From: Verrucomicrobiota bacterium
GTDB lineage: Bacteria > Verrucomicrobiota > Verrucomicrobiia > Verrucomicrobiales > DEV007
Length of the DNA stretch: 64,000 bases
Assembly: GCA_963205275.1 (NCBI GenBank)
Contig: CAUJIH010000045.1
Coordinates: 1 to 64,000 of the forward strand
Direction of reading: 5' to 3'
The notes below the pieces were generated by a model. That model saw only the letters and a list, made by a program, of their open reading frames with translations. It did not search any database and was not told where the DNA came from. How positions within the stretch are numbered: position 1 is the stretch's first letter; every line of letters starts with the position of its first letter. Made by a program: the position numbers and the translations under genes. Shown piece after piece: positions 1 through 64,000 of the stretch.

Positions 1-1
1 A

Positions 2-357
2 GCGGCGCACCTTCAGGTCACGATATACTCGGCGCGAAGCGCTTTGGAGTGCGCTGGCCTGACAGCGCTTTCCGAATAAGCCCTACCATCCACGCACCAC
101 CCAAAAACGCACCCTTTCCGCCCTATCGTCTAGGCTGCGCAAAAGCGGCGCACCTTCCGGGCACGATATACTCGGCGCGAAGCGCTTTAGAGTGCGCTGG
201 CCTGACAGCGCTTTCCGAATAAGCCCTACCATCCACGCACCACAAAAAAACGCACCTTTCTCACCCTGCCGTCTAGGCTGCGCAAAAGCGGCGCTTCACG
301 CCGCACTCCAACGCCTGCGGCACACCTGCAGAGCGCGATATACTCGGCGCGAAGCGA
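2..357. repeat. 143-bp tandem repeat array with hairpins, about 2.5 units
   Basis: Units begin at 2, 145 and 288 with the word GCGGCGC, an exact 143-bp period. Units 1 and 2 are almost identical; the third is cut at about 357. Each full unit holds a hairpin GCGCTG-GCCTGA-CAGCGC (51-68 and 194-211). A related copy at 45624-45803 has GCGGTG-GCCTGA-CACCGC at the same place, so one stem pair has changed on both sides while pairing is kept. I see no credible gene here; the small open frames are repeat-derived. It looks like a REP-type intergenic element. Confidence 0.85.
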
Positions 358-562
358 GAACTCTTCTGTTTCCCACGCCTTACGACTGAGATTCACCTTG
401 CGACGAAAATTCAGATCATTAGAATGTCGCCATGCGCATTTCTCGCGAAATTGCTATCTGCGGAAAGCTCACGCTGCCCCTGCTCCTCCTCTGCTTCACT
501 GGCGGCGATGGCATTACACACATCGCAGTGACACGGTGGAAAGTGCCGGAGGCATAGAACGA

Positions 563-1477
563 ATGAGAGCTGACGACCATCCCACGAACCTCAGAGGCCG
601 ATGTCTTTTATTTCGTGCGTCTCTGCGGCCCATAGTCGTGATCGCGACGCTCATCACTCTCTTCGTCATTGTACCGCGATCTGATGCTGCCGATTCCTGG
701 ATTGACGATCAGGCTCTGAAGAACTCCTTCACCAGCACGCTCAACCGTCTCTTCGAAAAAGGTGGACTCACGGCGGGAGCGGATCTGGTTCAGCAGCTTC
801 AAGCCGCCACGAAATACGCCTTTTCTCCTCCACAAACCACCCCAGCGAAAACTCCACAGGAAGCACGGGAACGGGCGCTCTCAGCGACGCTAATCATCGG
901 TCATCTCTACCTCTGCGAGGATTGCGGAAAACGTCATGCCACTTTAGCAGGAGGTGTTTTGATTTCTCCCAATGGGCTGGCACTCACGAATTATCACGTT
1001 CTCGACAGCCGAACGGCGATTGTCTTCGGTGCGATGACTTCCACGGGCCAGTTCTACCCCATCGAGAAAGTTCTCGCTGCCTCGGCGGAGCACGATATCG
1101 CTCTGATTCAACTACGCGATGCCAAAGATCTGCCCTGGATCGGTTTGGCACCGTCGAGCGAAATCGGAGATGAACTCTTCGTCATTTCGCATCCGGACAA
1201 TTACTTTTTCACCTACACGCGGGGCTACCTCTCACGAAAATATCTTTTACCCGAGGGGAAACATCCACCTCGTCTCCAGATCACGGCTGATTTTGCCAAG
1301 GGATCGAGCGGATGCGGCATATACAATCTGCACGGTGAGATGATCGGATTAGTCGCCTCCACCAATTCGATATACTACACGAAGGAAAAAGAGAAAATGG
1401 AGAACCTCCAGATGGTCATCAAAAGCGGAGTCCCGACCGAGTCAATCCTCGAACTATTCACAGTCTCAGAGCCATAA
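563..1477 (+). CDS. Secreted trypsin-like (S1/HtrA-type) serine protease
   Basis: A 304-residue protein with an N-terminal hydrophobic export segment (about residues 22-40) followed by a chymotrypsin-fold protease domain. The catalytic triad is visible: His145 in TNYHV, Asp178 in EHDIAL and Ser249 in KGSSGCG. No PDZ domain follows, so it is shorter than DegP. A CxxC pair (CEDC) lies just before the protease domain. The frame is open back to a TTG at 398, but ATG 563 is preferred because GGAGG lies at 548-552 with a 10-nt spacer and the signal segment follows it directly. Substrate unknown. It probably acts in the periplasm or outside the cell. Confidence 0.82.
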   Translation: MRADDHPTNLRGRCLLFRASLRPIVVIATLITLFVIVPRSDAADSWIDDQALKNSFTSTLNRLFEKGGLTAGADLVQQLQAATKYAFSPPQTTPAKTPQEARERALSATLIIGHLYLCEDCGKRHATLAGGVLISPNGLALTNYHVLDSRTAIVFGAMTSTGQFYPIEKVLAASAEHDIALIQLRDAKDLPWIGLAPSSEIGDELFVISHPDNYFFTYTRGYLSRKYLLPEGKHPPRLQITADFAKGSSGCGIYNLHGEMIGLVASTNSIYYTKEKEKMENLQMVIKSGVPTESILELFTVSEP

Positions 1478-1486
1478 TCCGTCTTT

Positions 1487-1505
1487 GGGGTACCTCCGGA
1501 TACCC
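1487..1505. repeat. Solo copy of a terminal-repeat-like motif
   Basis: The sequence GGGTACC-TCC-GGATACC lies between the protease and the next gene. It matches, with one difference, the left end (GGATACC-TCC-GGATACC) of the 221-bp element at 32285-32505. It may be a remnant end of the same element family. No coding potential. Confidence 0.4.
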
Positions 1506-1595
1506 TTTAGTCAGGCCACTTTTTACCATGATCGCGGCATGGCGATCTCACGCGAAAGTTGCTTTCTTGCGTAACTCGTGATTACACTTCGTCCC

Positions 1596-4500
1596 ATGCT
1601 TCGATTCATCACCTCGCTCAGCCTTTTTCTCCTCGTCGGCACCGCCCTTCGCGCACAGGAAGGGAACGCTATCACTCCGGACAAGCCCATCGATCTGCTC
1701 AAGCAGCTCGCCGAACCGGGCCGGAAGAACTTTGTCTCGAACCTGAACCCAAAGTCGTCGGTCTCTCATGACCCCGATCAGATCTGGGCGAGTCAGCCCG
1801 ATGGTTCTCTCCGGATCAGTGGTGAAGGAATCGGATACATCCGTACGAAGCAGGCCTATCGCGATTATCATCTAGTCCTAGAATACAAGTGGGGCGAGCG
1901 GACCGTCGCCTCGCGCACGGACAGAGCACGGGACTGCGGACTCCTTCTCCACTCTTACGGAGCCGATGGGGCCTTTAGTCAGAGCTGGATGAGCAGCATC
2001 GAGATCAATGTCATCGAAGGCGGCACGGGAGACTTTCTCGTTCTGGCAGCAGCAGATAAGGATGGAAAACTGGCTCCCACCCGAGCCGTCGCCGAGGTCG
2101 CTCAAGATCGTGATGGGGAATGGGTCTGGGCGAAAGGAGGGGAGAAAAAAACATTTCCGCTCGAAGGAAAAACGATCTCCCGCATCAACTGGCGTGACCG
2201 CGATCCCGATTGGGCCGATGTGAAGGGCTATCGCGGAGCGAAAGATGTCGAAAACCCCGTTGGAGAGTGGAATCGTCTCGAAGCGATCTGTAAAGGAAAT
2301 ACCATCCATGTGTATCTGAATGGGGAACTGGTCAATATCGCCACTGACTGCAATCCGTCCGCCGGATACATCGGGATTCAGAGTGAATTCGCTCAATGCT
2401 ACGTCCGTCGCTACGAACTCTTTCCGCTCGACAGCTTCAAAGAGAAGTGGGCTGAGGAAACGCGCTCCTCTGACATGGGCTATGATGTCTCCGGAGAGAG
2501 CATTCTCCCCCGTCGCTTCCCTCTTTCCCCTGCGGAAAGCCAGAAACTCTGGAAAGTCGGTGGCGACTATGAGATGCAACTCGTCGCCAGCGAACCGCTT
2601 ACTTGCGATCCCGTCGATGTGACTTGGGACAATCAGGGGCGCATGTTCGTTGCCGAAATGGGAGATTATCCACTACCTGCGGAAGATGGAGGACCTCATC
2701 TTTCCCGTATCCGACTCCTCACCGATACCGATGGCGATGGAGTGATGGACAAAGCCGTCACTTGGGCTGCGAATCTAGATCATGTCCAGGGCCTGATGCC
2801 GATGAAAAACGGACTTTTAGCGACGACTCGCACGGCCATTCTCTTCCTCGCCGATACAGATGGTGACAATGTGGCGGACGTGAGAGAAGCAATCTTCGAA
2901 GTGAACGAACCGCGACACAATCAGCTCCAAGTCTCCAGCCCCCGCTACGGACTCGATAACCATGTCTGGCTGAGCAATGGACTCGATGCAAAAGAAATCT
3001 ATCCCGAGAGCCACCCAGATCAGAAGGTCAATGTATCTCGGCTGAATCTGCGCTACGATCCCGCCAGCGGAAAAATCGAGAGCGCGACAGGATTCGGACA
3101 GTTTGGCGGCAGTCTCGATGATTGGAACCGTCACTTCTTCTGCAGCAATCGCAATCCTATCATGTTCTCTGTGATGCCCCTGGAAGCTGTGCAGCGCAAT
3201 CCGCTGGCTGGGATTCTAGTCGGGCACGAAGATATCCTTCCTTCTGCCGCACCGGTTCATCCACTTTTTCTCAGTCACACGACCTCATCCGCTCATGCAG
3301 GTACCTATACCGCCGCCTGCGGACTTGGCGTTTATCGCGGCGACTTGATTCCTGATCTGGAGGGTGATGTCTTCGTCTGTGAGCCGACCGCGCAACTCGT
3401 CAGCCGCAATCATCTCATCCCTAACGGAGCCAGCTTCAAAGCGGAAGCCGTCGTGAAAGATCGCGATTTTCTGACCTCCGGTGATGAGTGGTCCCGCCCC
3501 GTGCAGGTTCGCACGGGACCAGACGGAGCTCTCTATGTCTGCGATATGTATCGTCGCTTCATCGATCATGCGATGTTCTTCCCAGAAGAATTCTCAAAGT
3601 CTCACTACATGCGTGCTGGACTCGATCAGGGACGCATTTGGCGACTCGTTCCCAAAGGAGCAAAAGTAGCGCCTTCCACGACTCTCCCTGCGAATGACGC
3701 CGCCGCTCTGGTCGCCACACTGAAGAGTGCGAATGGATGGATCAGAACCCAAGCGCAACGAATTCTGGTGGAGAAAAAGGATCACTCCGTCGTCCCCGCC
3801 CTCGAGCAACTGCTCGCGGATTCTTCTCTCCCGAAAACTCAAGCGCACGCCTTCTGGACTCTCGCTGGTCTCGGTGCACTCAAAGCAGAGCATCTGAAAC
3901 CTGTGATCGAGAAAGCCACCGAATCCGGACTGCTGGAAAACGCTCTCCTCGCCGCCCGACAAACGGGAATCGATTCAGCTCTAAAGCCAGCCTTCCTAGA
4001 CGCGATGAAAAAGGATCTGCCGCGCTATCGCTTCCTTTACGTCGCTCTCAATCCCGGAGTCTCCCTAACGCCTGAAACTTTGGCAGGATATATCGCCGAG
4101 AACCCTGCCGATCCATGGACTCGGAAAGCGATTTTCGCTTCCGTGCCTGAGAGAGCTTCCGCCGTGCTCGCGCACCTGCTGAACGACTCCACTTTTACAT
4201 CCCGTCCGGCCGCTGAAACCGGTCCCGTCGTTCAGGATTTCGCCCGCGTCATCGCAGCACGCGGGGATTTGAAAGAGCTCTCCACGCTTCTAAGCCAACT
4301 GTCAAAAACGCAGGAGGCTCTTCAATTCTCCATCGTCATCGGCCTCTCAGAAGGCCTCGGACGCAGTCCGCTCAAACAGCGCAGTCTCGCCGCCCTGATC
4401 GCTGCGAAACTCCCGGATTTAGGAGGTGGCACGACCCAGCTCGAAGCCGTTCTTACGAAGGCAGCGACCATTGCACAGGACAAGCAGGCGAAGGAAGATG

Positions 4501-5330
4501 ACCGGCTCGCTGCTCTTAACCTTGTCGCCCAGCGTCCCTGGGAGGAAAAGAAAGTAATCGCGGAGAAACTGATTTCACTCTCTGAGACACCCGCCATTCA
4601 GACCGCCGCCTGCCGCCTCTTGGCGCGAGACAAAGCCGATCTGATCGGCGACTTCTTCTTTGAGCGCTGGAAAACGCTCCCACCTGCAGCTCGCAGCGCT
4701 GCACTGGATATTCTCACATCCAACTCCGCCAATAATATCAGACTGATGGAGAAGATGAAGGCGGGTGAAATCAGTCCCGGCCTCATGCCGCCGATGGCAC
4801 GATGGAGCGCGGGACGCTCCAAAGATCCCAAGATTCATGCGTTAGCTCAGGAAGTCTTTGGAAACGCCAACGATGACAGAGCCTCCGTCGTCGAGAAGTA
4901 TCGCAAAGAGATCACATCTCTCAAGGGCGATGCCACCAAAGGAGCCGCTGTATTTGAAAAAGCCACCTGTGTGACCTGCCATCATATCGGCAATGTCGGT
5001 AGCGAAGTCGGCCCCTCGCTGAATGATGTTAAGATCAAGCCTGCCGAAGCCCTGCTATCCGATATTCTCGATCCGAATCGCGCCCTAGAAGAGCGTTGGG
5101 TTTCTCAAGTCGTCGAGACGAAGGATGGACGCACGCTCGCAGGTCTTCTATCAGGCGAAGACGCGACTGCCGTGACCCTGCATATGCCGGGGGGAGTCAC
5201 GACTACTATTCCGAAAGCAGAGATCAAGTCTCTGACATCCACCGGCATGTCGCTCATGCCCGTGGGATTAGAAGCGGCCATCTCTGCTCAGGACATGGCT
5301 GATCTGATCGCCTTCCTGAAGAAAGACTGA
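1596..5330 (+). CDS. DUF1080 / beta-propeller / HEAT / haem-domain giant secreted protein (PVC type)
   Basis: About 1244 residues. The start at ATG 1596 gives a clear Sec signal (MLRFITSLSLFLLVGTALRA); an upstream in-frame GTG (1578) only adds six residues. Order of parts: a DUF1080 jelly-roll domain (about 25-280, related to 3-keto-disaccharide hydrolases), a TIGR02604-type propeller with calcium-like DTDGDG and DTDGDN motifs (about 310-690), helical HEAT-like repeats (about 700-1110), and a TIGR02603-type haem domain with CVTCH at 1125-1129 and a later SLMPVGLE that could supply the Met ligand. Inference: a periplasmic or surface sugar-oxidising protein that passes electrons to a c-type haem. 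The actual substrate cannot be read from sequence. A homologous haem-propeller protein lies downstream (7404-10412). Confidence 0.88.
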   Translation: MLRFITSLSLFLLVGTALRAQEGNAITPDKPIDLLKQLAEPGRKNFVSNLNPKSSVSHDPDQIWASQPDGSLRISGEGIGYIRTKQAYRDYHLVLEYKWGERTVASRTDRARDCGLLLHSYGADGAFSQSWMSSIEINVIEGGTGDFLVLAAADKDGKLAPTRAVAEVAQDRDGEWVWAKGGEKKTFPLEGKTISRINWRDRDPDWADVKGYRGAKDVENPVGEWNRLEAICKGNTIHVYLNGELVNIATDCNPSAGYIGIQSEFAQCYVRRYELFPLDSFKEKWAEETRSSDMGYDVSGESILPRRFPLSPAESQKLWKVGGDYEMQLVASEPLTCDPVDVTWDNQGRMFVAEMGDYPLPAEDGGPHLSRIRLLTDTDGDGVMDKAVTWAANLDHVQGLMPMKNGLLATTRTAILFLADTDGDNVADVREAIFEVNEPRHNQLQVSSPRYGLDNHVWLSNGLDAKEIYPESHPDQKVNVSRLNLRYDPASGKIESATGFGQFGGSLDDWNRHFFCSNRNPIMFSVMPLEAVQRNPLAGILVGHEDILPSAAPVHPLFLSHTTSSAHAGTYTAACGLGVYRGDLIPDLEGDVFVCEPTAQLVSRNHLIPNGASFKAEAVVKDRDFLTSGDEWSRPVQVRTGPDGALYVCDMYRRFIDHAMFFPEEFSKSHYMRAGLDQGRIWRLVPKGAKVAPSTTLPANDAAALVATLKSANGWIRTQAQRILVEKKDHSVVPALEQLLADSSLPKTQAHAFWTLAGLGALKAEHLKPVIEKATESGLLENALLAARQTGIDSALKPAFLDAMKKDLPRYRFLYVALNPGVSLTPETLAGYIAENPADPWTRKAIFASVPERASAVLAHLLNDSTFTSRPAAETGPVVQDFARVIAARGDLKELSTLLSQLSKTQEALQFSIVIGLSEGLGRSPLKQRSLAALIAAKLPDLGGGTTQLEAVLTKAATIAQDKQAKEDDRLAALNLVAQRPWEEKKVIAEKLISLSETPAIQTAACRLLARDKADLIGDFFFERWKTLPPAARSAALDILTSNSANNIRLMEKMKAGEISPGLMPPMARWSAGRSKDPKIHALAQEVFGNANDDRASVVEKYRKEITSLKGDATKGAAVFEKATCVTCHHIGNVGSEVGPSLNDVKIKPAEALLSDILDPNRALEERWVSQVVETKDGRTLAGLLSGEDATAVTLHMPGGVTTTIPKAEIKSLTSTGMSLMPVGLEAAISAQDMADLIAFLKKD

Positions 5331-5374
5331 TCAGCCTCGCCTTCCATTTCTTATCTTATCTTACTAAGTGCGAT

Positions 5375-6169
5375 ATGCGGATCTGGGACGCCCACTGTCA
5401 TATCACAGGCGGTTCTCTCGCAGGAGACAAAACGCCTGAGTCGCGGGGCGACCATCTCGTAGCAGTGGCTGATCGCATGGGGGTTGAACGCATGTGCATC
5501 TGCATGGGCATGAGCTTCCTGCAGGATCCAACAGAAGATCAGCTTCGCCAACAAAACGATGCGATTTTAAATGTCATTGATCGCCACCCTGATCGCTTTT
5601 TCGGCTACGTGTACACCAGTCCAAAACACGTCGAAGTCTCTCTACAGGAGATGGAACGCTGCCTGGCGAACGGCCCGATGATCGGAGTCAAACTATGGGT
5701 GGCTCAGCGCTGCAATGCCGAAGACATCGACCCCATCATTCGCCGCGCTACCGAATTGAAGGCAGTGGTTCTCCAGCATACTTGGTTCAAGGTATCCGGA
5801 AATTACCCTGGAGAATCCACTCCGACCGACTTCGTGGAAATGGTCAAACGCCATCCCAAGACCTCCTTCATCTGCGGACACACCGGAGGTGACTGGGAGC
5901 AAGGCATCCCATCTATTCGTGATCTACCGAACGTAGTCGCCGATATTGCAGGCAGTGATCCCGTAGCCGGGTTTACCGAGATGGCCGTGCGAGAAATGGG
6001 TGACGACCGCGTCGTCTATGGCAGCGATATCGCAGGGCGGAGCTTCGCCTCGCAACTCGCCAAAGTGTATGGGGCCGAAATCTCAGACGAAAGCAAAGAA
6101 AAGATTTTTCAAAAGAACCTTCACCGCCTGTTTCAGCCGATCTTTGAGATCAAGGGGATTCGGATCTAA
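5375..6169 (+). CDS. Metal-dependent amidohydrolase (amidohydrolase-2 / ACMSD-like TIM barrel)
   Basis: A 264-residue protein without signal peptide. It starts MRIWDAHCH, the HxH metal motif (His7, His9) typical of the superfamily. Further expected ligands appear as CGHTGGDW (metal His on a later strand) and VVYGSDIAG (the Asp near the C-terminus). Family members hydrolyse or decarboxylate cyclic or carboxylated small molecules, but the reaction here is not predictable. It lies 44 nt after the first haem-propeller gene and 207 nt before a second amidohydrolase-fold gene, which suggests one functional unit. No Shine-Dalgarno is seen before the ATG. Confidence 0.8.
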   Translation: MRIWDAHCHITGGSLAGDKTPESRGDHLVAVADRMGVERMCICMGMSFLQDPTEDQLRQQNDAILNVIDRHPDRFFGYVYTSPKHVEVSLQEMERCLANGPMIGVKLWVAQRCNAEDIDPIIRRATELKAVVLQHTWFKVSGNYPGESTPTDFVEMVKRHPKTSFICGHTGGDWEQGIPSIRDLPNVVADIAGSDPVAGFTEMAVREMGDDRVVYGSDIAGRSFASQLAKVYGAEISDESKEKIFQKNLHRLFQPIFEIKGIRI

Positions 6170-6376
6170 GGGACCAGGGACAAGGCGTGCCGACAGAGGG
6201 GCCATCCGTTTTCAAAGTTTGTCGCATTCCTGTCCCATACGAGCATCTGGAGGCGCAATAGGGAGGATCGGATCATTTCTTGCGATCACTGAGCCATATT
6301 CCGAAATCACCGGGCGCTTTTGCGGACGTATCCATCTCGTATTTTTCAGAATATCTTCTACTGATCCCACCTCGCA

Positions 6377-7291
6377 ATGACTCGTGAAGCTTCCTCATCG
6401 TCCTCTTCGCTCTCTCGCCGACAGTTTCACCGAGCAGCACTTCTCGCTGCGACAGCGAGCTTCACCTCCCCGCTCATAGAAAAATCAGTCGGGGTAGATT
6501 CTCCCACCGCAACGCCACCCTCTGGCGATCTGATCGATACCAATGTGTATCTCGGCCAATGGCCCTTTCGTCACTCTTCACTCGAACGGACCGCTGCTCT
6601 CGTTGCCAAACTGCGCAAGGGTGGAGTGACCGAAGCTTGGGCGGGCAGCTTTGACGCACTGCTTCACAAAGACATCCTCGCTGTCAACGAACGGCTCGCC
6701 GACGAATGTGCAAAAAATGGCGACGGCCTGCTCCTTCCCGTCGGTTGCGTGAACCTCTCCCTTCCTGGCTGGGAGGAAGCCCTCCATCGCTGTGTAAAAA
6801 AGCACGGGATGAAGGCGATTCGTATCCATCCGAACTACCACGGCTACACTCTGCGTGATCCAGTAGCCGTCCGCTTCTTCGAACTCGCATCCGAAGCCCG
6901 ACTGCTCGTGCAGATTCCGCTCGTGATGGAAGACGAGCGCACGATTCACCCCTTGGTCAATGTGCCCCCTGTCGATGTCTCACCACTCGCCGAGTTGTTA
7001 TCTCGTGCTCCCCATGCCCGCGTTCAGCTGCTCAATTCATTCCGCTCCCTGCGCGGGCTTCCGATCGAGTCCTTGGCCGCTCGTGGCATCGTATATGAAA
7101 TCGCGATGCTAGAGGGAGTAGAGAGCCTGTCCACACTCTTGCCCAAGCTGCCAGCAGATCGCATGTGCTTCGGCTCCTACTCGCCATTTTTCTACTTTGA
7201 ATCAGCCAGTCTCAAGCTGCGCGAGTCTGTGCTAGATGACAATACGATGCAGAGTCTGCGGTACGGCACCGCTCGAAAACTCCTTGCCTGA
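6377..7291 (+). CDS. Tat-exported amidohydrolase-fold protein with a degenerate metal site
   Basis: A 304-residue protein. The N-terminus has a twin-arginine signal, SRRQFHRAALLAA, so it should be exported folded. The barrel start reads LIDTNVYLGQWPF: where active family members have HxH there is NVY. The C-terminal GSD-type acidic motif is replaced by FGSYSPF. The fold is therefore recognisable, but the usual metal ligands are missing, so it may bind rather than hydrolyse, or use different chemistry. It sits between the intact amidohydrolase (5375-6169) and the second haem-propeller gene (7404-10412), all on the same strand. Confidence 0.72.
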   Translation: MTREASSSSSSLSRRQFHRAALLAATASFTSPLIEKSVGVDSPTATPPSGDLIDTNVYLGQWPFRHSSLERTAALVAKLRKGGVTEAWAGSFDALLHKDILAVNERLADECAKNGDGLLLPVGCVNLSLPGWEEALHRCVKKHGMKAIRIHPNYHGYTLRDPVAVRFFELASEARLLVQIPLVMEDERTIHPLVNVPPVDVSPLAELLSRAPHARVQLLNSFRSLRGLPIESLAARGIVYEIAMLEGVESLSTLLPKLPADRMCFGSYSPFFYFESASLKLRESVLDDNTMQSLRYGTARKLLA

Positions 7292-7403
7292 TCCTCGCTC
7301 TGTGCCTTATCACTGAAGTTGATCTCGATTAATCAGCTCTGTGGCTTTTCGATTCACGGGTTCAGCACCTGATTCGTATCGCCCTCAATTGCGCTGCCTT
7401 TTT

Positions 7404-10400
7404 ATGAGAAAATATTTCCCTTTTCTGTTCTCCGCGCTTCTCCTGACCTGCTCGTCCGCACTGGCCCAGATGAGATCCCCCATGGATGTGCCTGCGGGGG
7501 AAGCCATTCAGGGAAAAATCCCTTCCGTTCCACCGACCGCACCAGACAAGGCAGCCGCCACCTTTCGTGTGCAAGATGGCTTCCACATGGATCTTATCGC
7601 TGCGGAACCTCTCGTCGCCAGTCCCGTGGCAATGGCTTATGATGAAAACGGTCGCGCCTATGTCTGTGAAATGCGCGACTATCCCTACACCGACAAGGCT
7701 CAGCATAAGCCGAATCAGGAAAACCCCACAGACAAACCCATCGGTCAAATCCGTCTCCTGATCGATGAGGACGGCGACGGCGTCTTTGACCGAGCCACGG
7801 TCTTCGCCGACGGGCTTTCCTGGCCCACTGGCGTCGCCTGCTGGAAAGGAGGCGTCTTCGTCGCAGCCACACCGGATCTCTGGTATTTCAAAGACAACGA
7901 TGGAGACGGAGTCGCCGATGTCCGAGAGAAGCTCTTCACTGGCTTCCGCAAACTCAACGTCCAGGCTGTGATGAATAATCTGGTCTGGGGACTCGACAGT
8001 CATCTCCACGGGGCCGGAGGCAGCAATGGTGGGAAAATTCTCTCCGAGGAGCATCCTCAGGACTCTCCCCTCCTCATGGCCCGTGCTGATTTTCGCATCG
8101 ATCCCGTGACACACCAATTCGAACTCGAATCCGGTGGTGCACGCTTCGGCGGCTCCTACGACGACTGGGGAAATCGTTTCCTTTGCAACATTCGCAATCC
8201 AGCGCAGCACATCGTACTGCCCAGCCGCTACCTTGCCAGAAACCGCACCCTAGCCGTAACGAGTGCGATCCATGACATGGCCGAATCCGGAGATCAGCTC
8301 CCCGTATATCCTATCTCCCCTCCCGAACCCTGGCGCGTCATCCGCGCCGAACGCTGGTCAGGCGAGCGCGATATCGTCATGCCCCGTAGCGAGCTCGTGG
8401 GAGCCGGGGTCGTCACATCCTCCAGCGGAGTCACGGCCTACCGGGGCGATGCTTATCCTGATACCTTCCGGCACATGGTCTTCGTCGCCGAATGCGCAGG
8501 TAATCTCTTCTATCGTCTGCGACTGGAAGAAGAAGGCGTAACTTTCCGAGCTACCCGTGTCGATCAGGGGGTCGAAATGGTCGCCTCCACCGATAACTGG
8601 TTCCGTCCCGTCAATTTCTGTAATGCCCCTGATGGCACTCTGCACATCATGGACATGTATCGTGAAAATATCGAACATCCTTGGAGTATCCCCGAGGACA
8701 TTCACGCTGCCGTCGATCTGGAGGCTGGACGTGATATGGGACGCATCTGGAGGCTCACTCCACCCAATTTTCAGCCACGCAAGTCACCCCATCTCGGCGA
8801 TTCGAGCGATGCCGAACTGGTCGCTACCTTGAAACACCCTTCCTCTTGGTGGCGCGAGACCGCCCAGCGCCTCCTCGTCGAACGCGGGAATCAGGATAGC
8901 ATTCCCCTGCTCCGCGATCTGGTCCGCAAAAGCACCTCTCCAGTGGCTCGACTCCACGCCCTGTGGATTCTCCATCGCTTTCACGCTCTCGACGACGAGA
9001 CCCTGCTCCTCGGTCTGCACGATTCCACCGCAGGAGTCCGCGAGAACAGCGTTCGCCTCGCTGAAGCCCACCTCGATCAGGAAAAAATCCTCTCTGCGGT
9101 GCTTTCCCTCGCTGCCGACGACTCCATGCGCGTCCGCTTCCAGACTGCATTCACTCTTGGCGAGAGCTCGAATCCACGCACACTCGATGCCCTCGCTGAG
9201 ATCGCACGGCGTGACGCGACTGATCCCTGGATGCGCGATGCCATCCTCAGTTCCGTCGCCGATACTGGAGCTGGCCTTCTTGCGCGTCTCATCGCCAAGT
9301 CTGATTTTTCCGGACGTGCGGAATCCGCTGATCTACTCATCGCTTTGGCTCGTCAGATCGGCCTGCGAGGTAAGGCAGATGAAATCGAGTCCAGCCTCTC
9401 CGCAGCAGGGAAAGGGCCGAGAGGCGGGCTCGACAGGGTCTTGTCCGGAATCGGAGAGGGTCTAATGCGCTCCGGAAAGAGCCTCCGCTCTCGTTCTGGT
9501 TCCGACACCTCCGCGCAACTGATCGATCAGTTCCTAAGCGATGCGGCAAAGGTCGCTACCAACCGACAGGCACCGGCTGCGGAGCGAGTCACCGCGATCT
9601 CGCGCCTGGAATTCGACGACTTCTCTCACGTCGAAACACCCCTCTCAGAGCTCCTCGATCCCACCGAGCCCTCAGAGGTCCAGATCGCGGCGATCCAGAG
9701 TATCAGCCATCGCCTGAACCCCGAGGCCATCCCCCTGCTATTATCTCGCTGGGAATGGCAGACTCCTGTCGTCCGCAACGAAGTCATCACCGCCTTCACC
9801 GCCGTCCGCTCTCGTCTCCCAGCTCTCGTCGATGCGATCGAGAAAGGCCGCATTCCAGCCAACCAGGTTCCCTTCGCCCAGCGCCGTTTGTTTTTCCTCC
9901 ATCCAGATTCGGAGGTAAAGGCCTTCGCCGAGAAGCACTTTGCAGCGAACAGTGCCTCCTCTCGTCAAGAAGTGATCGACCGCTATCGTACGGCTCTCTC
10001 TCAGAAAGGAGATCCAGCGAAAGGGCGCCTTGCATTCGAGGCAGCCTGTATCGTATGTCACAAGGCAGGCGATCTGGGAAGTCAGACTGTCGGTCCCAAC
10101 CTCGCCAACATCCGCGCCTGGAGTCCCGATCAAATTCTCATCAACATCCTCGATCCCAATCGTGAAGTCACTCCGAATTTCCTCGCCTACAGCATCGAAA
10201 TGCGCGATGGACGAGCTGTTTACGGGATCATCGCTGAGGAGCAAGACGCGAGTCTCACCATCGTACGCCCCGATGGAGGCTCAGAAAAGCTGCTCCGAAG
10301 TGAGATCTCAAAAATCAACGGCACAGGACTCTCTCTGATGCCCGAGGGATTAGAGGCGGCAATCACCACCGAATCTATGGCTGATCTAATCGCATTTTTG

Positions 10401-10412
10401 AAGAAAGGTTGA
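7404..10412 (+). CDS. Secreted propeller-HEAT-haem protein (TIGR02604/TIGR02603 type)
   Basis: 1002 residues from ATG 7404, which gives the Sec signal MRKYFPFLFSALLLTCSSALAQ; the frame opens earlier at GTG 7341 but that would bury the signal. It has a six-bladed-propeller-like region (about 45-480) with DEDGDG and DNDGDG motifs, HEAT-like repeats (about 485-860) and a haem domain with CIVCH at 882-886 and SLMPEGLE near the end. It is similar in plan to the 1596-5330 protein but lacks the DUF1080 domain. It is probably a periplasmic oxidoreductase subunit; the substrate is unknown. The gene ends about 190 nt before tRNA-Val. Confidence 0.87.
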   Translation: MRKYFPFLFSALLLTCSSALAQMRSPMDVPAGEAIQGKIPSVPPTAPDKAAATFRVQDGFHMDLIAAEPLVASPVAMAYDENGRAYVCEMRDYPYTDKAQHKPNQENPTDKPIGQIRLLIDEDGDGVFDRATVFADGLSWPTGVACWKGGVFVAATPDLWYFKDNDGDGVADVREKLFTGFRKLNVQAVMNNLVWGLDSHLHGAGGSNGGKILSEEHPQDSPLLMARADFRIDPVTHQFELESGGARFGGSYDDWGNRFLCNIRNPAQHIVLPSRYLARNRTLAVTSAIHDMAESGDQLPVYPISPPEPWRVIRAERWSGERDIVMPRSELVGAGVVTSSSGVTAYRGDAYPDTFRHMVFVAECAGNLFYRLRLEEEGVTFRATRVDQGVEMVASTDNWFRPVNFCNAPDGTLHIMDMYRENIEHPWSIPEDIHAAVDLEAGRDMGRIWRLTPPNFQPRKSPHLGDSSDAELVATLKHPSSWWRETAQRLLVERGNQDSIPLLRDLVRKSTSPVARLHALWILHRFHALDDETLLLGLHDSTAGVRENSVRLAEAHLDQEKILSAVLSLAADDSMRVRFQTAFTLGESSNPRTLDALAEIARRDATDPWMRDAILSSVADTGAGLLARLIAKSDFSGRAESADLLIALARQIGLRGKADEIESSLSAAGKGPRGGLDRVLSGIGEGLMRSGKSLRSRSGSDTSAQLIDQFLSDAAKVATNRQAPAAERVTAISRLEFDDFSHVETPLSELLDPTEPSEVQIAAIQSISHRLNPEAIPLLLSRWEWQTPVVRNEVITAFTAVRSRLPALVDAIEKGRIPANQVPFAQRRLFFLHPDSEVKAFAEKHFAANSASSRQEVIDRYRTALSQKGDPAKGRLAFEAACIVCHKAGDLGSQTVGPNLANIRAWSPDQILINILDPNREVTPNFLAYSIEMRDGRAVYGIIAEEQDASLTIVRPDGGSEKLLRSEISKINGTGLSLMPEGLEAAITTESMADLIAFLKKG

Positions 10413-10491
10413 GGGTACAGTCGCTTGAATCTAAGCGAATCGAGCACACGCATCAGAGACTGGAGGATGTATACAGTCATCGGTATGTCTA

Positions 10492-10520
10492 AAGGGCCGG
10501 CCCTTGTCACCATGGTGACA
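10492..10520. promoter_or_regulatory. Two abutting perfect palindromes
   Basis: AAGGGCCGGCCCTT (10492-10505) is a perfect 14-bp palindrome. It runs into TGTCACCATGGTGACA (10505-10520), a perfect 16-bp palindrome; they share one base. They lie in the spacer between the haem-propeller gene and tRNA-Val. The second has the symmetric TGTCA-N6-TGACA layout of a dimeric repressor site. The first could act as a hairpin after the upstream gene. Function is unproven. Confidence 0.4.
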
Positions 10521-10605
10521 GATCCTCTCCTTGTGCCATGACAAAATTTTGGTAATTTTTCGAGACAAAGCTCGCGTCTTGTCGTAGAGTCTCGACCCCT
10601 TTCTT

Positions 10606-10680
10606 GCGCGAATAGCTCAGCGGTAGAGCATCTCGTTTACACCGAGGCGGTCGGGGGTTCAAATCCCTCTTCGCGTACCA
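10606..10680 (+). tRNA. tRNA-Val (anticodon TAC)
   Basis: A 75-nt cloverleaf can be drawn by hand: acceptor GCGCGAA with TTCGCGT, D arm GCTC/GAGC, anticodon stem TCTCG/CGAGG around loop TTTACAC (anticodon TAC), five-base variable region, T arm GGGGG/CCCTC around TTCAAAT, discriminator A and an encoded CCA at 10678-10680. The first acceptor pair is G1-U72, a wobble. Single copy in this window, read in the same direction as the neighbours. Confidence 0.97.
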
Positions 10681-10747
10681 TGAACACTGATTGATCGGTT
10701 AGCAGAGTTTCAGAATTCTGGCTTCGCTGAAAGGAGGCTCTCTACGG

Positions 10748-12340
10748 GTGAGTCCTCGAAATCTGAGATCACAAGCATCGCCCGGTCGCTCAGTCATGAT
10801 TTCAACCGCATCTTCCCGTTCCTCTGCCATCAGGGTTATTCTCCTGCTGAGTGCGGTTTTGATCCTGCGTCTGCTCTATGCTGCATACTTCGCAGTCAAT
10901 CCCGCCGGGGACGAGGCGTATTATTGGGACTGGGGGCGTCGTCTGGACTATGGCTACTATTCGAAGCCTCCTTTGATCGCGTGGATATACGCACTGGTTG
11001 ACTGGCTGGGCGGTGGTCGCCTGATCGCCTTCCGAGCGGCGGCTGCGATCCTCGGTACATCCTCGCTCCTGATTCTCTGGTCTCTGACTCGCTCTCTTTT
11101 CGACGAAAAAGCCGCTTGGATTGCGGTGCTACTGGGACTGGCAACTCCGGCAAACTCGGTGCTATCTTTTTTCCTGACAATCGATGCCCCACTCGTATTC
11201 TGCTGGTCGATCGCCCTCTGGGCTTTCTGGAAGTACACTGACGAAAACGGCAATTCTACGATGCTGATCGTCCTATTTCTCTCACTAGCAGTGGGGCATT
11301 TAGCAAAGCAGATGATGATGATCTTCCCGCTGCTAGCGATGATCTTCCTAGCGCTCTCCGTGGATACTCGGTCGCTGCTGCGACGCTCTCGACTCTGGTG
11401 CGCCTTGCTGGGGTCCTACCTGTCGCTCCTTCCCCCTCTATTCTGGAATCTACGACATGACTGGATCACCTTTCAACATACGGGACACCATTTTGAAGCC
11501 GCCGCGACGAAAGGAAGTGTGCTGGTGGAAAGAATCGGGGACTTTTTCTCCTTTCTCGGCACGCAAATGGGCGTTCTATCACCCGGCACAGGATTCGTGC
11601 TGGCCTCACTTTGTGTCGTCGGCCTCTTCTCGATTAGAAAGGCAAATCGTCCCCTTCGATTTCTTCTCGTCTTCGGAGCACTGCCTCTCGCCGTCATGGT
11701 CCTGATGGCGATGCGCCAAGAGATGCAACCGAACTGGGCCGCTGTCTTTTATGTTTCCGGCCTCGTGATGGTTGCGGGATGGTATTCCGGGGCTGTTACC
11801 GCTTCCTATCCCCCACCCTCTTGGCGTCGCCTCCTTCCCGCGACCCTCGCCACCGGCTTCGTTTTGGTAGGGTATTTCTATTTTGCATCGCCTATCTTCG
11901 CACTCCTCGGAAAGGAAGGGCATAAAGCCGATCCCAATCGACGACTCTTGGGTTATGAGAATCTGGCGACTCAATTCCAAGCATTTCGCGAACAGCTTCC
12001 TGAGGGCACAAATGCGCTCCTACTCGCCACCGGGCACCGCGATTTGACCAGTCAGCTCGCTTTCGGGCTTCCAGATCAGCCCGTGGTCCGCAATCTCAAC
12101 CCAACGCCGGGAATCAGCTCCCAATACGATCTCTGGAACCTCGAAGACGCACCGCTACTGACGGGACGAAACGCGCTGATCCTCTCGACATCAGCGAAAA
12201 ATCTAGCCAAACCGATTTCACAAGCATTTCAATCGGTGGAAAAGCTGGGCGAATTCACCGTCCGACTGAAAGCTGAAGATCAGCATTTCAGCGTATTCCT
12301 CGGACGGGACTTGAAGAAATGGCCCAAGAATCCGCAATAG
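10748..12340 (+). CDS. Membrane glycosyltransferase, GT39 / ArnT-like (dolichyl-phosphate-mannose mannosyltransferase family)
   Basis: A 530-residue polytopic membrane protein. After the first membrane helix comes NPAGDEAYYWDWG and then YYSKPP, the signature region of the PMT_2/ArnT family, with Asp55-Glu56 as the likely catalytic acids in the first periplasmic loop. Family members move a sugar from a polyprenyl-phosphate donor to lipid A, proteins or other acceptors on the outer face of the inner membrane. The GTG start at 10748 is chosen because AAGGAGG stands at 10731-10737 with a 10-nt spacer, one of the few strong ribosome sites in the window; ATG 10796 is the alternative. Acceptor unknown. 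Confidence 0.85.
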   Translation: MSPRNLRSQASPGRSVMISTASSRSSAIRVILLLSAVLILRLLYAAYFAVNPAGDEAYYWDWGRRLDYGYYSKPPLIAWIYALVDWLGGGRLIAFRAAAAILGTSSLLILWSLTRSLFDEKAAWIAVLLGLATPANSVLSFFLTIDAPLVFCWSIALWAFWKYTDENGNSTMLIVLFLSLAVGHLAKQMMMIFPLLAMIFLALSVDTRSLLRRSRLWCALLGSYLSLLPPLFWNLRHDWITFQHTGHHFEAAATKGSVLVERIGDFFSFLGTQMGVLSPGTGFVLASLCVVGLFSIRKANRPLRFLLVFGALPLAVMVLMAMRQEMQPNWAAVFYVSGLVMVAGWYSGAVTASYPPPSWRRLLPATLATGFVLVGYFYFASPIFALLGKEGHKADPNRRLLGYENLATQFQAFREQLPEGTNALLLATGHRDLTSQLAFGLPDQPVVRNLNPTPGISSQYDLWNLEDAPLLTGRNALILSTSAKNLAKPISQAFQSVEKLGEFTVRLKAEDQHFSVFLGRDLKKWPKNPQ

Positions 12341-12346
12341 CATCGA

Positions 12347-14674
12347 TTACGGGACAATGGCGGCATAATCTCCCACTTTTAGCTTCCCAAAAAGATGCTG
12401 CGCTCCGGAATAGCTGAGACGAATACACCCATGAGAGGCCGGATAACCAGGGAGCACTCCCTGGTGCAGGCCGAAGGCCGAGAAGCTGAATCGCTGAAAG
12501 AAGGGCATACTCGCATGATAAATCGTCGAAACGTGATGACGATTCTGATCACTGATCACGTATTCGCCGGGCGGCGTCCCATACCCGCGCATCCCCGTCG
12601 AGCAAGGGGTGGAAAATGTAGCAACTCCATTCTCATAGAGAGTCACCGTCTGGCGTGACAGACTGACGATCACCTTGCGAGGCTGCACCTCCGGCGCTCT
12701 CCCTAGAAGACAAATCTGCTGCATCTTCACGTCCTTATACCAAGAGCCGATAATCGCCCCGGAGAGATATTTTCTGGAATAGGAGTTTCTCTTGGCTCCC
12801 GCGTCCATCAGTGCTTGGGCGATCTCGTGGTCTCGCTGAGCTGCGGCCAGCATAATTGGACGAATTCGGGCATCGACCTGCAAGTGATAGCGAAAAGTCG
12901 TGCTTTCGAAGCGATCACGAAAACCCTGTGCAGCAGGTACGCGCTCTTCTTCATCGGGATCGACGCCTGCCTTCAGCAAGGCGATCGTCGCATCACGCAT
13001 TTTGTTCGCGATCGCCCATCCGAGAAGGGTGTGACCATCGCCTGCCCGGACACCTTTGACCGTGGCACCCGCCTTGATCAACTCGGTAGCGATGTCAGAA
13101 TTTCCTTCTCGGAGCGATTTCGCCAACCAAGTTTCCGATTCATCGAACCTTGCATCCGGATTGGCACCTCCCGCGAGAAGCTCTCGTGCCGCTGCATAGC
13201 GCTCATTGGTCAGACAGTAATCGAGTGGATCCTGACCATCGGGTCCTATCTGCCTAGGATCTCCGCCCGCAGCGAGGATTAGGCGGATCAAATCATCCTG
13301 TCCAGTGAGCAACGCTGCCCAGAGATTATCCCCGATCTTCGCCCCCGCCCCTAGGAGAGTCCGGACCGCACCCGTCGCTCCCTCCTTCACTGCTACATCA
13401 AAGATCCGCTCCTTTCGCTTCGGAAAGAGCGACTCTGGATCCACGCCTGACTGGAGCAGGACGCGCATCAGCGGATCATCCCGCCTCAGATAGGATTCCG
13501 CCAGCATCGCAGGGCCGTCGAAGACAACTTTTTTGGTCACCAGTAATTGGTTAACAATCGCAAGGTTCCCCAGAGACACGGCGACGCTCAGTGGCGTCTC
13601 TCCTTTCGCTCCAGAGAAAGACGGATCAGCGCCACTGCTAAGAAGCAGATCCACGAAATCCGGAGACTCCAACCACACCGCAGAGAGCAGAGGAGAACGC
13701 TTTTTGCTCGACATGACATCACACTTCGCCCCGTGGGACAAGAGGCGACGAGTCAGATCAAAATCCATCTTCTCGACCGCTTCACACAGAAGTGGCTCCC
13801 CACTCACGCCCATCACTTCCGGACTGGCACCGGCTTTGAGCAACGCTTCCTGCATCGGAACATCACGCTGATCCACTGCATAGCTGAGAGCTGTCATGTG
13901 CCCGCCCGATTCGTGGGTCCCTGAAGCTGCGTTCACATCCGGTTGATGAGTCAGGAGGAGATCAAATTGATCTTTTTGCCCTGCGATGACAGCCTCGGAC
14001 AGAAGATTTTTTCCGGAAACTCCTATCGCATTCGGATCAGCCTTCGCATCGAGCAGTTTCCCCATCATAGCCAGATCCTTTTGATCCGCAGCGATCGCGA
14101 GCGCCCCTATAGTCTCCGACGCCTGAAAATCCGGTGAAGCCCCCTTTGACAAGAGATAATCGACCATTTCCTTATCTCCACTACGCACAGAGGCGACGAT
14201 CAGCGCCACCCCCGGTTCTGATTCCACCTTCGGAGTCGCACCTTTCTCAATTAAGCGATCCGCCAGTTTAAAATCACGTCGATTCAGGGCCACAGACAGC
14301 GCCGTCTCGTGCTCAGGCTCGGTCTGACGGTCGATGAGAGTCGTTACAGTCTTCCTCTCCAACAGAAAATCGATCAGGACTCCATTTTTCGCTTTCACCG
14401 CTGCGAGCAGCGGCGTCATCCCAGTCGCATCGCCCACTCCCAGACTAAAACCGGCGATTTCTAACTGCTCCAGAGCCTTCAGATCACCTTTCACTGCGAG
14501 AGGAAGCGCACTGGAAGAGGCGACCTCTATGCCACGGGAGGCTAGATAGCGCCGTGCCTTCCGAGTGACTTCATGACGGAAGTAGTAGTCGGAAACAATC
14601 GCTCCCGCCAACAGAGAGAGAGTAAAAAGAGCAAGTAAGAATGTGCGAAAGAAGAAGGAAGCTGACTTCATCAC
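12347..14674 (-). CDS. Ankyrin-repeat protein fused to a C-terminal L,D-transpeptidase (YkuD) domain
   Basis: 775 residues. An N-terminal hydrophobic segment (about 8-30) acts as signal or anchor. Residues about 40-650 are roughly a dozen or more ankyrin repeats (recurring patterns such as GATPLLAAV, LLSKGASPD, LLDAKADPN). Residues about 665-775 form a YkuD catalytic domain with GTPPGEY and the active-site block SHGCIRL (His748, Cys750). The YkuD family makes 3-3 peptidoglycan cross-links or attaches proteins to the wall. The ankyrin stack presumably sits in the periplasm and could position the enzyme or bind a partner. It converges with the glycosyltransferase gene, with only 6 nt between stop codons. 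Confidence 0.85.
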   Translation of the reverse strand: MMKSASFFFRTFLLALFTLSLLAGAIVSDYYFRHEVTRKARRYLASRGIEVASSSALPLAVKGDLKALEQLEIAGFSLGVGDATGMTPLLAAVKAKNGVLIDFLLERKTVTTLIDRQTEPEHETALSVALNRRDFKLADRLIEKGATPKVESEPGVALIVASVRSGDKEMVDYLLSKGASPDFQASETIGALAIAADQKDLAMMGKLLDAKADPNAIGVSGKNLLSEAVIAGQKDQFDLLLTHQPDVNAASGTHESGGHMTALSYAVDQRDVPMQEALLKAGASPEVMGVSGEPLLCEAVEKMDFDLTRRLLSHGAKCDVMSSKKRSPLLSAVWLESPDFVDLLLSSGADPSFSGAKGETPLSVAVSLGNLAIVNQLLVTKKVVFDGPAMLAESYLRRDDPLMRVLLQSGVDPESLFPKRKERIFDVAVKEGATGAVRTLLGAGAKIGDNLWAALLTGQDDLIRLILAAGGDPRQIGPDGQDPLDYCLTNERYAAARELLAGGANPDARFDESETWLAKSLREGNSDIATELIKAGATVKGVRAGDGHTLLGWAIANKMRDATIALLKAGVDPDEEERVPAAQGFRDRFESTTFRYHLQVDARIRPIMLAAAQRDHEIAQALMDAGAKRNSYSRKYLSGAIIGSWYKDVKMQQICLLGRAPEVQPRKVIVSLSRQTVTLYENGVATFSTPCSTGMRGYGTPPGEYVISDQNRHHVSTIYHASMPFFQRFSFSAFGLHQGVLPGYPASHGCIRLSYSGAQHLFGKLKVGDYAAIVP

Positions 14675-14833
14675 TGTGAGATCAGGCAGATATTGAGATT
14701 ACTTTTCCATGAGGAGTAAAGAGACTACGAAAGAGAAGCTATTCAAGAACAATATCACAAATTCCATAGAACAAGAACCACGCAAATGCGCTCTCCTAAG
14801 GAAGCACTCGTTTGATTTCGAGTTCTTGGAGAA

Positions 14834-15739
14834 TCAAGCCAGTGGATCCTGCTCGGGTTTGAAGTCAGATGCGTGATAGGAACTCCGCACGAGCGGCCCG
14901 GAGGCCACATGTCGGAACCCTTTCTCCAGAGCGATCTCCCGATAGCGATCAAACTGAGTTGGCTCAATGTAATCCACCACTGGCAAGTGTTTCGGCGATG
15001 GACGCAGGTATTGCCCCAGCGTTAACACAGTGACTCGATGCGCACGGAGGTCGTCCATCGCGGAGAGCACTTCTTCCTCGCGCTCTCCGAGTCCCAGCAT
15101 CATGCCGCTCTTCGTCACACAGCGGCGCCCCTCAGCCTCAGCGATCTCTCGCGCACGCAGCAGCACGCTCAAGGAGCGACGATATTCTGCTTTTGATCGA
15201 ACCAATGGCGTGAGCCTCTCTACGGTCTCGATATTGTGATTGTATATCGCAGGCATCGCATCGACCACCGTGCGAATCGACTCATCACGCCCGAGAAAGT
15301 CAGGCACCAGAACCTCGATCACGACAGTCGAACTCGCTTCGCGAACCTTCCGTATTACTTTGGAAAAATGCTCGGCCCCACCGTCCTCAAGATCGTCTCT
15401 AGCGACCGCTGTGATTACGACGTGCTTGAGCTTCATCCGCGTAACCGCTTCAGCCACGTGATCCGGCTCGCTTTCATCCAGCGGGAGTGGTCGGCGCGTG
15501 TCCACCGCGCAGAAGCCGCAAGCTCGAGTGCAGCGATCTCCGGCGATCATGAATGTGGCCGTCCCCAGGCCCCAGCACTCCCAGCGATTCGGACACTGGG
15601 CTTCTTCACAGACAGTCACCAACTTGAGATTATCCAGAACCTCCTTCGTATCCCAGAAAACGGGATTATTAGGTAAACGCACGCGTATCCACGGAGGTTT
15701 CTTCTCGCGGTGGAGCTTGGGATCGATCTTGACAGGCAT
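14834..15739 (-). CDS. lipA: Lipoyl synthase
   Basis: 301 residues from ATG 15739 (a TTG at 15769 would add ten). A radical-SAM enzyme that inserts two sulphurs into octanoyl groups on lipoyl domains. Both iron-sulphur motifs are complete: the auxiliary cluster cysteines 44, 49 and 55 (CEEAQCPNRWEC) and the SAM cluster cysteines 70, 74 and 77 (CTRACGFC). Length is normal for the family. It is directly downstream of mtnA (30-nt gap) and probably co-transcribed. A client protein, the lipoyl-bearing E2 at 34394-35668, is in the same window but not adjacent. Confidence 0.96.
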   Translation of the reverse strand: MPVKIDPKLHREKKPPWIRVRLPNNPVFWDTKEVLDNLKLVTVCEEAQCPNRWECWGLGTATFMIAGDRCTRACGFCAVDTRRPLPLDESEPDHVAEAVTRMKLKHVVITAVARDDLEDGGAEHFSKVIRKVREASSTVVIEVLVPDFLGRDESIRTVVDAMPAIYNHNIETVERLTPLVRSKAEYRRSLSVLLRAREIAEAEGRRCVTKSGMMLGLGEREEEVLSAMDDLRAHRVTVLTLGQYLRPSPKHLPVVDYIEPTQFDRYREIALEKGFRHVASGPLVRSSYHASDFKPEQDPLA

Positions 15740-15769
15740 GAGAGGAATGATGGGATGACGGACGAACAA

Positions 15770-16924
15770 TCACGGGGGTGAATCCGACGTCCGATGTTCG
15801 GAAAACAGTGACAGAATACCCGATTCGGTCGCAGGACAGAGACCGCGCTCTGTAATCAGGGCGGTGACGAGTCGGGCAGGTGTTACGTCGAAGGCAAAGT
15901 TCGCCACAGGAGTCCCTTTCGCAACCAAATTCACGGTAACTTCATGCTCTCCGAGCAATCCAGCGATAGTTGACACCTCTGCTCCATCACGCTGTTCAAT
16001 CGGGATTTCATTGACTCCATCAGAAATTGCCCAATCGAAGGTCGATGACGGGAGCGCGACATAGAAGGGCACTCCGTTATCTCGGGCGGCCAAGGCTTTC
16101 AGATAAGTCCCGATCTTGTTTGCCACATCTCCCGTGCGTGTCGTGCGATCCGTCCCAGTGATCACCAGATCAACTAGGCCTTTCTGCATCAAATGCCCGC
16201 CGACATTGTCCGCGATGACTGTATGCGGGACGCCCTCCTGTGCGAGTTCCCAGGCGGTCAGTCGCGCCCCCTGATTTCTCGGTCGAGTTTCATCGACCCA
16301 GACATGGACGGGAATCCCTGCACGATGGGCCGCATAGATCGGTGCTGTCGCCGAGCCGTAATCGACGAAGGCCAGCCATCCTGCATTGCAGTGAGTGAGG
16401 ACATTCACAGTGCTCCCCTGCCCTTTCACCGCCTTCGGCGCTTTCGTCGCATGAATTTCACGAAATAAATCGAGACCGTGGTCTCCGATACGACGACAAA
16501 ACTCGGCGTCTTCATCGGCGATTTGATTCGCAGTCTGTCGAGCGATACGCACTTTATCCGCCGCATCCGAAACCTTCCGCGTCTCGCGAGCGACGCGATC
16601 CAAAGCCCAAGCGAGATTAACCGCCGTAGGGCGAGTCGCCCGGAGCAAGTCCGATTTTCTTGCCAGAGCCAAGTCGAAATCAGCTCCACTGAGACCCGCC
16701 TCCCAGCACTCCCTAGCAGCCAAAAAGAGGCCATAGCCAGCCGTGGCCCCGATACATCCCGCCCCACGCACTCGCATCTCCGAGATAGCTCGACAGGCAT
16801 CTGAAGTACTGCGAAGAATCTCTATGGTGAAAGCGAAAGGCAGAGCGCGTTGGTCGATGATGCCGACCGATTCTTCATCGGCTTCCAGCCAGACAGTGCG
16901 ATGGGGAATTCCTGCGACGAGCAT
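15770..16924 (-). CDS. mtnA: S-methyl-5-thioribose-1-phosphate isomerase
   Basis: 384 residues, normal length for MtnA. It converts methylthioribose-1-phosphate to methylthioribulose-1-phosphate in the methionine salvage pathway. Visible family marks are MRVRGAGCIGATAGYG near the N-terminus, the catalytic Cys179 in THCNAG and Asp259 in ITGTDRTTRTGDVANKIG. These separate it from the related eIF2B and ribose-1,5-bisphosphate isomerase families reasonably well. It heads a two-gene unit with lipA, also an enzyme tied to SAM metabolism, and is divergent from hprK across a 149-nt spacer. No SAM riboswitch was recognised there. Confidence 0.93.
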   Translation of the reverse strand: MLVAGIPHRTVWLEADEESVGIIDQRALPFAFTIEILRSTSDACRAISEMRVRGAGCIGATAGYGLFLAARECWEAGLSGADFDLALARKSDLLRATRPTAVNLAWALDRVARETRKVSDAADKVRIARQTANQIADEDAEFCRRIGDHGLDLFREIHATKAPKAVKGQGSTVNVLTHCNAGWLAFVDYGSATAPIYAAHRAGIPVHVWVDETRPRNQGARLTAWELAQEGVPHTVIADNVGGHLMQKGLVDLVITGTDRTTRTGDVANKIGTYLKALAARDNGVPFYVALPSSTFDWAISDGVNEIPIEQRDGAEVSTIAGLLGEHEVTVNLVAKGTPVANFAFDVTPARLVTALITERGLCPATESGILSLFSEHRTSDSPP

Positions 16925-17073
16925 GGGAAAAGTGATCGGAGAAAAGGAGGATCACATTCATTTTCGGCGATGCAAGCGATGACTTCCTCCCCAACTTCTC
17001 CAATTTCGTAAAACTCAGTCCTTTTTCTCTCGCCTCTCTCCCGCATCTATCCGACACTCTTTCATCACAGTCC

Positions 17074-18048
17074 ATGTCACGAGTCACTCCAGTCAATCGC
17101 CCTGCTTCTGTTAAAGTGGGAGATTTTTTCGAGCGCTATCACGAGAGTCTATCGATGACCCTAGTGGGTTCAGAAGAGGGATTTAACAGAGAAATTCTCG
17201 AACCGACCATCAATCGTCCAGGCCTAGCGCTCTCCGGTTTTTACAAATACTTCGCCCTACACCGCATCCAGGTGATCGGTCAGGCGGAGCGGTCCTACCT
17301 ACGCCATCTCAGTGAAACGAACGCAAAGGGACGCTTCGCGGAGCTCTGTCGCCAGCGCATCCCGTGCATCGTGGTGAGTCGAGGGCAACACCTCACAGAG
17401 GCGCTCCTATCCATCGCGGCAGACGCGGGGATTTGCGTCTTCGAAACCTCGATGGTCACCATGAACTACATCAACGCCGCGACGGTACGACTGGACTGGG
17501 AATTCGCCCCCACTACCTCCCGCCACGGCTGCATGGTTGATGTGATGGGAATCGGCATCCTGATCGAAGGTGAGAGCGGCACCGGAAAAAGCGAGGCCGT
17601 TCTGAGCCTCCTTCGTCGTGGTGCCAGTCTGGTCGCTGACGATCTGGTGCGCCTGCGAAACGTCGGAGATCGCGAACTAATGGCGACCTCGCCTGAACTA
17701 GGGCGCAGCTACATGGAAGTCCGCGGACTCGGCATCATTAATGTAACAGCTCTGTTCGGAGTCGGTACGCTACGGACGGAAAAGCGGCTCGACCTCGTAG
17801 TGACTCTCAAAAAAGAATCTTCGATGAACGAGATTGATCGATTCTCAATGACCCGTCAGACCGTTGACATCCTTGGACTACCTGTTCCCCATATCGAACT
17901 CCCGGTAGCCCCCGGACGCGACATGACTCAATTGATCGAAATCGCTGCGCTCGATCAGAAACTGCGGGCGATGGGCCATGATGCGGCGGAAGAATTTAAC
18001 AAGAAGCTCTTGAAAAAAATGCGAGAAGAACGGAACCCTTCTGCCTGA
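17074..18048 (+). CDS. hprK: HPr kinase/phosphorylase
   Basis: 324 residues, typical length. It phosphorylates and dephosphorylates HPr on Ser46. The C-terminal kinase domain has the Walker A loop GESGTGKS at 166-173, the preceding His151 in SRHGCMVDV, and the family signature MEVRGLGIINV further on. The N-terminal HPrK_N domain is present. HPr follows in the same direction, then enzyme I. No EII permease genes are seen in the window, so the set looks regulatory rather than a sugar transporter. Confidence 0.95.
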   Translation: MSRVTPVNRPASVKVGDFFERYHESLSMTLVGSEEGFNREILEPTINRPGLALSGFYKYFALHRIQVIGQAERSYLRHLSETNAKGRFAELCRQRIPCIVVSRGQHLTEALLSIAADAGICVFETSMVTMNYINAATVRLDWEFAPTTSRHGCMVDVMGIGILIEGESGTGKSEAVLSLLRRGASLVADDLVRLRNVGDRELMATSPELGRSYMEVRGLGIINVTALFGVGTLRTEKRLDLVVTLKKESSMNEIDRFSMTRQTVDILGLPVPHIELPVAPGRDMTQLIEIAALDQKLRAMGHDAAEEFNKKLLKKMREERNPSA

Positions 18049-18083
18049 CTCTACCGAATCACCTGAAAGAAGGCAGGGTTTTT
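18041..18083 (+). terminator. Weak hairpin plus T-run at the end of hprK
   Basis: CTGCCT (18041-18046, overlapping the hprK stop) can pair with AGGCAG (18071-18076), followed by TTTTT at 18079-18083. The stem is short and the loop long (24 nt), so at best this is a partial terminator or attenuator between hprK and HPr. Confidence 0.25.
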
Positions 18084-18154
18084 CGTTGCGCTCCGTTTCA
18101 AGAGACTGTTCAATAGCCACTGTTTTCAATTTTCAATCAACCATCACGATTCCG

Positions 18155-18424
18155 ATGCCTGAATGCGCGATTACCATTCCGAACGAGGATGGCCTCCACG
18201 CACGCCCAGCCGCCAAGTTCGTCAAACTGGCGAGCCGCTATCGCTGTGATGTCTGGGTGGAGAAGGACAATGAGGAAATCAACGGGAAAAGCATCATGGG
18301 ACTAATGATGCTCGCTGCATCCCAAGGGTCAGTGATTAAAATCACCACCAATGGCGAGGATGCAGAAACGGCTTTGGAGAAGCTCTGTTCACTGGTGAAC
18401 AGTAGCTTTCAGGACGAAGTTTGA
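18155..18424 (+). CDS. ptsH: Phosphocarrier protein HPr
   Basis: 89 residues. The start at ATG 18155 places His15 in GLHARPA and Ser46 in NGKSIMGLM at the standard HPr positions, so both the enzyme I site (His15) and the HprK site (Ser46) are kept. A longer open frame upstream has no homologous look. It lies between hprK and the enzyme I gene. In organisms with HprK, Ser46 phosphorylation reports carbon status. A downstream partner such as CcpA is not in the window. Confidence 0.95.
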   Translation: MPECAITIPNEDGLHARPAAKFVKLASRYRCDVWVEKDNEEINGKSIMGLMMLAASQGSVIKITTNGEDAETALEKLCSLVNSSFQDEV

Positions 18425-18481
18425 CCTCTTTCCGCCGAGCACTCTCCGCCCTGAGAAGTTCGTTAGATTTTCTCATTTCGA

Positions 18482-18487
18482 TATAAT
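18482..18487 (+). promoter_or_regulatory. Possible -10 box upstream of enzyme I
   Basis: A perfect TATAAT stands 42 nt before the enzyme I start. No good -35 box is found at the right distance, so this is only a candidate for an internal promoter in the hprK-ptsH-ptsI cluster. Confidence 0.3.
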
Positions 18488-18529
18488 TTTTCTTCTCTCC
18501 CATTCGTTTAGAGACGATTCTCCGCCGAC

Positions 18530-20296
18530 ATGACCCACTCCCATCCGAAACCCGAAGTCCGCCTGACCGGGATAGGGGTGTCGCCAGGAGTTGCCATCGG
18601 GCCGTCGGAACGAATCGGACGCGCATTGGAGGAGCCGGAGCGAATTCTGATCGAACGGAGCCTAGTAGAGGAGGAACGCGATCGACTCAATGAAGCGATC
18701 GTCAAAACTCGTTCACAAATCTTGGCTTTGCAGGAGGAAATCGGAACACGAGCCGACGGAGCATCAATTCTCGACGCTCATCTGCTGATTCTCGAGGACA
18801 GCGCTCTGCTGAGCGAAGTATTTCGCATTGTAGAGACGGAAAAGCTCTCCATCGACTGGGTCTATTACTCGGTCTCAAAACGCTACATCGATACATTGCG
18901 CAAGGTCGCCGACCCGTATCTACGTGATCGGGCTGAGGATATCGAGGACGTAGCGAGACGCCTCCTGCACAATCTACGACTAGACGGTGGAGAGATTGGA
19001 CTTCGACTTCAGTATCCTGATACAGCGATTCTCTTCGCACGCGATCTATCTCCTTCTGATATGATCGCGGTAGATCGGGCGCACATTCGGGGATTCGCTA
19101 CAGAACTCGGCAGCCCTACCTCCCACTCGGCCATCATGGCTCGATCTCTGAACATTCCCGCCGTGGTCGCTCTCCACGGAATCCCTGACGATTTCTCCGC
19201 TAGGGAGATCGCCATCGTGGACGGGCGTCGCGGTATAGTGATCCTCCGGCCTTCTCAGGAAACACTCTCGTCCTACGAAATCGAAATCGAACGAGAGAAG
19301 AGTCTGCTAAGCGATCTCGGCACACTCAGAAGCGCGAAAACCCAGACTGCTGACGGCTTTCAACTCACGCTTTCGGCGAATCTGGAGTTTGTCGAGGAAC
19401 TCGAGAGCATTCGCGACAGTGGGGCCGAGGGAGTCGGCCTCTATCGCACCGAATTTTTCTATATCAGTCAAAGCGAGCTGCGTAGTGAAGAAAATCAGGC
19501 GGAAAACTACGAGAGAGTCGTCCGGGCCATGCACCCGCACGGAGCGACGATCCGCACTCTGGACATCGGCGGTGACAAGTTCTGCCCGGAACTGTTCGAG
19601 CACCCTGAGCCCAATCCTTTTCTAGGCTGGCGCGGCATCCGCCTCAGTCTCGACCGGCAGGAGGAATTCCGCACTCAACTACGAGCCATACTTCGAGCGA
19701 GCGCCTTCGGAAAGACCCGCATCATGTTTCCCTTCATCTGTTCTCTGAAGGAAGTTCGTGCGGCTCGTCAGCAAGTCGAGATCGCTAAGGACGAGCTTCG
19801 GCAGCAAGGCGTCGCCTTCGATGAGCAAATCGAGGTAGGCGTCATGATCGAGATTCCCAGCGCCGTCATGATCGCCGATCACATCGCGAAGGAGGTCGAT
19901 TTTTTCAGTATTGGAACCAATGACTTGATCCAGTATGCGACAGCAGTGGATCGCGTGAACGACCGTGTCGCGCATCTCTATCAGCCCGCGCATCCCGCTG
20001 TGATCGCTATGGTGCGGGAAACGATCGCAGCCGCTCATCGAAACGGAATCTGGTGCGGTATCTGCGGAGAAGTCGCCAGTGATCCCGTCCTAGCCCCGCT
20101 CTGGATCGGACTGAAAGTGGACGAGCTATCTGTCGGAGTGGCGCAAGTTCTGCGGATGCGTCGCGTCATCTCACGCCTCCGTTCCACCGAGTGCCAAAAA
20201 CTAGCTGAATCTGTGCTAAATTGCGGTACAGCGGATGAGATTCTAGCCCTTTGTCGCAAGCTTACCTCTCAGGCTTATCCAGAATTACTTTCGTGA
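18530..20296 (+). CDS. ptsI: Phosphoenolpyruvate-protein phosphotransferase (PTS enzyme I)
   Basis: 588 residues, close to the usual 570-580. It takes phosphate from PEP to its active-site His199 (in TSHSAIMARS) and passes it to HPr His15. The C-terminal PEP-binding barrel carries the expected GVGLYRTEFFY, FSIGTNDLIQYA and WCGICGEVASDP motifs. There is no GAF domain, so it is plain enzyme I, not the nitrogen PTS form. Third gene of the hprK-HPr-enzyme I cluster; a TATAAT upstream may give it its own promoter. Confidence 0.95.
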   Translation: MTHSHPKPEVRLTGIGVSPGVAIGPSERIGRALEEPERILIERSLVEEERDRLNEAIVKTRSQILALQEEIGTRADGASILDAHLLILEDSALLSEVFRIVETEKLSIDWVYYSVSKRYIDTLRKVADPYLRDRAEDIEDVARRLLHNLRLDGGEIGLRLQYPDTAILFARDLSPSDMIAVDRAHIRGFATELGSPTSHSAIMARSLNIPAVVALHGIPDDFSAREIAIVDGRRGIVILRPSQETLSSYEIEIEREKSLLSDLGTLRSAKTQTADGFQLTLSANLEFVEELESIRDSGAEGVGLYRTEFFYISQSELRSEENQAENYERVVRAMHPHGATIRTLDIGGDKFCPELFEHPEPNPFLGWRGIRLSLDRQEEFRTQLRAILRASAFGKTRIMFPFICSLKEVRAARQQVEIAKDELRQQGVAFDEQIEVGVMIEIPSAVMIADHIAKEVDFFSIGTNDLIQYATAVDRVNDRVAHLYQPAHPAVIAMVRETIAAAHRNGIWCGICGEVASDPVLAPLWIGLKVDELSVGVAQVLRMRRVISRLRSTECQKLAESVLNCGTADEILALCRKLTSQAYPELLS

Positions 20297-20319
20297 ATCT
20301 CAGCACAGAGATTCCCGTA

Positions 20320-20346
20320 TTGACCAGCGACCTCACCGAGTATAAT
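20320..20346 (+). promoter_or_regulatory. Candidate sigma-70 promoter of the yellow/MRJP-like gene
   Basis: TTGACC (20320-20325) and TATAAT (20341-20346) are 15 nt apart. The ATG lies at 20358, so a transcript would have a leader of only a few bases, one of several such arrangements in this window. Confidence 0.5.
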
Positions 20347-20357
20347 CGATCTTACGA

Positions 20358-21560
20358 ATGTTATCTTTGTCTCATCACCAGAAACCCCGGCATCGAAAGT
20401 GCTGGACAGCTCTCGTGATGCTGCTGTCGCTGATCTTTTTCACAGGTCGCCTCCCTGCACCGGAACTCCCTAGCCTGAAACTCCCCTCCTGGACTCGCTT
20501 TCGGAAAAACACGGAGCAGCTTCTGGAGAGTGCTCAGGCTCCCATCGGCCCCGGCGGAATGTGCCTGCTGCCGACGGGAGAGTATATCATCTCGGGACAC
20601 CCATTTTTCCTCCCTCAGTATCGAGTGATGAAGCAGGAGAAAGACGGGCAGTGGCTTCCCTTTCCCGACGAGGCGATGAACACTCCTGGCTCTGGCAATC
20701 CCGTCGTGCTCGATTCCGTGATCGGGCTAGCCTGCGATCCACGTGGGATCATCTGGATGCTGGATAACGGAAGGCGTTCGGGCACTGATGCCAAGCTGGT
20801 CGCCTGGGATACGAAGCGGAATCAGCTCCACAAGGTCGTCGTAATCGACAGCCACGCCCTGAGTCCGAATTCCTTTCTCACCAATCTCGTACTCGATCCG
20901 GCAACTCCGCATGTCTATCTCTCCGACCCGGCGGACGGGATTACATCGGCCATCCTCATCGTCAATATCGAGAGCGGCCTGGTGCGTCGCGTGCTGCAAG
21001 GGCATCGCTCCGTCCAGAAGGAAGCGGATATCCGTCTCGCCGTCGATGGAAAACTCATCGAAGTCCGCAAACCGGACGGCAACGCAGCAAGTCCCCTCAC
21101 GGGAGTCAGCCCCATCGCCATCGATCGGAAAGGTGAATGGCTCTACTACGGCGCTCGCGACAGCACATCGCTCTATAAAATCCGGACAGAATTCCTGCTT
21201 CGCACGGACATCACGGCGGAAGTTCTCGCAACGCAAGTCACCGGCGTCTCGCAGAAGCCCATCTGCGACGCGATGACGATCGACGGGAGAGGGCGCATCT
21301 ACTTCGCCGACATCGCTCGCGGTTCCATCGACTACGTCGAGCCAGACGACAATTTCCTCAACCTCCGCAGCCTAGTCCAAGATCCACGAATCGTGTGGCC
21401 CGGTGGCCTAAGCATCGGTCCTGACGGTCAACTTCATTTCTTCTGCAGCCAGCTCCACCGCACGTCCTTTTTCAATAGTGGAAAAGACGTTACGGCCCCC
21501 CCTTACTCGATTTTTAAGGCGCGCCCTATCACGTCGAGCCGCTTTAGTTTCGGGCCGTGA
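20358..21560 (+). CDS. Secreted major royal jelly / yellow-family six-bladed propeller protein
   Basis: 400 residues with an N-terminal hydrophobic export segment (about 17-35). The body resembles the MRJP/yellow (L-dopachrome tautomerase-related) family: GLACDPRGIIWMLDNG, LVLDPATPHVYLSDPADG, a block around FLTNLV, and a late DAMTIDGRGRIYFADI. Bacterial members are secreted or periplasmic propellers with poorly known substrates; lactonase or isomerase roles have been suggested for the family in general. The gene overlaps or abuts prmC (stop TGA 21558-21560) and is probably co-transcribed with it. Confidence 0.72.
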   Translation: MLSLSHHQKPRHRKCWTALVMLLSLIFFTGRLPAPELPSLKLPSWTRFRKNTEQLLESAQAPIGPGGMCLLPTGEYIISGHPFFLPQYRVMKQEKDGQWLPFPDEAMNTPGSGNPVVLDSVIGLACDPRGIIWMLDNGRRSGTDAKLVAWDTKRNQLHKVVVIDSHALSPNSFLTNLVLDPATPHVYLSDPADGITSAILIVNIESGLVRRVLQGHRSVQKEADIRLAVDGKLIEVRKPDGNAASPLTGVSPIAIDRKGEWLYYGARDSTSLYKIRTEFLLRTDITAEVLATQVTGVSQKPICDAMTIDGRGRIYFADIARGSIDYVEPDDNFLNLRSLVQDPRIVWPGGLSIGPDGQLHFFCSQLHRTSFFNSGKDVTAPPYSIFKARPITSSRFSFGP

Positions 21561-21568
21561 GTTTTTTC

Positions 21569-22441
21569 ATGACGACCATTCTCGACATTCTGAAAAGCGG
21601 CACCGAATACCTGACGCGACACGGGGTAGAAGAAGCTCGCCTGAACATGGAGCTGATGATGGCGCACGTGCTGGGAGTCGGACGTATGCAGCTCTACATC
21701 GACTTCGATCGACCCCTGTCGGAGGACTCCATCACCCGACTCCGCGAGTTCACGATACGCCGGGGAAAACGCGAACCTCTCCAGTACATCCTCGGATCTG
21801 TCGAGTTCTGCGATCTAGAGTTTCTCGTCGATCCCCGCGTGCTGATCCCACGCCCCGAGACGGAAGAACTCGTGTATCATCTTCTCAAAAGAGACTGGCC
21901 CGAGGGCGCGAGAATCCTGGACGTGGGTTGTGGATCAGGAGCCATCGGGCTGTCTCTCGCACACCATCTGGCGAGTCGAAACGTCCACGTCACCCTAGTG
22001 GACATTTCTCCGGACGCCCTGGCACTTGCCAAAGAGAATGCGAGACGCCTGCTCTCCGATTCCGACGCCCTTCCCATTCGCTTTGTAGAATCCGATCTGT
22101 TTTCCGCTCTCGAAAACCAGCAATTCCATCTGATCGTCTCCAATTTGCCCTACGTGTCTCTACGCGAAAAGGACAGAGGTGAACTCAGCCCCGAAGTTCT
22201 CCGCGAGCCAGCTTTGGCTCTCTTTGGCGGCGATGTGGGAGACGAGATTCAGCGGCGCTGTCTCTCTTCCGCCTGGAGTTTTCTCCTACCGGGAGGAAGC
22301 ATAGCGATGGAACTCGGGATCGCCGATGGAACAGGACTGAAACAGCTCGCAGAGACGATGGGCTACGAGCCCGTTGCCCTGAAAAGCGATCTCTCGGGAA
22401 TCCAACGCTTCCTTTTTGCAGAAAAGCCTGCTTCCGTCTAA
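21569..22441 (+). CDS. prmC: Release factor glutamine methyltransferase
   Basis: 290 residues from ATG 21569; a GTG at 21557 overlapping the previous stop is the alternative. PrmC methylates the GGQ glutamine of peptide chain release factors. An N-terminal helical domain precedes a Rossmann SAM domain with LDVGCGSGAIG (about 117-127) and PRVLIPRPETEELV before it. The catalytic tetrapeptide is NLPY (192-195) rather than the commoner NPPY, a change of the second residue that keeps the Asn and Tyr. No release factor gene is adjacent. Confidence 0.9.
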   Translation: MTTILDILKSGTEYLTRHGVEEARLNMELMMAHVLGVGRMQLYIDFDRPLSEDSITRLREFTIRRGKREPLQYILGSVEFCDLEFLVDPRVLIPRPETEELVYHLLKRDWPEGARILDVGCGSGAIGLSLAHHLASRNVHVTLVDISPDALALAKENARRLLSDSDALPIRFVESDLFSALENQQFHLIVSNLPYVSLREKDRGELSPEVLREPALALFGGDVGDEIQRRCLSSAWSFLLPGGSIAMELGIADGTGLKQLAETMGYEPVALKSDLSGIQRFLFAEKPASV

Positions 22442-22545
22442 GATACGGACACTCTGATAATTGGTGTTTTTTAAATACTTTACTGGCAGAAAGCCCGTCT
22501 CTGTGCTTCGGTCGGGAAAGTAACTCACCACTCTCACTTTATTTC

Positions 22546-23814
22546 ATGGAAAAATTCGTCGTTCAAGGAGGCAAAGAACTCTCTGGCAGCATCAACATCA
22601 GCGGATCGAAAAATTCATCCCTACCGATTCTCGCAGCTTCTCTTCTCACTCGCGAAACCTGCGTCATACGACGCGTGCCAGACGTCGCGGATACGAACTA
22701 CATGATCCAGATTCTCCAGAATCTGGGAGCCGAGGTAGAACGGGCGAGCGGAAACGTCACCATCCGCAGCGAAAAACTGCGCAGTCATGAGGCTCCCTAC
22801 GATCTGGTGCGAAAAATGCGGGCCTCCGTCTGCACGATGGGTCCCCTCTTGGCTCGTCGGAATCGAGCCGATGTCTCCATGCCCGGCGGATGCGTGATCG
22901 GAGATCGACCGATCGATCTCCACCTGCGCGGACTAGAGGGATTCGGCGCTGTCTCTCGAGTCGAAGGCGGAACGGTGCATCTAGAAGCACATGACGGACT
23001 CAAAGGAGCCGAAATCAACATGAGCGGGAAACACGGAGTCACCGTCCTCGGTACGGACAACGTGATGATGGCCGCCACGCTGGCCCAGGGCACCACCGTG
23101 ATCGTCGGAGCAGCCTGTGAACCTGAAGTAGTCGATCTCGCGAATTTCCTGAATGCGATGGGTGCCAAAATTTCCGGAGCCGGGACACCTCGCATCGTAA
23201 TCGAAGGGGTCGAAGAGCTCGGAGGAGCGGAGCACACAGTCATCCCAGACCGAATCGAGGCGGGCACTTTCCTCGTCGCAGGAGCCATCGCCTCACCGAA
23301 GGGAATTACGCTCAACCGTGTCGCTCCCGAGCATCTGATCGCCGTAACCGACGTACTACAGCGCTGCGGATGCACTGTCGAAATCTCAGAGCATTCGATC
23401 CGCATTGCACGCGCTGAGAATCCGACGGGTGCCCACATTATCACCGAACCCTATCCCGGATTCCCCACTGACATGCAGGCTCAGATGTGCGCTCTCTTCG
23501 CTACCACTCCCGGAACGAGTGTAGTGCGGGACACGATCTTTCCTCAGCGCTTTATGCATGCGGCGGAAATGAAGCGCATGGGTGCCGATATCGAAGTCAG
23601 CGACGGCACCGCACTGATTCATGGAGTCGAGCAACTGAGCGCTGCCCCAGTGATGGCGAGCGATCTCCGTGCCTCTGCCGCATTAGTTCTCGCTGCTCTC
23701 ACAGCAAAAGGCGACACAGAAATCTCTCGCGTATATCACATCGATCGCGGGTATGAACACATCGACGAAAAGCTGATGGCTCTCGGAGCGACGATTCAAC
23801 GACTCCCTGCTTAA
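22546..23814 (+). CDS. murA: UDP-N-acetylglucosamine 1-carboxyvinyltransferase
   Basis: 422 residues, full length. It transfers enolpyruvate from PEP to UDP-GlcNAc, the first committed step of peptidoglycan synthesis, in the cytoplasm. Lys22-Asn23 at the N-terminus (GSKNSSLP) and the catalytic loop Cys116 in MPGGCVIGDRP are present, so fosfomycin sensitivity is expected (Cys, not Asp). Last housekeeping gene before the accessory island. Confidence 0.96.
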   Translation: MEKFVVQGGKELSGSINISGSKNSSLPILAASLLTRETCVIRRVPDVADTNYMIQILQNLGAEVERASGNVTIRSEKLRSHEAPYDLVRKMRASVCTMGPLLARRNRADVSMPGGCVIGDRPIDLHLRGLEGFGAVSRVEGGTVHLEAHDGLKGAEINMSGKHGVTVLGTDNVMMAATLAQGTTVIVGAACEPEVVDLANFLNAMGAKISGAGTPRIVIEGVEELGGAEHTVIPDRIEAGTFLVAGAIASPKGITLNRVAPEHLIAVTDVLQRCGCTVEISEHSIRIARAENPTGAHIITEPYPGFPTDMQAQMCALFATTPGTSVVRDTIFPQRFMHAAEMKRMGADIEVSDGTALIHGVEQLSAAPVMASDLRASAALVLAALTAKGDTEISRVYHIDRGYEHIDEKLMALGATIQRLPA

Positions 23815-23929
23815 TCTCACCCTTTCTCACCCTTTCCCGGCATTCCCTGTATCAGAGCAGATTTCGGGAAAGAGATCAGTTGCAATAAGTCAAAAGCGAG
23901 ACTCTACGCTCGTTACGCTCGTTTTCAGA

Positions 23930-23998
23930 TTACTTCGCAGCACCGAAGAATTTGATTATGTAGACCTCACCGCTCTCGGCTGGCACGCTCGGATAAAA
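23930..23998 (-). pseudogene. 3'-end remnant of a DUF1080/hydrolase gene; left direct repeat of the island
   Basis: Read on the minus strand, this piece encodes FYPSVPAESGEVYIIKFFGAAK-stop (two overlapping halves: FYPSVPAESGEV, VYIIKFFGAAK). It matches the last residues and stop codon of the protein at 32601-34178 (FYPGAPGAPVESSEAYIIKFFGAAK, same split). The nucleotide match begins at the stop codons (23930 and 32601) and runs in the same orientation, with a short gap. The rest of the gene is absent; the sequence switches to RHS upstream region at about 24000. The 23815-24136 spacer holds nothing else I recognise apart from this and the RHS promoter region. Confidence 0.8.
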
Positions 23999-24099
23999 GG
24001 TGTCACGCTGCCCACTGCTGATGGCAGTATGCGGCTGTCGCCGTTGGAAGGAAAGTGCCCCCGCAGGCATCGCGCCGTCGCCTCTTTCGATAATCCGTG

Positions 24100-24127
24100 T
24101 TGACAGTCAAACTTCCCTAACTATTCT
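24100..24127 (+). promoter_or_regulatory. Candidate promoter of RHS toxin 1
   Basis: TTGACA (24100-24105), a 16-nt spacer and TATTCT (24122-24127). The GTG start at 24137 is only nine bases further, suggesting a leaderless or nearly leaderless message. The same arrangement is kept upstream of the truncated third copy (30862-30889), though that is part of the same duplication. Confidence 0.5.
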
Positions 24128-24136
24128 GCGTTTGCC

Positions 24137-26131
24137 GTGAATCTGGACATCCCAACGACAATCCGATCCCTCCTCCTTGCTGTGGTGGTCGGGATGGCTT
24201 GGACTGCCGCGACTGTGCAGGCGTCGTTTCCGACTCCCTATAACCCGGCCAGCGAAGACTCCAGCCAGTACGCCACCATCGCCCATCCGGGTAAGGTCGT
24301 GGTCACCGGCGAGGCCGATCCGGGCGCGAGCGTCAGCGTCGATGGACGCCCCGCCGCCGCCCGGCAGGGGCGCTACTTCGCCGACGAGATCGCCCTCGAC
24401 AACACCGCCTCGCCCGTCGCTGCCGGGATCGACATCGCCGCCACACTGGGGGCTGCCACCGAGACGCGCTCCGTCGAGGCCTTTGTTCCCGCTGCTCTTT
24501 CGTCTTTGGAATACGACGCAGACGGCAACCTCGCCTTCGATGGCAGAAACGACTATACCTGGGACGCCGAGAACCGTCTCGTCGAGATCAGCACCCGGTC
24601 CGGCCACGAAACCGTCGGAGCAGTGTTCCCCTCCTTCCGACAGCGGATGGACTACGACGACCTCGGTCGTCGCACCCGCTCACGCACCTGGCACAAGATC
24701 GGGGGCACGGAGCACCTCGTCCGCGACGACGCCTTCGTCTACGACGGATGGCGGCTCGCTGCGGTCTTGAGCGGGCATGACGGAGCCCTCCGGCAACGCT
24801 TCGCGTGGGGTCTCGACCTCAGCCATACCGTCGGCGGGGCAGGCAACGCCGGAGGCCTGCTCGTCTTCGAGGACAGCGTGCTCGGCCAGTCGCACTTCCC
24901 GCGCTACGACGGCAAGGGCAATGTCGTCGGCCTGATCGCTGCCAAGGGGGCACCTGCGAAAGCTCCAGCCGGGACTCCGGGCGCTGGGGAAATGTCGGCA
25001 ACTTACGAATACGATCCCTTCGGCAGCGCCCTCGCCGCGACGGGGCATTCCGCCACGCGCAATCCCTTCCGATTCGGCACTGTGCTGCAGGACCCGGTAA
25101 CGCGGTATTCCTACTACGGATACCGCTTCTACGACCCAGCGCACGGGCGGTGGCTGAGCCGCGATCCATTGGCGGAGGCGGGAGGGCTGAATTTGTATGG
25201 CTTCGTCGGCAATGATCCCGTCAATGCGGTGGATGTGCTGGGGATGGTCGATTGGTGGGATGTTTCCTCGTTTCTCGGCGACTTTGCCAAAATCGGGGGA
25301 ACCACGGCTTGGAACGGCGTCAAGACCGTCGGTCGAGGGCTGCTCTTCGGCACCTATGACCTGACCCATGCAGCTCAAGGCTTTTCTGGCGACATAGGGT
25401 ACGAGATTGGGATGCATGGCTTCGATGCTGTCATGAGCCGGTTTTCTCTCGGCGTCTACGACGAAGCCATCTGGTGGCGCGACTCGTTCAATGCCTTGAA
25501 CGATCCTTGCTACCGGCATCTACTGTCGGAGTCGCTGGCGTTGAATCTATATAACAATTCCGAAGAATACGCACAAGTAGCAGCGGATGCCTCGCTGGGA
25601 AACTTAGCCGGAGCAGGGATTATGAGGTTCGGAAATGCGAATCTACGCAACCCATTCCGAAAGAATGTCGCGGAATCCGCACCGGCAGAGGTTACAGTTG
25701 TTCCCGCCGCAGAGAATATAGATCAGCTCTCACCACTGCTTCAGCTGCAGAAAGACTTGTCAATATTGGTGAATCGCCAAGCTGCGGTTGTGGATCGGTG
25801 GCTTGGATCGAGCAGCAACCGTTGGGCACAGCTCTACCGATCAAATCTCAACACCAAACCCAACTTCGCGAAAGGTATCCGAGGGCGATTTTTGGACATC
25901 CGGACTCGATCGATATTTAGAGATATGTTTCGTGAAGTTCCAGGAACCCGGATTGACCGCACAATTCTCGGCTCTGGGAACAGATTGCGGCCTGACTTAT
26001 ATCTCCCAGATGTCGGCGGCAGGAGCGTGATCTTCGATGTGGGTGGATCGACGAAGGTTGTCGGCATCCTTAAGTATCAGGATATGGCGGACGATATTAT
26101 CCCCCTCATCCCAGCTCAATGGGTTCCGTAA
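24137..26131 (+). CDS. Short secreted RHS-repeat polymorphic toxin 1, nuclease-like C-terminal tip
   Basis: 664 residues from GTG. Sec signal (SLLLAVVVGMAWTAATVQA), an Ig-like motif VVTGEADPGASVSVDG, then an RHS core ending in DPVTRYSYYGYRFYDPAHG, LYGFVGNDP and NAVDVLGM (residue 370). After that the sequence is unlike the other copies except for a linker. The tip ends with RPDLYLP (Asp620), IFDVGG (Asp634) and STK (Lys640), a spacing that could fit a PD-(D/E)xK-type nuclease with a displaced lysine; this is inference. Known RHS proteins deliver such tips to rivals. This core is far shorter than a full cocoon. The candidate immunity gene starts 9 nt downstream. The tip is visibly lower in GC than the core. 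Confidence 0.82.
   Translation: MNLDIPTTIRSLLLAVVVGMAWTAATVQASFPTPYNPASEDSSQYATIAHPGKVVVTGEADPGASVSVDGRPAAARQGRYFADEIALDNTASPVAAGIDIAATLGAATETRSVEAFVPAALSSLEYDADGNLAFDGRNDYTWDAENRLVEISTRSGHETVGAVFPSFRQRMDYDDLGRRTRSRTWHKIGGTEHLVRDDAFVYDGWRLAAVLSGHDGALRQRFAWGLDLSHTVGGAGNAGGLLVFEDSVLGQSHFPRYDGKGNVVGLIAAKGAPAKAPAGTPGAGEMSATYEYDPFGSALAATGHSATRNPFRFGTVLQDPVTRYSYYGYRFYDPAHGRWLSRDPLAEAGGLNLYGFVGNDPVNAVDVLGMVDWWDVSSFLGDFAKIGGTTAWNGVKTVGRGLLFGTYDLTHAAQGFSGDIGYEIGMHGFDAVMSRFSLGVYDEAIWWRDSFNALNDPCYRHLLSESLALNLYNNSEEYAQVAADASLGNLAGAGIMRFGNANLRNPFRKNVAESAPAEVTVVPAAENIDQLSPLLQLQKDLSILVNRQAAVVDRWLGSSSNRWAQLYRSNLNTKPNFAKGIRGRFLDIRTRSIFRDMFREVPGTRIDRTILGSGNRLRPDLYLPDVGGRSVIFDVGGSTKVVGILKYQDMADDIIPLIPAQWVP
24263..25246 (+). 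repeat. RHS core repeat, copy 1
   Basis: This 984-bp segment aligns without gaps (constant offset 3232) to 27495-28478 and, over its first part, to copy 3 (offset 6761). Copies are almost identical, while sequences on either side of copies 1 and 2 differ. Confidence 0.9.
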
Positions 26132-26140
26132 TTTGATCCG

Positions 26141-26797
26141 ATGAAAAAATCTGAAGTAACCAAGAGATGGAACGATGTAAGCTTCGTTGCTGATGCGAAA
26201 GCTGCACTAGAGCGAGTTCTTGTCGCTAAGCAAGCAGCGACCGCAGTCGATCTGCGCGGCATCAAGATCGGGCTTGATGGAGTGCCGATTGGCTTCGAGG
26301 TAGCCGATTTCCTAGACGCGACTCTAATCGGTTCGGACGCTTCGTTCGCGCAGTTCTCGTGCTCGTTTGCTCGAGCGAATCTTCAGAATTCGATTTTTGT
26401 CCAAGCCGTTTTCGACACATGCGACTTCAAAAATACCAGGCTGTCGGAATGCGACTTTTCAGAGTCGCGGATTAACAGCCCGACGCTTGACGATGCTATC
26501 TTTAGTTCGTGTAAATTCGTGAATGCGCGAATTAGTGGGCGTGGATTAAACGAATACGGAGGACGGCGGGTGACTTTCAGCGGTTGTGATTTTACCGATG
26601 CTGTAATCCAGAATCTTCAACTTCGAGCTGTAACCTTTGAAGACTGCACTTTTGATCGAGCCGTCTTCAAAAAGTGTTACCTCGCAGGCGTAAAAGTGAA
26701 CGGCACTCCGATCGGGAAAGAGAGTTTTGAAGGCTGTCACGTTCAATCGCTCTCTGTAAACGGTTTCAGTGTGACGGAGGCAGGTGACAATTTTTGA
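26141..26797 (+). CDS. Pentapeptide-repeat protein, candidate immunity protein of RHS toxin 1
   Basis: 218 residues without signal peptide. The middle and C-terminal parts show repeated A/C-(D/N)-L/F-x-x units, for example DATLIGSDASF, FARANLQNSIF, CDFKNTRLSECDF, CKFVNARI, CDFTDAVI, CTFDRAVFKKCYL, which predict a right-handed quadrilateral beta-helix. It starts 9 nt after the RHS1 stop, and the order toxin then partner is that of polymorphic toxin loci. Established precedent: pentapeptide proteins such as McbG and Qnr/MfpA protect by mimicking DNA or shielding gyrase. Inference: it may neutralise a nucleic-acid-acting tip in this way. No Shine-Dalgarno is seen, so it is probably translated by coupling. 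Confidence 0.75.
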   Translation: MKKSEVTKRWNDVSFVADAKAALERVLVAKQAATAVDLRGIKIGLDGVPIGFEVADFLDATLIGSDASFAQFSCSFARANLQNSIFVQAVFDTCDFKNTRLSECDFSESRINSPTLDDAIFSSCKFVNARISGRGLNEYGGRRVTFSGCDFTDAVIQNLQLRAVTFEDCTFDRAVFKKCYLAGVKVNGTPIGKESFEGCHVQSLSVNGFSVTEAGDNF

Positions 26798-26824
26798 CAA
26801 AACATAGCCGCAAGGGTCTATTCT
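26794..26824 (+). promoter_or_regulatory. Weak candidate promoter of RHS toxin 2
   Basis: TTGACA (26794-26799, overlapping the previous stop) and TATTCT (26819-26824) with a long 19-nt spacer; TCTATT two bases earlier would give 17. The RHS2 start is at 26916. Confidence 0.3.
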
Positions 26825-26915
26825 GGAATTTAAAAAGCAGCCAAACTCAACCCTCTATGATGCCCGACCCGACAGGGTTCCGTCTCCACCTTCTCCTTTC
26901 CTCCCCCGACCATCC

Positions 26916-29306
26916 TTGATCAAAGCGCTTCCATCGCTCCTGCTGGCCTTCCTCCTCGCCGCCCCGACCACCCTCTGCGGCCACGACGCGGCGGGCCGCC
27001 TCTCCGGCATGTCCATCGCCGGCTCGGGGTGGACCCATGCCACCGGATACCTCTACGACAGCGCGGGACGCCTCGAGCACGTGGATTTAGGAGACCTGCG
27101 CTCGACCTACTCCTATGTCTCGAACTCGGGCCTTCTCGACACCGTCAGCCAGAAGACCAACGGCGTCACTCTCCACGCCATGCAGCGCAGTTCGGACCAG
27201 CTCGGGCGACTCCAAAGTATCGCCAGTCAAGCGTCGGTGGCTCCTACGATCTCTCACAGCTACGGGTACAACCTCGCTAACCAGCGCACCTCGGCGACGA
27301 GGGAGGACGGACGATCCATCGCCTACGGCTACGATGCCCTCGGGCATCTGAACTCGGCTATCGAGACCCTGTCCGACTCCTCCGTCCGGGCAGGCCGGTC
27401 CTTCGCCTACGGTTACGACGCCCTCGGCAACCGCACGGACGCCGAGTTCGGCGATTCGAACCAGATCGCCTACACCCCGGCCAACGGAGACGCGAGCCAG
27501 TACGCCACCATCGCCCATCCGGGTAAGGTCGTGGTCACCGGCGAGGCCGATCCGGGCGCGAGCGTCAGCGTCGACGGACGCCCCGCCGCCGCCCGGCAGG
27601 GGCGCTACTTCGCTGACGAGATCGCCCTCGACAACACCGCCTCGCCCGTGGCTGCCAGTCTCGACATTGCCGCCACACTGGGCTCCGTCACCGAGACGCG
27701 CTCCGTCGAGGCGTCGGTGCCTTCGGCCCTGTCCTCCCTCGAATACGACGCAGACGGCAATCTCACCTTCGACGGCAGAAACGACTACACCTGGGACGCC
27801 GAGAACCGTCTCGTCGAGATCAGCACCCGATCCGGCCGCGAAACCGTCGGTGCGGTGTTCCCCTCCTTCCACCAGCGGATGGACTACGACGATCTCGGTC
27901 GTCGCACCCGCTCGCGCACCTGGCACAAGATCGGGGGCACGGAGCATCTCGTCCGCGACGACGCTTTCGTCTACGACGGATGGCGGCTCGCTGCGGTCTT
28001 GAGCGGGCATGACGGAGCCCTCCGGCAACGCTTCGCGTGGGGTCTCGACCTCAGCCACACCGTGGGTGGGGCTGGCAACGCCGGAGGACTGCTCGTCTTC
28101 GAGGACACCGTGCTCGGCCAATCGCACTTCCCCCGCTACGACGGCAAGGGCAATGTCGTCGGCCTGATCGCGGCCAAGGGGGCACCTGCGGAAGCTCCAG
28201 TGGGGACGCCGGGGGCCGGGGAAATGTCGGCAACTTACGAATACGATCCCTTCGGCAACGCCCTTGCCGCGACGGGGCATTCTGCCACACGCAATCCCTT
28301 CCGATTCGGCACTGTGCTGCAGGACCCGGTGACGCGGTATTCCTACTATGGATACCGCTTCTACGACCCAGCGCATGGGCGGTGGTTGAGCCGCGATCCA
28401 TTGGCAGAGGCGGGAGGGCTGAATCTGTATGGGTTTGTCGGCAATGATCCGATCAATGCGGTGGATGTGCTGGGGATGGAGCCATTCACTCAATCTGCGG
28501 CCTTCATCAAGACGGAGGCCTACCTTCGGGCAACGAACGATGCCATCCTAGGATGGAACGCCAACCTTTATCTCAGAGTTCTTCCCGGAATCCTCGCAGC
28601 CCCATACGATCTGGGCCAAGCGATCGCTGGAGCGACGGATGTGCTCGGCTACGAGCTGGGGATGGCGGTCGGCAACCCCACCGATTACGTCCAAGGCGTC
28701 CAAGCGGCGGCATTGGCTCAATATCGGGCTTTAGGGTCTGAACTGGAGTGGCAGCGCCAGCTTTGGAGCGATCCCTGCCTTCGCAAGACGCTACTCGACG
28801 GATATTGGGGCGATGTCTGGAGCCTCGATTACGAAAGGATTTCCTATGCATATCAGGAACTTGCGGTTACGACCTCCATTTTCGCGCTTTCTAGACTGGG
28901 GGCCGCAAAGGCACCACTGACACCGAACCCATATGCGGGAGTGCAAGAGGCTTCGGCATATTTGCGGGCTCAAGGTGTCCCAAGAAACGTGAGAAAACAG
29001 GTTCTTGAGTCGTTCGACGTTAGGACAATCGGAGTTCGCCAAGCAGGAGCATCTGAATACGGTCTCCGCTATTTCGACAACGTCGATGCATTTGCCAAAG
29101 GACGCTATCTTTTCGCGACCTTCCCGGCATCACGCGCTTCTCTGGCTTTGGATCCCCAGTGGAACAGAATGACCTATTTCACCCAGTGGCAGATCCGCCC
29201 AGGGGCTATGTTATTTGAAGGAGTAGCTTCGCCGAAGGGAGTTGGATTGCCAGGAGGGCAAATACAAAAATTCGTACCGAACCTTAACGACCTTTTGTCC
29301 CCATGA
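26916..29306 (+). CDS. Secreted RHS/YD-repeat polymorphic toxin 2
   Basis: 796 residues from a TTG start that directly precedes a Sec signal (MIKALPSLLLAFLLAAPTTL). Unlike copy 1 it has an extra N-terminal run of YD repeats (GYLYDSAGRLEHV, YGYDALGHLNS, YGYDALGNRTDAE) up to residue 190. The shared core spans 194-521 and ends NAVDVLGM. The tip (522-796) starts with a linker similar to RHS1 (PYDLGQAIAG, GYELGMAV, SDPCLRKTL). It ends in a domain with YGLRYFDNVDAFAKGRYL, WNRMTYFTQWQIRPG and GLPGGQIQKFVPN. I have seen this type of ending in other RHS proteins but cannot name a reaction; an ADP-ribosyltransferase-like fold is only a guess. Partner gene overlaps by 4 nt. Confidence 0.83.
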   Translation: MIKALPSLLLAFLLAAPTTLCGHDAAGRLSGMSIAGSGWTHATGYLYDSAGRLEHVDLGDLRSTYSYVSNSGLLDTVSQKTNGVTLHAMQRSSDQLGRLQSIASQASVAPTISHSYGYNLANQRTSATREDGRSIAYGYDALGHLNSAIETLSDSSVRAGRSFAYGYDALGNRTDAEFGDSNQIAYTPANGDASQYATIAHPGKVVVTGEADPGASVSVDGRPAAARQGRYFADEIALDNTASPVAASLDIAATLGSVTETRSVEASVPSALSSLEYDADGNLTFDGRNDYTWDAENRLVEISTRSGRETVGAVFPSFHQRMDYDDLGRRTRSRTWHKIGGTEHLVRDDAFVYDGWRLAAVLSGHDGALRQRFAWGLDLSHTVGGAGNAGGLLVFEDTVLGQSHFPRYDGKGNVVGLIAAKGAPAEAPVGTPGAGEMSATYEYDPFGNALAATGHSATRNPFRFGTVLQDPVTRYSYYGYRFYDPAHGRWLSRDPLAEAGGLNLYGFVGNDPINAVDVLGMEPFTQSAAFIKTEAYLRATNDAILGWNANLYLRVLPGILAAPYDLGQAIAGATDVLGYELGMAVGNPTDYVQGVQAAALAQYRALGSELEWQRQLWSDPCLRKTLLDGYWGDVWSLDYERISYAYQELAVTTSIFALSRLGAAKAPLTPNPYAGVQEASAYLRAQGVPRNVRKQVLESFDVRTIGVRQAGASEYGLRYFDNVDAFAKGRYLFATFPASRASLALDPQWNRMTYFTQWQIRPGAMLFEGVASPKGVGLPGGQIQKFVPNLNDLLSP
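27495..28478 (+). repeat. RHS core repeat, copy 2
   Basis: Gap-free match to 24263-25246. Sequence before it (YD repeats) and after it (toxin tip) differs from copy 1, so the core is the homologous block through which tips could be exchanged. Confidence 0.9.
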
Positions 29307-29587
29307 CCCCGAAACAACAAGCAGTCTTAAAGCGAGCTAATGAGGCAATAGATGGCATCGCCGCGGAATTATCGAAGGCGGATAGTGAACTCGTTGCAAA
29401 TCGGTCGACACTAGAAGCCTTTCGCGTGCAGTTGGTGAAAATTTCTGAGGAAATTGAAAGTGGTAATATGCCACCAATAAACGGGCGGAGAAGTGGCATG
29501 GGGCACGTCATCGTGGATAGCTGGCCGATGGGGTATCCGCTTGGGGAAAAAATAATTACCGCAGAGCAGGCCTATCTAGGCTTCTGA
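29303..29587 (+). CDS. Candidate immunity protein of RHS toxin 2
   Basis: 94 residues. ATG 29303 overlaps the RHS2 stop as ATGA, a translational-coupling arrangement. The first 55 residues are helical and charged (coiled-coil-like, LSKADSELVANRSTLEAF); the end reads GMGHVIVDSWPMGYPLGE. Similar small proteins with a GMGxxIxDSWP-type ending occur next to RHS tips in other genomes as far as I recall, but I cannot name a family. Position, size, lack of signal and coupling support an immunity role; mechanism unknown. Confidence 0.7.
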   Translation: MTPKQQAVLKRANEAIDGIAAELSKADSELVANRSTLEAFRVQLVKISEEIESGNMPPINGRRSGMGHVIVDSWPMGYPLGEKIITAEQAYLGF

Positions 29588-29635
29588 GCTGGCTGCGCAA
29601 TTTCAACTACGATTCCTACGAAAATGATCTGAGCT

Positions 29636-30103
29636 ATGACGAGACTGTTTTTGTTGCTGCTGACACTGCTTTTTTCGCTGGGCGGTTCGGCAATAGGGAT
29701 GAACAGCCGTTTTGGCCATTCCTTCCTTGCCGAAAAGGCACCACCGCGAGTATTGTTAGACAGTAATGTCACTACTGGACTCAAAGCGGATGCAACATTG
29801 GGTGGAAGGATTTTGCCGGGAGAAGTGCCTGTAAAATCATACGTGACGATTCCGGAAATGAGGAATGCGGTCACTCATGGGAATCTTCGAGGTGTTCCGG
29901 GAGCTGCCTACGACCTTCCGACACTCACAACGCAACCGTCACTCAATACCCGAATCAACATTCGGGGGATGTTGCCAGATCGTCCGGGACGGTTCGGGGA
30001 CGGAATTATTGGAGGGCAAGCCCTTGAGAACAACATACCGCTCATCACCGATGATAAGGACCTCAAGACAGCCCTTGAAAAATTAGGAGGGACATCCAGA
30101 TGA
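29636..30103 (+). CDS. Signal-peptide PIN-domain protein, stand-alone toxin tip candidate
   Basis: 155 residues. An N-terminal hydrophobic signal (LFLLLLTLLFSLGGSAIG) is joined to a VapC-like PIN domain. The four acidic positions of PIN RNases can be placed: Asp42 in VLLDSNV, Glu74 in TIPEMRN, Asp122 in RFGDGIIGG and Asp139 or Asp140 in LITDDKDL. PIN domains cut RNA. Cytoplasmic VapC has no signal peptide, so a secreted form fits an effector better than a classical toxin-antitoxin pair. No RHS core precedes it. The next gene overlaps it as ATGA. It could be a displaced tip cassette that gained its own export signal. Confidence 0.7.
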   Translation: MTRLFLLLLTLLFSLGGSAIGMNSRFGHSFLAEKAPPRVLLDSNVTTGLKADATLGGRILPGEVPVKSYVTIPEMRNAVTHGNLRGVPGAAYDLPTLTTQPSLNTRINIRGMLPDRPGRFGDGIIGGQALENNIPLITDDKDLKTALEKLGGTSR

Positions 30104-30645
30104 TTGCGATTGAAAACAAAATCGTGGGAGTAGCCCCAACAGAAATTTTGGGGGCTTCCTTGACGGCCATCGCGGAGCGCAACAAACGTGATCGGCCTGC
30201 AAATTTAGTTTTGAAATTTGAAGGTGGAGAAGTCCACGAAGCAAGTTTCACAAAGATTCGGTTTGATGCTGAATCGAATCAATTGATGCCACTACTGGAA
30301 GTTGGCCAATGGGAAAATATCGTGCTGGTGATGGGGTGGAAGAAATGGTTGATTTTTAGTGTCACCCCAGTAACCCAGATTGGCAGTCTTGATCTTCATC
30401 GTTCAGAAAATGAGGATGCTGGATTTTACCGTGTCAACTTCCTCAGTCAAAACGGTTTATTGATCGCGGTGTATGAAAGTGGAGTTGCTGCCATATCAGG
30501 CGCAGGCAAAGTCGTGTGGCATCGGAAAAAGTATTGGGATGATGTACTGTTGCAGGCGAATGATGGGCGACTGATTTTCCTGACAGAGAGTGGACAGAGA
30601 TTTGCTTTTGAATGTAGCAGCGGAGAGGATACGGAAGCCAATTGA
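30100..30645 (+). CDS. Candidate immunity protein of the PIN toxin
   Basis: 181 residues, no signal peptide, not a family I recognise. It appears as an alpha/beta protein with a beta-rich second half (FYRVNFLSQNGLLIAVYESG, GKVVWHRKKYWDDVLLQ). ATG 30100 overlaps the PIN stop (ATGA), and AGGAGG stands at 30084-30090 with a good spacer, one of the few clear ribosome sites in the window. Tight coupling to a toxic nuclease gene makes a neutralising role likely by context only. The last codons are followed by a 250-nt spacer up to the third RHS copy. Confidence 0.65.
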   Translation: MIAIENKIVGVAPTEILGASLTAIAERNKRDRPANLVLKFEGGEVHEASFTKIRFDAESNQLMPLLEVGQWENIVLVMGWKKWLIFSVTPVTQIGSLDLHRSENEDAGFYRVNFLSQNGLLIAVYESGVAAISGAGKVVWHRKKYWDDVLLQANDGRLIFLTESGQRFAFECSSGEDTEAN

Positions 30646-30761
30646 TACTTTCACCTGCACCGCTGGCGCGCGAAGCGACGGCCACCAAGTCCGGGAGCCA
30701 TCGACCGCTTTGACTTCGGCTTCGCCTTGCCCTTCGGACAGTCTGTCTCCCTTTGGTCGGC

Positions 30762-31470
30762 TGTCACTCTGGCTACTGATGGGGGCAGTATGCGGCTTGC
30801 GCCGTTGGAATAAAAGTGCCCCCACAGGCATCGCGCCATCGCCTCTCTCGACAATCATTCTTGACAGTAAGTTTTCCTTAATTACTCTGCGTTTGCCGTG
30901 AATCTGGACATCTCAACGACAATCCGATCCCTCCTTCTTGCAGTGGTGGCCGGGATGACTTGGACTGCGGCGACTGTGCAGGCGTCGTTTCCGACTCCCT
31001 ACACCCCGGCCAGCGAAGACTCCAGCCAGTACGCCACCATCACCCATCCGGGTAAGGTCGTGGTCACCGGCGAGGCCGATCCCGGCGCGAGTGTCAGCGT
31101 CGATGGACGCCCCGCCGCCGCCCGGCAGGGACGCTACTTCGCCGATGAGATCGCCCTCGACAACACCACCTCGCCCGTGGCTGCCGGGATCGACATCGCC
31201 GCCACACTGGGGGCTGCCACCGAGACGCGCTCCGTCGAGGCGTCGGTGCCTTCGGCCCCGTCCTCCCTAGAATACGACGCCGACGGCAACCTCGCCTTCG
31301 ATGGCAGGAACGACTACACCTGGGACGCCGAGAACCGTCTCGTCGAAATCCAGACGAGAACTGGCCACGAAACGATAGGAGCGGTATTCCCCTCCTTCCG
31401 GCAGCGGATGGACTACGCCGATCTCGGTCGCCGCGTCCGCTCGCGCACTTGGCACCAGATCGGAGGCACG
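30762..31470 (+). repeat. RHS upstream region and core repeat, copy 3 (truncated)
   Basis: Gap-free match (offset 6761) to 24001-24709, covering upstream spacer, promoter boxes, signal peptide and the first part of the core. Similarity stops sharply at about 31470. Confidence 0.88.
30862..30889 (+). promoter_or_regulatory. Promoter-like boxes of the truncated RHS copy
   Basis: TTGACA (30862-30867), 16-nt spacer, TACTCT (30884-30889), GTG at 30898. Duplicate of the boxes at 24100-24127, with one change in the -10. Confidence 0.45.
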
Positions 31471-31545
31471 CAGTTTTTAGGGATAGGCTATTTATTTTTA
31501 GGTCGAACCGTTCAAAGCCGAACCAGTCTAGTTCGGCGGCCATAG
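30898..31545 (+). pseudogene. Truncated RHS protein (copy 3)
   Basis: 215 residues. The first 190 or so match RHS1: signal peptide, Ig-like motif, YDADGNLAFDGRNDYTWDAENR. After HQIGGT at about 31470 the frame runs into 24 unrelated residues and stops, so the core is incomplete and no tip remains. A 7-bp stem hairpin GCCGAAC-N7-GTTCGGC lies at 31517-31537 just at the end. Most likely a broken copy left by recombination. It could still serve as a donor for gene conversion of the intact cores. Confidence 0.85.
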
Positions 31546-31606
31546 CCACCTTTCCTTTCAAGGCATTCTTTTTTGGGCGCGCTCCTCGCTCGCGGCTATT
31601 CCGAAA

Positions 31607-31634
31607 TTGACTTCTGTATCCGCCAGGCTACAAT
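31607..31634 (+). promoter_or_regulatory. Candidate promoter of the HigBA-like pair
   Basis: TTGACT (31607-31612), 16-nt spacer, TACAAT (31629-31634). The toxin ATG is at 31641, only six bases after the -10, so transcription would start at or next to the start codon. Confidence 0.5.
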
Positions 31635-31640
31635 ATCGCC

Positions 31641-31947
31641 ATGCTCGAAGTTCGGAAAACGGAGGCGTTCGCCGTGTGGCTGGATGCCCTCTCCGACCTT
31701 CGCGGACGCGCCCGCATCCTTGCGAGGATCGAGCGCCTGCGAGGAGGAAACTTCGGCGACTGGAAGTCCGTCGGGGACGGGATCGGTGAATTGAGAATTG
31801 AGAATCGATATCGGTCCCGGCTACCGGATCTATTATAAGAGAATGGGAACCAAAATCGTTGTTCTGCTGGCAGGCGGCGACAAGAAATCCCAGGATCGGG
31901 ATATCCGGAGGGCGAAAGAAATGGCAAAGCAATTGGAGGATCTTTAA
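31641..31947 (+). pseudogene. higB: RelE/HigB-type toxin (addiction module killer protein), frameshifted by a 7-bp duplication
   Basis: The start MLEVRKTEAFAVWLDAL and the end [28 protein letters not shown] are those of a TIGR02683-type ribosome-dependent mRNA interferase. They lie in two frames. The break is a tandem duplication of TTGAGAA (31791-31797 and 31798-31804); removing one copy restores a 99-residue protein ending at 31947. As it stands, translation stops after 65 residues at about 31838. The stop of the restored frame overlaps the antitoxin ATG. The toxin is therefore off in this sequence, either by decay or reversibly by repeat slippage. Confidence 0.85.
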
Positions 31948-32243
31948 TGAAAACACTAAAAACGACCCGCTTCGACGTCTCCGAGCATCTGCGCACGCCG
32001 GAGGAAATGGCCGCCTACCTCGAAGCCTGTTTTGAGGAGGCGGGGGGCGATGCCGCCTTCATCGCCAAGGCACTCGGTGACATCGCCCGAGCCAAGGGCA
32101 TGAACCAGATCGCCCACGACACCGGTCTCTCCCGCGAGAGCCTCTACAAAGCCCTTTCAGGCGAGCGGGCGCCCAGATTCGACACGATCCTGAAAGTCGT
32201 CCACGCGTTGGGGCTGAAGCTTCATGCGGAGGTGGCCGGGTGA
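31947..32243 (+). CDS. higA: HigA-type antitoxin (addiction module antidote protein)
   Basis: 98 residues with a helix-turn-helix of the XRE/TIGR02684 type: GMNQIAHDTGLSRESLYKALS, followed by FDTILKVVHALGLKL. It binds the toxin and usually represses the operon. ATG 31947 shares one base with the restored toxin stop (TAATG), and GGAGG lies about 7 nt upstream. The antitoxin is intact although its toxin partner is frameshifted, which is the non-lethal way round. Confidence 0.9.
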   Translation: MKTLKTTRFDVSEHLRTPEEMAAYLEACFEEAGGDAAFIAKALGDIARAKGMNQIAHDTGLSRESLYKALSGERAPRFDTILKVVHALGLKLHAEVAG

Positions 32244-32284
32244 GGAAGGGAAAAAGTTGTCGATTGATCCCTTTTAAATCTTTA

Positions 32285-32505
32285 GGATACCTCCGGATAC
32301 CAGCGTGAAGCGCGAGGCAAGTCTTGGACGTCAAGGGACGAAGCGCGAAGGAAGTGGAATAGACTCCACGACCGACAAACGACAAAGCCTTGGCATTCAA
32401 GACGCCGCCTGTCAAAGCCCCGCCTCTTAAAACCTACGACGAAGTCGCAAACGAAACAGTTCTTTTCCCGAGGCGGCGTGCTCGCGCGGGTTTCCGGAGG
32501 TGCCC
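32285..32505. mobile_element. 221-bp MITE-like element with imperfect terminal inverted repeats
   Basis: Left end GGATACCTCCGGATACC (32285-32301); right end GGTTTCCGGAGGTGCCC (32489-32505), which is the inverse complement with 14 of 17 matches. The inside has no convincing gene. A solo left-end-like motif occurs at 1487-1505. No transposase is seen in the window. This fills most of the 357-nt gap between the antitoxin and the hydrolase gene; the rest of the gap shows nothing I recognise. Confidence 0.45.
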
Positions 32506-32600
32506 TGAATTCCATACCTCCAAAATGTTTTGATTATCAGACTCTCTACGGCCTACTTTTCGCCTCTATCACGATTGCGTTCGCTGCTTGAATCTGCGGA

Positions 32601-34178
32601 TTACTTCGCAGCGCCGAAGAATTTGATTATGTAGGCCTCACTGCTCTCGACTGGTGCGCCCGGTGCTCCGGGATAAAATAGCTCGCACTTCACACCGATT
32701 TCTTGGCAATGCTCCTGGAGCTTCACACCAAAGTTCGCTGTGTGAGTGGGATCTTTCTCCTCCTGACCCATTGCAGGCGGAGTTCTGAAGGCCAAGTAAA
32801 CTGGCGGATCATCCGGAGTCACCAGCGCATAAGGCGAATACTCCTGAATCCAAGGCAGTAGAGACTCCCGCTTTGCTAGGAATTCATCGAAGGGAGCTCC
32901 GACGAGACCGAAGGCATGTCCGCCGTAACGACTGTTCGGCGTCCATTCTTTCATCTGAGCCGGATCGAGAGTCGTCTGGGCACCATCCACCGCGGCGAAG
33001 GAAAGCCGAGAGGACTCGCGGGCGATGGGATCGTCACTCTTCGGATCGGCCAGATCATCGTGAAAGGCCAGCCAGAGTGAAGTGCAGGCACCGGCAGAGC
33101 CACCGGACGCTCCAATTCTCGTCTTGTCGATCCCCCACTCCTCCGCCTTGCTTCGGATCATCTGGATCGCACGCGCAGCGTCGGTGAGAGGGGCTTTCAC
33201 CGGAGGCTCGACTCCGTCCTTGATCGCCTCTGCGATAAAGCGGTACTCGACCGATGCGACCGAGATTCCCGCCGCCAACAATTTTGGCAACATCCCGTTC
33301 ACGGCGTTACGATTTCCAGCATTCCACCCTCCGCCGTGGATATAGACGAGCACGGGCGTCGGCTTGTCGGATTCTGCCTTCCAGAAGTGAAACGCCTGTT
33401 TCGGGTGAGGACCGTAGGCGACATCGTAATAGGTCGGATCAGGAATCGGCGGATTGGCAGCGAGGAATTGCGCGGCCTCCTTAGTACCGACTTCTCGAAT
33501 GAAAATATTCCGCCAGCGGATCTCGCCTCCATGAGTCTGGAGCATGATGGGACCTTTCGCAGGAACTGCCGCTTCCTTATCGAAATAGTTCGCCATACGA
33601 GCACCGACCACGACTCGCTTCCCATTCAGCGTCACCCAGACGCGATCTCCGATCATCTTGATCTCGTAGCTGTTCCACTCGCCAAAAGGCTTGTCTGCTT
33701 TCTCGATGGGGTCGCGCCCTAAAGTCTTCACTGGATTATTAAACAGGCCCCCAGAACCGAGATGTGGGCGACGATCTGGCTTTTCCGGATTGAAAACCTG
33801 CGTCTCATCCCATATCTGAACCTGCGGTTCTCCCCGCAGGTAGATGCCGCTGTCAGCACCGGGAACTGTTTTATATTCGATTTTCAGGATAAAATCACCA
33901 AAATCCTTCTCTGTCGTCGCATAGGGACCAGTGCCGGGATTGACCAACTCCCCATTTTCGACGGTCCAATGGCTGGCGAATTCCTCTCGCTGTTTCGCTC
34001 GATCTTCCGCCTTTTTCGCCTCATCCTTGATCCTTTCGGTCAGGTGAGGATTCCATCCATACCATCCCTCTAGATTTTTTCCGTTAAAAATCGCGTGAAA
34101 TCCCTTCGGCGGCGTCGCCTCGTCGGCGACAGCGAACAGGGAAACTGACAGCAAGAGCAAAAGAATGCGGTGTAGCAT
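32601..34178 (-). CDS. Secreted DUF1080 - alpha/beta-hydrolase fusion
   Basis: 525 residues from ATG 34178, the start that exposes the Sec signal MLHRILLLLLSVSLFAVA (the frame continues 53 codons further up with no family likeness). Residues about 25-235 are a DUF1080 jelly roll (GFHAIFNGKNLEGW, DSGIYLRGEPQVQIWD). Residues about 265-525 are an esterase-type alpha/beta hydrolase with the oxyanion motif HGGGW (281-285) and nucleophile Ser361 in GGSAG. The usual C-terminal catalytic His is not obvious; the end reads FYPGAPGAP, so a His elsewhere (for example in DPTHTANFG) may serve. It probably acts on carbohydrate esters outside the cytoplasm. Its 3' end is repeated at 23930-23998. Confidence 0.83.
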   Translation of the reverse strand: MLHRILLLLLSVSLFAVADEATPPKGFHAIFNGKNLEGWYGWNPHLTERIKDEAKKAEDRAKQREEFASHWTVENGELVNPGTGPYATTEKDFGDFILKIEYKTVPGADSGIYLRGEPQVQIWDETQVFNPEKPDRRPHLGSGGLFNNPVKTLGRDPIEKADKPFGEWNSYEIKMIGDRVWVTLNGKRVVVGARMANYFDKEAAVPAKGPIMLQTHGGEIRWRNIFIREVGTKEAAQFLAANPPIPDPTYYDVAYGPHPKQAFHFWKAESDKPTPVLVYIHGGGWNAGNRNAVNGMLPKLLAAGISVASVEYRFIAEAIKDGVEPPVKAPLTDAARAIQMIRSKAEEWGIDKTRIGASGGSAGACTSLWLAFHDDLADPKSDDPIARESSRLSFAAVDGAQTTLDPAQMKEWTPNSRYGGHAFGLVGAPFDEFLAKRESLLPWIQEYSPYALVTPDDPPVYLAFRTPPAMGQEEKDPTHTANFGVKLQEHCQEIGVKCELFYPGAPGAPVESSEAYIIKFFGAAK

Positions 34179-34393
34179 GACGGTGATAATAACGAATCCT
34201 TCGCCTTCGTCGAGTCGAAGAAATAACGGAGTCGCGCCAGATGGTCGATTCGAGAATCCCTTACTCACGAGATTTTCTCTCGCCTGAATACTTGCGGACA
34301 TCTCATTTTCATCCACGTTGATAGACATTCGCTCCATTCACTCCGGCTCCGGATTGAAGCGGCGCATCGTCGTGACACAGAATCTCTTCTGCT

Positions 34394-35668
34394 ATGCCCG
34401 TTTTCCCCATCAACATGCCCCAACTGGGCGACTCGATCGCCGAAGCTATCGTGCGCGAGGCTCTCGTTTCGCCCGGAGACACCGTCCAGGCCGACCAGAA
34501 TTTATTCGAAGTCGAGACCGATAAGGCGATGATGGAAGTCACAACTCCCTGTGCAGGCACCATTGTAGAAATTATCGCCGTGATCGGAACGAGCTATCCG
34601 GTCGGCTCTCCTATCGCCGTGATCGAGGCGACGACTGAAGACGCCGTCAGAGCAGGCCTTCTCCGCCCCGAAGACTCAGGCGAGATCGCCCTTGCAAAAG
34701 TAGCAACAAGCGCAGCAGCAAACGGAGAAACAAGTGCAGAAGGCAGCGCAAAAGCAGACGAGAATCTTCACTTCGCAGTGGATCAGAGTGAAGTCATCAC
34801 ACAAAAGGCTCCGCTATCCGTCCAGCCGACCATCGAAGGCGGACTCCCTGTCCCGGTTCGCTCCAGTGTCTATCTCAGCCCTCGCCTGCGTCATCGCATG
34901 GAGGAACTGGGCCTGAACTCCGCCGACCTCGCCGGCCTTCCCGGTAGTGGAGCTGGCGGGCGTGTGACCGTGGAAGATTTTGAAAAATTTATCCGCGAGC
35001 TGGATGAGAGTCGCATGACCGATGCCTCCCCCATGCGCATCGCCGTTGCTGATTCCATGCGGAGGAGCTGGACTCGCCCTCTGGCCACCGTGACAGTCCC
35101 CGTGGGCATGGATGCTCTGCTCGCACATCGCGCCTCTCTTTCTGTCAAGCCGGGTATCACCCTGTATGTCATGCGTGCATTGGCGCTCGCCATAGCGGAG
35201 AATACGGCTGTGGCAGGACGTCTGATCGGGAGCAAGATCATCCACCCGAACGTGATCGATATCGGATTCGCAGTAGAAGCTGAAGACGGCGTCTTGGTCC
35301 CCGTGGTACGCCATGTGGATCAACACCCTCTGAGCGATCTTTTATCGAGCTACGACGATTTAGTGCGCCTCGCCCGCGAGCGTCGCCTGCCAAAAAGCGC
35401 TATGGGCGGAGGGATCGCTACGATTACCAACGTCGGTCCATTTGGGATCACCGCCGCCAGCCCCATCCCTCTGCCGGAACAGAATCTGGTCCTCGGCCTC
35501 ATGGCTGGGCGTCGCGTACCTGTCTGGGACTCGGGGACCAATACCTTCGTTCCAAGAATGGAGTCGAACTTTACCCTCAGCTTCGACCACCGTATCCTGG
35601 ATGGTGGAGCGGCAGGTCGTCTCCTGCTCCGCATCGCAGAGTTACTCCAGTCACCAGAGAGCCTCTGA
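34394..35668 (+). CDS. Dihydrolipoamide acyltransferase (E2) of a 2-oxo acid dehydrogenase complex
   Basis: 424 residues. An N-terminal lipoyl domain with the lipoyl-lysine Lys44 (ETDKAMMEV), an Ala/Glu-rich linker, an E1/E3-binding domain (YLSPRLRHRMEELGL, GSGAGGRVTVEDFEKF; about 165-205) and a catalytic acyltransferase domain with FDHRILDGG (His399, Asp403). It could belong to a pyruvate, 2-oxoglutarate or branched-chain complex; this cannot be decided because no E1 or E3 gene is adjacent. Lipoyl synthase is in the same window at 14834-15739. The isolated location is unusual for E2 genes. Confidence 0.9.
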   Translation: MPVFPINMPQLGDSIAEAIVREALVSPGDTVQADQNLFEVETDKAMMEVTTPCAGTIVEIIAVIGTSYPVGSPIAVIEATTEDAVRAGLLRPEDSGEIALAKVATSAAANGETSAEGSAKADENLHFAVDQSEVITQKAPLSVQPTIEGGLPVPVRSSVYLSPRLRHRMEELGLNSADLAGLPGSGAGGRVTVEDFEKFIRELDESRMTDASPMRIAVADSMRRSWTRPLATVTVPVGMDALLAHRASLSVKPGITLYVMRALALAIAENTAVAGRLIGSKIIHPNVIDIGFAVEAEDGVLVPVVRHVDQHPLSDLLSSYDDLVRLARERRLPKSAMGGGIATITNVGPFGITAASPIPLPEQNLVLGLMAGRRVPVWDSGTNTFVPRMESNFTLSFDHRILDGGAAGRLLLRIAELLQSPESL

Positions 35669-35684
35669 TTGAACAGGGGCAATG

Positions 35685-35715
35685 AACAGGGTAGAGCCAC
35701 TCAGCCAACCCTGTT
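35685..35715. terminator. Hairpin between convergent genes
   Basis: AACAGGGT (35685-35692) and ACCCTGTT (35708-35715) form an 8-bp stem with a 15-nt loop between the convergent E2 and hydrolase-like genes. There is no clear T-run on either side, so termination is plausible but not assured. Confidence 0.4.
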
Positions 35716-35741
35716 GAATCAGACTTCTCTGAGCCGACGCC

Positions 35742-37031
35742 TCAATTCGTCGGAATCAGATTGCCGATCACGAAATCCTTCCAATAGCGAATGATGGTCT
35801 GATTCGGCAGAAAAGTCTCGTCTTCCCCGGGATTGGCCTCTGCATTCGGAATCTTCGTAACCTCGCCGGTTCGGACGTTGCCGAAGGAACCAGTTCCCCG
35901 ATTCAGGGGAAGCAACTTCACCGGGCCACCTTCCGCCGCAGCCTCCTTCGGAAGACGCGCTTCGACCATCGATAGAAGGTATTGCTTGGCAAAGAACTCG
36001 ACCACTTCGCTATTTTCTCCCTTTCCCCGAAACTCCCGCCCATTCGTCCAATTCGTTTGGCGATTCTTGACCTTCTCCAGCACCGAGACCGTGTGATTCT
36101 CCGTATGCCACTGCTCAGGGCGGCTCGAATATTGTCCCCACATGAGGAGCATCGGAATCTTTACCGAAGCATCCGTTGGCTCAGCATCGTAAAATCCTCC
36201 GTCATAGAGAGCGACTGCGATCACACGATCCGCGTTTTGTTGAGCGAAGTTGTAGGCAAAGGCGGCTCCGCTGCGCTCCGACCCATAGATTGCGATCGGG
36301 GCATTCGCCAGATCTGGTTGTTTGAGCTTCGAGGCAAAACTGGATAAAGCTGTGAACACCGCCTTCCCACTCCCCTTTTCAGGAAACAGGAAGTCCTCAG
36401 CCTTCGTCGGATCCCTCTGTGACATGTGCGCATCATACGTCATCAGAGCCATTCCAAATTTCGTCTGAAACACCCCCCAATATCCTGTCCCTCTTTCATG
36501 CTGAGCTAAATAGCGAAAAGATCGACCAAAGTCGTCTAATGAGATCAGCAGAACGCCTCGAATCTTTCCCGTGGGAGCCTGCATCATGAATGAGAGATTC
36601 CCCACATTCGTATCGATCCATCCGGGATACATCTCGCTGAACTCTGATTGGGGTGGTGCCTTCATCTCTTCTGGCTTTTCCGGAGTTGGCGATCCCTCCT
36701 TCATTGCATCCGATTTCGCCACCTCGCCTTTTCCGCCAGCCAGATCCACAGTCTCGCCATTTTTCGCACGAAGATACGCTGCGTGAATCTCCGGATGCTG
36801 CTGCGCTAAGGTGGCCAAATCCAGTTTATCCCAAGAGATTTCTATCGGAGCACTATCGGCAGCCATGCTCACCTTCAGCCCGCCTGGAGTCGCCGAGAGC
36901 ACTGCATGGAAGTCCACTTCTCGCCCGTTCGATCCCTTGAGTATTATCGCCTCAGCAGGAATCGAACAAAGAATTATCCCCAGTGCTAACAGAATGCTGC
37001 TCCCGGCTTTCATAGAAAATATCGTCCTCAT
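35742..37031 (-). CDS. Secreted alpha/beta-hydrolase-like protein with N-terminal SH3-like segment
   Basis: 429 residues with a Sec signal (MKAGSSILLALGIILCSIPAEA after a short leader; ATG at 37031 or 37013). Residues about 30-90 (LKGSNGREVDFHAVL, ISWDKLDLATL) resemble the short SHD1/SH3-like modules of this phylum. A charged Pro/Glu linker follows, then a domain from about 150 that reads like an alpha/beta hydrolase: VLLISLDDFGRS, AIYGSERSGAAFAYNF at the expected nucleophile turn, IPMLLMWGQYSSRPEQWH. The elbow GSERSG is not a clean GxSxG, so activity is uncertain. The 203-nt spacer before the next gene is AT-rich and presumably holds divergent promoters; I could not fix boxes. Confidence 0.6.
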   Translation of the reverse strand: MRTIFSMKAGSSILLALGIILCSIPAEAIILKGSNGREVDFHAVLSATPGGLKVSMAADSAPIEISWDKLDLATLAQQHPEIHAAYLRAKNGETVDLAGGKGEVAKSDAMKEGSPTPEKPEEMKAPPQSEFSEMYPGWIDTNVGNLSFMMQAPTGKIRGVLLISLDDFGRSFRYLAQHERGTGYWGVFQTKFGMALMTYDAHMSQRDPTKAEDFLFPEKGSGKAVFTALSSFASKLKQPDLANAPIAIYGSERSGAAFAYNFAQQNADRVIAVALYDGGFYDAEPTDASVKIPMLLMWGQYSSRPEQWHTENHTVSVLEKVKNRQTNWTNGREFRGKGENSEVVEFFAKQYLLSMVEARLPKEAAAEGGPVKLLPLNRGTGSFGNVRTGEVTKIPNAEANPGEDETFLPNQTIIRYWKDFVIGNLIPTN

Positions 37032-37234
37032 AAAATCAGCGCGTATCGAAATCGGTATCGCGAATCGGTATTGCTCGATCAGTCGTCACTCTGTTGTAGG
37101 CGATTCTAAGTATCCATGACAAGAAAAAGCCGATTTCAGGACGATGAAATTATCTAAATCTATCAAAAATGAGATAGTTTTCATTTTTAATTTACATTTT
37201 TAATATTAACCATATCATCAAAATTATACTTCGT

Positions 37235-40200
37235 ATGAGGACAATATTTACCATCCTGTTTTCCCTCCTTTTTATCCCTGCCGCCTTCGCCCAGACGAGC
37301 GGAGGACTCAACCAGGCGGAAGTGATCGGTCCATTTCTGAATGGCGCTCTGCCGCCAAGAACTCCACGCCCCTCCACTGGTAGTTGGAAGCTGGTGAATG
37401 CCTTTCCGAAACTGACATTCATCGATCCCGTGCAAATGCTACCAGTCCCTTATTCAAACCGGTTTTTGATCCTCGAGAAAAACGGTCGAATTACCGTATT
37501 CGAGAATAATAAGGCCACGACTTCCAAGACCGTTCTGCTCAACGTCAGTTCACAGGTGCAGTCCACACACGACAGCGGAATGTTGGGAGCTGTTTTCCAT
37601 CCGGATTTCGGAAATCCATCGTCTCCGAATCGTCATTACCTCTACGTTTACTACCGATATACCACCAACAAAACGCAATTGGACAAGGCCTATTGCCGCC
37701 TCTCTCGATTTACTTGGGACCCATCCACTAACGTCATTGCCCCCTCCTCAGAGTTTATTCTGATCAACCAATTCGACCAGCACAACTGGCACAACGGCGG
37801 CGGTCTACTCTTCGGCCCCGATGGATTTCTCTACGTTTCCACGGGAGATGAAGGTGGATCGAATGATCAGTTCAAGAGCAGCCAGAAGCTCAATGGTGGC
37901 CTTCTTTCTGGAGTGTTGCGCATCGATGTGGATAAGGATGCAACGCGCAGCCATCCCATTCGTCGCCAGCCACTCAGTCCGATCACACCGCCTTCGGGAT
38001 GGCCCGCCAGCTACTCTCAGGGCTACTATGTGCCCAATGACAATCCTTGGCAAAGCCCCACCGGAACTCAACTGGAGGAATTCTGGGCCATCGGTACTCG
38101 CAGCCCCCATCGCATGACTCTCGATCCGCTGACCGGAGATATCTGGCTGGGAGACATCGGCCAGAACACGCAGGAAGAAATCAGCAAAGTCGTACGAGGA
38201 GCGAATCTCCAGTGGCCCTATCGCGAGGGTTCCGTCGCTGGGCCAAAGGCCAAGCCATCACCCCTGATCGGAACTGACCAGCCACCTGTGTACGCCTACG
38301 GACGATCAGTCGGTGGGTGCGTGATCGGCGGCTATGTCTATCGCGGCTCTCTGCATCCGGAACTCTATGGGAAATACATCTTCGGTGATCATAACAACGG
38401 CCTGATCCGGTCTCTGGACACCAGCGGGTCCTCCCCGGTTGTCACCACACTGACGACTCTTCAGCGCCACGGTCCCGGTCCGAAGAACGGGATGAGTTCC
38501 TTCGCTGTGGACGCTTCCGGTGAGATCTACGTTCTGGCACTCGCTGGAACTGACTTGGATGGCGGGATCGTCTATCGCTTGGAAAAATCTACCGAGGGCG
38601 TGCCAGAACCTCCGACGCTATTATCGCAAACCGGAGCATTTACGAATCTACAAACCATGACCGCAGCCCCGGGATTAATTCCCTACGGAGTCATCCAGCC
38701 TCTGTGGTCTGACGGAGCTGAAAAACAGCGCTGGATCGCCATTCCCAACGACGGGGTACCGAACTCTCCTAGCGAGCGCATCGGCTGGTCAGAAGAGGGA
38801 AACTGGACATTCCCCATCGGCACAGTGCTCGTGAAGCACTTCGAGGTACCGGGTCGACGTCTGGAAACACGCTTCTATCTCCAGGGGGAAGGCGGTGACT
38901 GGTTCGGGTTCACCTACCGTTGGCACCCGGACGGTAGCGATGCTGAGTTGCTGCCTGAAGCTCCACTCGACGAGAACTACACCGTCACCGGAGTCACCCG
39001 CACTTGGCACTTTCCGGGGCGGAATGAGTGCAATGCCTGCCATACCGACGCCACAGGCAAGGCTCTGAGCGTGAGAACTCGCCAGCTCAATCGCGATTTC
39101 TTCTATTCTGCGACCGGTCGTACAGCAAACCAGTTGGTGACGCTGAATCGGCTCGGGTTTTTCTCCCCCGCCATCGACGAGTCGAGACTCAGCCAGATGC
39201 TGACCCTCAAGGCTCAGGATGACTCATCGGCAACGCTCGAACGCCGTGCCCGCAGCTATCTCGACGCTAACTGCTCGCACTGCCACCAGCCAGCCACTCC
39301 GACTCCGGCAGAATTCGACGCTCGACTCACCACCGTGCCTTGGTTGCAAGGACTGATCGCAGAGGACGCTGTCGATGATCTGGACATCACCGGCGCACAA
39401 CTGATCAAGCCCGGCGACGTGGCGCGATCCGTCGTGTATCATCGTCTCGGATCCACCGTGAAAAATATCGCCATGCCTCCCATCGCGAAGAACGTGGTCG
39501 ATGCCGCAGGGATGCAGTTGCTGTCCCAATGGATCAACAGTCTCGATCCCACACTCGCTCCCGGCATGTCTGGCATGGGAAACCCCACTCCAGGAGACCA
39601 TTCACCCCCCAGTCTCACTCTTTCACTGCCTGGCGGCCCTTCGCAGAGTCAGTCTCCCTTTACTGCGACGATCACGGCTAACAAGCCGATCGTAGGCCTC
39701 TCACTGTCGGATTTCACCGTTCAGAACGCGACTCTGTCTGAGCTTTCAGGGTCTGGAGCCTCGTGGACGGTCAAGATTACCCCCACGCAGCCAGGCAGCG
39801 GCTCCATCGCTCTCGCCTCCGACCGCGTAATCGATGCGAGCGGAAACGCCAACCTCGCCGTAGCTCCCGTCAGCTTCAACTACCAGCCGCAGGGGCTTCT
39901 CAGCAATGCAGGCTTCGAATCGGGACTCAACGACTGGGATTATGGTCCCTCCGTCACAACTGTGCCCACTGCTCACGGTGGAACCAAGGCTGCCTCGCTC
40001 GGGACATCTACCTGGCTGGTGACCAATATTTCTGTAGAGGCGCTGAAAAACTATCTTTTCCAAGGATGGATCAAGCCCGCCACAGCCAATGCCCACGCCG
40101 AAGTCGGCCTCACATTCTGGGATGCAAATGGCGTTTGGATCGACGACCGTATCCTAGCCGTTTCTCCGGGAACGAGCTGGGCTCCCTTCCAGATCGCCTT

Positions 40201-42121
40201 CACAGCCCCTGTGAGTGCGATGCATGTCTCCGTATGGGCCGTCACTGGAGCCAGCGGCGGCCTCTTGGTCGATGATATGTCCGTCGAACTCGGTGGATCG
40301 GGTGAGCCTCGCCCCACCTTTACCTCCAGCCATGTGAATCTACTGAATAATGGCGACTTCGAAAGCGGCATTCCCCCGTGGGATACCGGCGGCAGCGTCA
40401 CCCTGTCCGCGACACCGCGCAACGGTCAAAAGGCAGCTCGACTGGGGATTGAGTCTTTTGTGGTACAGACAAAAGTCACTACCCCCGGTCAGCGCATCGC
40501 TCTCGCCGGATACTATCAGGCACAGGGGATCACTGATCGTGCAGAGATCGGCTTCTCCTTCTGGGACGCCAGCGGAAACTGGATCACAGATCGCTCGATT
40601 TTCATCGATCCGAGCAATACTTACACTCCCTTTCTTGTTGATACCAGCGTTCCGGAGGGCTCTGCCACTCTAACGCTTTGGGTGTACAATCCAGAAAAAG
40701 GTCAGATCGATCTGGATGATCTGGTATTCTTCTATCCAGACGAGCAGATTTCTAACAATCTATTCAGCAACGGTGACTTTGAAAGCGGAGCCACCAATCC
40801 TTGGGATACGGGTGGAACCAACGTACAGATCACCAGCGACGCCTATGCAGGAAGCAAAGCAGCACTGCTCGGAGCCGATTCTTTCCTCGTTCATAATCAA
40901 GCCGCGATTTCCGGTGACACGTACACTCTCTCCGGAGTTTACAAAATCACCGATGGCAGTAGTGGCGAGCGCGAAGCAGGATTCTCCTTCTGGGGAGCAC
41001 AAGGACAGTGGCTCGGGGATTCGATCACCACCCTCACTCCGGTGGGCAACTTCACCCCTTTCACTGTCGCGGGAGAAGTGCCCGCAGGCACCGCTTCCCT
41101 GTCCGCTTGGATCTGGACTGGCGTGAACAGTGGCCGTCTCGTCGTGGATACCCTCTCCCTCACACGCAGCGCCCCTGTGAATGGAAACTTAGCCCTACTC
41201 GCAGGTGCTCCGGCAGAATCCCCGGAAGCCGCGCCCACGATGCTGATGGCACTGAAGAGCAATCGAACAATTGATCTGGGCGACCTCTCATCACAGCCCT
41301 CGATTCAGTCCGCCTTCGGAGTCTCCTCCCCCGTTCTCGACTCGGCTGGATGGAGATCGAAAAGTGGACGAATCACAGAGACAACTGGCCCGTCACCCAA
41401 GGGGACGAAGACTCTGGCCACGACAATCAACGGACGTGGAATCGTCGCCGTTCGATACTCTTTCACAGGGGCCGCACGCAGCGCAGCCCTCGTGCTCCTG
41501 ATCGACGGAGTAGAAAACGGTCGTGTCCTTGTGGATGGCTCATCCGACTGGCGCACTTTGTCAGCCTCGATATCATCAGACGGCCCTCACGCTGTGGAAC
41601 TGCGTCTTGTCGGCGAAGGAACGGCGAAAGCAGCCGACCTCTCAAAAGTTCGCGTGAGCCTTGGCGACTTCCGCTTCGTGCCGGGTTCGCCTCATTTCCA
41701 GCCAGATCTGGCCATCGCCGTTCGAGGGAAGCGCCTCATCGGAGTGAATATCTTTAACAAGACCACCGCACGCCAGCAGGCGCAGATTACGATGAGTCGA
41801 CGAAACTCCGCCATGTTCCGAATGTCCTTGCGCAACGCCTCATCAGCGAATCGCGACAGCGCTCACATCACCGGACCTGTCACCTTGCGAGGATATCGTG
41901 TCTCTTATACCCAACTTGGAGCAAAGAAAACCAACGTCACGGCGGCTGTCGCTGCCAGAAGACACGAAACTCCCGTTCAGAATCCAAGAGCCGCCGGACT
42001 ATACGATATTCAGGTGACCCGAACCACGAAACGCTCTCCCCGAGCCTTCTCTGGGATCATTCGAGCCAATTCCGTTCTGGACGGACGGCGAGCAGACGCG
42101 GTCCGAGTCAGTGGGAAGTAA
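37235..42121 (+). CDS. Giant secreted PQQ-type sugar dehydrogenase / dihaem / carbohydrate-binding protein
   Basis: 1628 residues with a Sec signal (MRTIFTILFSLLFIPAAFA). Order: a glucose/sorbosone-dehydrogenase-like propeller (about 45-455; LGAVFHPDFG, HNGGGLLFGPDGFLYVSTGD, HRMTLDPLTGDIWLGDIGQ, NLQWPYREG), a PVC-type domain (LWSDGAEKQRWI) with two haem motifs CNACH (599-603) and CSHCH (680-684), an Ig-like domain (about 790-885), and three repeated carbohydrate-binding-like modules, each beginning N-G-F/D-F-E-S-G (about 890, 1035 and 1175). A beta-rich C-terminal region follows. Inference: a surface protein that binds a polymer and oxidises released sugar, passing electrons through its own haems. 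The gene faces the DUF4091 operon with a strong hairpin between. Confidence 0.85.
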   Translation: MRTIFTILFSLLFIPAAFAQTSGGLNQAEVIGPFLNGALPPRTPRPSTGSWKLVNAFPKLTFIDPVQMLPVPYSNRFLILEKNGRITVFENNKATTSKTVLLNVSSQVQSTHDSGMLGAVFHPDFGNPSSPNRHYLYVYYRYTTNKTQLDKAYCRLSRFTWDPSTNVIAPSSEFILINQFDQHNWHNGGGLLFGPDGFLYVSTGDEGGSNDQFKSSQKLNGGLLSGVLRIDVDKDATRSHPIRRQPLSPITPPSGWPASYSQGYYVPNDNPWQSPTGTQLEEFWAIGTRSPHRMTLDPLTGDIWLGDIGQNTQEEISKVVRGANLQWPYREGSVAGPKAKPSPLIGTDQPPVYAYGRSVGGCVIGGYVYRGSLHPELYGKYIFGDHNNGLIRSLDTSGSSPVVTTLTTLQRHGPGPKNGMSSFAVDASGEIYVLALAGTDLDGGIVYRLEKSTEGVPEPPTLLSQTGAFTNLQTMTAAPGLIPYGVIQPLWSDGAEKQRWIAIPNDGVPNSPSERIGWSEEGNWTFPIGTVLVKHFEVPGRRLETRFYLQGEGGDWFGFTYRWHPDGSDAELLPEAPLDENYTVTGVTRTWHFPGRNECNACHTDATGKALSVRTRQLNRDFFYSATGRTANQLVTLNRLGFFSPAIDESRLSQMLTLKAQDDSSATLERRARSYLDANCSHCHQPATPTPAEFDARLTTVPWLQGLIAEDAVDDLDITGAQLIKPGDVARSVVYHRLGSTVKNIAMPPIAKNVVDAAGMQLLSQWINSLDPTLAPGMSGMGNPTPGDHSPPSLTLSLPGGPSQSQSPFTATITANKPIVGLSLSDFTVQNATLSELSGSGASWTVKITPTQPGSGSIALASDRVIDASGNANLAVAPVSFNYQPQGLLSNAGFESGLNDWDYGPSVTTVPTAHGGTKAASLGTSTWLVTNISVEALKNYLFQGWIKPATANAHAEVGLTFWDANGVWIDDRILAVSPGTSWAPFQIAFTAPVSAMHVSVWAVTGASGGLLVDDMSVELGGSGEPRPTFTSSHVNLLNNGDFESGIPPWDTGGSVTLSATPRNGQKAARLGIESFVVQTKVTTPGQRIALAGYYQAQGITDRAEIGFSFWDASGNWITDRSIFIDPSNTYTPFLVDTSVPEGSATLTLWVYNPEKGQIDLDDLVFFYPDEQISNNLFSNGDFESGATNPWDTGGTNVQITSDAYAGSKAALLGADSFLVHNQAAISGDTYTLSGVYKITDGSSGEREAGFSFWGAQGQWLGDSITTLTPVGNFTPFTVAGEVPAGTASLSAWIWTGVNSGRLVVDTLSLTRSAPVNGNLALLAGAPAESPEAAPTMLMALKSNRTIDLGDLSSQPSIQSAFGVSSPVLDSAGWRSKSGRITETTGPSPKGTKTLATTINGRGIVAVRYSFTGAARSAALVLLIDGVENGRVLVDGSSDWRTLSASISSDGPHAVELRLVGEGTAKAADLSKVRVSLGDFRFVPGSPHFQPDLAIAVRGKRLIGVNIFNKTTARQQAQITMSRRNSAMFRMSLRNASSANRDSAHITGPVTLRGYRVSYTQLGAKKTNVTAAVAARRHETPVQNPRAAGLYDIQVTRTTKRSPRAFSGIIRANSVLDGRRADAVRVSGK

Positions 42122-42140
42122 TCGACACGACCAGAAAATA

Positions 42141-42168
42141 TCATGGTTCGGCATGAGCCGGACCATGA
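42141..42168. terminator. Strong bidirectional hairpin terminator
   Basis: A 12-bp stem (TCATGGTTCGGC with GCCGGACCATGA, one G-T pair) closes a 4-nt loop ATGA between convergent genes. On the minus strand it is followed by a T-rich stretch (TATTTTCT), so it fits best as terminator of the DUF4091 transcript, while serving both sides. Confidence 0.65.
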
Positions 42169-42184
42169 TGGAATCCGGATTCCC

Positions 42185-44512
42185 TCACTTCAGCACTTCA
42201 TCAAGACGCATGATCTGCTGAGCGATCATCCAGCGATAAACATCGTAGTCGGCAGAACCCCAGAGATCATCATGCTTGTACTTCGTCTGGACTCGGATCG
42301 CGTTCCAGATCGAATCGAGATCGGCTTGCGCCTCTCCAGCCCGCTTCTGCGCTTCTTTGTTATCGCTCTTCTTCGCCTCGGCGATCTTTTGTTCCAGAGT
42401 ATAAATGTAGCGATAATCATCGTAGCCTTCGCGGAAGGATTCCCACAGAGTCACTGGGACAGGCGTGCCGTCAGCTTCATGTCGATTGAAAAAATCGGAA
42501 TTTCGCCCATCTAAGTAGTTATAGGGATTCCCCGTGCTGGAAGAATAAATCCAAGGGATGAGCACGCGGAATCCGCTGCGCCAAAAGCCGAAACCGTAGG
42601 TCATGCGAGCACCAGAGGTGGGAGTATGGTCGTTCTCGCCGCTGACGTGGTTGGGGTAGCACCAGTATTCCACGCCCCGCGCCTTCGTGTCGGCGAGAAT
42701 GGTATCTCGGTCGGGAGCAAAGGGCTGCGTGCACCAGACATCGACGAAGGGGCGCATCGGATCGAACTGCTCGTGCGTGGGATCAGCCGTCACGTAGGTG
42801 CGAACACCAGCCGCTTTGCAGCCGCGCAGAACCTTCACCATGAAGGCGACCGAATTCGGATCCGTCCCTGGTTCATCGACGGGATAATACAGAAATTCGG
42901 GAAGCCCGCGCTCCTTTCTCCCCGCCTCGATTGCCTTCACCATGGCCGTGATTTCCTTCTCGAACTCGGGCACAGGGTCCTTCACTCCCGCAAGATGCGA
43001 GCCGGGATACTCCTTCATATATTTATAATACACACCACTAGAGTTGATATGCGCAACGATGGGAGTCACGAAGTTGTGCTTCTTCCACAGAGCGACTTTC
43101 TCCTCCATCAGAGCCCAGTTGATCTCGAATTTCCCCTCGGCATCTGCTGGTGGACACCAGATCCCTGACACCACATTCTTCGTGCCATGAGCGAGCATAT
43201 CGAGCATTTCAAGCTCGGAACTACGACGGTAATATTCTTTCGATACATCGTCGGGCGCTCGATAGGCACTATCGAGCGGATCGTGATAATAGATGCCGTA
43301 GATCTTCGAAGGATCTTCCCTCAGCTTGATCGGGAGGACGCGGAATTTGACCGGCACCTTCACCTCCGCCTTTCCATCGCAAGAAAGCGTGACCGTGCCA
43401 CTGTATTGCCCGGCGGGCGTATCCTTCGGTACATGCACAGTCAGCCAGAATCGCTCGCTCTGCGCCTTCGTCAGGGGAACGGAGTCGAAATGCTCCAGCA
43501 CGTCCGGAACCCATCTCCATTGATACTTCACCGTGTAATTAGGTCTCGCCCGCATGTAACGAACGTGACGGATGTCGATATTCTTCGCTGGGATCGGCCC
43601 GATGTCACTAACCGTCACCCTAGCCGAGCCGAAATCCCGTAGAGGATACACAGCCAGAGTCAGAGGCTCGTATTCACCCGGAGTGGCGAAGGCGAGCAAT
43701 TCGGGACTCATATCCTCTGCACGAGGCGCTGTATGCGGGAAGATCGGCTCCACGTAAGGCCTCGAATAGGCGACAAAACCACGCTTCTCATCAGCCTCGG
43801 AGAGAGTGGGAAGCGGCTCGGGTGAGGATTGAATCTCCTTCCATTTCGCCCACTCATCCGGTGGGAGCAGCCACGTCCATTGCTTAATCGGTTCTAGGAT
43901 CTCCGAAATCACCTGAGCATCCTCCGTCGTCGGCCAGACGACGATGGCATTGACGGCAAACTTGCTGCGCGGCGAGAATTTGATCTCCAGAGGATCATCG
44001 CCTTCGACACTTGTCGCGAACTCGACAGGCGCAAAGCGATACGGCCCCTCGATCTGGACACGCTGCGTATCATTTCCCACGGTGACATCAAAGTCCAGAA
44101 CCTGGAAGCGATGGATGTCACTGCCACCACAGACTAGGAACACTTTGTATCCTCCAGCCGGCAGTTTGATGAGAAAACGGTTCTCCTGCGTACCGGTAAT
44201 CACATCCTCGGTGATTGGACTCGTCAGCATCGGAGGATCCTGATCCTCCTTACTGTCCCCCTCTTTGCTCTGGATGACCTGGGCACTGGCTTTCAGTCCT
44301 TCCTTACCCTGCCACCCAAAACCAGATTCCTGCGAATAAACCGTCGCGGCAGTGACACGCTCGAATCCATTCCAAACAGCGGATTGATCAGTGCCCATAT
44401 CGTAGAGGCGCGGAGCCGCCGTGACAGACTGAGCGATCAGTGGCATTACTAGCCCTGCGACGAAGACTGTTACACGGTGAAAGAAAGGAATTTCAAAAAG
44501 AAAACTTTTCAT
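42185..44512 (-). CDS. Secreted DUF4091 glycoside-hydrolase-like protein
   Basis: 775 residues from ATG 44512 (the frame extends 11 codons further). Sec signal within the first 35 residues (VTVFVAGLVMPLIAQSVTAA). An N-terminal NPCBM/galactose-binding-like part (RLYDMGTDQSAVWNGFERV) is followed by beta domains and a C-terminal TIM-barrel-like region ending with the DUF4091 pattern (EYWCYPNHVSG, GFGFWRSGFRVLIPW, LWESFREGYDDYRYI). Some members of such families cleave glycans; the substrate here is unknown. It follows the 302-residue secreted protein (44552-45460) after 39 nt and is likely co-transcribed with it. Confidence 0.8.
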   Translation of the reverse strand: MKSFLFEIPFFHRVTVFVAGLVMPLIAQSVTAAPRLYDMGTDQSAVWNGFERVTAATVYSQESGFGWQGKEGLKASAQVIQSKEGDSKEDQDPPMLTSPITEDVITGTQENRFLIKLPAGGYKVFLVCGGSDIHRFQVLDFDVTVGNDTQRVQIEGPYRFAPVEFATSVEGDDPLEIKFSPRSKFAVNAIVVWPTTEDAQVISEILEPIKQWTWLLPPDEWAKWKEIQSSPEPLPTLSEADEKRGFVAYSRPYVEPIFPHTAPRAEDMSPELLAFATPGEYEPLTLAVYPLRDFGSARVTVSDIGPIPAKNIDIRHVRYMRARPNYTVKYQWRWVPDVLEHFDSVPLTKAQSERFWLTVHVPKDTPAGQYSGTVTLSCDGKAEVKVPVKFRVLPIKLREDPSKIYGIYYHDPLDSAYRAPDDVSKEYYRRSSELEMLDMLAHGTKNVVSGIWCPPADAEGKFEINWALMEEKVALWKKHNFVTPIVAHINSSGVYYKYMKEYPGSHLAGVKDPVPEFEKEITAMVKAIEAGRKERGLPEFLYYPVDEPGTDPNSVAFMVKVLRGCKAAGVRTYVTADPTHEQFDPMRPFVDVWCTQPFAPDRDTILADTKARGVEYWCYPNHVSGENDHTPTSGARMTYGFGFWRSGFRVLIPWIYSSSTGNPYNYLDGRNSDFFNRHEADGTPVPVTLWESFREGYDDYRYIYTLEQKIAEAKKSDNKEAQKRAGEAQADLDSIWNAIRVQTKYKHDDLWGSADYDVYRWMIAQQIMRLDEVLK

Positions 44513-44551
44513 AAGAATCAATGATGGGTTCGAAGTTCTATGCAACGCTGT

Positions 44552-45460
44552 TCAATGCCAAGGAGATTCGACGATTCGAATTTGCGAACTCACTGCCTCT
44601 CCGCCTTCAGGAGTGCCCGTTAACTGATAAGTGCCTGGCTTGATTTCCGCAGTACTGAAAGGAAGAGCGAGGCGATTCTTCCCGCGACCACTCACGAAAT
44701 CTCCCGTCAGCACTGACTTCCCATTCTGTATGAGAGCCAGAGTCACCTTCTTCTGCTCACCAGATGGAATCCCCGAGAAAACAAAGTCTGCTGCGATCAC
44801 CCGTGCATTGGTGAACGTCACGAGATTCTCCGCACTGAATTCTAGGAGGATGGGCTTCGCATAGCGCAGAAGAGCGACCTCATCGATGTGAAAGTCGATC
44901 TGATCACCGTCCTTGTAGTTGCTCTCAGCGATATTGAACTGAAGCCCACGAACATCATTCGGATGAGCGAGTTTCGAGATCGGAATCTGCACTTCCAGCC
45001 ACTGATTTTTCTTCAGATCGGACAGGGTGAGACTGAGAGTATCGGATTTACTATCCCCCTGCTGGATCGAGAGGCCGACGGGGATTCGCGGCAATTCGGA
45101 CCGAGTCGTGTTCGCATAAATCCAGAAGTGCAGATAATCCCAGTCTGTCCAATCCGTGATTCCCCCCTTCAGCGAAAGACCCATCCGAGGCCAGCCGATC
45201 GGGTATTTCGCCTCTCCTGCGTGGTAGTCCACGGGGACGTGCCAATGGACAATCGAAGCACCCGTTTTTGATGGACCATCCGCCGATGCGACCGACGATT
45301 CACTCGGATACCACTGACTCGCTTTGCTGCCGTCAGAGAGAATCTGCTTTTCAGTCGGCGGAGCAGGCGAATCGGCGGCACAAATCGCTGTCGAGAGCAC
45401 ACAAGTTGCGGTAAAAAGTGCGGCAGGTCGAGTGATAGAGAAAGAGCGGGGCAGTTTCAT
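44552..45460 (-). CDS. Secreted carbohydrate-binding-like beta-sandwich protein
   Basis: 302 residues with a Sec signal ending near TAICAA. The central part (SQWYPSESSVASADG, WDYLHFWIYANTTRS, LEVQIPISKL, DGDQIDFHIDEVALLRY) has the spacing of a jelly-roll sugar-binding module of the CBM or galactose-binding type. The last 80 residues look like an Ig-like domain. No catalytic motif is visible. It is first gene of a two-gene unit with the DUF4091 protein and may bind the same glycan. Family not named with certainty. Confidence 0.6.
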   Translation of the reverse strand: MKLPRSFSITRPAALFTATCVLSTAICAADSPAPPTEKQILSDGSKASQWYPSESSVASADGPSKTGASIVHWHVPVDYHAGEAKYPIGWPRMGLSLKGGITDWTDWDYLHFWIYANTTRSELPRIPVGLSIQQGDSKSDTLSLTLSDLKKNQWLEVQIPISKLAHPNDVRGLQFNIAESNYKDGDQIDFHIDEVALLRYAKPILLEFSAENLVTFTNARVIAADFVFSGIPSGEQKKVTLALIQNGKSVLTGDFVSGRGKNRLALPFSTAEIKPGTYQLTGTPEGGEAVSSQIRIVESPWH

Positions 45461-45623
45461 GAAAAAGGGAGCGAGTGAGCAACTAGTAAATAATACGTCT
45501 CTCGATCACGCAACAGTCGCATGATTCAGGAAAAAGTTCGATTTTAGCGTCCTCCCTCCTACGTTCCAGTTCTCACGGCATCTCTCTGCAAGTGTCTAAT
45601 GTTCCATGGTCATCAGTGAAGAT

Positions 45624-45803
45624 GCGGTGGGCCAACACCGATTTCCGAATAAACACTACCGCCTACGCATCACCCAAAAACGCACACTTTACGCCTACCG
45701 CCTAGGCAACGCAAAAGCGGCGCTTCACGCCGCACTCCAAAGCCTGCGGCGCATGTGAAGTGAGCGGCGCGAAGCGCTTTGGAGTGCGGTGGCCTGACAC
45801 CGC
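45624..45803. repeat. Dispersed copy of the 143-bp repeat family
   Basis: Contains the words CCGAATAA, CACCCAAAAACGCAC, GCAAAAGCGGCGCTTC and GCGCGAAGCGCTTTGGAGTG in the order seen at 2-357. Three hairpins are visible: GCGGTG..CACCG (45624 on), GCGGCG-CTTCA-CGCCGC and GCGGTG-GCCTGA-CACCGC (45786-45803). It fills much of the 410-nt gap between the secreted protein and the Fic remnant; the rest of that gap shows nothing recognisable. Confidence 0.85.
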
Positions 45804-45870
45804 TTTCCTCTGACGGCTCGTCTGCTCACAAGGTCTCCAAACCACCCCTCCCCCCCTGAAACTTCATAAT

Positions 45871-46429
45871 TCATAATTCATCCTTTAAAAACTCTTTCCC
45901 TTCTTGCGTGAGTAGTCTCATCAGCTTGGGATGGATGAAGAGCTTCTCGCGTCCAAAGAGCATCTCCTCCAGCACCCCGATGGCGACCAGTTGCTTACGA
46001 GGGCGGCGCACGGGACTCGGCGCACGCGCATCTCCATGCCTTTGAGCTTACTGCACACGTCCTCCGCTGTGCGGGTGCTGAGCGGATGCTCGGCAAGTGA
46101 GCGAAACCCTTCCGGCAGGGCTTGTCCGTAGCGGAGTGCCTCCTTGGTGGCGGCATCGGCTTGGTCGCCGAAATTTCGGTAATGGAAGAGGCGGTCGGTG
46201 CTTGTGACGATGTTCTCGATCTCCAAACTCGCCCGTGCCTCTAGCAGAGGAAGGGTATTGATCAGCATCCCCTGATTCGGCAACAGCTCCGCTACGCCCT
46301 CCAGCTCCGCTAGTGCTGTTCGTGCCGTAATGACTGTTTCAAGACGGCCTTCGATTCCAAGTCCACCGCTGGTGGCAGTGGCGGCAGATCGTTGTAAGCT
46401 AGTTCCGGGTTCCAAGTGCGATGCGTCAT
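45871..46429 (-). pseudogene. Fic-family protein with the catalytic domain deleted
   Basis: The N-terminus is that of a Fic_N domain protein (MTHRTWNPELAYNDLPPLP from ATG 46429; then LPNQGMLINTLPLLEARAS, EIENIVTSTDRLF, TKEALRYGQAL). There is a 1-nt frameshift near 46330 (in the run before ITARTALAEL). After RVRRVP the sequence jumps directly to the C-terminal winged-helix end in another frame ([31 protein letters not shown]), stop at 45871-45873. The roughly 200 residues in between, with the HPFxxGNGR AMP-transferase motif, are missing. It cannot AMPylate. A clear internal-deletion pseudogene. Confidence 0.85.
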
Positions 46430-46463
46430 AGGCAGCCTATCTAACTAGAAATAGGGTATGGCA

Positions 46464-46510
46464 TGTAACATGTCGAGAAAATGTGTTACATATTTTGAAA
46501 TATTGTAACA
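46464..46510. promoter_or_regulatory. Three-site operator-like array, TGTAACA / TGTTACA / TGTAACA
   Basis: Sites at 46464-46470, 46484-46490 and 46504-46510 alternate in orientation and are separated by exactly 13 nt each, giving a 20-bp step (about two helical turns). The right two also form a near-palindrome across an AT-rich centre. They sit between the Fic remnant start (46429, minus) and a 17-codon open frame on the plus strand (46519-46572). The layout fits cooperative binding of a dimeric repressor, perhaps one that controlled the Fic gene. No regulator gene is adjacent. Confidence 0.5.
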
Positions 46511-46611
46511 AATAGATTATGAAGGATGAAGCGCTCGATGCTATTATGTTTGGTGGTGTGCCGAAAATCTGAATTGTACAGCATTTTTCGGAATGGATGA
46601 AACAACAACTC

Positions 46612-49600
46612 TCACCGCATCGGATGCTCTTTTAGAAGATTTTCTGGCTTGAGGAAAGTCTGCACGCCTTTCGTCGCCTCGCGCACGGATTTCACCTGCT
46701 CCGGGGTCACGATGCTGGCTTTGTTCCCCCAAGTGTTCCGCACATAGGTCAGCACAGCGGCCAGTTCCTCGTCCTTGAGGAGCGCTCCGAAGGCGGTCAT
46801 CGGTGGCACGCCTTTCGTCGGGTCGTACACCGTTCCATTCACCTCAATCGGCCCCCACAGTCCGTGCAAGGTCAGCTTGATCAGGCGATCTGTATTCCCG
46901 GTAATCCACGGACTGCTGACCAGAGGAGGATAAATATTGGAAATCCCGCGTCCGTGATCTTGGTGGCAAGTCACGCAGTGGGCGTCGCGATGAAAGACCT
47001 CGGCACCCAATCGATAGATCTGCGCCTCGGCCTTTGAAAAGCCCTCCGGCACCGTGATGATCAATTGCTGCTCTTTCTGCAAAATCGGCGAAGTGATCAC
47101 ATTCTTGGCCGGATCAGCGACATCCCAGTGGTAGCGCACGGTCTCTGCTGCCTTGACTGCATGAGGCTGGGGCGAGGCCAGGACAGCGTCGAGCAGACTC
47201 CGGTCTCGGACGTTGTGCTGCTGATGCACCCACAAGGCTTCCAGCAAGAGCCGAGCGTCCTTCTCATCCTTGGGATCGAGTGTTTTCACCCAGGCATCCG
47301 TGGCATCAATCACGTCTCGAGTCGGGCGAGCGCTCAACTCCACCCGCGTCCTGTGGCGCACGCCCAGCGTGGGATGGCGAAAGTTTTCGAGCAGTTCAGG
47401 AATTGTGGCCCCTGCGATTTTCACAGGCTTCTGGAGCGGTCGCCCCTGATGGACGATGCGATACACTCTGCCGTGTTTCTTGTCGCGATTGGGGTCGCGA
47501 ATGTTGTGCTGCATGTGTCCGATGATGACGTTTTGCCAATCAGAAACATAGAGAGCGCCGTCCTCTCCAAAAATCGCGTCGGTGGGACGAAAGTTTCGGT
47601 CCTCGCTCACGAGCAAATCCCGCACCGGAGTGCCCCAGACCTCGCCGAAGCCGAATTCTCTCGTGGCGTCCTTGTAGCCCTCGCGGTGGAGCTTGTATTC
47701 CTTGATCCCGAGGAAGCCGATGGTGTTGCAGATAAGAAAATCTCCTTGCATCTCGTCGGGGAAATTGGTGCTGGAGACGATCTCATCGGCGGCTACGGGA
47801 CGCACTTCCTTCGTCAGCAACTCCCGCATTTTGAAGCGCTTCGTCTCGGGATCAGGCAGCACCTGCCAGGCTCGGCCGCTGGTGCCGTCATTCGCGTAGT
47901 GATAGCCCCAATCATCAAAGGAAATTCCGTGCGGATTCGGCGAATTCTCGGCATGGAGCGCGATGGTATAGCGGCGAGGATCAAAGCGATACATGCCCGA
48001 AGTCGAGACCTCCAGCGAGGGTCCCCAGGGGTGCTCGAAGTTGTGCTGCATGAAAATCCCGCTCTGCCAGTAGATGCCACCATCGGGGCCGTAGATGAGA
48101 TTGTTCGCGGCGTGATGCGTATCTGCGGAGTCTGTGCCTTGAAAAATCACATAGCGCTGATCCGCTACGTCGTCGCCGTCGGTGTCTTTGAGAAAGATCA
48201 AATTGGGTTGTGAGGTGACGATCACGCCGCCGTTCCAGAACTCGAATCCGAGCGGGCAGTGAACTCGGGCGAATTCCGTACAGCGGTCAGCTACCCCATC
48301 GCCATCCTCATCGGTGAAAATCAGCAAGGCATCCTCCATGGGAGTGCCCGGCTGCCATTTCGGATAGGATTTCCAAGCAGCCACCCAGAGACGACCTTTC
48401 CCATCGACCTGCATCTGCACAGGATTGACCAGTTCGGGGAATCTCGATTCGTCGGCGAAAAGATTGACCTGAAAGCCCTCGGGCACAGTCAACTTTTTCA
48501 CAGTCTCTTCCCCACTGAGATAAGTGAGCGAACCCTCCTTGTCCGCGCTGGAGCTCTTGCTGCCGCCTCCGACATTCGAGATCACGGGAATCGGCGGAGG
48601 AACATTGCTATCGTCCACCACGATGTCATCGCCCAGCGCCCTCGCCCAGATTTTTGGATCGCGATTCGCCGTCTCGACATCCAGCATACTCAGCTCGTGC
48701 TGCAACACCTCACCGTTCGTCTGGTCGTTCACGAAAGTCAGCGAAGCTCGTGTACCCCAGATATCATTGCCATCCGCCGCACGATAGCGATTGTGCCAAT
48801 ACCAGTTCTTGTCCAGAACAGACTCTCGCACGGAGGCGAGCACGGAATCCTCGACTTGGGGCAGTTTGCCGCAGAGCGCTTCGGCGATGATATGCCCGAC
48901 TAGTCGATTTCCCCGCTCGTTCAGGTGGATGCCATTGATCGTATATGCCCCTTTTTCTCCCCCCGACTCGACGAATGCCTTGAGCGTGGGATCGAAGAGA
49001 TCGACGAAGCTTACCCCCTCCTTTTCCGCCACCTTCTTCATCGCAGCAGTGTAGAGCGCCAAGTTGCGATTGTTTTCCTTGCCATCCGGCAGGTTTGGAT
49101 CGCCGAGATTCTCATGGGCGATGGGGCTGAACAACACGATGCGCGGGATCGTCTTTCCATTCGGACGCGCTTCTCTCAGATCGTGAATCATTTCTACAAG
49201 CGACTTTTCAAAAACCGATAATCCCGCCTCTCCGGCCCAAGCCTCGTTGTAGCCGAAAAAAGAAAAAATCACGTCAGCCTCGGTTAGACGCAGATAATCC
49301 GCCATCTCTAGGAAGCCTTTCTGACGTGAGTAATGTCCCACGCGGTCGCCAGTGATCGCGAGATTCCGGAATCGAAGATGCGCTTCCGGTTTCGCCACCT
49401 GAAGCCAGGTCTCCGTCCAGCCGTCGTGCTGCATCCGGTCGGCTAATCCATTCCCGATCACCGCCACGACATCATCGGTGGAAAAAGCGAAGGGTGCAGG
49501 ATCGCGATAAGCCTTCGGCACTGGCACCGGCATGACAGGAGCGGGCGTGGGATTCCCGAGGAAGGAGAAAAAAGCGATCTTCGGGGAATCTCCGAAGGAA

Positions 49601-50076
49601 AGCAGAATCGATCCCTCCGGAGCAGGATTATTCTCTCGGACAAAGACTGGTTTACGCTCTGCATCCAATAATTCGAGCCGGAATCCCTTCAGTCGCTCGA
49701 CGAATCCCTCTCGGTTCCAGATTTGCACCGATGCAATGGGCCGGAGCGAACCGATATCTAGCTCCCACCACGGTTCCGCATCCAGTCCTTCCTGCGTATG
49801 CGTCTGACCCTTAGCGGAAAAATCCGGTGATTTGTTTCCGTCGATGGCTCGCTCCGGGACTCCGCCCGATCCGACCGAGGACTGGCTGGCCTTACCTTCG
49901 GGAGCGACATTCTTCCCACCGCTCATCACCTCGACCTCGGCCAGCGTGAGGACGCGCTTCGGACCACTCAGGGAAATGCGAACATAGCGAGCTTGCGGAA
50001 GATCTTCTGCGCGTGCGATGGAGAAAAGCGGTAGCATCAGGAACGCCGAAAGCGATGCAAAGAGTCTCAGGTTCAT
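46612..50076 (-). CDS. Secreted F5/8C - SGNH-like - propeller - haem protein (PVC type)
   Basis: 1154 residues with a Sec signal (LFASLSAFLMLPLFSIARA). Order: an F5/8 type C (discoidin-like) sugar-binding domain (about 25-170), an SGNH/GDSL-like domain (about 195-410) ending with the expected DGIH-like INGIHLNERG, a TIGR02604-type propeller with DEDGDG and DTDGDD motifs (about 530-880), a helical part, and a haem domain with CVTCH at 1034-1038. In the SGNH domain the nucleophile block reads VIGNGLADRM with no Ser in the usual GDS position, so esterase activity is doubtful. It likely binds and oxidises a carbohydrate outside the cytoplasm. Confidence 0.86.
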   Translation of the reverse strand: MNLRLFASLSAFLMLPLFSIARAEDLPQARYVRISLSGPKRVLTLAEVEVMSGGKNVAPEGKASQSSVGSGGVPERAIDGNKSPDFSAKGQTHTQEGLDAEPWWELDIGSLRPIASVQIWNREGFVERLKGFRLELLDAERKPVFVRENNPAPEGSILLSFGDSPKIAFFSFLGNPTPAPVMPVPVPKAYRDPAPFAFSTDDVVAVIGNGLADRMQHDGWTETWLQVAKPEAHLRFRNLAITGDRVGHYSRQKGFLEMADYLRLTEADVIFSFFGYNEAWAGEAGLSVFEKSLVEMIHDLREARPNGKTIPRIVLFSPIAHENLGDPNLPDGKENNRNLALYTAAMKKVAEKEGVSFVDLFDPTLKAFVESGGEKGAYTINGIHLNERGNRLVGHIIAEALCGKLPQVEDSVLASVRESVLDKNWYWHNRYRAADGNDIWGTRASLTFVNDQTNGEVLQHELSMLDVETANRDPKIWARALGDDIVVDDSNVPPPIPVISNVGGGSKSSSADKEGSLTYLSGEETVKKLTVPEGFQVNLFADESRFPELVNPVQMQVDGKGRLWVAAWKSYPKWQPGTPMEDALLIFTDEDGDGVADRCTEFARVHCPLGFEFWNGGVIVTSQPNLIFLKDTDGDDVADQRYVIFQGTDSADTHHAANNLIYGPDGGIYWQSGIFMQHNFEHPWGPSLEVSTSGMYRFDPRRYTIALHAENSPNPHGISFDDWGYHYANDGTSGRAWQVLPDPETKRFKMRELLTKEVRPVAADEIVSSTNFPDEMQGDFLICNTIGFLGIKEYKLHREGYKDATREFGFGEVWGTPVRDLLVSEDRNFRPTDAIFGEDGALYVSDWQNVIIGHMQHNIRDPNRDKKHGRVYRIVHQGRPLQKPVKIAGATIPELLENFRHPTLGVRHRTRVELSARPTRDVIDATDAWVKTLDPKDEKDARLLLEALWVHQQHNVRDRSLLDAVLASPQPHAVKAAETVRYHWDVADPAKNVITSPILQKEQQLIITVPEGFSKAEAQIYRLGAEVFHRDAHCVTCHQDHGRGISNIYPPLVSSPWITGNTDRLIKLTLHGLWGPIEVNGTVYDPTKGVPPMTAFGALLKDEELAAVLTYVRNTWGNKASIVTPEQVKSVREATKGVQTFLKPENLLKEHPMR

Positions 50077-50177
50077 AAAAAAGAATGTGAAGGGGCAAAA
50101 TCGAAACAGTGTAGCGTCTCACAGCCCTGCCTCACCGCGCAAGTCCATGATGATGCGATCACCTCAGTCCTCGTGGC

Positions 50178-51905
50178 CTACTTCTCCAGCCACTCGCCTG
50201 TATTCGCATCGAAGATCGGCGTTTCAGCTCCTTCAGCCTCCATCGAGATCGTCTCTACCTGAATTCCGAGCAAGCGCTTGTCCTGCGATTCCTTTTGATG
50301 CGCCTGCGGAACCCAGCCGCGACAGCGTATCTCAAGATCGTAATGATCACTCTGCACGGCTGGAAGTGACACCCGGATTTCCCTTTGATTCGGGGAAAAT
50401 TCGATGATTCGCTGATCATCGAGCCAGAGCCCTGATTCCGCGTCCAGTGCCACGGCGGGACAGTGTCCGATCAGAGTCAGCGTATAGGATTTGCCCGGCA
50501 CCGCAGGCAGGCGAAGACGAGAGACCGGATGCGACCAGCGACGAGGATGCTCCGGCCCAAACCACCCACGCAAAAAACGTCCATCGCCCTCCTCGCCGAT
50601 GCGGATGCGATAGTGCTCACGCGCTTTCTCCGTCCACTCGATGGATTCTGCTTCATTCAGTCCAGCCTGCGTCCGCTTACCCGCTGCATTTTCGAATAAG
50701 AATCCTCCCGGAGCCTGATTTGCTGTCAAAATCGCGGAGAGCACGGCCTTCCCCACTGCGACGTGCAGGTGATCCTCGCCAAAAGTGCAGCCCTGCACGA
50801 TCGCTCGCCCCGCATCCACCTGGATCGCCGGGCTCCCCTGCCCCGTATTGTCCCAATTTTGGAAGATGCAGGCGTTCGCAGTGACCTGACTCTGGAATGA
50901 CCTCATCCAGATACAACGATCGATCGGCCCCCAGAAAGCACAATTCGTCAGGCTGACTTTCCCTTGATTCTCCGCAGCGATCTCGACACACACCGAATCC
51001 TCACTGCCCCAGCGACCGACGAATTCACCGTTGGTGATCGCGAGTCCCATCGGTTGAGATTGCTCCACCAGCACGGCACGACGGCACGAATCTGCACCGA
51101 TTCCGGAGAAATTCCCGTTCGCAGCTCCTTTTTCCGATGCCCCAAAGTGGTATCCGATCCCGTATCCGAAGCAGAAAGTATTGCTGACGTACTCCCAGTC
51201 TGTCCGTTCGAAAGAAAAAGCTGTGCCGTTGATGTTCACCCACTGACAGAAAGGGTCGTCGTGCTTGTAATGAACTCCAAAAGGCCAGAAGTGAACGTTT
51301 TCCACCCGTCCGATATCGTAGCACTCGTCTACATGCAATCCTCGCCATGAAGGATAGCCGGTCACGTTCCGCACCAGATGACGGGCACCTCTGACAAGAC
51401 GGATACCCTCGTAGGGATTGAGAAGCAGAGTGTCGAGAACGGCGGTATTCTCCTGTCCCGGCGCATTCGCAATACAGGGGGGATACGGCACCGGTGGCAC
51501 GTCCGTGATCTTCCACTCCGGATAGACAACCGCGAGACCAGCGACTACGGCATTGTGTCCGGCCAGAGTAATGAAGGCGGAGGCCTCCGGATGATTGCGT
51601 CCAGCAAAAGCCTGCAAGATCGTTCCGCCCGCAGTCGAAGTGACCGCACTTCGAAAGACGCCCTGTAGGGTGACGTTCGCAGGAATCGACAGATTCCCCG
51701 TGATCCGATAGGTTCCCGCCGGAACATCGACCACACCGCCTCCCGCCTTTCCCGCCTTATCGAGCAGTGATTGAAAAATCCCTGTATCATCCGCCACGCC
51801 GTCGCCCTGCGCTCCCGCTTCTCGCACATTCCAAGGCGAAGCCGTCACCCATCCGCCCGAGAGCAGGAGCACGAAAAAAGCAGAGACAATTTGCACGGAT
51901 CGCAT
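50178..51905 (-). CDS. Secreted pectate-lyase-superfamily right-handed beta-helix protein
   Basis: 575 residues with a Sec signal (VQIVSAFFVLLLSGGWVTA). The start of the mature part, NVREAGAQGDGVADDT followed by GKAGGGVVDVPAGTY, is the hallmark of the Pectate_lyase_3/GH55-type N-terminal coil. Many short beta rungs follow (NVTLQGVF, NVHFWPFG, ITNGEFVG, LTNCAFWG), as expected for a parallel beta-helix, and a C-terminal beta domain of about 150 residues. Polysaccharide lyase or hydrolase activity is probable but the substrate is open. It lies about 100 nt upstream of the haem-propeller gene on the same strand. Confidence 0.8.
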   Translation of the reverse strand: MRSVQIVSAFFVLLLSGGWVTASPWNVREAGAQGDGVADDTGIFQSLLDKAGKAGGGVVDVPAGTYRITGNLSIPANVTLQGVFRSAVTSTAGGTILQAFAGRNHPEASAFITLAGHNAVVAGLAVVYPEWKITDVPPVPYPPCIANAPGQENTAVLDTLLLNPYEGIRLVRGARHLVRNVTGYPSWRGLHVDECYDIGRVENVHFWPFGVHYKHDDPFCQWVNINGTAFSFERTDWEYVSNTFCFGYGIGYHFGASEKGAANGNFSGIGADSCRRAVLVEQSQPMGLAITNGEFVGRWGSEDSVCVEIAAENQGKVSLTNCAFWGPIDRCIWMRSFQSQVTANACIFQNWDNTGQGSPAIQVDAGRAIVQGCTFGEDHLHVAVGKAVLSAILTANQAPGGFLFENAAGKRTQAGLNEAESIEWTEKAREHYRIRIGEEGDGRFLRGWFGPEHPRRWSHPVSRLRLPAVPGKSYTLTLIGHCPAVALDAESGLWLDDQRIIEFSPNQREIRVSLPAVQSDHYDLEIRCRGWVPQAHQKESQDKRLLGIQVETISMEAEGAETPIFDANTGEWLEK

Positions 51906-51985
51906 GACGGAAGAAGGAAATCGACTCCATCATTCTCCCTCATTACGTCTTTGCATAGGAGAAAGAGACGGTTCAGATTGGCAAG

Positions 51986-54622
51986 ATGCCTCGCAGTGGT
52001 CTGATTTTAGCCTTTTCCCTTCTTATCCTCTCTCTCCGCCTCACTGCGGCAGAGGAAGTAAGTCTGACTTTCGAAAAAGATGTGCGCCCCTTGCTCAAAG
52101 CGCACTGCACCCTCTGTCACGGCGAGGAAGAAAAACCAAAAGCCGGAGTCGATCTGCGCCTGCGTCGATTCATGGATGTCACGGTAGACGAGGGGAAAAA
52201 AGTTCTGATTCCGGGAAATCCAGACGCCAGCGAACTCATCGGAGTCATGGCTCGGGGTGAGATGCCCAAGAAAGGCAAGCCGATGCCGCCCGAGCATATC
52301 GAAATCATCCGGACGTGGATCGCTCAGGGAGCCAAAACAGCCCGCCCGGAACCGGAGACTCTCGCTCCTGGCCCACTGATCACGGAAGAGGATCGCTCGC
52401 ACTGGGCCTTCCGTCCCGTCGTCCGCCCGGAAGTTCCGAAAATGGACGGAGTCAGCACCCCGATCGATGCTTTTCTCGCTGCGAAAATGCGCAAAGAAGG
52501 TCTGGATTTCGCCCCGGAGACAGATCGCGTCTCTTGGCTGCGTCGCGTAAGCGTCGATCTGACCGGACTGCTTCCCACTCCTGACGAAACCACCACCTTT
52601 CTCGCCGACAAAACTCCCGATGCCTACGAAAAGGTCGTGGACCGACTGCTCGCCTCCCCCGCCTACGGCGAACGATGGGCACGTCACTGGCTCGATGCGG
52701 CAGGCTATGCAGACTCGAATGGCTACACCAACGCCGACTCCGCCAGACCCTATGCCTGGCGGTATCGAGACTACGTGATTCGCTCGATTAACTCAGACAA
52801 GCCATGGGATCAGTTCATTCGCGAACAACTAGCCGGTGACGAAATGGCGGGAGTCACCCAGAACGACTATCAACAGGCTGTTCTCGATCCGAAAAAGCTG
52901 GACGAACTCACCGCGACGGGCTTCCTACGCATGGCCCCTGACGGAACGGGCGATCCGAACGACGATCCGAAGCTGGCAGAAAATCAGGTGATCGCCGATC
53001 AGATCCAGATCGTCAGTTCCTCCTTGATGGGCCTCACCCTCGCCTGTGCCCAGTGTCACGACCATCGCTTCGACCCCGTCTCCCAGGAGGATTATTACCG
53101 ATTCCGAGCGATTTTCGACCCTGCCTACGACTGGGAATCCTGGCGCAAACCGGCCCAGCGACTTTACTCACTCTATACACCCGAGGATCGAGCAAAAGCG
53201 GCGGAAATCGAAAAAGCAGCCGTCGCCATCGAGGTGGAGGCTCGCACGATGAGCAAGAAATTCCTGGATGAAATCTTCGAAGTCGAGATTCTCAAACTGC
53301 CCGAAGAAGTCCGCACGGCCTATCGCGAAGCCAGAGCCACGGACAAGAGCAAAAGAACGCCCGCACAAGAGGCGCTGATCAAGAAATATCCCTCTGCCCT
53401 CGCCACATACTCCCTCAATCTCTACGACCAGAAAAAGCAGGATCTGGTGGATGCGAAGATGAAGGAGGCGGCTGATCTGCGTCTCACGAAGCCGCACGAG
53501 GAGTTCGTGATGGCACTGACCGAAGTGAAAGGGCGCGTGCCTGAATCGAAGGTTCACAACCGAGGCGATCACGATCAGCCCTTGCGGACAGTCACTCCCG
53601 GAGAACTCACGATTCTCGCCACGCCAGAGATCGCTCCTTTCAAGCCAGCAGCACTCCCCTCCGGCTCTTCCGGACGTCGTCTCGCCTACGCGAAATGGTT
53701 GACCAACGGCAAGCATCCGCTCGTCGCTCGCACCTTGGTAAACCGATTCTGGATGCACCACTTCGGACGGGCGATCGCGAACACGCCGGGTGACTTCGGA
53801 CTCGGGGGCGAGAAGCCTTCCCACCCGGAATTGCTCGACTGGCTGGCGGATGAATTCGTCTCCAGCGGCTGGAAGTTGAAGCCTTTTCAGCGCATGATCG
53901 TCCTGAGTCGAGCGTATCGGCAATCCTCGGTTAATCCGGCATCGATGGATCAAGACGCCGAGAATCGCCTCTACGCTCGAAGCAGTCTCCAGCGATTAGA
54001 GGCCGAACCTCTCCGCGATTCACTGCTGGCGATTTCGGGAGCACTCGTCACCAAACAATACGGCGCTCCGAGTAAAATCGGAGTCGATCCGGCGGGCCGT
54101 GTGATCGTGGGAATCGATAAAGGCACGATCTCGAAAGCCGCTGTCGAACCAGGAGGTGAGCAGGATTTCCGTCGCTCCATTTACATCGAGACGAAACGCA
54201 GCCGCCCCCTGACCATTCTCGACATCTTCGACGCTCCCGTGATGGTGCCGCACTGTAACAAGCGCAATGTCACGACAGTCGCTCCGCAATCCCTGCTGAT
54301 GATGAATGATACCTTTATTCTGGAAAACGCTCGTCGCCTAGCAGATCGACTCTATGCCGACGCTCCCTCAGACGATACCGCCCGCGTACGCCGTGCCTGG
54401 ATGCTACTCTTCGGGACCAATCCCGTCGATGCAGAAGTCGCTCAGTGCCTCGACTTTATCGGTGAGCAGACGCTGGGGCTGACAGAGTATCACAAGGTCA
54501 ATCCCACACCGAAACCAAAGGATCCGAAGGCCCCCATCATCGCACCCGATCCTGCCCGCGAGGCTCTTGCCAGCCTGTGTCAGGTATTGTTCAGTTCCAA
54601 CCGCTTCCTCTACTTGCAATGA
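51986..54622 (+). CDS. PSCyt1 / DUF1549 / DUF1553 secreted cytochrome-domain protein
   Basis: 878 residues with a Sec signal (LILAFSLLILSLRLTAA). The planctomycete-type cytochrome domain begins FEKDVRPLLKAHCTLCHG (haem motif 41-45). DUF1549 is marked by WLRRVSVDLTGLLPTP, YGERWARHWLDAAGYADSNG and AQCHDHRFDP (a second CxxCH-like block), and DUF1553 by NRFWMHHFGRAI, TPGDFG, HPELLDWLADEF, LSRAYRQSS and NDTFI. These pairs are a hallmark of Planctomycetota and Verrucomicrobiota, where they are implicated in sulphated-polysaccharide breakdown by context; the reaction is not established. The next gene (DUF1501) overlaps by 4 nt. Confidence 0.92.
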   Translation: MPRSGLILAFSLLILSLRLTAAEEVSLTFEKDVRPLLKAHCTLCHGEEEKPKAGVDLRLRRFMDVTVDEGKKVLIPGNPDASELIGVMARGEMPKKGKPMPPEHIEIIRTWIAQGAKTARPEPETLAPGPLITEEDRSHWAFRPVVRPEVPKMDGVSTPIDAFLAAKMRKEGLDFAPETDRVSWLRRVSVDLTGLLPTPDETTTFLADKTPDAYEKVVDRLLASPAYGERWARHWLDAAGYADSNGYTNADSARPYAWRYRDYVIRSINSDKPWDQFIREQLAGDEMAGVTQNDYQQAVLDPKKLDELTATGFLRMAPDGTGDPNDDPKLAENQVIADQIQIVSSSLMGLTLACAQCHDHRFDPVSQEDYYRFRAIFDPAYDWESWRKPAQRLYSLYTPEDRAKAAEIEKAAVAIEVEARTMSKKFLDEIFEVEILKLPEEVRTAYREARATDKSKRTPAQEALIKKYPSALATYSLNLYDQKKQDLVDAKMKEAADLRLTKPHEEFVMALTEVKGRVPESKVHNRGDHDQPLRTVTPGELTILATPEIAPFKPAALPSGSSGRRLAYAKWLTNGKHPLVARTLVNRFWMHHFGRAIANTPGDFGLGGEKPSHPELLDWLADEFVSSGWKLKPFQRMIVLSRAYRQSSVNPASMDQDAENRLYARSSLQRLEAEPLRDSLLAISGALVTKQYGAPSKIGVDPAGRVIVGIDKGTISKAAVEPGGEQDFRRSIYIETKRSRPLTILDIFDAPVMVPHCNKRNVTTVAPQSLLMMNDTFILENARRLADRLYADAPSDDTARVRRAWMLLFGTNPVDAEVAQCLDFIGEQTLGLTEYHKVNPTPKPKDPKAPIIAPDPAREALASLCQVLFSSNRFLYLQ

Positions 54623-56064
54623 AAAATCAACTCTGCTCCCGACGCCATTTCCTCAAGGCGAACAGCTTCAGTCTGGGCACTCTCGCTCTGGCGACCCTGC
54701 TGAAAAAGGACGGACTCTTGGCTGCGCCCGTGATGCCTGCGATGGGTCACGACATCCAGTTCGACCTCACACCTAAAGAAGGCCACTTCCCTGGGAAAGC
54801 GAAGGCGATGATCTCTCTCTTCATGATGGGGGGGCCTTCACAGATCGATCTATTCGATCCCAAGCCCATGCTGACAAAGTATGATGGGAAGAACTTCCCT
54901 GGGGAGATCAAATACGACAACCTCGCGCAGGCCTCGTCCAAAGTCTTCGCCTCGCCCTGGAAATTCTCGAAGCACGGACAGTGCGGAATGGAATTGAGCG
55001 AACTTCTGCCGCACTTGGGTTCCGTCGCCGACGACATCTGCCTGATTCGCTCCATGAGTTCCGGCGTCAGCAACCACGCACAGGGCCTCTACGCGATCAA
55101 TTCCGGGCGAGTCACTGCGGGTAATCCCGCTCTCGGATCGTGGATTACCTACGGACTCGGCAGCGAGACCGAAGAACTGCCCGCCTACATGGTTCTCTCC
55201 CATCCCGGAGGACTTCCTACATTTCAGAGCGATCACTTCACCAACGGCTGGCTACCCGCTCTGTTTCAGGGCACCGTCGTGCGAGCGTCCGAGCCGCGCA
55301 TTCTCAACCTCGACCCTCCAGCCTTTCTCGCCGGAGCCGGACAGAAGCGCCAGCTCGACCTGCTGCACCACCTGAACGAAGCACATGCTGCTGAGCATCC
55401 CGGCGAACTGGATCTGCACGCCCGCATTTCCACCTACGCTCTGGCTGCGAACATGCAGACTGCGGCGAAGGAGGCCCTCGACATTTCTGGGGAACCCGAT
55501 TCCATCAAAAAACTCTATGGAGTCGATAAACCCGTCACCGCCGACTACGCCACGCGCTGCCTGATCGCACGACGACTCATCGAACGAGGAGTCCGCTACG
55601 TCCAGGTGCTCAATGCCGGACAATCTTGGGATCAGCACAGCTCTTTAGTCACCGCGCTACCCAATCTCTGCGCCGCTACCGATCAGCCCTCCGCTGCACT
55701 CATCACCGATCTGAAACAGCGAGGCCTGCTCGACAGCACCGTTGTCCATTGGGGCGGTGAGATGGGCCGTCTACCCGTGTTGCAAAATGATGCGGGGCGC
55801 GAGAAATGGGGACGCGATCACAATACCTACGGCTTCAGCCAATGGGTGGCAGGCGGCGGTTTCAAAGGGGGTTATGTCCACGGAGAAACCGACGAATGGA
55901 GTCACAAGGCCGCTGTCGATGAAGTCAAACACTACGACTGGCACGCTACCTTACTCCACCTCTTCGGGCTCAATCACGACAAGCTCGCCTATAAGCACAA
56001 CGGCCTAGTCGCCACGCTGACAAACAATCAGGGAGCAAGAGTCGTCACCGAACTGCTCGCGTAA
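54619..56064 (+). CDS. DUF1501 protein, Tat-exported, sulphatase-like fold
   Basis: 481 residues from ATG 54619, which overlaps the previous stop as ATGA, so the two are coupled. The N-terminus has a twin-arginine signal, SRRHFLKANSFSLGTLAL. The body shows the DUF1501 order: LFMMGGPSQIDLFDPKP, VSNHAQGLYAINSG, LGSWITYGLG, RCLIARRLIERGVRYVQV, WDQHSSL, and WGGEMGRLPV with WGRDHNTYGFSQW. This family is related to alkaline-phosphatase-type metalloenzymes by fold. The partner of the DUF1549/1553 protein in nearly all genomes that have it; the exact function is unknown. Confidence 0.92.
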   Translation: MKNQLCSRRHFLKANSFSLGTLALATLLKKDGLLAAPVMPAMGHDIQFDLTPKEGHFPGKAKAMISLFMMGGPSQIDLFDPKPMLTKYDGKNFPGEIKYDNLAQASSKVFASPWKFSKHGQCGMELSELLPHLGSVADDICLIRSMSSGVSNHAQGLYAINSGRVTAGNPALGSWITYGLGSETEELPAYMVLSHPGGLPTFQSDHFTNGWLPALFQGTVVRASEPRILNLDPPAFLAGAGQKRQLDLLHHLNEAHAAEHPGELDLHARISTYALAANMQTAAKEALDISGEPDSIKKLYGVDKPVTADYATRCLIARRLIERGVRYVQVLNAGQSWDQHSSLVTALPNLCAATDQPSAALITDLKQRGLLDSTVVHWGGEMGRLPVLQNDAGREKWGRDHNTYGFSQWVAGGGFKGGYVHGETDEWSHKAAVDEVKHYDWHATLLHLFGLNHDKLAYKHNGLVATLTNNQGARVVTELLA

Positions 56065-56267
56065 GATTGGATACGACTGAATACGACTGAATACTCATAT
56101 CGAATCCAGTCTTACTCGATTGGCGCAGACCTACGCAATTTGACCGCAGATTATGCTCTCTACGAAATTCGGGCAGCTCACCAAGCAGCGAACGCGGTCG
56201 CTGCAATGAGGCGGGGTACGCAAAGGTTCCCTCAAGCCCTAGCTACAGGCGATAGTCCCTTCGAGAT

Positions 56268-56301
56268 GAGGAAGGAAACTGTTCAATCAGCTCCCTTCCT
56301 C
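56268..56301. terminator. Candidate hairpin between DUF1501 gene and msrA
   Basis: GAGGAAGG (56268-56275) and CCTTCCTC (56294-56301) can form an 8-bp stem with an 18-nt loop in the convergent spacer, followed by a pyrimidine stretch. The rest of the 250-nt spacer has only a short tandem ATACGACTGA and nothing else I recognise. Confidence 0.35.
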
Positions 56302-56314
56302 CTTTCTCCACTCC

Positions 56315-56998
56315 TCACTCCAGTCCCAGCTTTTTCAGCTTCGGAGAGATCACGATGCGGCAGTATGGATTTTTATCCTTGTTCAGCTCGTAGTAATTCT
56401 GATGATAATCTTCGGCCACCCAGAATTTCGAAGCCTCGCTGACCTCTGTCACGATAGGCTTATCGTATTTCCCACTCGCGGCCAGCTTCTCTTTTGACTG
56501 CATGATAATATTCCGCTGCTCCGGCGTGTAGTAGAAAATCACGGACCGATATTGGCGTCCGGCATCGCCGCCCTGCCGATCCAGCGACGTGGGATCGTGA
56601 GCCTGCCAGAACACATCCAGAATTTCATCTAAGGTGATTTTCTTCGGATCAAACGTGACCTGAATCACCTCAATGTGGCCTGTATTACTCCGACAAACTT
56701 GCTCGTAGGTCGGATTGTCCACATAGCCGCCCATGTAGCCGGAAACCACTTTCTCAACACCTTCCAGCCTCTTGACCACCGCCTCCGTGCACCAGAAGCA
56801 TCCTCCCCCCAGAGTGATCATTTCCTTCCCCGCCGGAGCTTTTTCTCCTTCTTTCATCGGTTTTTGTTCAGACGCTTTCTTATCGCCTTCAGCAAAGGCA
56901 CTGTCAATCAATTGACTATGACTCATAAGCGCAAATCCGAGAAACGGAAATATTAGGGAAAGCACGCTATGCCGCCGAATCAGATGAAAACTCTTCAT
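56315..56998 (-). CDS. msrA: Peptide methionine sulfoxide reductase A, exported form
   Basis: 227 residues. The catalytic motif GCFWC (66-70, active Cys67) is followed by the family marks GYMGGYVDNPTYEQVC, TGHIEVIQV and DPTSLDRQGGDAGRQYRS. It reduces the S form of methionine sulfoxide in proteins. A hydrophobic signal (SVLSLIFPFLGFALMSHS) and a Lys/Glu-rich linker precede the domain, so it acts outside the cytoplasm, which fits a cell with many exported redox proteins that use Met-ligated haems. No MsrB domain or gene is adjacent. Confidence 0.94.
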   Translation of the reverse strand: MKSFHLIRRHSVLSLIFPFLGFALMSHSQLIDSAFAEGDKKASEQKPMKEGEKAPAGKEMITLGGGCFWCTEAVVKRLEGVEKVVSGYMGGYVDNPTYEQVCRSNTGHIEVIQVTFDPKKITLDEILDVFWQAHDPTSLDRQGGDAGRQYRSVIFYYTPEQRNIIMQSKEKLAASGKYDKPIVTEVSEASKFWVAEDYHQNYYELNKDKNPYCRIVISPKLKKLGLE

Positions 56999-57169
56999 GG
57001 GTTACCCTGCATCTATCCTCGCCACCATGCAATCACTTTGGTGCGCCATTTTTGAATCTGACACGAAATCCATCCCCAGAAATCAGCTTCCAAAATTGAA
57101 ACGATCACACGCCACATGAACAGCATATTTTCAAATCAGCGAGAATTTCTACCTTTTTTCGAATTCGTT

Positions 57170-57197
57170 TTGACTTATTCGATTAATTTCATATAAA
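57170..57197 (+). promoter_or_regulatory. Candidate promoter of the small-gene pair
   Basis: TTGACT (57170-57175), a 16-nt spacer and TATAAA (57192-57197) in an AT-rich stretch. The next start codon is at 57231, leaving a normal-length leader. The 16-nt spacer is the same as for the RHS and HigBA promoters. Confidence 0.55.
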
Positions 57198-57230
57198 AAT
57201 GGCATTGTTATTGAGTTTAAATTCCATTGA

Positions 57231-57449
57231 ATGGCCCGACCGAAGAACACAGCCGAGACCGTCCAGATCACCATCGCGGCGACGCCGCAGGTGAAGGCTG
57301 TGCTCGAGTATCTCGCAGAGTCAGGCTTTTATGGAAAAAACGCCGCCGACACTGCGATGATTCTACTGAAGGAAAAAATTCGAGATCTCCAGAATGTCGG
57401 TCAGGCACCCAGACTTCCTCATCCGACCGAATCCTCCGATCCATCCTAA
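57231..57449 (+). CDS. Small ribbon-helix-helix-like protein
   Basis: 72 residues: a basic start (MARPKNTAETVQITIAATP), then a helix-turn-helix-like stretch (VKAVLEYLAESGFYG, NAADTAMILLKEKIRDL) and a disordered Pro/Ser tail. A short beta strand with two helices is the ribbon-helix-helix plan, so a DNA-binding regulator is possible. A good promoter lies just upstream, and a second small gene follows after 32 nt. No recognised family; function by analogy only. Confidence 0.55.
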   Translation: MARPKNTAETVQITIAATPQVKAVLEYLAESGFYGKNAADTAMILLKEKIRDLQNVGQAPRLPHPTESSDPS

Positions 57450-57481
57450 TCACTACCACACCAATCCCCCCGACTACCGAC

Positions 57482-57715
57482 ATGCGCTTCACCGACTCAT
57501 TCAGCCACGACGATCATTCACAGGCCCTCGCTTTGCTTTCCGCCGCCGTTCCTTCTCCGGAAGAACTCTGCCAAAGTGATCCAGCGACCCAGCTCGCTTT
57601 CGAGACCAGCCTGCGACTCCTAGCGGAAGACATCGTGAAATACCATCCTAGCCTCGCGCATGTCCTGATCGGGTTGAGTAAAGAAGCCAAGCCCTTTTTT
57701 CACGGGCAAAACTGA
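57482..57715 (+). CDS. Small hypothetical protein
   Basis: 77 residues from ATG 57482. Mostly helical (DHSQALALLSAAVPSPEEL, TQLAFETSLRLLAEDIVK, LAHVLIGLSKEAKPFF), acidic, no signal peptide and no motif I recognise. It follows the ribbon-helix-helix-like gene on the same strand and likely shares its promoter. An upstream extension of this frame to 57227 overlaps the previous gene and is not believed. Codon use looks like that of the neighbours. Confidence 0.5.
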   Translation: MRFTDSFSHDDHSQALALLSAAVPSPEELCQSDPATQLAFETSLRLLAEDIVKYHPSLAHVLIGLSKEAKPFFHGQN

Positions 57716-57744
57716 TTCCCCGCGCTCTGGCAAGTGTGGGAGAC

Positions 57745-58653
57745 TCAGTGCCACAGATTCAACAACACCACGCCAGCTACGGCGATAACGGCACCGATCA
57801 GAGCAGGTCGCATCGGCCTGTCACCTTCCATCACTGCCGTCAGAGGCATCATCACGATGGGGGTCAGAGCGACGACGGCCAGCACGATCCCGCTCTCCAG
57901 TCCCTGCAGAGCCCATTGGAAACAACTCACTCCCAGAACGGCACCAAAGATCACCGTGGCGAACAGCCACGGCAGTACGCCACGATTCAGCGGAGAGCGC
58001 CAAGTCCTCCATTCTGATTCCGGCCCCAGAAGGCGGATCAGAGGGATCGCGACTGCAGCGAAGAGCAGACCGGCGACCACGCGCTGGAACGCCGCCGAAA
58101 TCCCCGTTCCCGCCAGCCCTAATGCCATGGAGACCTCTTCCGCCTTGCGGCTGACCACGGCCCCCATCCCCTGCCCCAGCCCGGCGATGAGTCCGGCCAC
58201 GATTCCCACCCAGTATCGCCCACGCAGAGGGATAAGTCGGGGACGTCGTCCATAGCGCACCGCCATCCCGACTCCGATCAGAATTAGTCCCGCACACACC
58301 ACGACGCGCAGTCCGACGCCATTCCCCAACCAAAACCACTCCAAAATCATGGCGAAGAACGGAGCTGAACAGAGATTCAGCAGGATCGTCATACGCGAGC
58401 CAATGCGCTCATATGCCGTGAACAGCGCCATATCACCCAGTCCAAATCCGATCAGTCCGCTGATAAAGAACCAGAAAAAGGAAGCCCAGCGCAACGCGCC
58501 CGGACTCAGGATGAGCACCAGCATCCCCAGCATCAGTGCCGCCAAAAAGAGGCGGAACAAATTGCCCCACAATCCCCCCATCCGCATCGCGAGACGCTGG
58601 CTCGCGACTGCGGAGACAGAAAAGAAAAACGTAGTGAGAATGGCGGCGATCAT
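57745..58653 (-). CDS. EamA/DMT-superfamily membrane permease
   Basis: 302 residues with about ten hydrophobic helices in two similar halves (five plus five), the EamA layout. Marks include FFWFFISGLIGFGLGDMALFTAYERIG in the first half and GVSCFQWALQGLESGIV in the second, where the typical A-x-x-x-x-A/E at the helix end is seen. Such proteins export amino acids, nucleosides or other metabolites; the substrate cannot be guessed. It is divergent from the aminotransferase gene across about 100 nt. Confidence 0.85.
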   Translation of the reverse strand: MIAAILTTFFFSVSAVASQRLAMRMGGLWGNLFRLFLAALMLGMLVLILSPGALRWASFFWFFISGLIGFGLGDMALFTAYERIGSRMTILLNLCSAPFFAMILEWFWLGNGVGLRVVVCAGLILIGVGMAVRYGRRPRLIPLRGRYWVGIVAGLIAGLGQGMGAVVSRKAEEVSMALGLAGTGISAAFQRVVAGLLFAAVAIPLIRLLGPESEWRTWRSPLNRGVLPWLFATVIFGAVLGVSCFQWALQGLESGIVLAVVALTPIVMMPLTAVMEGDRPMRPALIGAVIAVAGVVLLNLWH

Positions 58654-58755
58654 GTGGAAGGCAGCGGACGACAGATCAATTCAACAGTTCGACAGTTCAA
58701 TAGTTGCCAAGGCAACGCCAGTCATTCACTTTTGTAAAGTTCTCGTTTTTACGCG

Positions 58756-59577
58756 ATGACCTCGCCCACCACCTCCATCATCCACAATGGGGCAATCTGC
58801 TCCTCCGCCGATCCCATCCTCCACTGCGGTGACAGCCTAGCCGTCTGTGGACGAGGAGTCTTCGAGACGATCCCCTCCTACCACGGAAAACTCTTCTTAC
58901 CGACCTCACACTTGGAGCGTCTGCGACGCGGAGCGTCCGCGCTCGACCTCCCCTACCCCGAGGACGATCTGCTTCTCCTCACCATTCCAGAGCTACTCAT
59001 CGCAAACAATCTCGCCACCGCTCCACTGGCCCGCGTGCGCATCACGCTCACCGCAGCACAAGACGGCTCTCCTTTCTGGTGGATCGAGGCGACGCCTACG
59101 CCCCCTCATCCCGATACCGCCCGTGTCATCACCGGCCCATTCATCCGCAACGAGCGCAGTTCTCTCGCTGGGCACAAAACCACGAACTGCTCGGATAATC
59201 ATCTCGCGCAGCAATATGCGCACGGACGAGGAGCAGACGAGGCTCTCTTCAGCAACACTCGCGGAGAAGCCTGTGAAGGTGCATGGTCGAATCTCTTCGT
59301 AAAACTCGACGGTCGGTGGATCACTCCAGCTCTCGACTCTGGCTGCCTGCCAGGCGTCACTCGTGCCTTGGTCATCGATCTATTCCGAGAAAATGCTCTG
59401 GAAATTTCTGAATCAACCCTCTTGGCCGTCGAACTCAACAGGGTCGAGTCCGCCTTTCTCACCTCCAGCCTCAGAGAAATTCAGCCCATTTCCATCCTCG
59501 ATGAGCGTAGATTGGACATCGCACCTGAAATCACGATTCTGCGCAGCCGTTACAAGAAAAGAATCGCGTCTCTGTGA
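58756..59577 (+). CDS. Class IV aminotransferase (branched-chain aminotransferase / aminodeoxychorismate lyase type)
   Basis: 273 residues. The fold-type IV PLP motifs are present: GRGVFETI near the start, the PLP lysine Lys141 in GHKTTNC, and EACEGAWSNLF around Glu174 for the ring nitrogen, then SGCLPGVTR. The length suits 4-amino-4-deoxychorismate lyase (PabC) or a D-amino-acid or branched-chain transaminase; the sequence alone does not decide. No pabAB or ilv genes are next to it. Confidence 0.85.
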   Translation: MTSPTTSIIHNGAICSSADPILHCGDSLAVCGRGVFETIPSYHGKLFLPTSHLERLRRGASALDLPYPEDDLLLLTIPELLIANNLATAPLARVRITLTAAQDGSPFWWIEATPTPPHPDTARVITGPFIRNERSSLAGHKTTNCSDNHLAQQYAHGRGADEALFSNTRGEACEGAWSNLFVKLDGRWITPALDSGCLPGVTRALVIDLFRENALEISESTLLAVELNRVESAFLTSSLREIQPISILDERRLDIAPEITILRSRYKKRIASL

Positions 59578-59700
59578 CTCCGCTTTTGCGCCTGACGCAA
59601 CCTCGTCTCTCCGGTTGCAAATCTTCTCCTTTACGCATTCAATCGCGACTGACTTGTTCGCACTTTTCATCTCCCTCGGGTCATCTACCCTTCTTGCCTC

Positions 59701-60705
59701 ATGAAACTCCTCGTTATCGGCACTGGCTCCATTGGTGAGCGCCATCTGCGCGTCTTTCAGAATCTCGGTCGCTGCAGCGAAATCTCCTTCTGTGAACCCC
59801 TGCCTCAGCGACGTGCGGAGATCGCGGAGCGCTACGAAATCCCCGAGACATCCGCTCATTCGGATCTCGATACTGCTCTGGATCATGGGAACTATGATAT
59901 AGCCGTGATTGCCACACCCGCCCCGACTCATATCGCCATCGGCACGCGCTTGGCTCGACTCGGGATTCATCAAATGATGGAAAAACCGCTCAGTCTTTCC
60001 ACCGATGGAGTCGAGGAATATGCCCGCATCGTCGCGGAGAAAAATCTGGTCGTCGCTGTGGGATATGTCCATCGGGCGCATCCCACCGTCTCTGCGATCC
60101 ATGATGAAATCGCCTCGGGGAGTTACGGAAAAGTTCTTGGAGTCAACATTTCCTCCGGCCAAGCCTTCGCCGTGATCCGTCCTGCCTACCGCGAGATCTA
60201 CTTCGCCCGTCCGGAGATGGGCGGCGGAGCGATCAATGACATGATCACTCACATGTACAGCGTCGGCGACTGGTTTGCCGGACCGATCACACGACTCGTC
60301 ACCGATGCCAATCGACAAGCACTGGAAGGCGTCAGCGTCGAAGACACCGTCCACACCCTGTCTCGTCACGCCGGAGGGGCGATGGGTGTTTACGCCCTCA
60401 ATCTCTACCAGCAGCCGAATGAAGTTCTCATGACGGTCATATGTGAGCACGGTACGCTGCGTGCCGATTATGCGAATCTGCGCTGGTCCTGGATGCGCGA
60501 GCCGAATGGCGAGTGGACTCACGTCTCGGTTTCTATACCAGATCGGGATGAAATCTACCGCATTCAGAACGCCGCCTTTCTCGATGCCGTTGAGGGTCAC
60601 GGAGATGTTCTCTGCTCCCTAGACGATGCAATCCGCACTCTGCACGTCAATATCGCCTCTCATCACAGTGCCGAGACCTCGTGCTGGGAGAACGTCACTA
60701 GATGA
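59701..60705 (+). CDS. Gfo/Idh/MocA-family NAD(P)-dependent oxidoreductase
   Basis: 334 residues. A Rossmann start LLVIGTGSIGERHLR (GxGxxG at 7-12), MMEKPLSLS for the conserved EKP step, and VAVGYVHRAHPTV, then the C-terminal alpha/beta domain with INDMITHMYSVGDW, where His ligands or catalytic residues are expected. Family members oxidise sugars, inositol or sugar-nucleotides. It is followed by an SDR gene after 40 nt on the same strand, suggesting a small sugar-modifying operon. The start codon ATG 59701 has no Shine-Dalgarno. Confidence 0.88.
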   Translation: MKLLVIGTGSIGERHLRVFQNLGRCSEISFCEPLPQRRAEIAERYEIPETSAHSDLDTALDHGNYDIAVIATPAPTHIAIGTRLARLGIHQMMEKPLSLSTDGVEEYARIVAEKNLVVAVGYVHRAHPTVSAIHDEIASGSYGKVLGVNISSGQAFAVIRPAYREIYFARPEMGGGAINDMITHMYSVGDWFAGPITRLVTDANRQALEGVSVEDTVHTLSRHAGGAMGVYALNLYQQPNEVLMTVICEHGTLRADYANLRWSWMREPNGEWTHVSVSIPDRDEIYRIQNAAFLDAVEGHGDVLCSLDDAIRTLHVNIASHHSAETSCWENVTR

Positions 60706-60745
60706 TGACCCAATCAGCTTTTATCATCCCGAATCATCCCAAATC

Positions 60746-61543
60746 ATGAATACGGAACGCTCGATCTCCCAGCTCTTCGACCTGCGCGGTCGCACGGCCC
60801 TGCTGACTGGAGCAGGAGGCTGGCTCGGCTCCACCATGGCCCGCTCACTTGCTGAGGCCGGTGCCAGCGTCATCGCCACCAGCCGCGATTTAAAGCGAGC
60901 CGAAGCAGTCGCCTCCTCGCTGCCTTCCAGCGGTGGGCAAAATCACTTCGGGATCGCGATCAACCACCTCGACGACTCGTCAATCCAGACCGGGTTCACC
61001 GACGCTCTACTCCGTGCCGGGCGCATCGATATCCTAGTTAATAATGGCAACGCTGCCTGCACCTCCGACCTCACCACCGTTACCGACGATGAGTTCAACC
61101 AAACTCTCGCCAACGCGACCGGCTACTTTCTTCTCGCACGAAAACTGCGTGACCACGCAGTCTCACGCAGTGGTGGGGCCAGTATTATCTTGCTCGGTTC
61201 GATGTATGGCGTCGTCGGGTCTTACCCCGATGCCTACGCCGGAGCCGTGTCCGCCAGCCCAGTTGCCTACCATACACTGAAAGGTGGAATCGTCCATATG
61301 ACGCGCCACCTCGCTGTCTATTGGGCGAAGGACAATGTGCGAGTGAATTGCCTTTCTCCCGGCCCATTCCCATCCGCCAGCGCGAATGATACCATGGTCG
61401 AGCGTCTCTGTGAAAAATCACCTATGGGGCGAATGGGCCGTCCAGAGGAGCTGAAAGGTGCCCTCGTCTTCCTCGCCAGCGACGCCAGCAGTTACGTCAC
61501 AGGACAGAATCTGCTGGTGGACGGCGGATGGACAGCCTGGTGA
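60746..61543 (+). CDS. Short-chain dehydrogenase/reductase (classical SDR)
   Basis: 265 residues from ATG 60746; the frame continues upstream into the previous gene but with no SDR-like sequence. Cofactor motif TGAGGWLG (21-28), NNGNA at the NNAG position, catalytic Ser152 (LLGSMYG), Tyr175 and Lys179 (YHTLK), and the C-terminal GQNLLVDGGW. It likely reduces or oxidises a sugar or sugar acid in step with the Gfo/Idh/MocA enzyme next to it. Substrate unknown. Confidence 0.9.
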   Translation: MNTERSISQLFDLRGRTALLTGAGGWLGSTMARSLAEAGASVIATSRDLKRAEAVASSLPSSGGQNHFGIAINHLDDSSIQTGFTDALLRAGRIDILVNNGNAACTSDLTTVTDDEFNQTLANATGYFLLARKLRDHAVSRSGGASIILLGSMYGVVGSYPDAYAGAVSASPVAYHTLKGGIVHMTRHLAVYWAKDNVRVNCLSPGPFPSASANDTMVERLCEKSPMGRMGRPEELKGALVFLASDASSYVTGQNLLVDGGWTAW

Positions 61544-61611
61544 CGAAAATCACGAGCATGGACAAGATTGCGCCATTGTCACCTTCATCATCATTTGGTA
61601 CAAGTAAGAAA

Positions 61612-63156
61612 ATGAAACCCACACGTCGCAAGTTTCTTCTCACCACAGCCGCCTCCGCTACCGCGCCTGCCTTGGCTTTATCCCCCGGAATCGCAGCCGC
61701 AGTCGAAGCTGCTGACAAAGCAAAACCGAATCGCATCCGAGAGGAAAATTCCAAACCCGGTGCGGACGATTGGCAGCTCACTCGTGTGCGCCCGGATGAC
61801 AGAACATCCGTTCGCACCTCCGATATCGAAGGTTACTGCTCGAAGCAGTCCGTAAAAGCCGGAGATAGCATCGATATCTTCGTCAGTGTGAAGCGCCCCG
61901 CCGACTTCACCATCGAGATCTTTCGCACCGGCTACTATGGAGGCAAAGGAGCGCGACTCATGAAGACCATCGGGCCCCTGCCGGGCAAGACCCAGCCAGT
62001 CCCGGAATCCACTCGCGGGGACCGTCATTTGCACGAGTGTAAATGGTCGCCTTCTACCACCCTGCAGATTCCGGAAGACTGGACCAGCGGCGTCTATCTC
62101 GGACGACTCACGATTCCCGATGAGACCGGATTTGGTTACTGGCAGAGCTACGTCGTCTTCGTCGTCACAGACGACCGCCCGGCGGATATCTGCCTTCAGT
62201 GCTCGGACAACACTTGGCAGGCCTACAACAAATGGCCCAGCAACTTTTCTATCTATACCCATCCGAAAGGGAACCAGGGGCCTTGGGCTGACGTCAGTTT
62301 TGATCGCCCCTACGGGAAATACGCTCAGATCTACGAGAATCCCCAATCATTTGGTTCCAGCGAGTGGCTTTGCTTTGAATTTCCCATGGCTTACTGGTTG
62401 GAGGAGCAAGGATACGATGTCACCTATTGCTCCCAAGCCGATACGGTAAATCCGAAATACATGCGTCCCGGTCGATTCAAAGCCTTTATCAGCAACGGTC
62501 ACGATGAATACTGGGATATCCGCTCTTGGGACAATGTCAGTAAAATCCGCGACGAAGGTACCAATCTCCTTTTCTGCTCAGGCAATGCCGTCTGCTGGGT
62601 CTCACCCATGACGCCCTCCACCGATGGACGAGAAAACCGCATCATCATGCGCGGCGGTCCCTACGGTGGCGAACATCGCTGGGCTGTCGAGAGAGAGAAA
62701 GCTCACGGCCCCTTCCCCCATCGAGGACCAGACGAAGGCTACCTCATGGGAGCACGCAATGTTGACCCTGTCAACGGGGGTGGTGACTGGATCTGCGATG
62801 CACCCGACCACTGGGTCTTCAAAGGCACCGGCATGAAAAAGGGTGATCACATTCCCGGACTGATCGGATGGGAATATCACGGCGATCCGCCGGAAGATTT
62901 GGCAGGGCTGGAAGTCCTCGCCCGAGGCACTGCTCTTCAGGGCGGGACGAATCCCTCCGCTTGGACGGCCACTATTTATCCTGGCCCGAAGGGTAACTTC
63001 GTCTTCAATGCCGCCACCATCTTCTGGTGTCAGGGACTCAGTTCTCCTCCAGGACACATGCTCCCATGGTCGCACTTTTCCCGTCCACACGGCCCGGATG
63101 CCCGAGTGCAGCGCATCACGAAGAACCTCCTCGACCGAGCCGTCGGAGTATCATAG
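61612..63156 (+). CDS. Tat-exported N,N-dimethylformamidase large-subunit-like protein
   Basis: 514 residues from ATG 61612, giving the twin-arginine signal TRRKFLLTTAASATA. The body has the pattern of the dimethylformamidase beta-subunit family: FRTGYYGGKGARLM, WTSGVYLGRLT, CSDNTWQAYNKWPS, SEWLCFEFPMAYWLEEQGYD split by VTYCSQAD, and SNGHDEYWD, whose residues could help form the iron site known for the founding enzyme. Many members in this phylum are exported and have no proven activity on amides. It is divergent in role from, but 68 nt after, the SDR gene. Confidence 0.78.
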   Translation: MKPTRRKFLLTTAASATAPALALSPGIAAAVEAADKAKPNRIREENSKPGADDWQLTRVRPDDRTSVRTSDIEGYCSKQSVKAGDSIDIFVSVKRPADFTIEIFRTGYYGGKGARLMKTIGPLPGKTQPVPESTRGDRHLHECKWSPSTTLQIPEDWTSGVYLGRLTIPDETGFGYWQSYVVFVVTDDRPADICLQCSDNTWQAYNKWPSNFSIYTHPKGNQGPWADVSFDRPYGKYAQIYENPQSFGSSEWLCFEFPMAYWLEEQGYDVTYCSQADTVNPKYMRPGRFKAFISNGHDEYWDIRSWDNVSKIRDEGTNLLFCSGNAVCWVSPMTPSTDGRENRIIMRGGPYGGEHRWAVEREKAHGPFPHRGPDEGYLMGARNVDPVNGGGDWICDAPDHWVFKGTGMKKGDHIPGLIGWEYHGDPPEDLAGLEVLARGTALQGGTNPSAWTATIYPGPKGNFVFNAATIFWCQGLSSPPGHMLPWSHFSRPHGPDARVQRITKNLLDRAVGVS

Positions 63157-63215
63157 ACCGATATCCGGATTCATCCGCCGATTCTCGCCCTACCCGTTCG
63201 GCCTACATTCTTGAC

Positions 63216-64000
63216 CTATAGTCTCGGCTTCGGTGGCTTCACAGGGGCAGCCCAGGCTGGAGTGCCTTCCAGCTTCATCGCACGCTTATAAATCTTCCCT
63301 CCCGTCGCTGTATACAGAGTGTGCCCATCCAGAACGATCTTCGAAATCAACTGGTCCATCGGCCCCGGCACGATTAAATGAACCCGTCCGGGCTGATCGC
63401 ATATCTGTATTCCCATCACCGTGGCGACCAGTAGCCAGCCATCCTTCGTCACCGCCATTCCACTCGCTTGACTCCGCACATCTACTGAGGCAGATGGCAC
63501 ATGTAGGTGAAAGAAAGGCTGTACCCCCAGCAGTGCACCATCCGATTTCCTCTGTCCCGACCACACGTAACGTCCAGAAAAATCAGATACCAGTAACAGC
63601 GACTGATCCGTGCTCAATGCGATCCCGTCCGTCCCCGAGAAATCGCCGGAAACTCTCGCCAATTCGCCCTTCGGCGAGATTGTCTGAACCCGCCTCTCGC
63701 CACTCTCCACGAAGTAAGCTCGGCCATCATGGGCCACCACCAAATCATCCGCCTTCACGCCTTTCGCCAGAACCTTCTCCTCTCCACTCTCCAAATCCCA
63801 AGAAGCAATCCGTCCGACCTTCGGCTGACTGGCATAAAGCAGCTTTCCACCGGGAGCAAACGCCAGACTGCTCGCCCCTCCGGTATCCTTCCGCAGTGTC
63901 GCGATATTTCCATCGGAACCAAGTCGCAAAAGCTCACCTTTTACCGAATCCGTAAAAAACAACTCTCCTTCGCTGCCGACGGCCATGCCCCCGATCTTCC
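63216..64000 (-). CDS. SMP-30/gluconolactonase-like propeller protein (5' end beyond window)
   Basis: At least 260 residues; the frame is open to the window edge, so the N-terminus is missing and the ATG at 63986 is probably internal (preceded in frame by KIGG). Propeller repeats are visible: GSEGELFFTDSVKGELLRL, AFAPGGKLLYASQPK, VVAHDGRAYFVES, GTDGIALSTDQSLLLVSD, GMAVTKDGWLLVATVMG. This matches the SMP-30/LRE family, often lactonases that hydrolyse sugar lactones. The metal-binding Glu is not in the visible part. It ends 60 nt from the convergent dimethylformamidase-like gene. Confidence 0.75.
   Translation of the reverse strand, partial: KIGGMAVGSEGELFFTDSVKGELLRLGSDGNIATLRKDTGGASSLAFAPGGKLLYASQPKVGRIASWDLESGEEKVLAKGVKADDLVVAHDGRAYFVESGERRVQTISPKGELARVSGDFSGTDGIALSTDQSLLLVSDFSGRYVWSGQRKSDGALLGVQPFFHLHVPSASVDVRSQASGMAVTKDGWLLVATVMGIQICDQPGRVHLIVPGPMDQLISKIVLDGHTLYTATGGKIYKRAMKLEGTPAWAAPVKPPKPRL

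What the first reader, a model, noticed from the sequence alone, without database searches (positions are those of the whole stretch)
25247..26797. RHS tip paired with a pentapeptide-repeat protein
Seen: a 218-residue pentapeptide-repeat protein starts 9 nt after the RHS1 stop. Known: pentapeptide proteins McbG and Qnr/MfpA act as DNA mimics or gyrase protectors. Inference: immunity by DNA mimicry or target shielding against a nucleic-acid-acting RHS tip, a pairing I do not know to be described.
Basis: partly seen in the sequence, partly recalled or inferred. Interest (0 to 1): 0.8.

Follow-up and report, generated by a model that had tools for sequence, protein, structure and literature searches.

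The report
Toxin tip with pentapeptide-repeat immunity partner
Next to a bacterial weapon protein of the RHS kind lies a square-rod 'pentapeptide-repeat' protein that travels with one particular toxin tip and is probably its antidote, a job for which this protein fold seems not to have been described in interbacterial toxin systems.

Summary
In detail: RHS1 (24137-26131) ends in a variable tip, and a 218-aa pentapeptide-repeat protein (PPR, 26141-26797) starts 9 nt later. The decisive test, conservation of the pair, came out in its favour. In 388 genomes of the phylum the tip occurs in two: this one and Verrucomicrobia MAG UBA6056, from another family. In both it is directly followed by a PPR gene of the same family (31% identical, shared non-repeat N-terminus). 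In UBA6056 the tip sits on a short secreted protein without RHS and is frameshifted, while the PPR is intact, so the unit is tip+PPR, not RHS+PPR. No other RHS gene in the genus has a PPR behind it (45 with at least 600 nt downstream). One further relative (G023) stands alone, without a tip.

Best reading: a tip-specific cytoplasmic immunity protein that binds the toxin directly. DNA mimicry or gyrase-style shielding is not supported: the PPR is only mildly acidic, has no strongly acidic face, lacks the C-terminal dimer helix and scores far below Qnr/MfpA cut-offs. That the tip attacks nucleic acids is inference (basic, PD-(D/E)xK-like motif order). PPR immunity for polymorphic toxins was not found in the literature searched.

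The parts
24137..26131 (+). RHS1: short RHS protein (664 aa) with an N-terminal hydrophobic signal-like segment, RHS core to residue 370, linker 371-529 and toxin tip 530-664
   Evidence: ORF; RHS_repeat and Rhs_assc_core hits
25247..25723 (+). linker / pretoxin region of RHS1 (residues 371-529), weakly related (31% over 72 aa, E 1e-5) to the same region of RHS2
   Evidence: BLASTP; no Pfam hit
25724..26128 (+). variable toxin tip (135 aa, pI 10.6, net +8), conserved with UBA6056: NFAKGIRGRFxDxR ... LRPDxxxPDVGGRSxIFDxGGxxKxxxIxKYxxMADxxIPxxP
   Evidence: charge; no Pfam or PHROGs family
26141..26797 (+). pentapeptide-repeat protein, 218 aa, proposed immunity protein; family-specific N-terminus (residues 1-79) with RW...F motif, then the quadrilateral beta-helix
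   Evidence: Pfam; AlphaFold2 model pLDDT 74, pTM 0.76; Foldseek to pentapeptide solenoids, QnrB1, AlbG, MfpA; homologs
26916..29306 (+). RHS2, a neighbouring RHS module (92.8% identical DNA over ~1 kb) with an unrelated tip: shows that tips are exchanged at this locus

Best explanation
The two genes are a toxin-immunity cassette carried at the end of a short secreted RHS protein. The basic C-terminal tip (about residues 531-664) is the toxin delivered to neighbouring cells. The PPR protein, which has no signal peptide and so stays in the producer's cytoplasm, is its cognate immunity protein and most likely neutralises it by direct binding of the square beta-helix, perhaps with its conserved N-terminal cap, to the tip. 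The order of motifs in the tip (basic helical part, RPD on one strand, IFDxGG on the next, a lysine-bearing helix, a last hydrophobic strand) resembles a PD-(D/E)xK nuclease with the usual lysine displaced, so cutting of nucleic acid is the favoured activity. Shown: the pair, its conservation with a different carrier, the PPR fold class, lack of association of PPR with RHS in general. Inferred: secretion, toxicity, nuclease activity, binding and protection.
For: Tip found in 2 of 388 phylum genomes (the third hit, G114, is a weak, stop-containing match) and PPR N-terminus at E<=0.001 with the single sequence in exactly the same 2; with a profile a third genome appears. If independent, both tip carriers falling among three PPR carriers has a chance of 4e-5, before adjacency counts. 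In UBA6056 (L011) the PPR start overlaps the tip stop (ATGCGATGAAA), tip 49-52% identical, PPR 31%. There the tip lies on a short protein with an N-terminal hydrophobic segment and no RHS. None of 45 other RHS cores in the genus with >=600 nt downstream (42 with >=1.5 kb) has a PPR behind it, and the other PPR genes of the genus are not next to RHS. RHS modules at this locus are ~89-93% identical but carry different tips followed by different small genes, the usual layout of tip and immunity exchange. Tip pI 10.6 against PPR pI 5.3.
Against: Only two tip-PPR pairs are known, and the tip in UBA6056 is split by a frameshift. A third PPR relative (G023) stands alone behind rpsL-rpsG with no tip trace: it may be an orphan immunity gene or show a tip-independent role. 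The tip model is poor (pLDDT 39), no family or solved structure matches the tip, the canonical ExK lysine is absent, and no complex could be modelled. No experiment exists.
Confidence: 0.68

Rival explanations
1. Target shielding: the PPR binds and protects the toxin's cellular target (for example gyrase/topoisomerase, as McbG, AlbG and Qnr do), not the toxin.
For: Known PPR self-protection proteins work on gyrase and are poison-specific (PMC7897471); Foldseek neighbours include QnrB1, AlbG and MfpA.
Against: Scores far below the curated cut-offs of Qnr (28.5 vs 240) and MfpA (30 vs 360). The model has no C-terminal dimer helix, the shared feature of the gyrase-acting PPRs (PMC8145042; PMC7897471; model). 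The tip shows no sign of being a gyrase poison.
Confidence: 0.1
2. DNA mimicry: the PPR rod copies B-DNA and occupies the DNA-binding groove of a nuclease tip.
For: DNA mimicry was proposed for MfpA (PMC8145042); the tip is basic (+8) and the PPR acidic overall.
Against: PPR net charge is only -3 (24 K+R against 27 D+E); no face is strongly acidic in the pentad register. It is less acidic than the aligned part of M. smegmatis MfpA (12 vs 15 acidic, both 10 basic in 94 residues). The G-segment mimicry model is itself disputed for QnrB1 (PMC7897471).
Confidence: 0.07
3. The PPR is an accessory of delivery (chaperone or adaptor, as the DUF2169/pentapeptide proteins of some type VI clusters), not an antidote.
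For: PPR proteins are known near RHS/VgrG genes as T6SS accessories (PMC3942780).
Against: It tracks the tip, not RHS: absent behind 45 other RHS cores of the genus and present beside a tip without RHS in UBA6056. The modules at the locus have different downstream genes.
Confidence: 0.08
4. Chance neighbours, or a PPR with an unrelated housekeeping role that happened to land behind the tip.
For: One family member (G023) stands alone.
Against: Adjacency in two distant genomes with only 31-50% identity left, in the same order and strand, with 9 nt and overlapping spacing; the sole PPR gene detected in the genome.
Confidence: 0.04

Closest known systems
Rhs / CDI toxin-immunity pairs (polymorphic toxin systems; Zhang et al. 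2012, PMC3482391; Poole et al. 2011, PMC3150448)
   Same: RHS core followed by a variable C-terminal tip and a small gene directly downstream; tips exchanged between near-identical RHS modules.
   Different: The tip matches no Pfam, NCBIfam or PHROGs toxin family, and the partner is a pentapeptide-repeat protein. The 2012 catalogue lists HEAT, ankyrin and LRR repeats as immunity proteins, but the word pentapeptide does not occur in the held text.
McbG, AlbG, QnrB1, MfpA (gyrase-protecting pentapeptide-repeat proteins)
   Same: Right-handed quadrilateral beta-helix class; encoded by producers as self-protection in the cases of McbG and AlbG.
   Different: They protect a target against small-molecule or peptide poisons, and those of solved structure dimerise by a C-terminal helix. 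Here the partner is a protein tip and the model has no such helix.
Pentapeptide-repeat accessory proteins of type VI clusters (TagB/TagAB, DUF2169 partners)
   Same: PPR gene near RHS genes.
   Different: Those accompany VgrG/PAAR apparatus. Here the gene follows one tip and is missing from other RHS loci.
Repeat-protein immunity (HEAT with Tox-REase-7, ankyrin with Tox-AHH, LRR; PMC3482391)
   Same: A solenoid repeat protein serves as antidote of a toxin tip.
   Different: Different repeat and fold.

Membership tests
Rhs polymorphic toxin-immunity pair | RHS-associated core followed by a variable C-terminal domain | tested here: met
   TIGR03696 ends at residue 370; RHS1 and RHS2 share ~93% DNA identity up to there and differ after it
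Rhs polymorphic toxin-immunity pair | cognate small gene directly downstream that travels with the tip | tested here: met
   same order in UBA6056 on a different carrier; 2 of 2 tip carriers
Rhs polymorphic toxin-immunity pair | tip toxic and partner protective and binding | not testable with these tools
   needs bench work; no complex could be modelled (tip pLDDT 39)
PD-(D/E)xK (Tox-REase) toxin | D...(D/E/Q)xK active-site signature | tested here: not met
   RPD is present but the second motif reads FDxGG without the lysine; Zhang 2012 says all ten REase toxin clades have D-[EQ]xK
PD-(D/E)xK (Tox-REase) toxin | fold or profile match | tested here: inconclusive
   no Pfam hit, no PDB sequence match, AlphaFold2 model unusable
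Pentapeptide-repeat superfamily | at least eight contiguous repeats, quadrilateral beta-helix | tested here: met
   Pfam 65.9 bits; 14 pentads in one block and 10 in the next; model and Foldseek
Qnr / MfpA gyrase-protecting PPR | curated family score | tested here: not met
   28.5 vs 240 bits (Qnr), 30.1 vs 360 (MfpA)
Qnr / MfpA gyrase-protecting PPR | C-terminal alpha-helix for head-to-head dimer | tested here: not met
   model shows a helix only at residues 13-28 and no C-terminal helix (the last residues are of low confidence); definition
HalA (Hailong anti-phage effector) | curated family score and partner gene | tested here: not met
   39.8 vs 250 bits; no PADLOC match

The most novel reading that the evidence does not exclude
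Pentapeptide-repeat solenoids are a new class of immunity protein for protein toxins delivered between bacteria, directly neutralising a so far undescribed family of toxin tips; orphan copies such as the one in G023 are kept as defence against neighbours.
Probability: 0.5. Interest if true: 0.62.

Novelty: new variant of a known kind. Interest (0 to 1): 0.5.

Why it matters
Pentapeptide-repeat proteins are one of the commonest bacterial folds with few assigned roles, and the best-known ones guard gyrase against small poisons. A PPR that neutralises a delivered protein toxin would give many orphan PPR genes a testable role and add a new solenoid to the immunity repertoire (HEAT, ankyrin, LRR). 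The toxin tip also matches no family in Pfam, NCBIfam or PHROGs.

Tried and rejected
Tip family identification by Pfam, NCBIfam, PHROGs, PADLOC and PDB sequences: nothing. Wider tip or PPR search in plasmids, phages, viral contigs and 84,980 genomes: only UBA6056 for the tip, and generic low-identity phage PPRs. AlphaFold2 of the tip with the two relative pieces: unusable, so no fold search on it. A fused tip-PPR read-through (P0001) was prepared but not modelled, because the tip alone did not fold and only two jobs were allowed. The hit in G114 was rejected as a weak, stop-containing match. PPR as general RHS partner: rejected by the survey of 53 RHS cores. PPR as Qnr/MfpA: rejected by score and missing dimer helix. 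The frameshifted UBA6056 tip was used as two separate pieces and not mended.

Full report
OBSERVATION. RHS1 runs from GTG 24137 to the stop at 26129-26131, and the pentapeptide-repeat (PPR) gene starts at ATG 26141, 9 nt later, and ends at 26797. The RHS-associated core ends at residue 370, so the finding's start marks the beginning of the variable part. The PPR assignment is secure (Pentapeptide_4 E 3.4e-18), and the repeats form two regular blocks of about 14 and 10 pentads.

SETTING. The window belongs to a Verrucomicrobiota assembly of 4.08 Mb (the phylum is inferred from its relative UBA6056). The locus is an array of three RHS modules that share ~89-93% identical DNA but differ in what follows: tip + PPR (RHS1), another tip + small ORF (RHS2), a stand-alone signal-peptide protein with a weak PIN-like C-terminus + ORF, and a truncated RHS3. 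RHS1 and RHS2 begin with hydrophobic signal-like segments and are short (664 and 796 aa); no type VI parts were noticed in the window, whose ORFs I only skimmed. The PPR has no such segment, so it would stay in the cytoplasm (sequence inspection).

CONSERVATION OF THE PAIR. I searched the tip (25724-26128) in 388 genomes of the phylum. It occurs in two: here and in G190, which a later scan named as Verrucomicrobia bacterium UBA6056 (L011). The third hit is spurious. The PPR N-terminus, searched on its own, hit at E<=0.001 exactly the same two genomes. In UBA6056 the tip (49-52% identical in two pieces) is directly followed by a 201-aa PPR (31% identical; E 6e-33 in the pairwise comparison), its start codon overlapping the tip's stop. 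The carrier differs: there is no RHS, only a short protein with an N-terminal hydrophobic segment, and its frame is broken in the middle of the tip while the PPR is intact. The conserved unit is therefore tip+PPR.

HOW EXCLUSIVE. With a two-sequence profile a third PPR relative appeared, G023 (E 5.9e-5; 26% identical over the full length). It lies behind rpsL and rpsG with no tip or tip trace, and the tip profile finds nothing in that genome. So 2 of 3 PPR relatives are next to the tip and 2 of 2 tips next to the PPR. Under independence, both tip carriers being among three PPR carriers out of 388 has probability 4e-5, before adjacency is counted. In the genus (34 genomes) 53 other RHS cores were listed. 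I fetched their downstream DNA; 45 have at least 600 nt and 42 at least 1.5 kb, and none shows a PPR by profile or by repeat score. PPR genes as such are rare there (6 of 34 genomes; in G000 only this one), and the others are not beside RHS. The PPR is thus tied to this tip, not to RHS delivery.

WHAT THE PPR IS. AlphaFold2 with two sequences gives a right-handed square beta-helix (mean pLDDT 74; 80 or more in most blocks from residue 81 to 210), an N-terminal helix at 13-28 and no C-terminal helix. Foldseek ranks pentapeptide solenoids, QnrB1, AlbG and MfpA, with low TM-scores, so this is a fold class, not kinship. The gyrase-acting PPRs of known structure dimerise by a C-terminal helix (PMC8145042; PMC7897471), which is not seen here, and the Qnr and MfpA scores are about a tenth of their cut-offs. 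Net charge is -3, no face is strongly acidic, and the protein is less acidic than MfpA over the aligned part. DNA mimicry is therefore unsupported, though a sequence-based charge count is a crude test.

WHAT THE TIP IS. It is basic (pI 10.6) and has no match in Pfam, PHROGs or PDB sequences. The conserved C-terminal part reads LRPDxxxPDVGGRSxIFDxGGxxKxxxIxKYxxMADxxIPxxP. The order strand with RPD, strand with IFD, helix with lysines, strand recalls PD-(D/E)xK nucleases, but the ExK lysine is absent, whereas all ten described REase toxin clades keep D-[EQ]xK (PMC3482391). The model is unusable. I rate nuclease activity at about 0.4, and any nucleic-acid target somewhat higher.

LITERATURE. Seven searches of the held library for pentapeptide repeats with immunity, polymorphic toxin, Rhs, effector-immunity, antitoxin or CdiI found no PPR immunity protein. 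The 2012 catalogue of polymorphic toxins lists HEAT, ankyrin and LRR repeats as immunity proteins, and 'pentapeptide' does not occur in its held text; its last part and subscription papers could not be checked. PPRs near type VI genes are described as genes of unknown function or accessories.

VERDICT. The pair is real and conserved, and an antidote is the best explanation. Its mechanism is more likely direct binding than mimicry or shielding. The evidence is genomic and rests on two pairs and one lone relative, so the claim is moderate.

Noticed in passing
window 24001-31545: Array of three RHS modules with ~89-93% identical DNA, each followed by a different tip or a truncation; the third (30898-31545) is cut short.
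   Followed up: partly
window 26916-29306 and 29303-29587: RHS2 has a different tip (GASEYGLRYFDNVDAFAKGRYLF...) with a 94-aa ORF overlapping its stop; neither matches Pfam.
   Followed up: partly
window 29636-30103 and 30100-30645: Stand-alone signal-peptide protein with a weak PIN-like C-terminus (Pfam E 0.055), followed with overlap by a 181-aa ORF: looks like a third toxin-immunity pair without RHS.
   Followed up: partly
window 31641-32243: Small toxin-antitoxin-like pair; the second gene matches the HI1420-type addiction antidote family (PF21716, E 1.7e-31).
   Followed up: no
L106:9312-9926 (G023): Lone relative of the PPR directly behind rpsL-rpsG, without a toxin tip: possible orphan immunity gene in a highly expressed neighbourhood.
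   Followed up: partly
L060 (G677:C37:6800-21000): Five RHS cores in tandem within about 10 kb of another genome of the genus, each with its own short downstream region.
   Followed up: no
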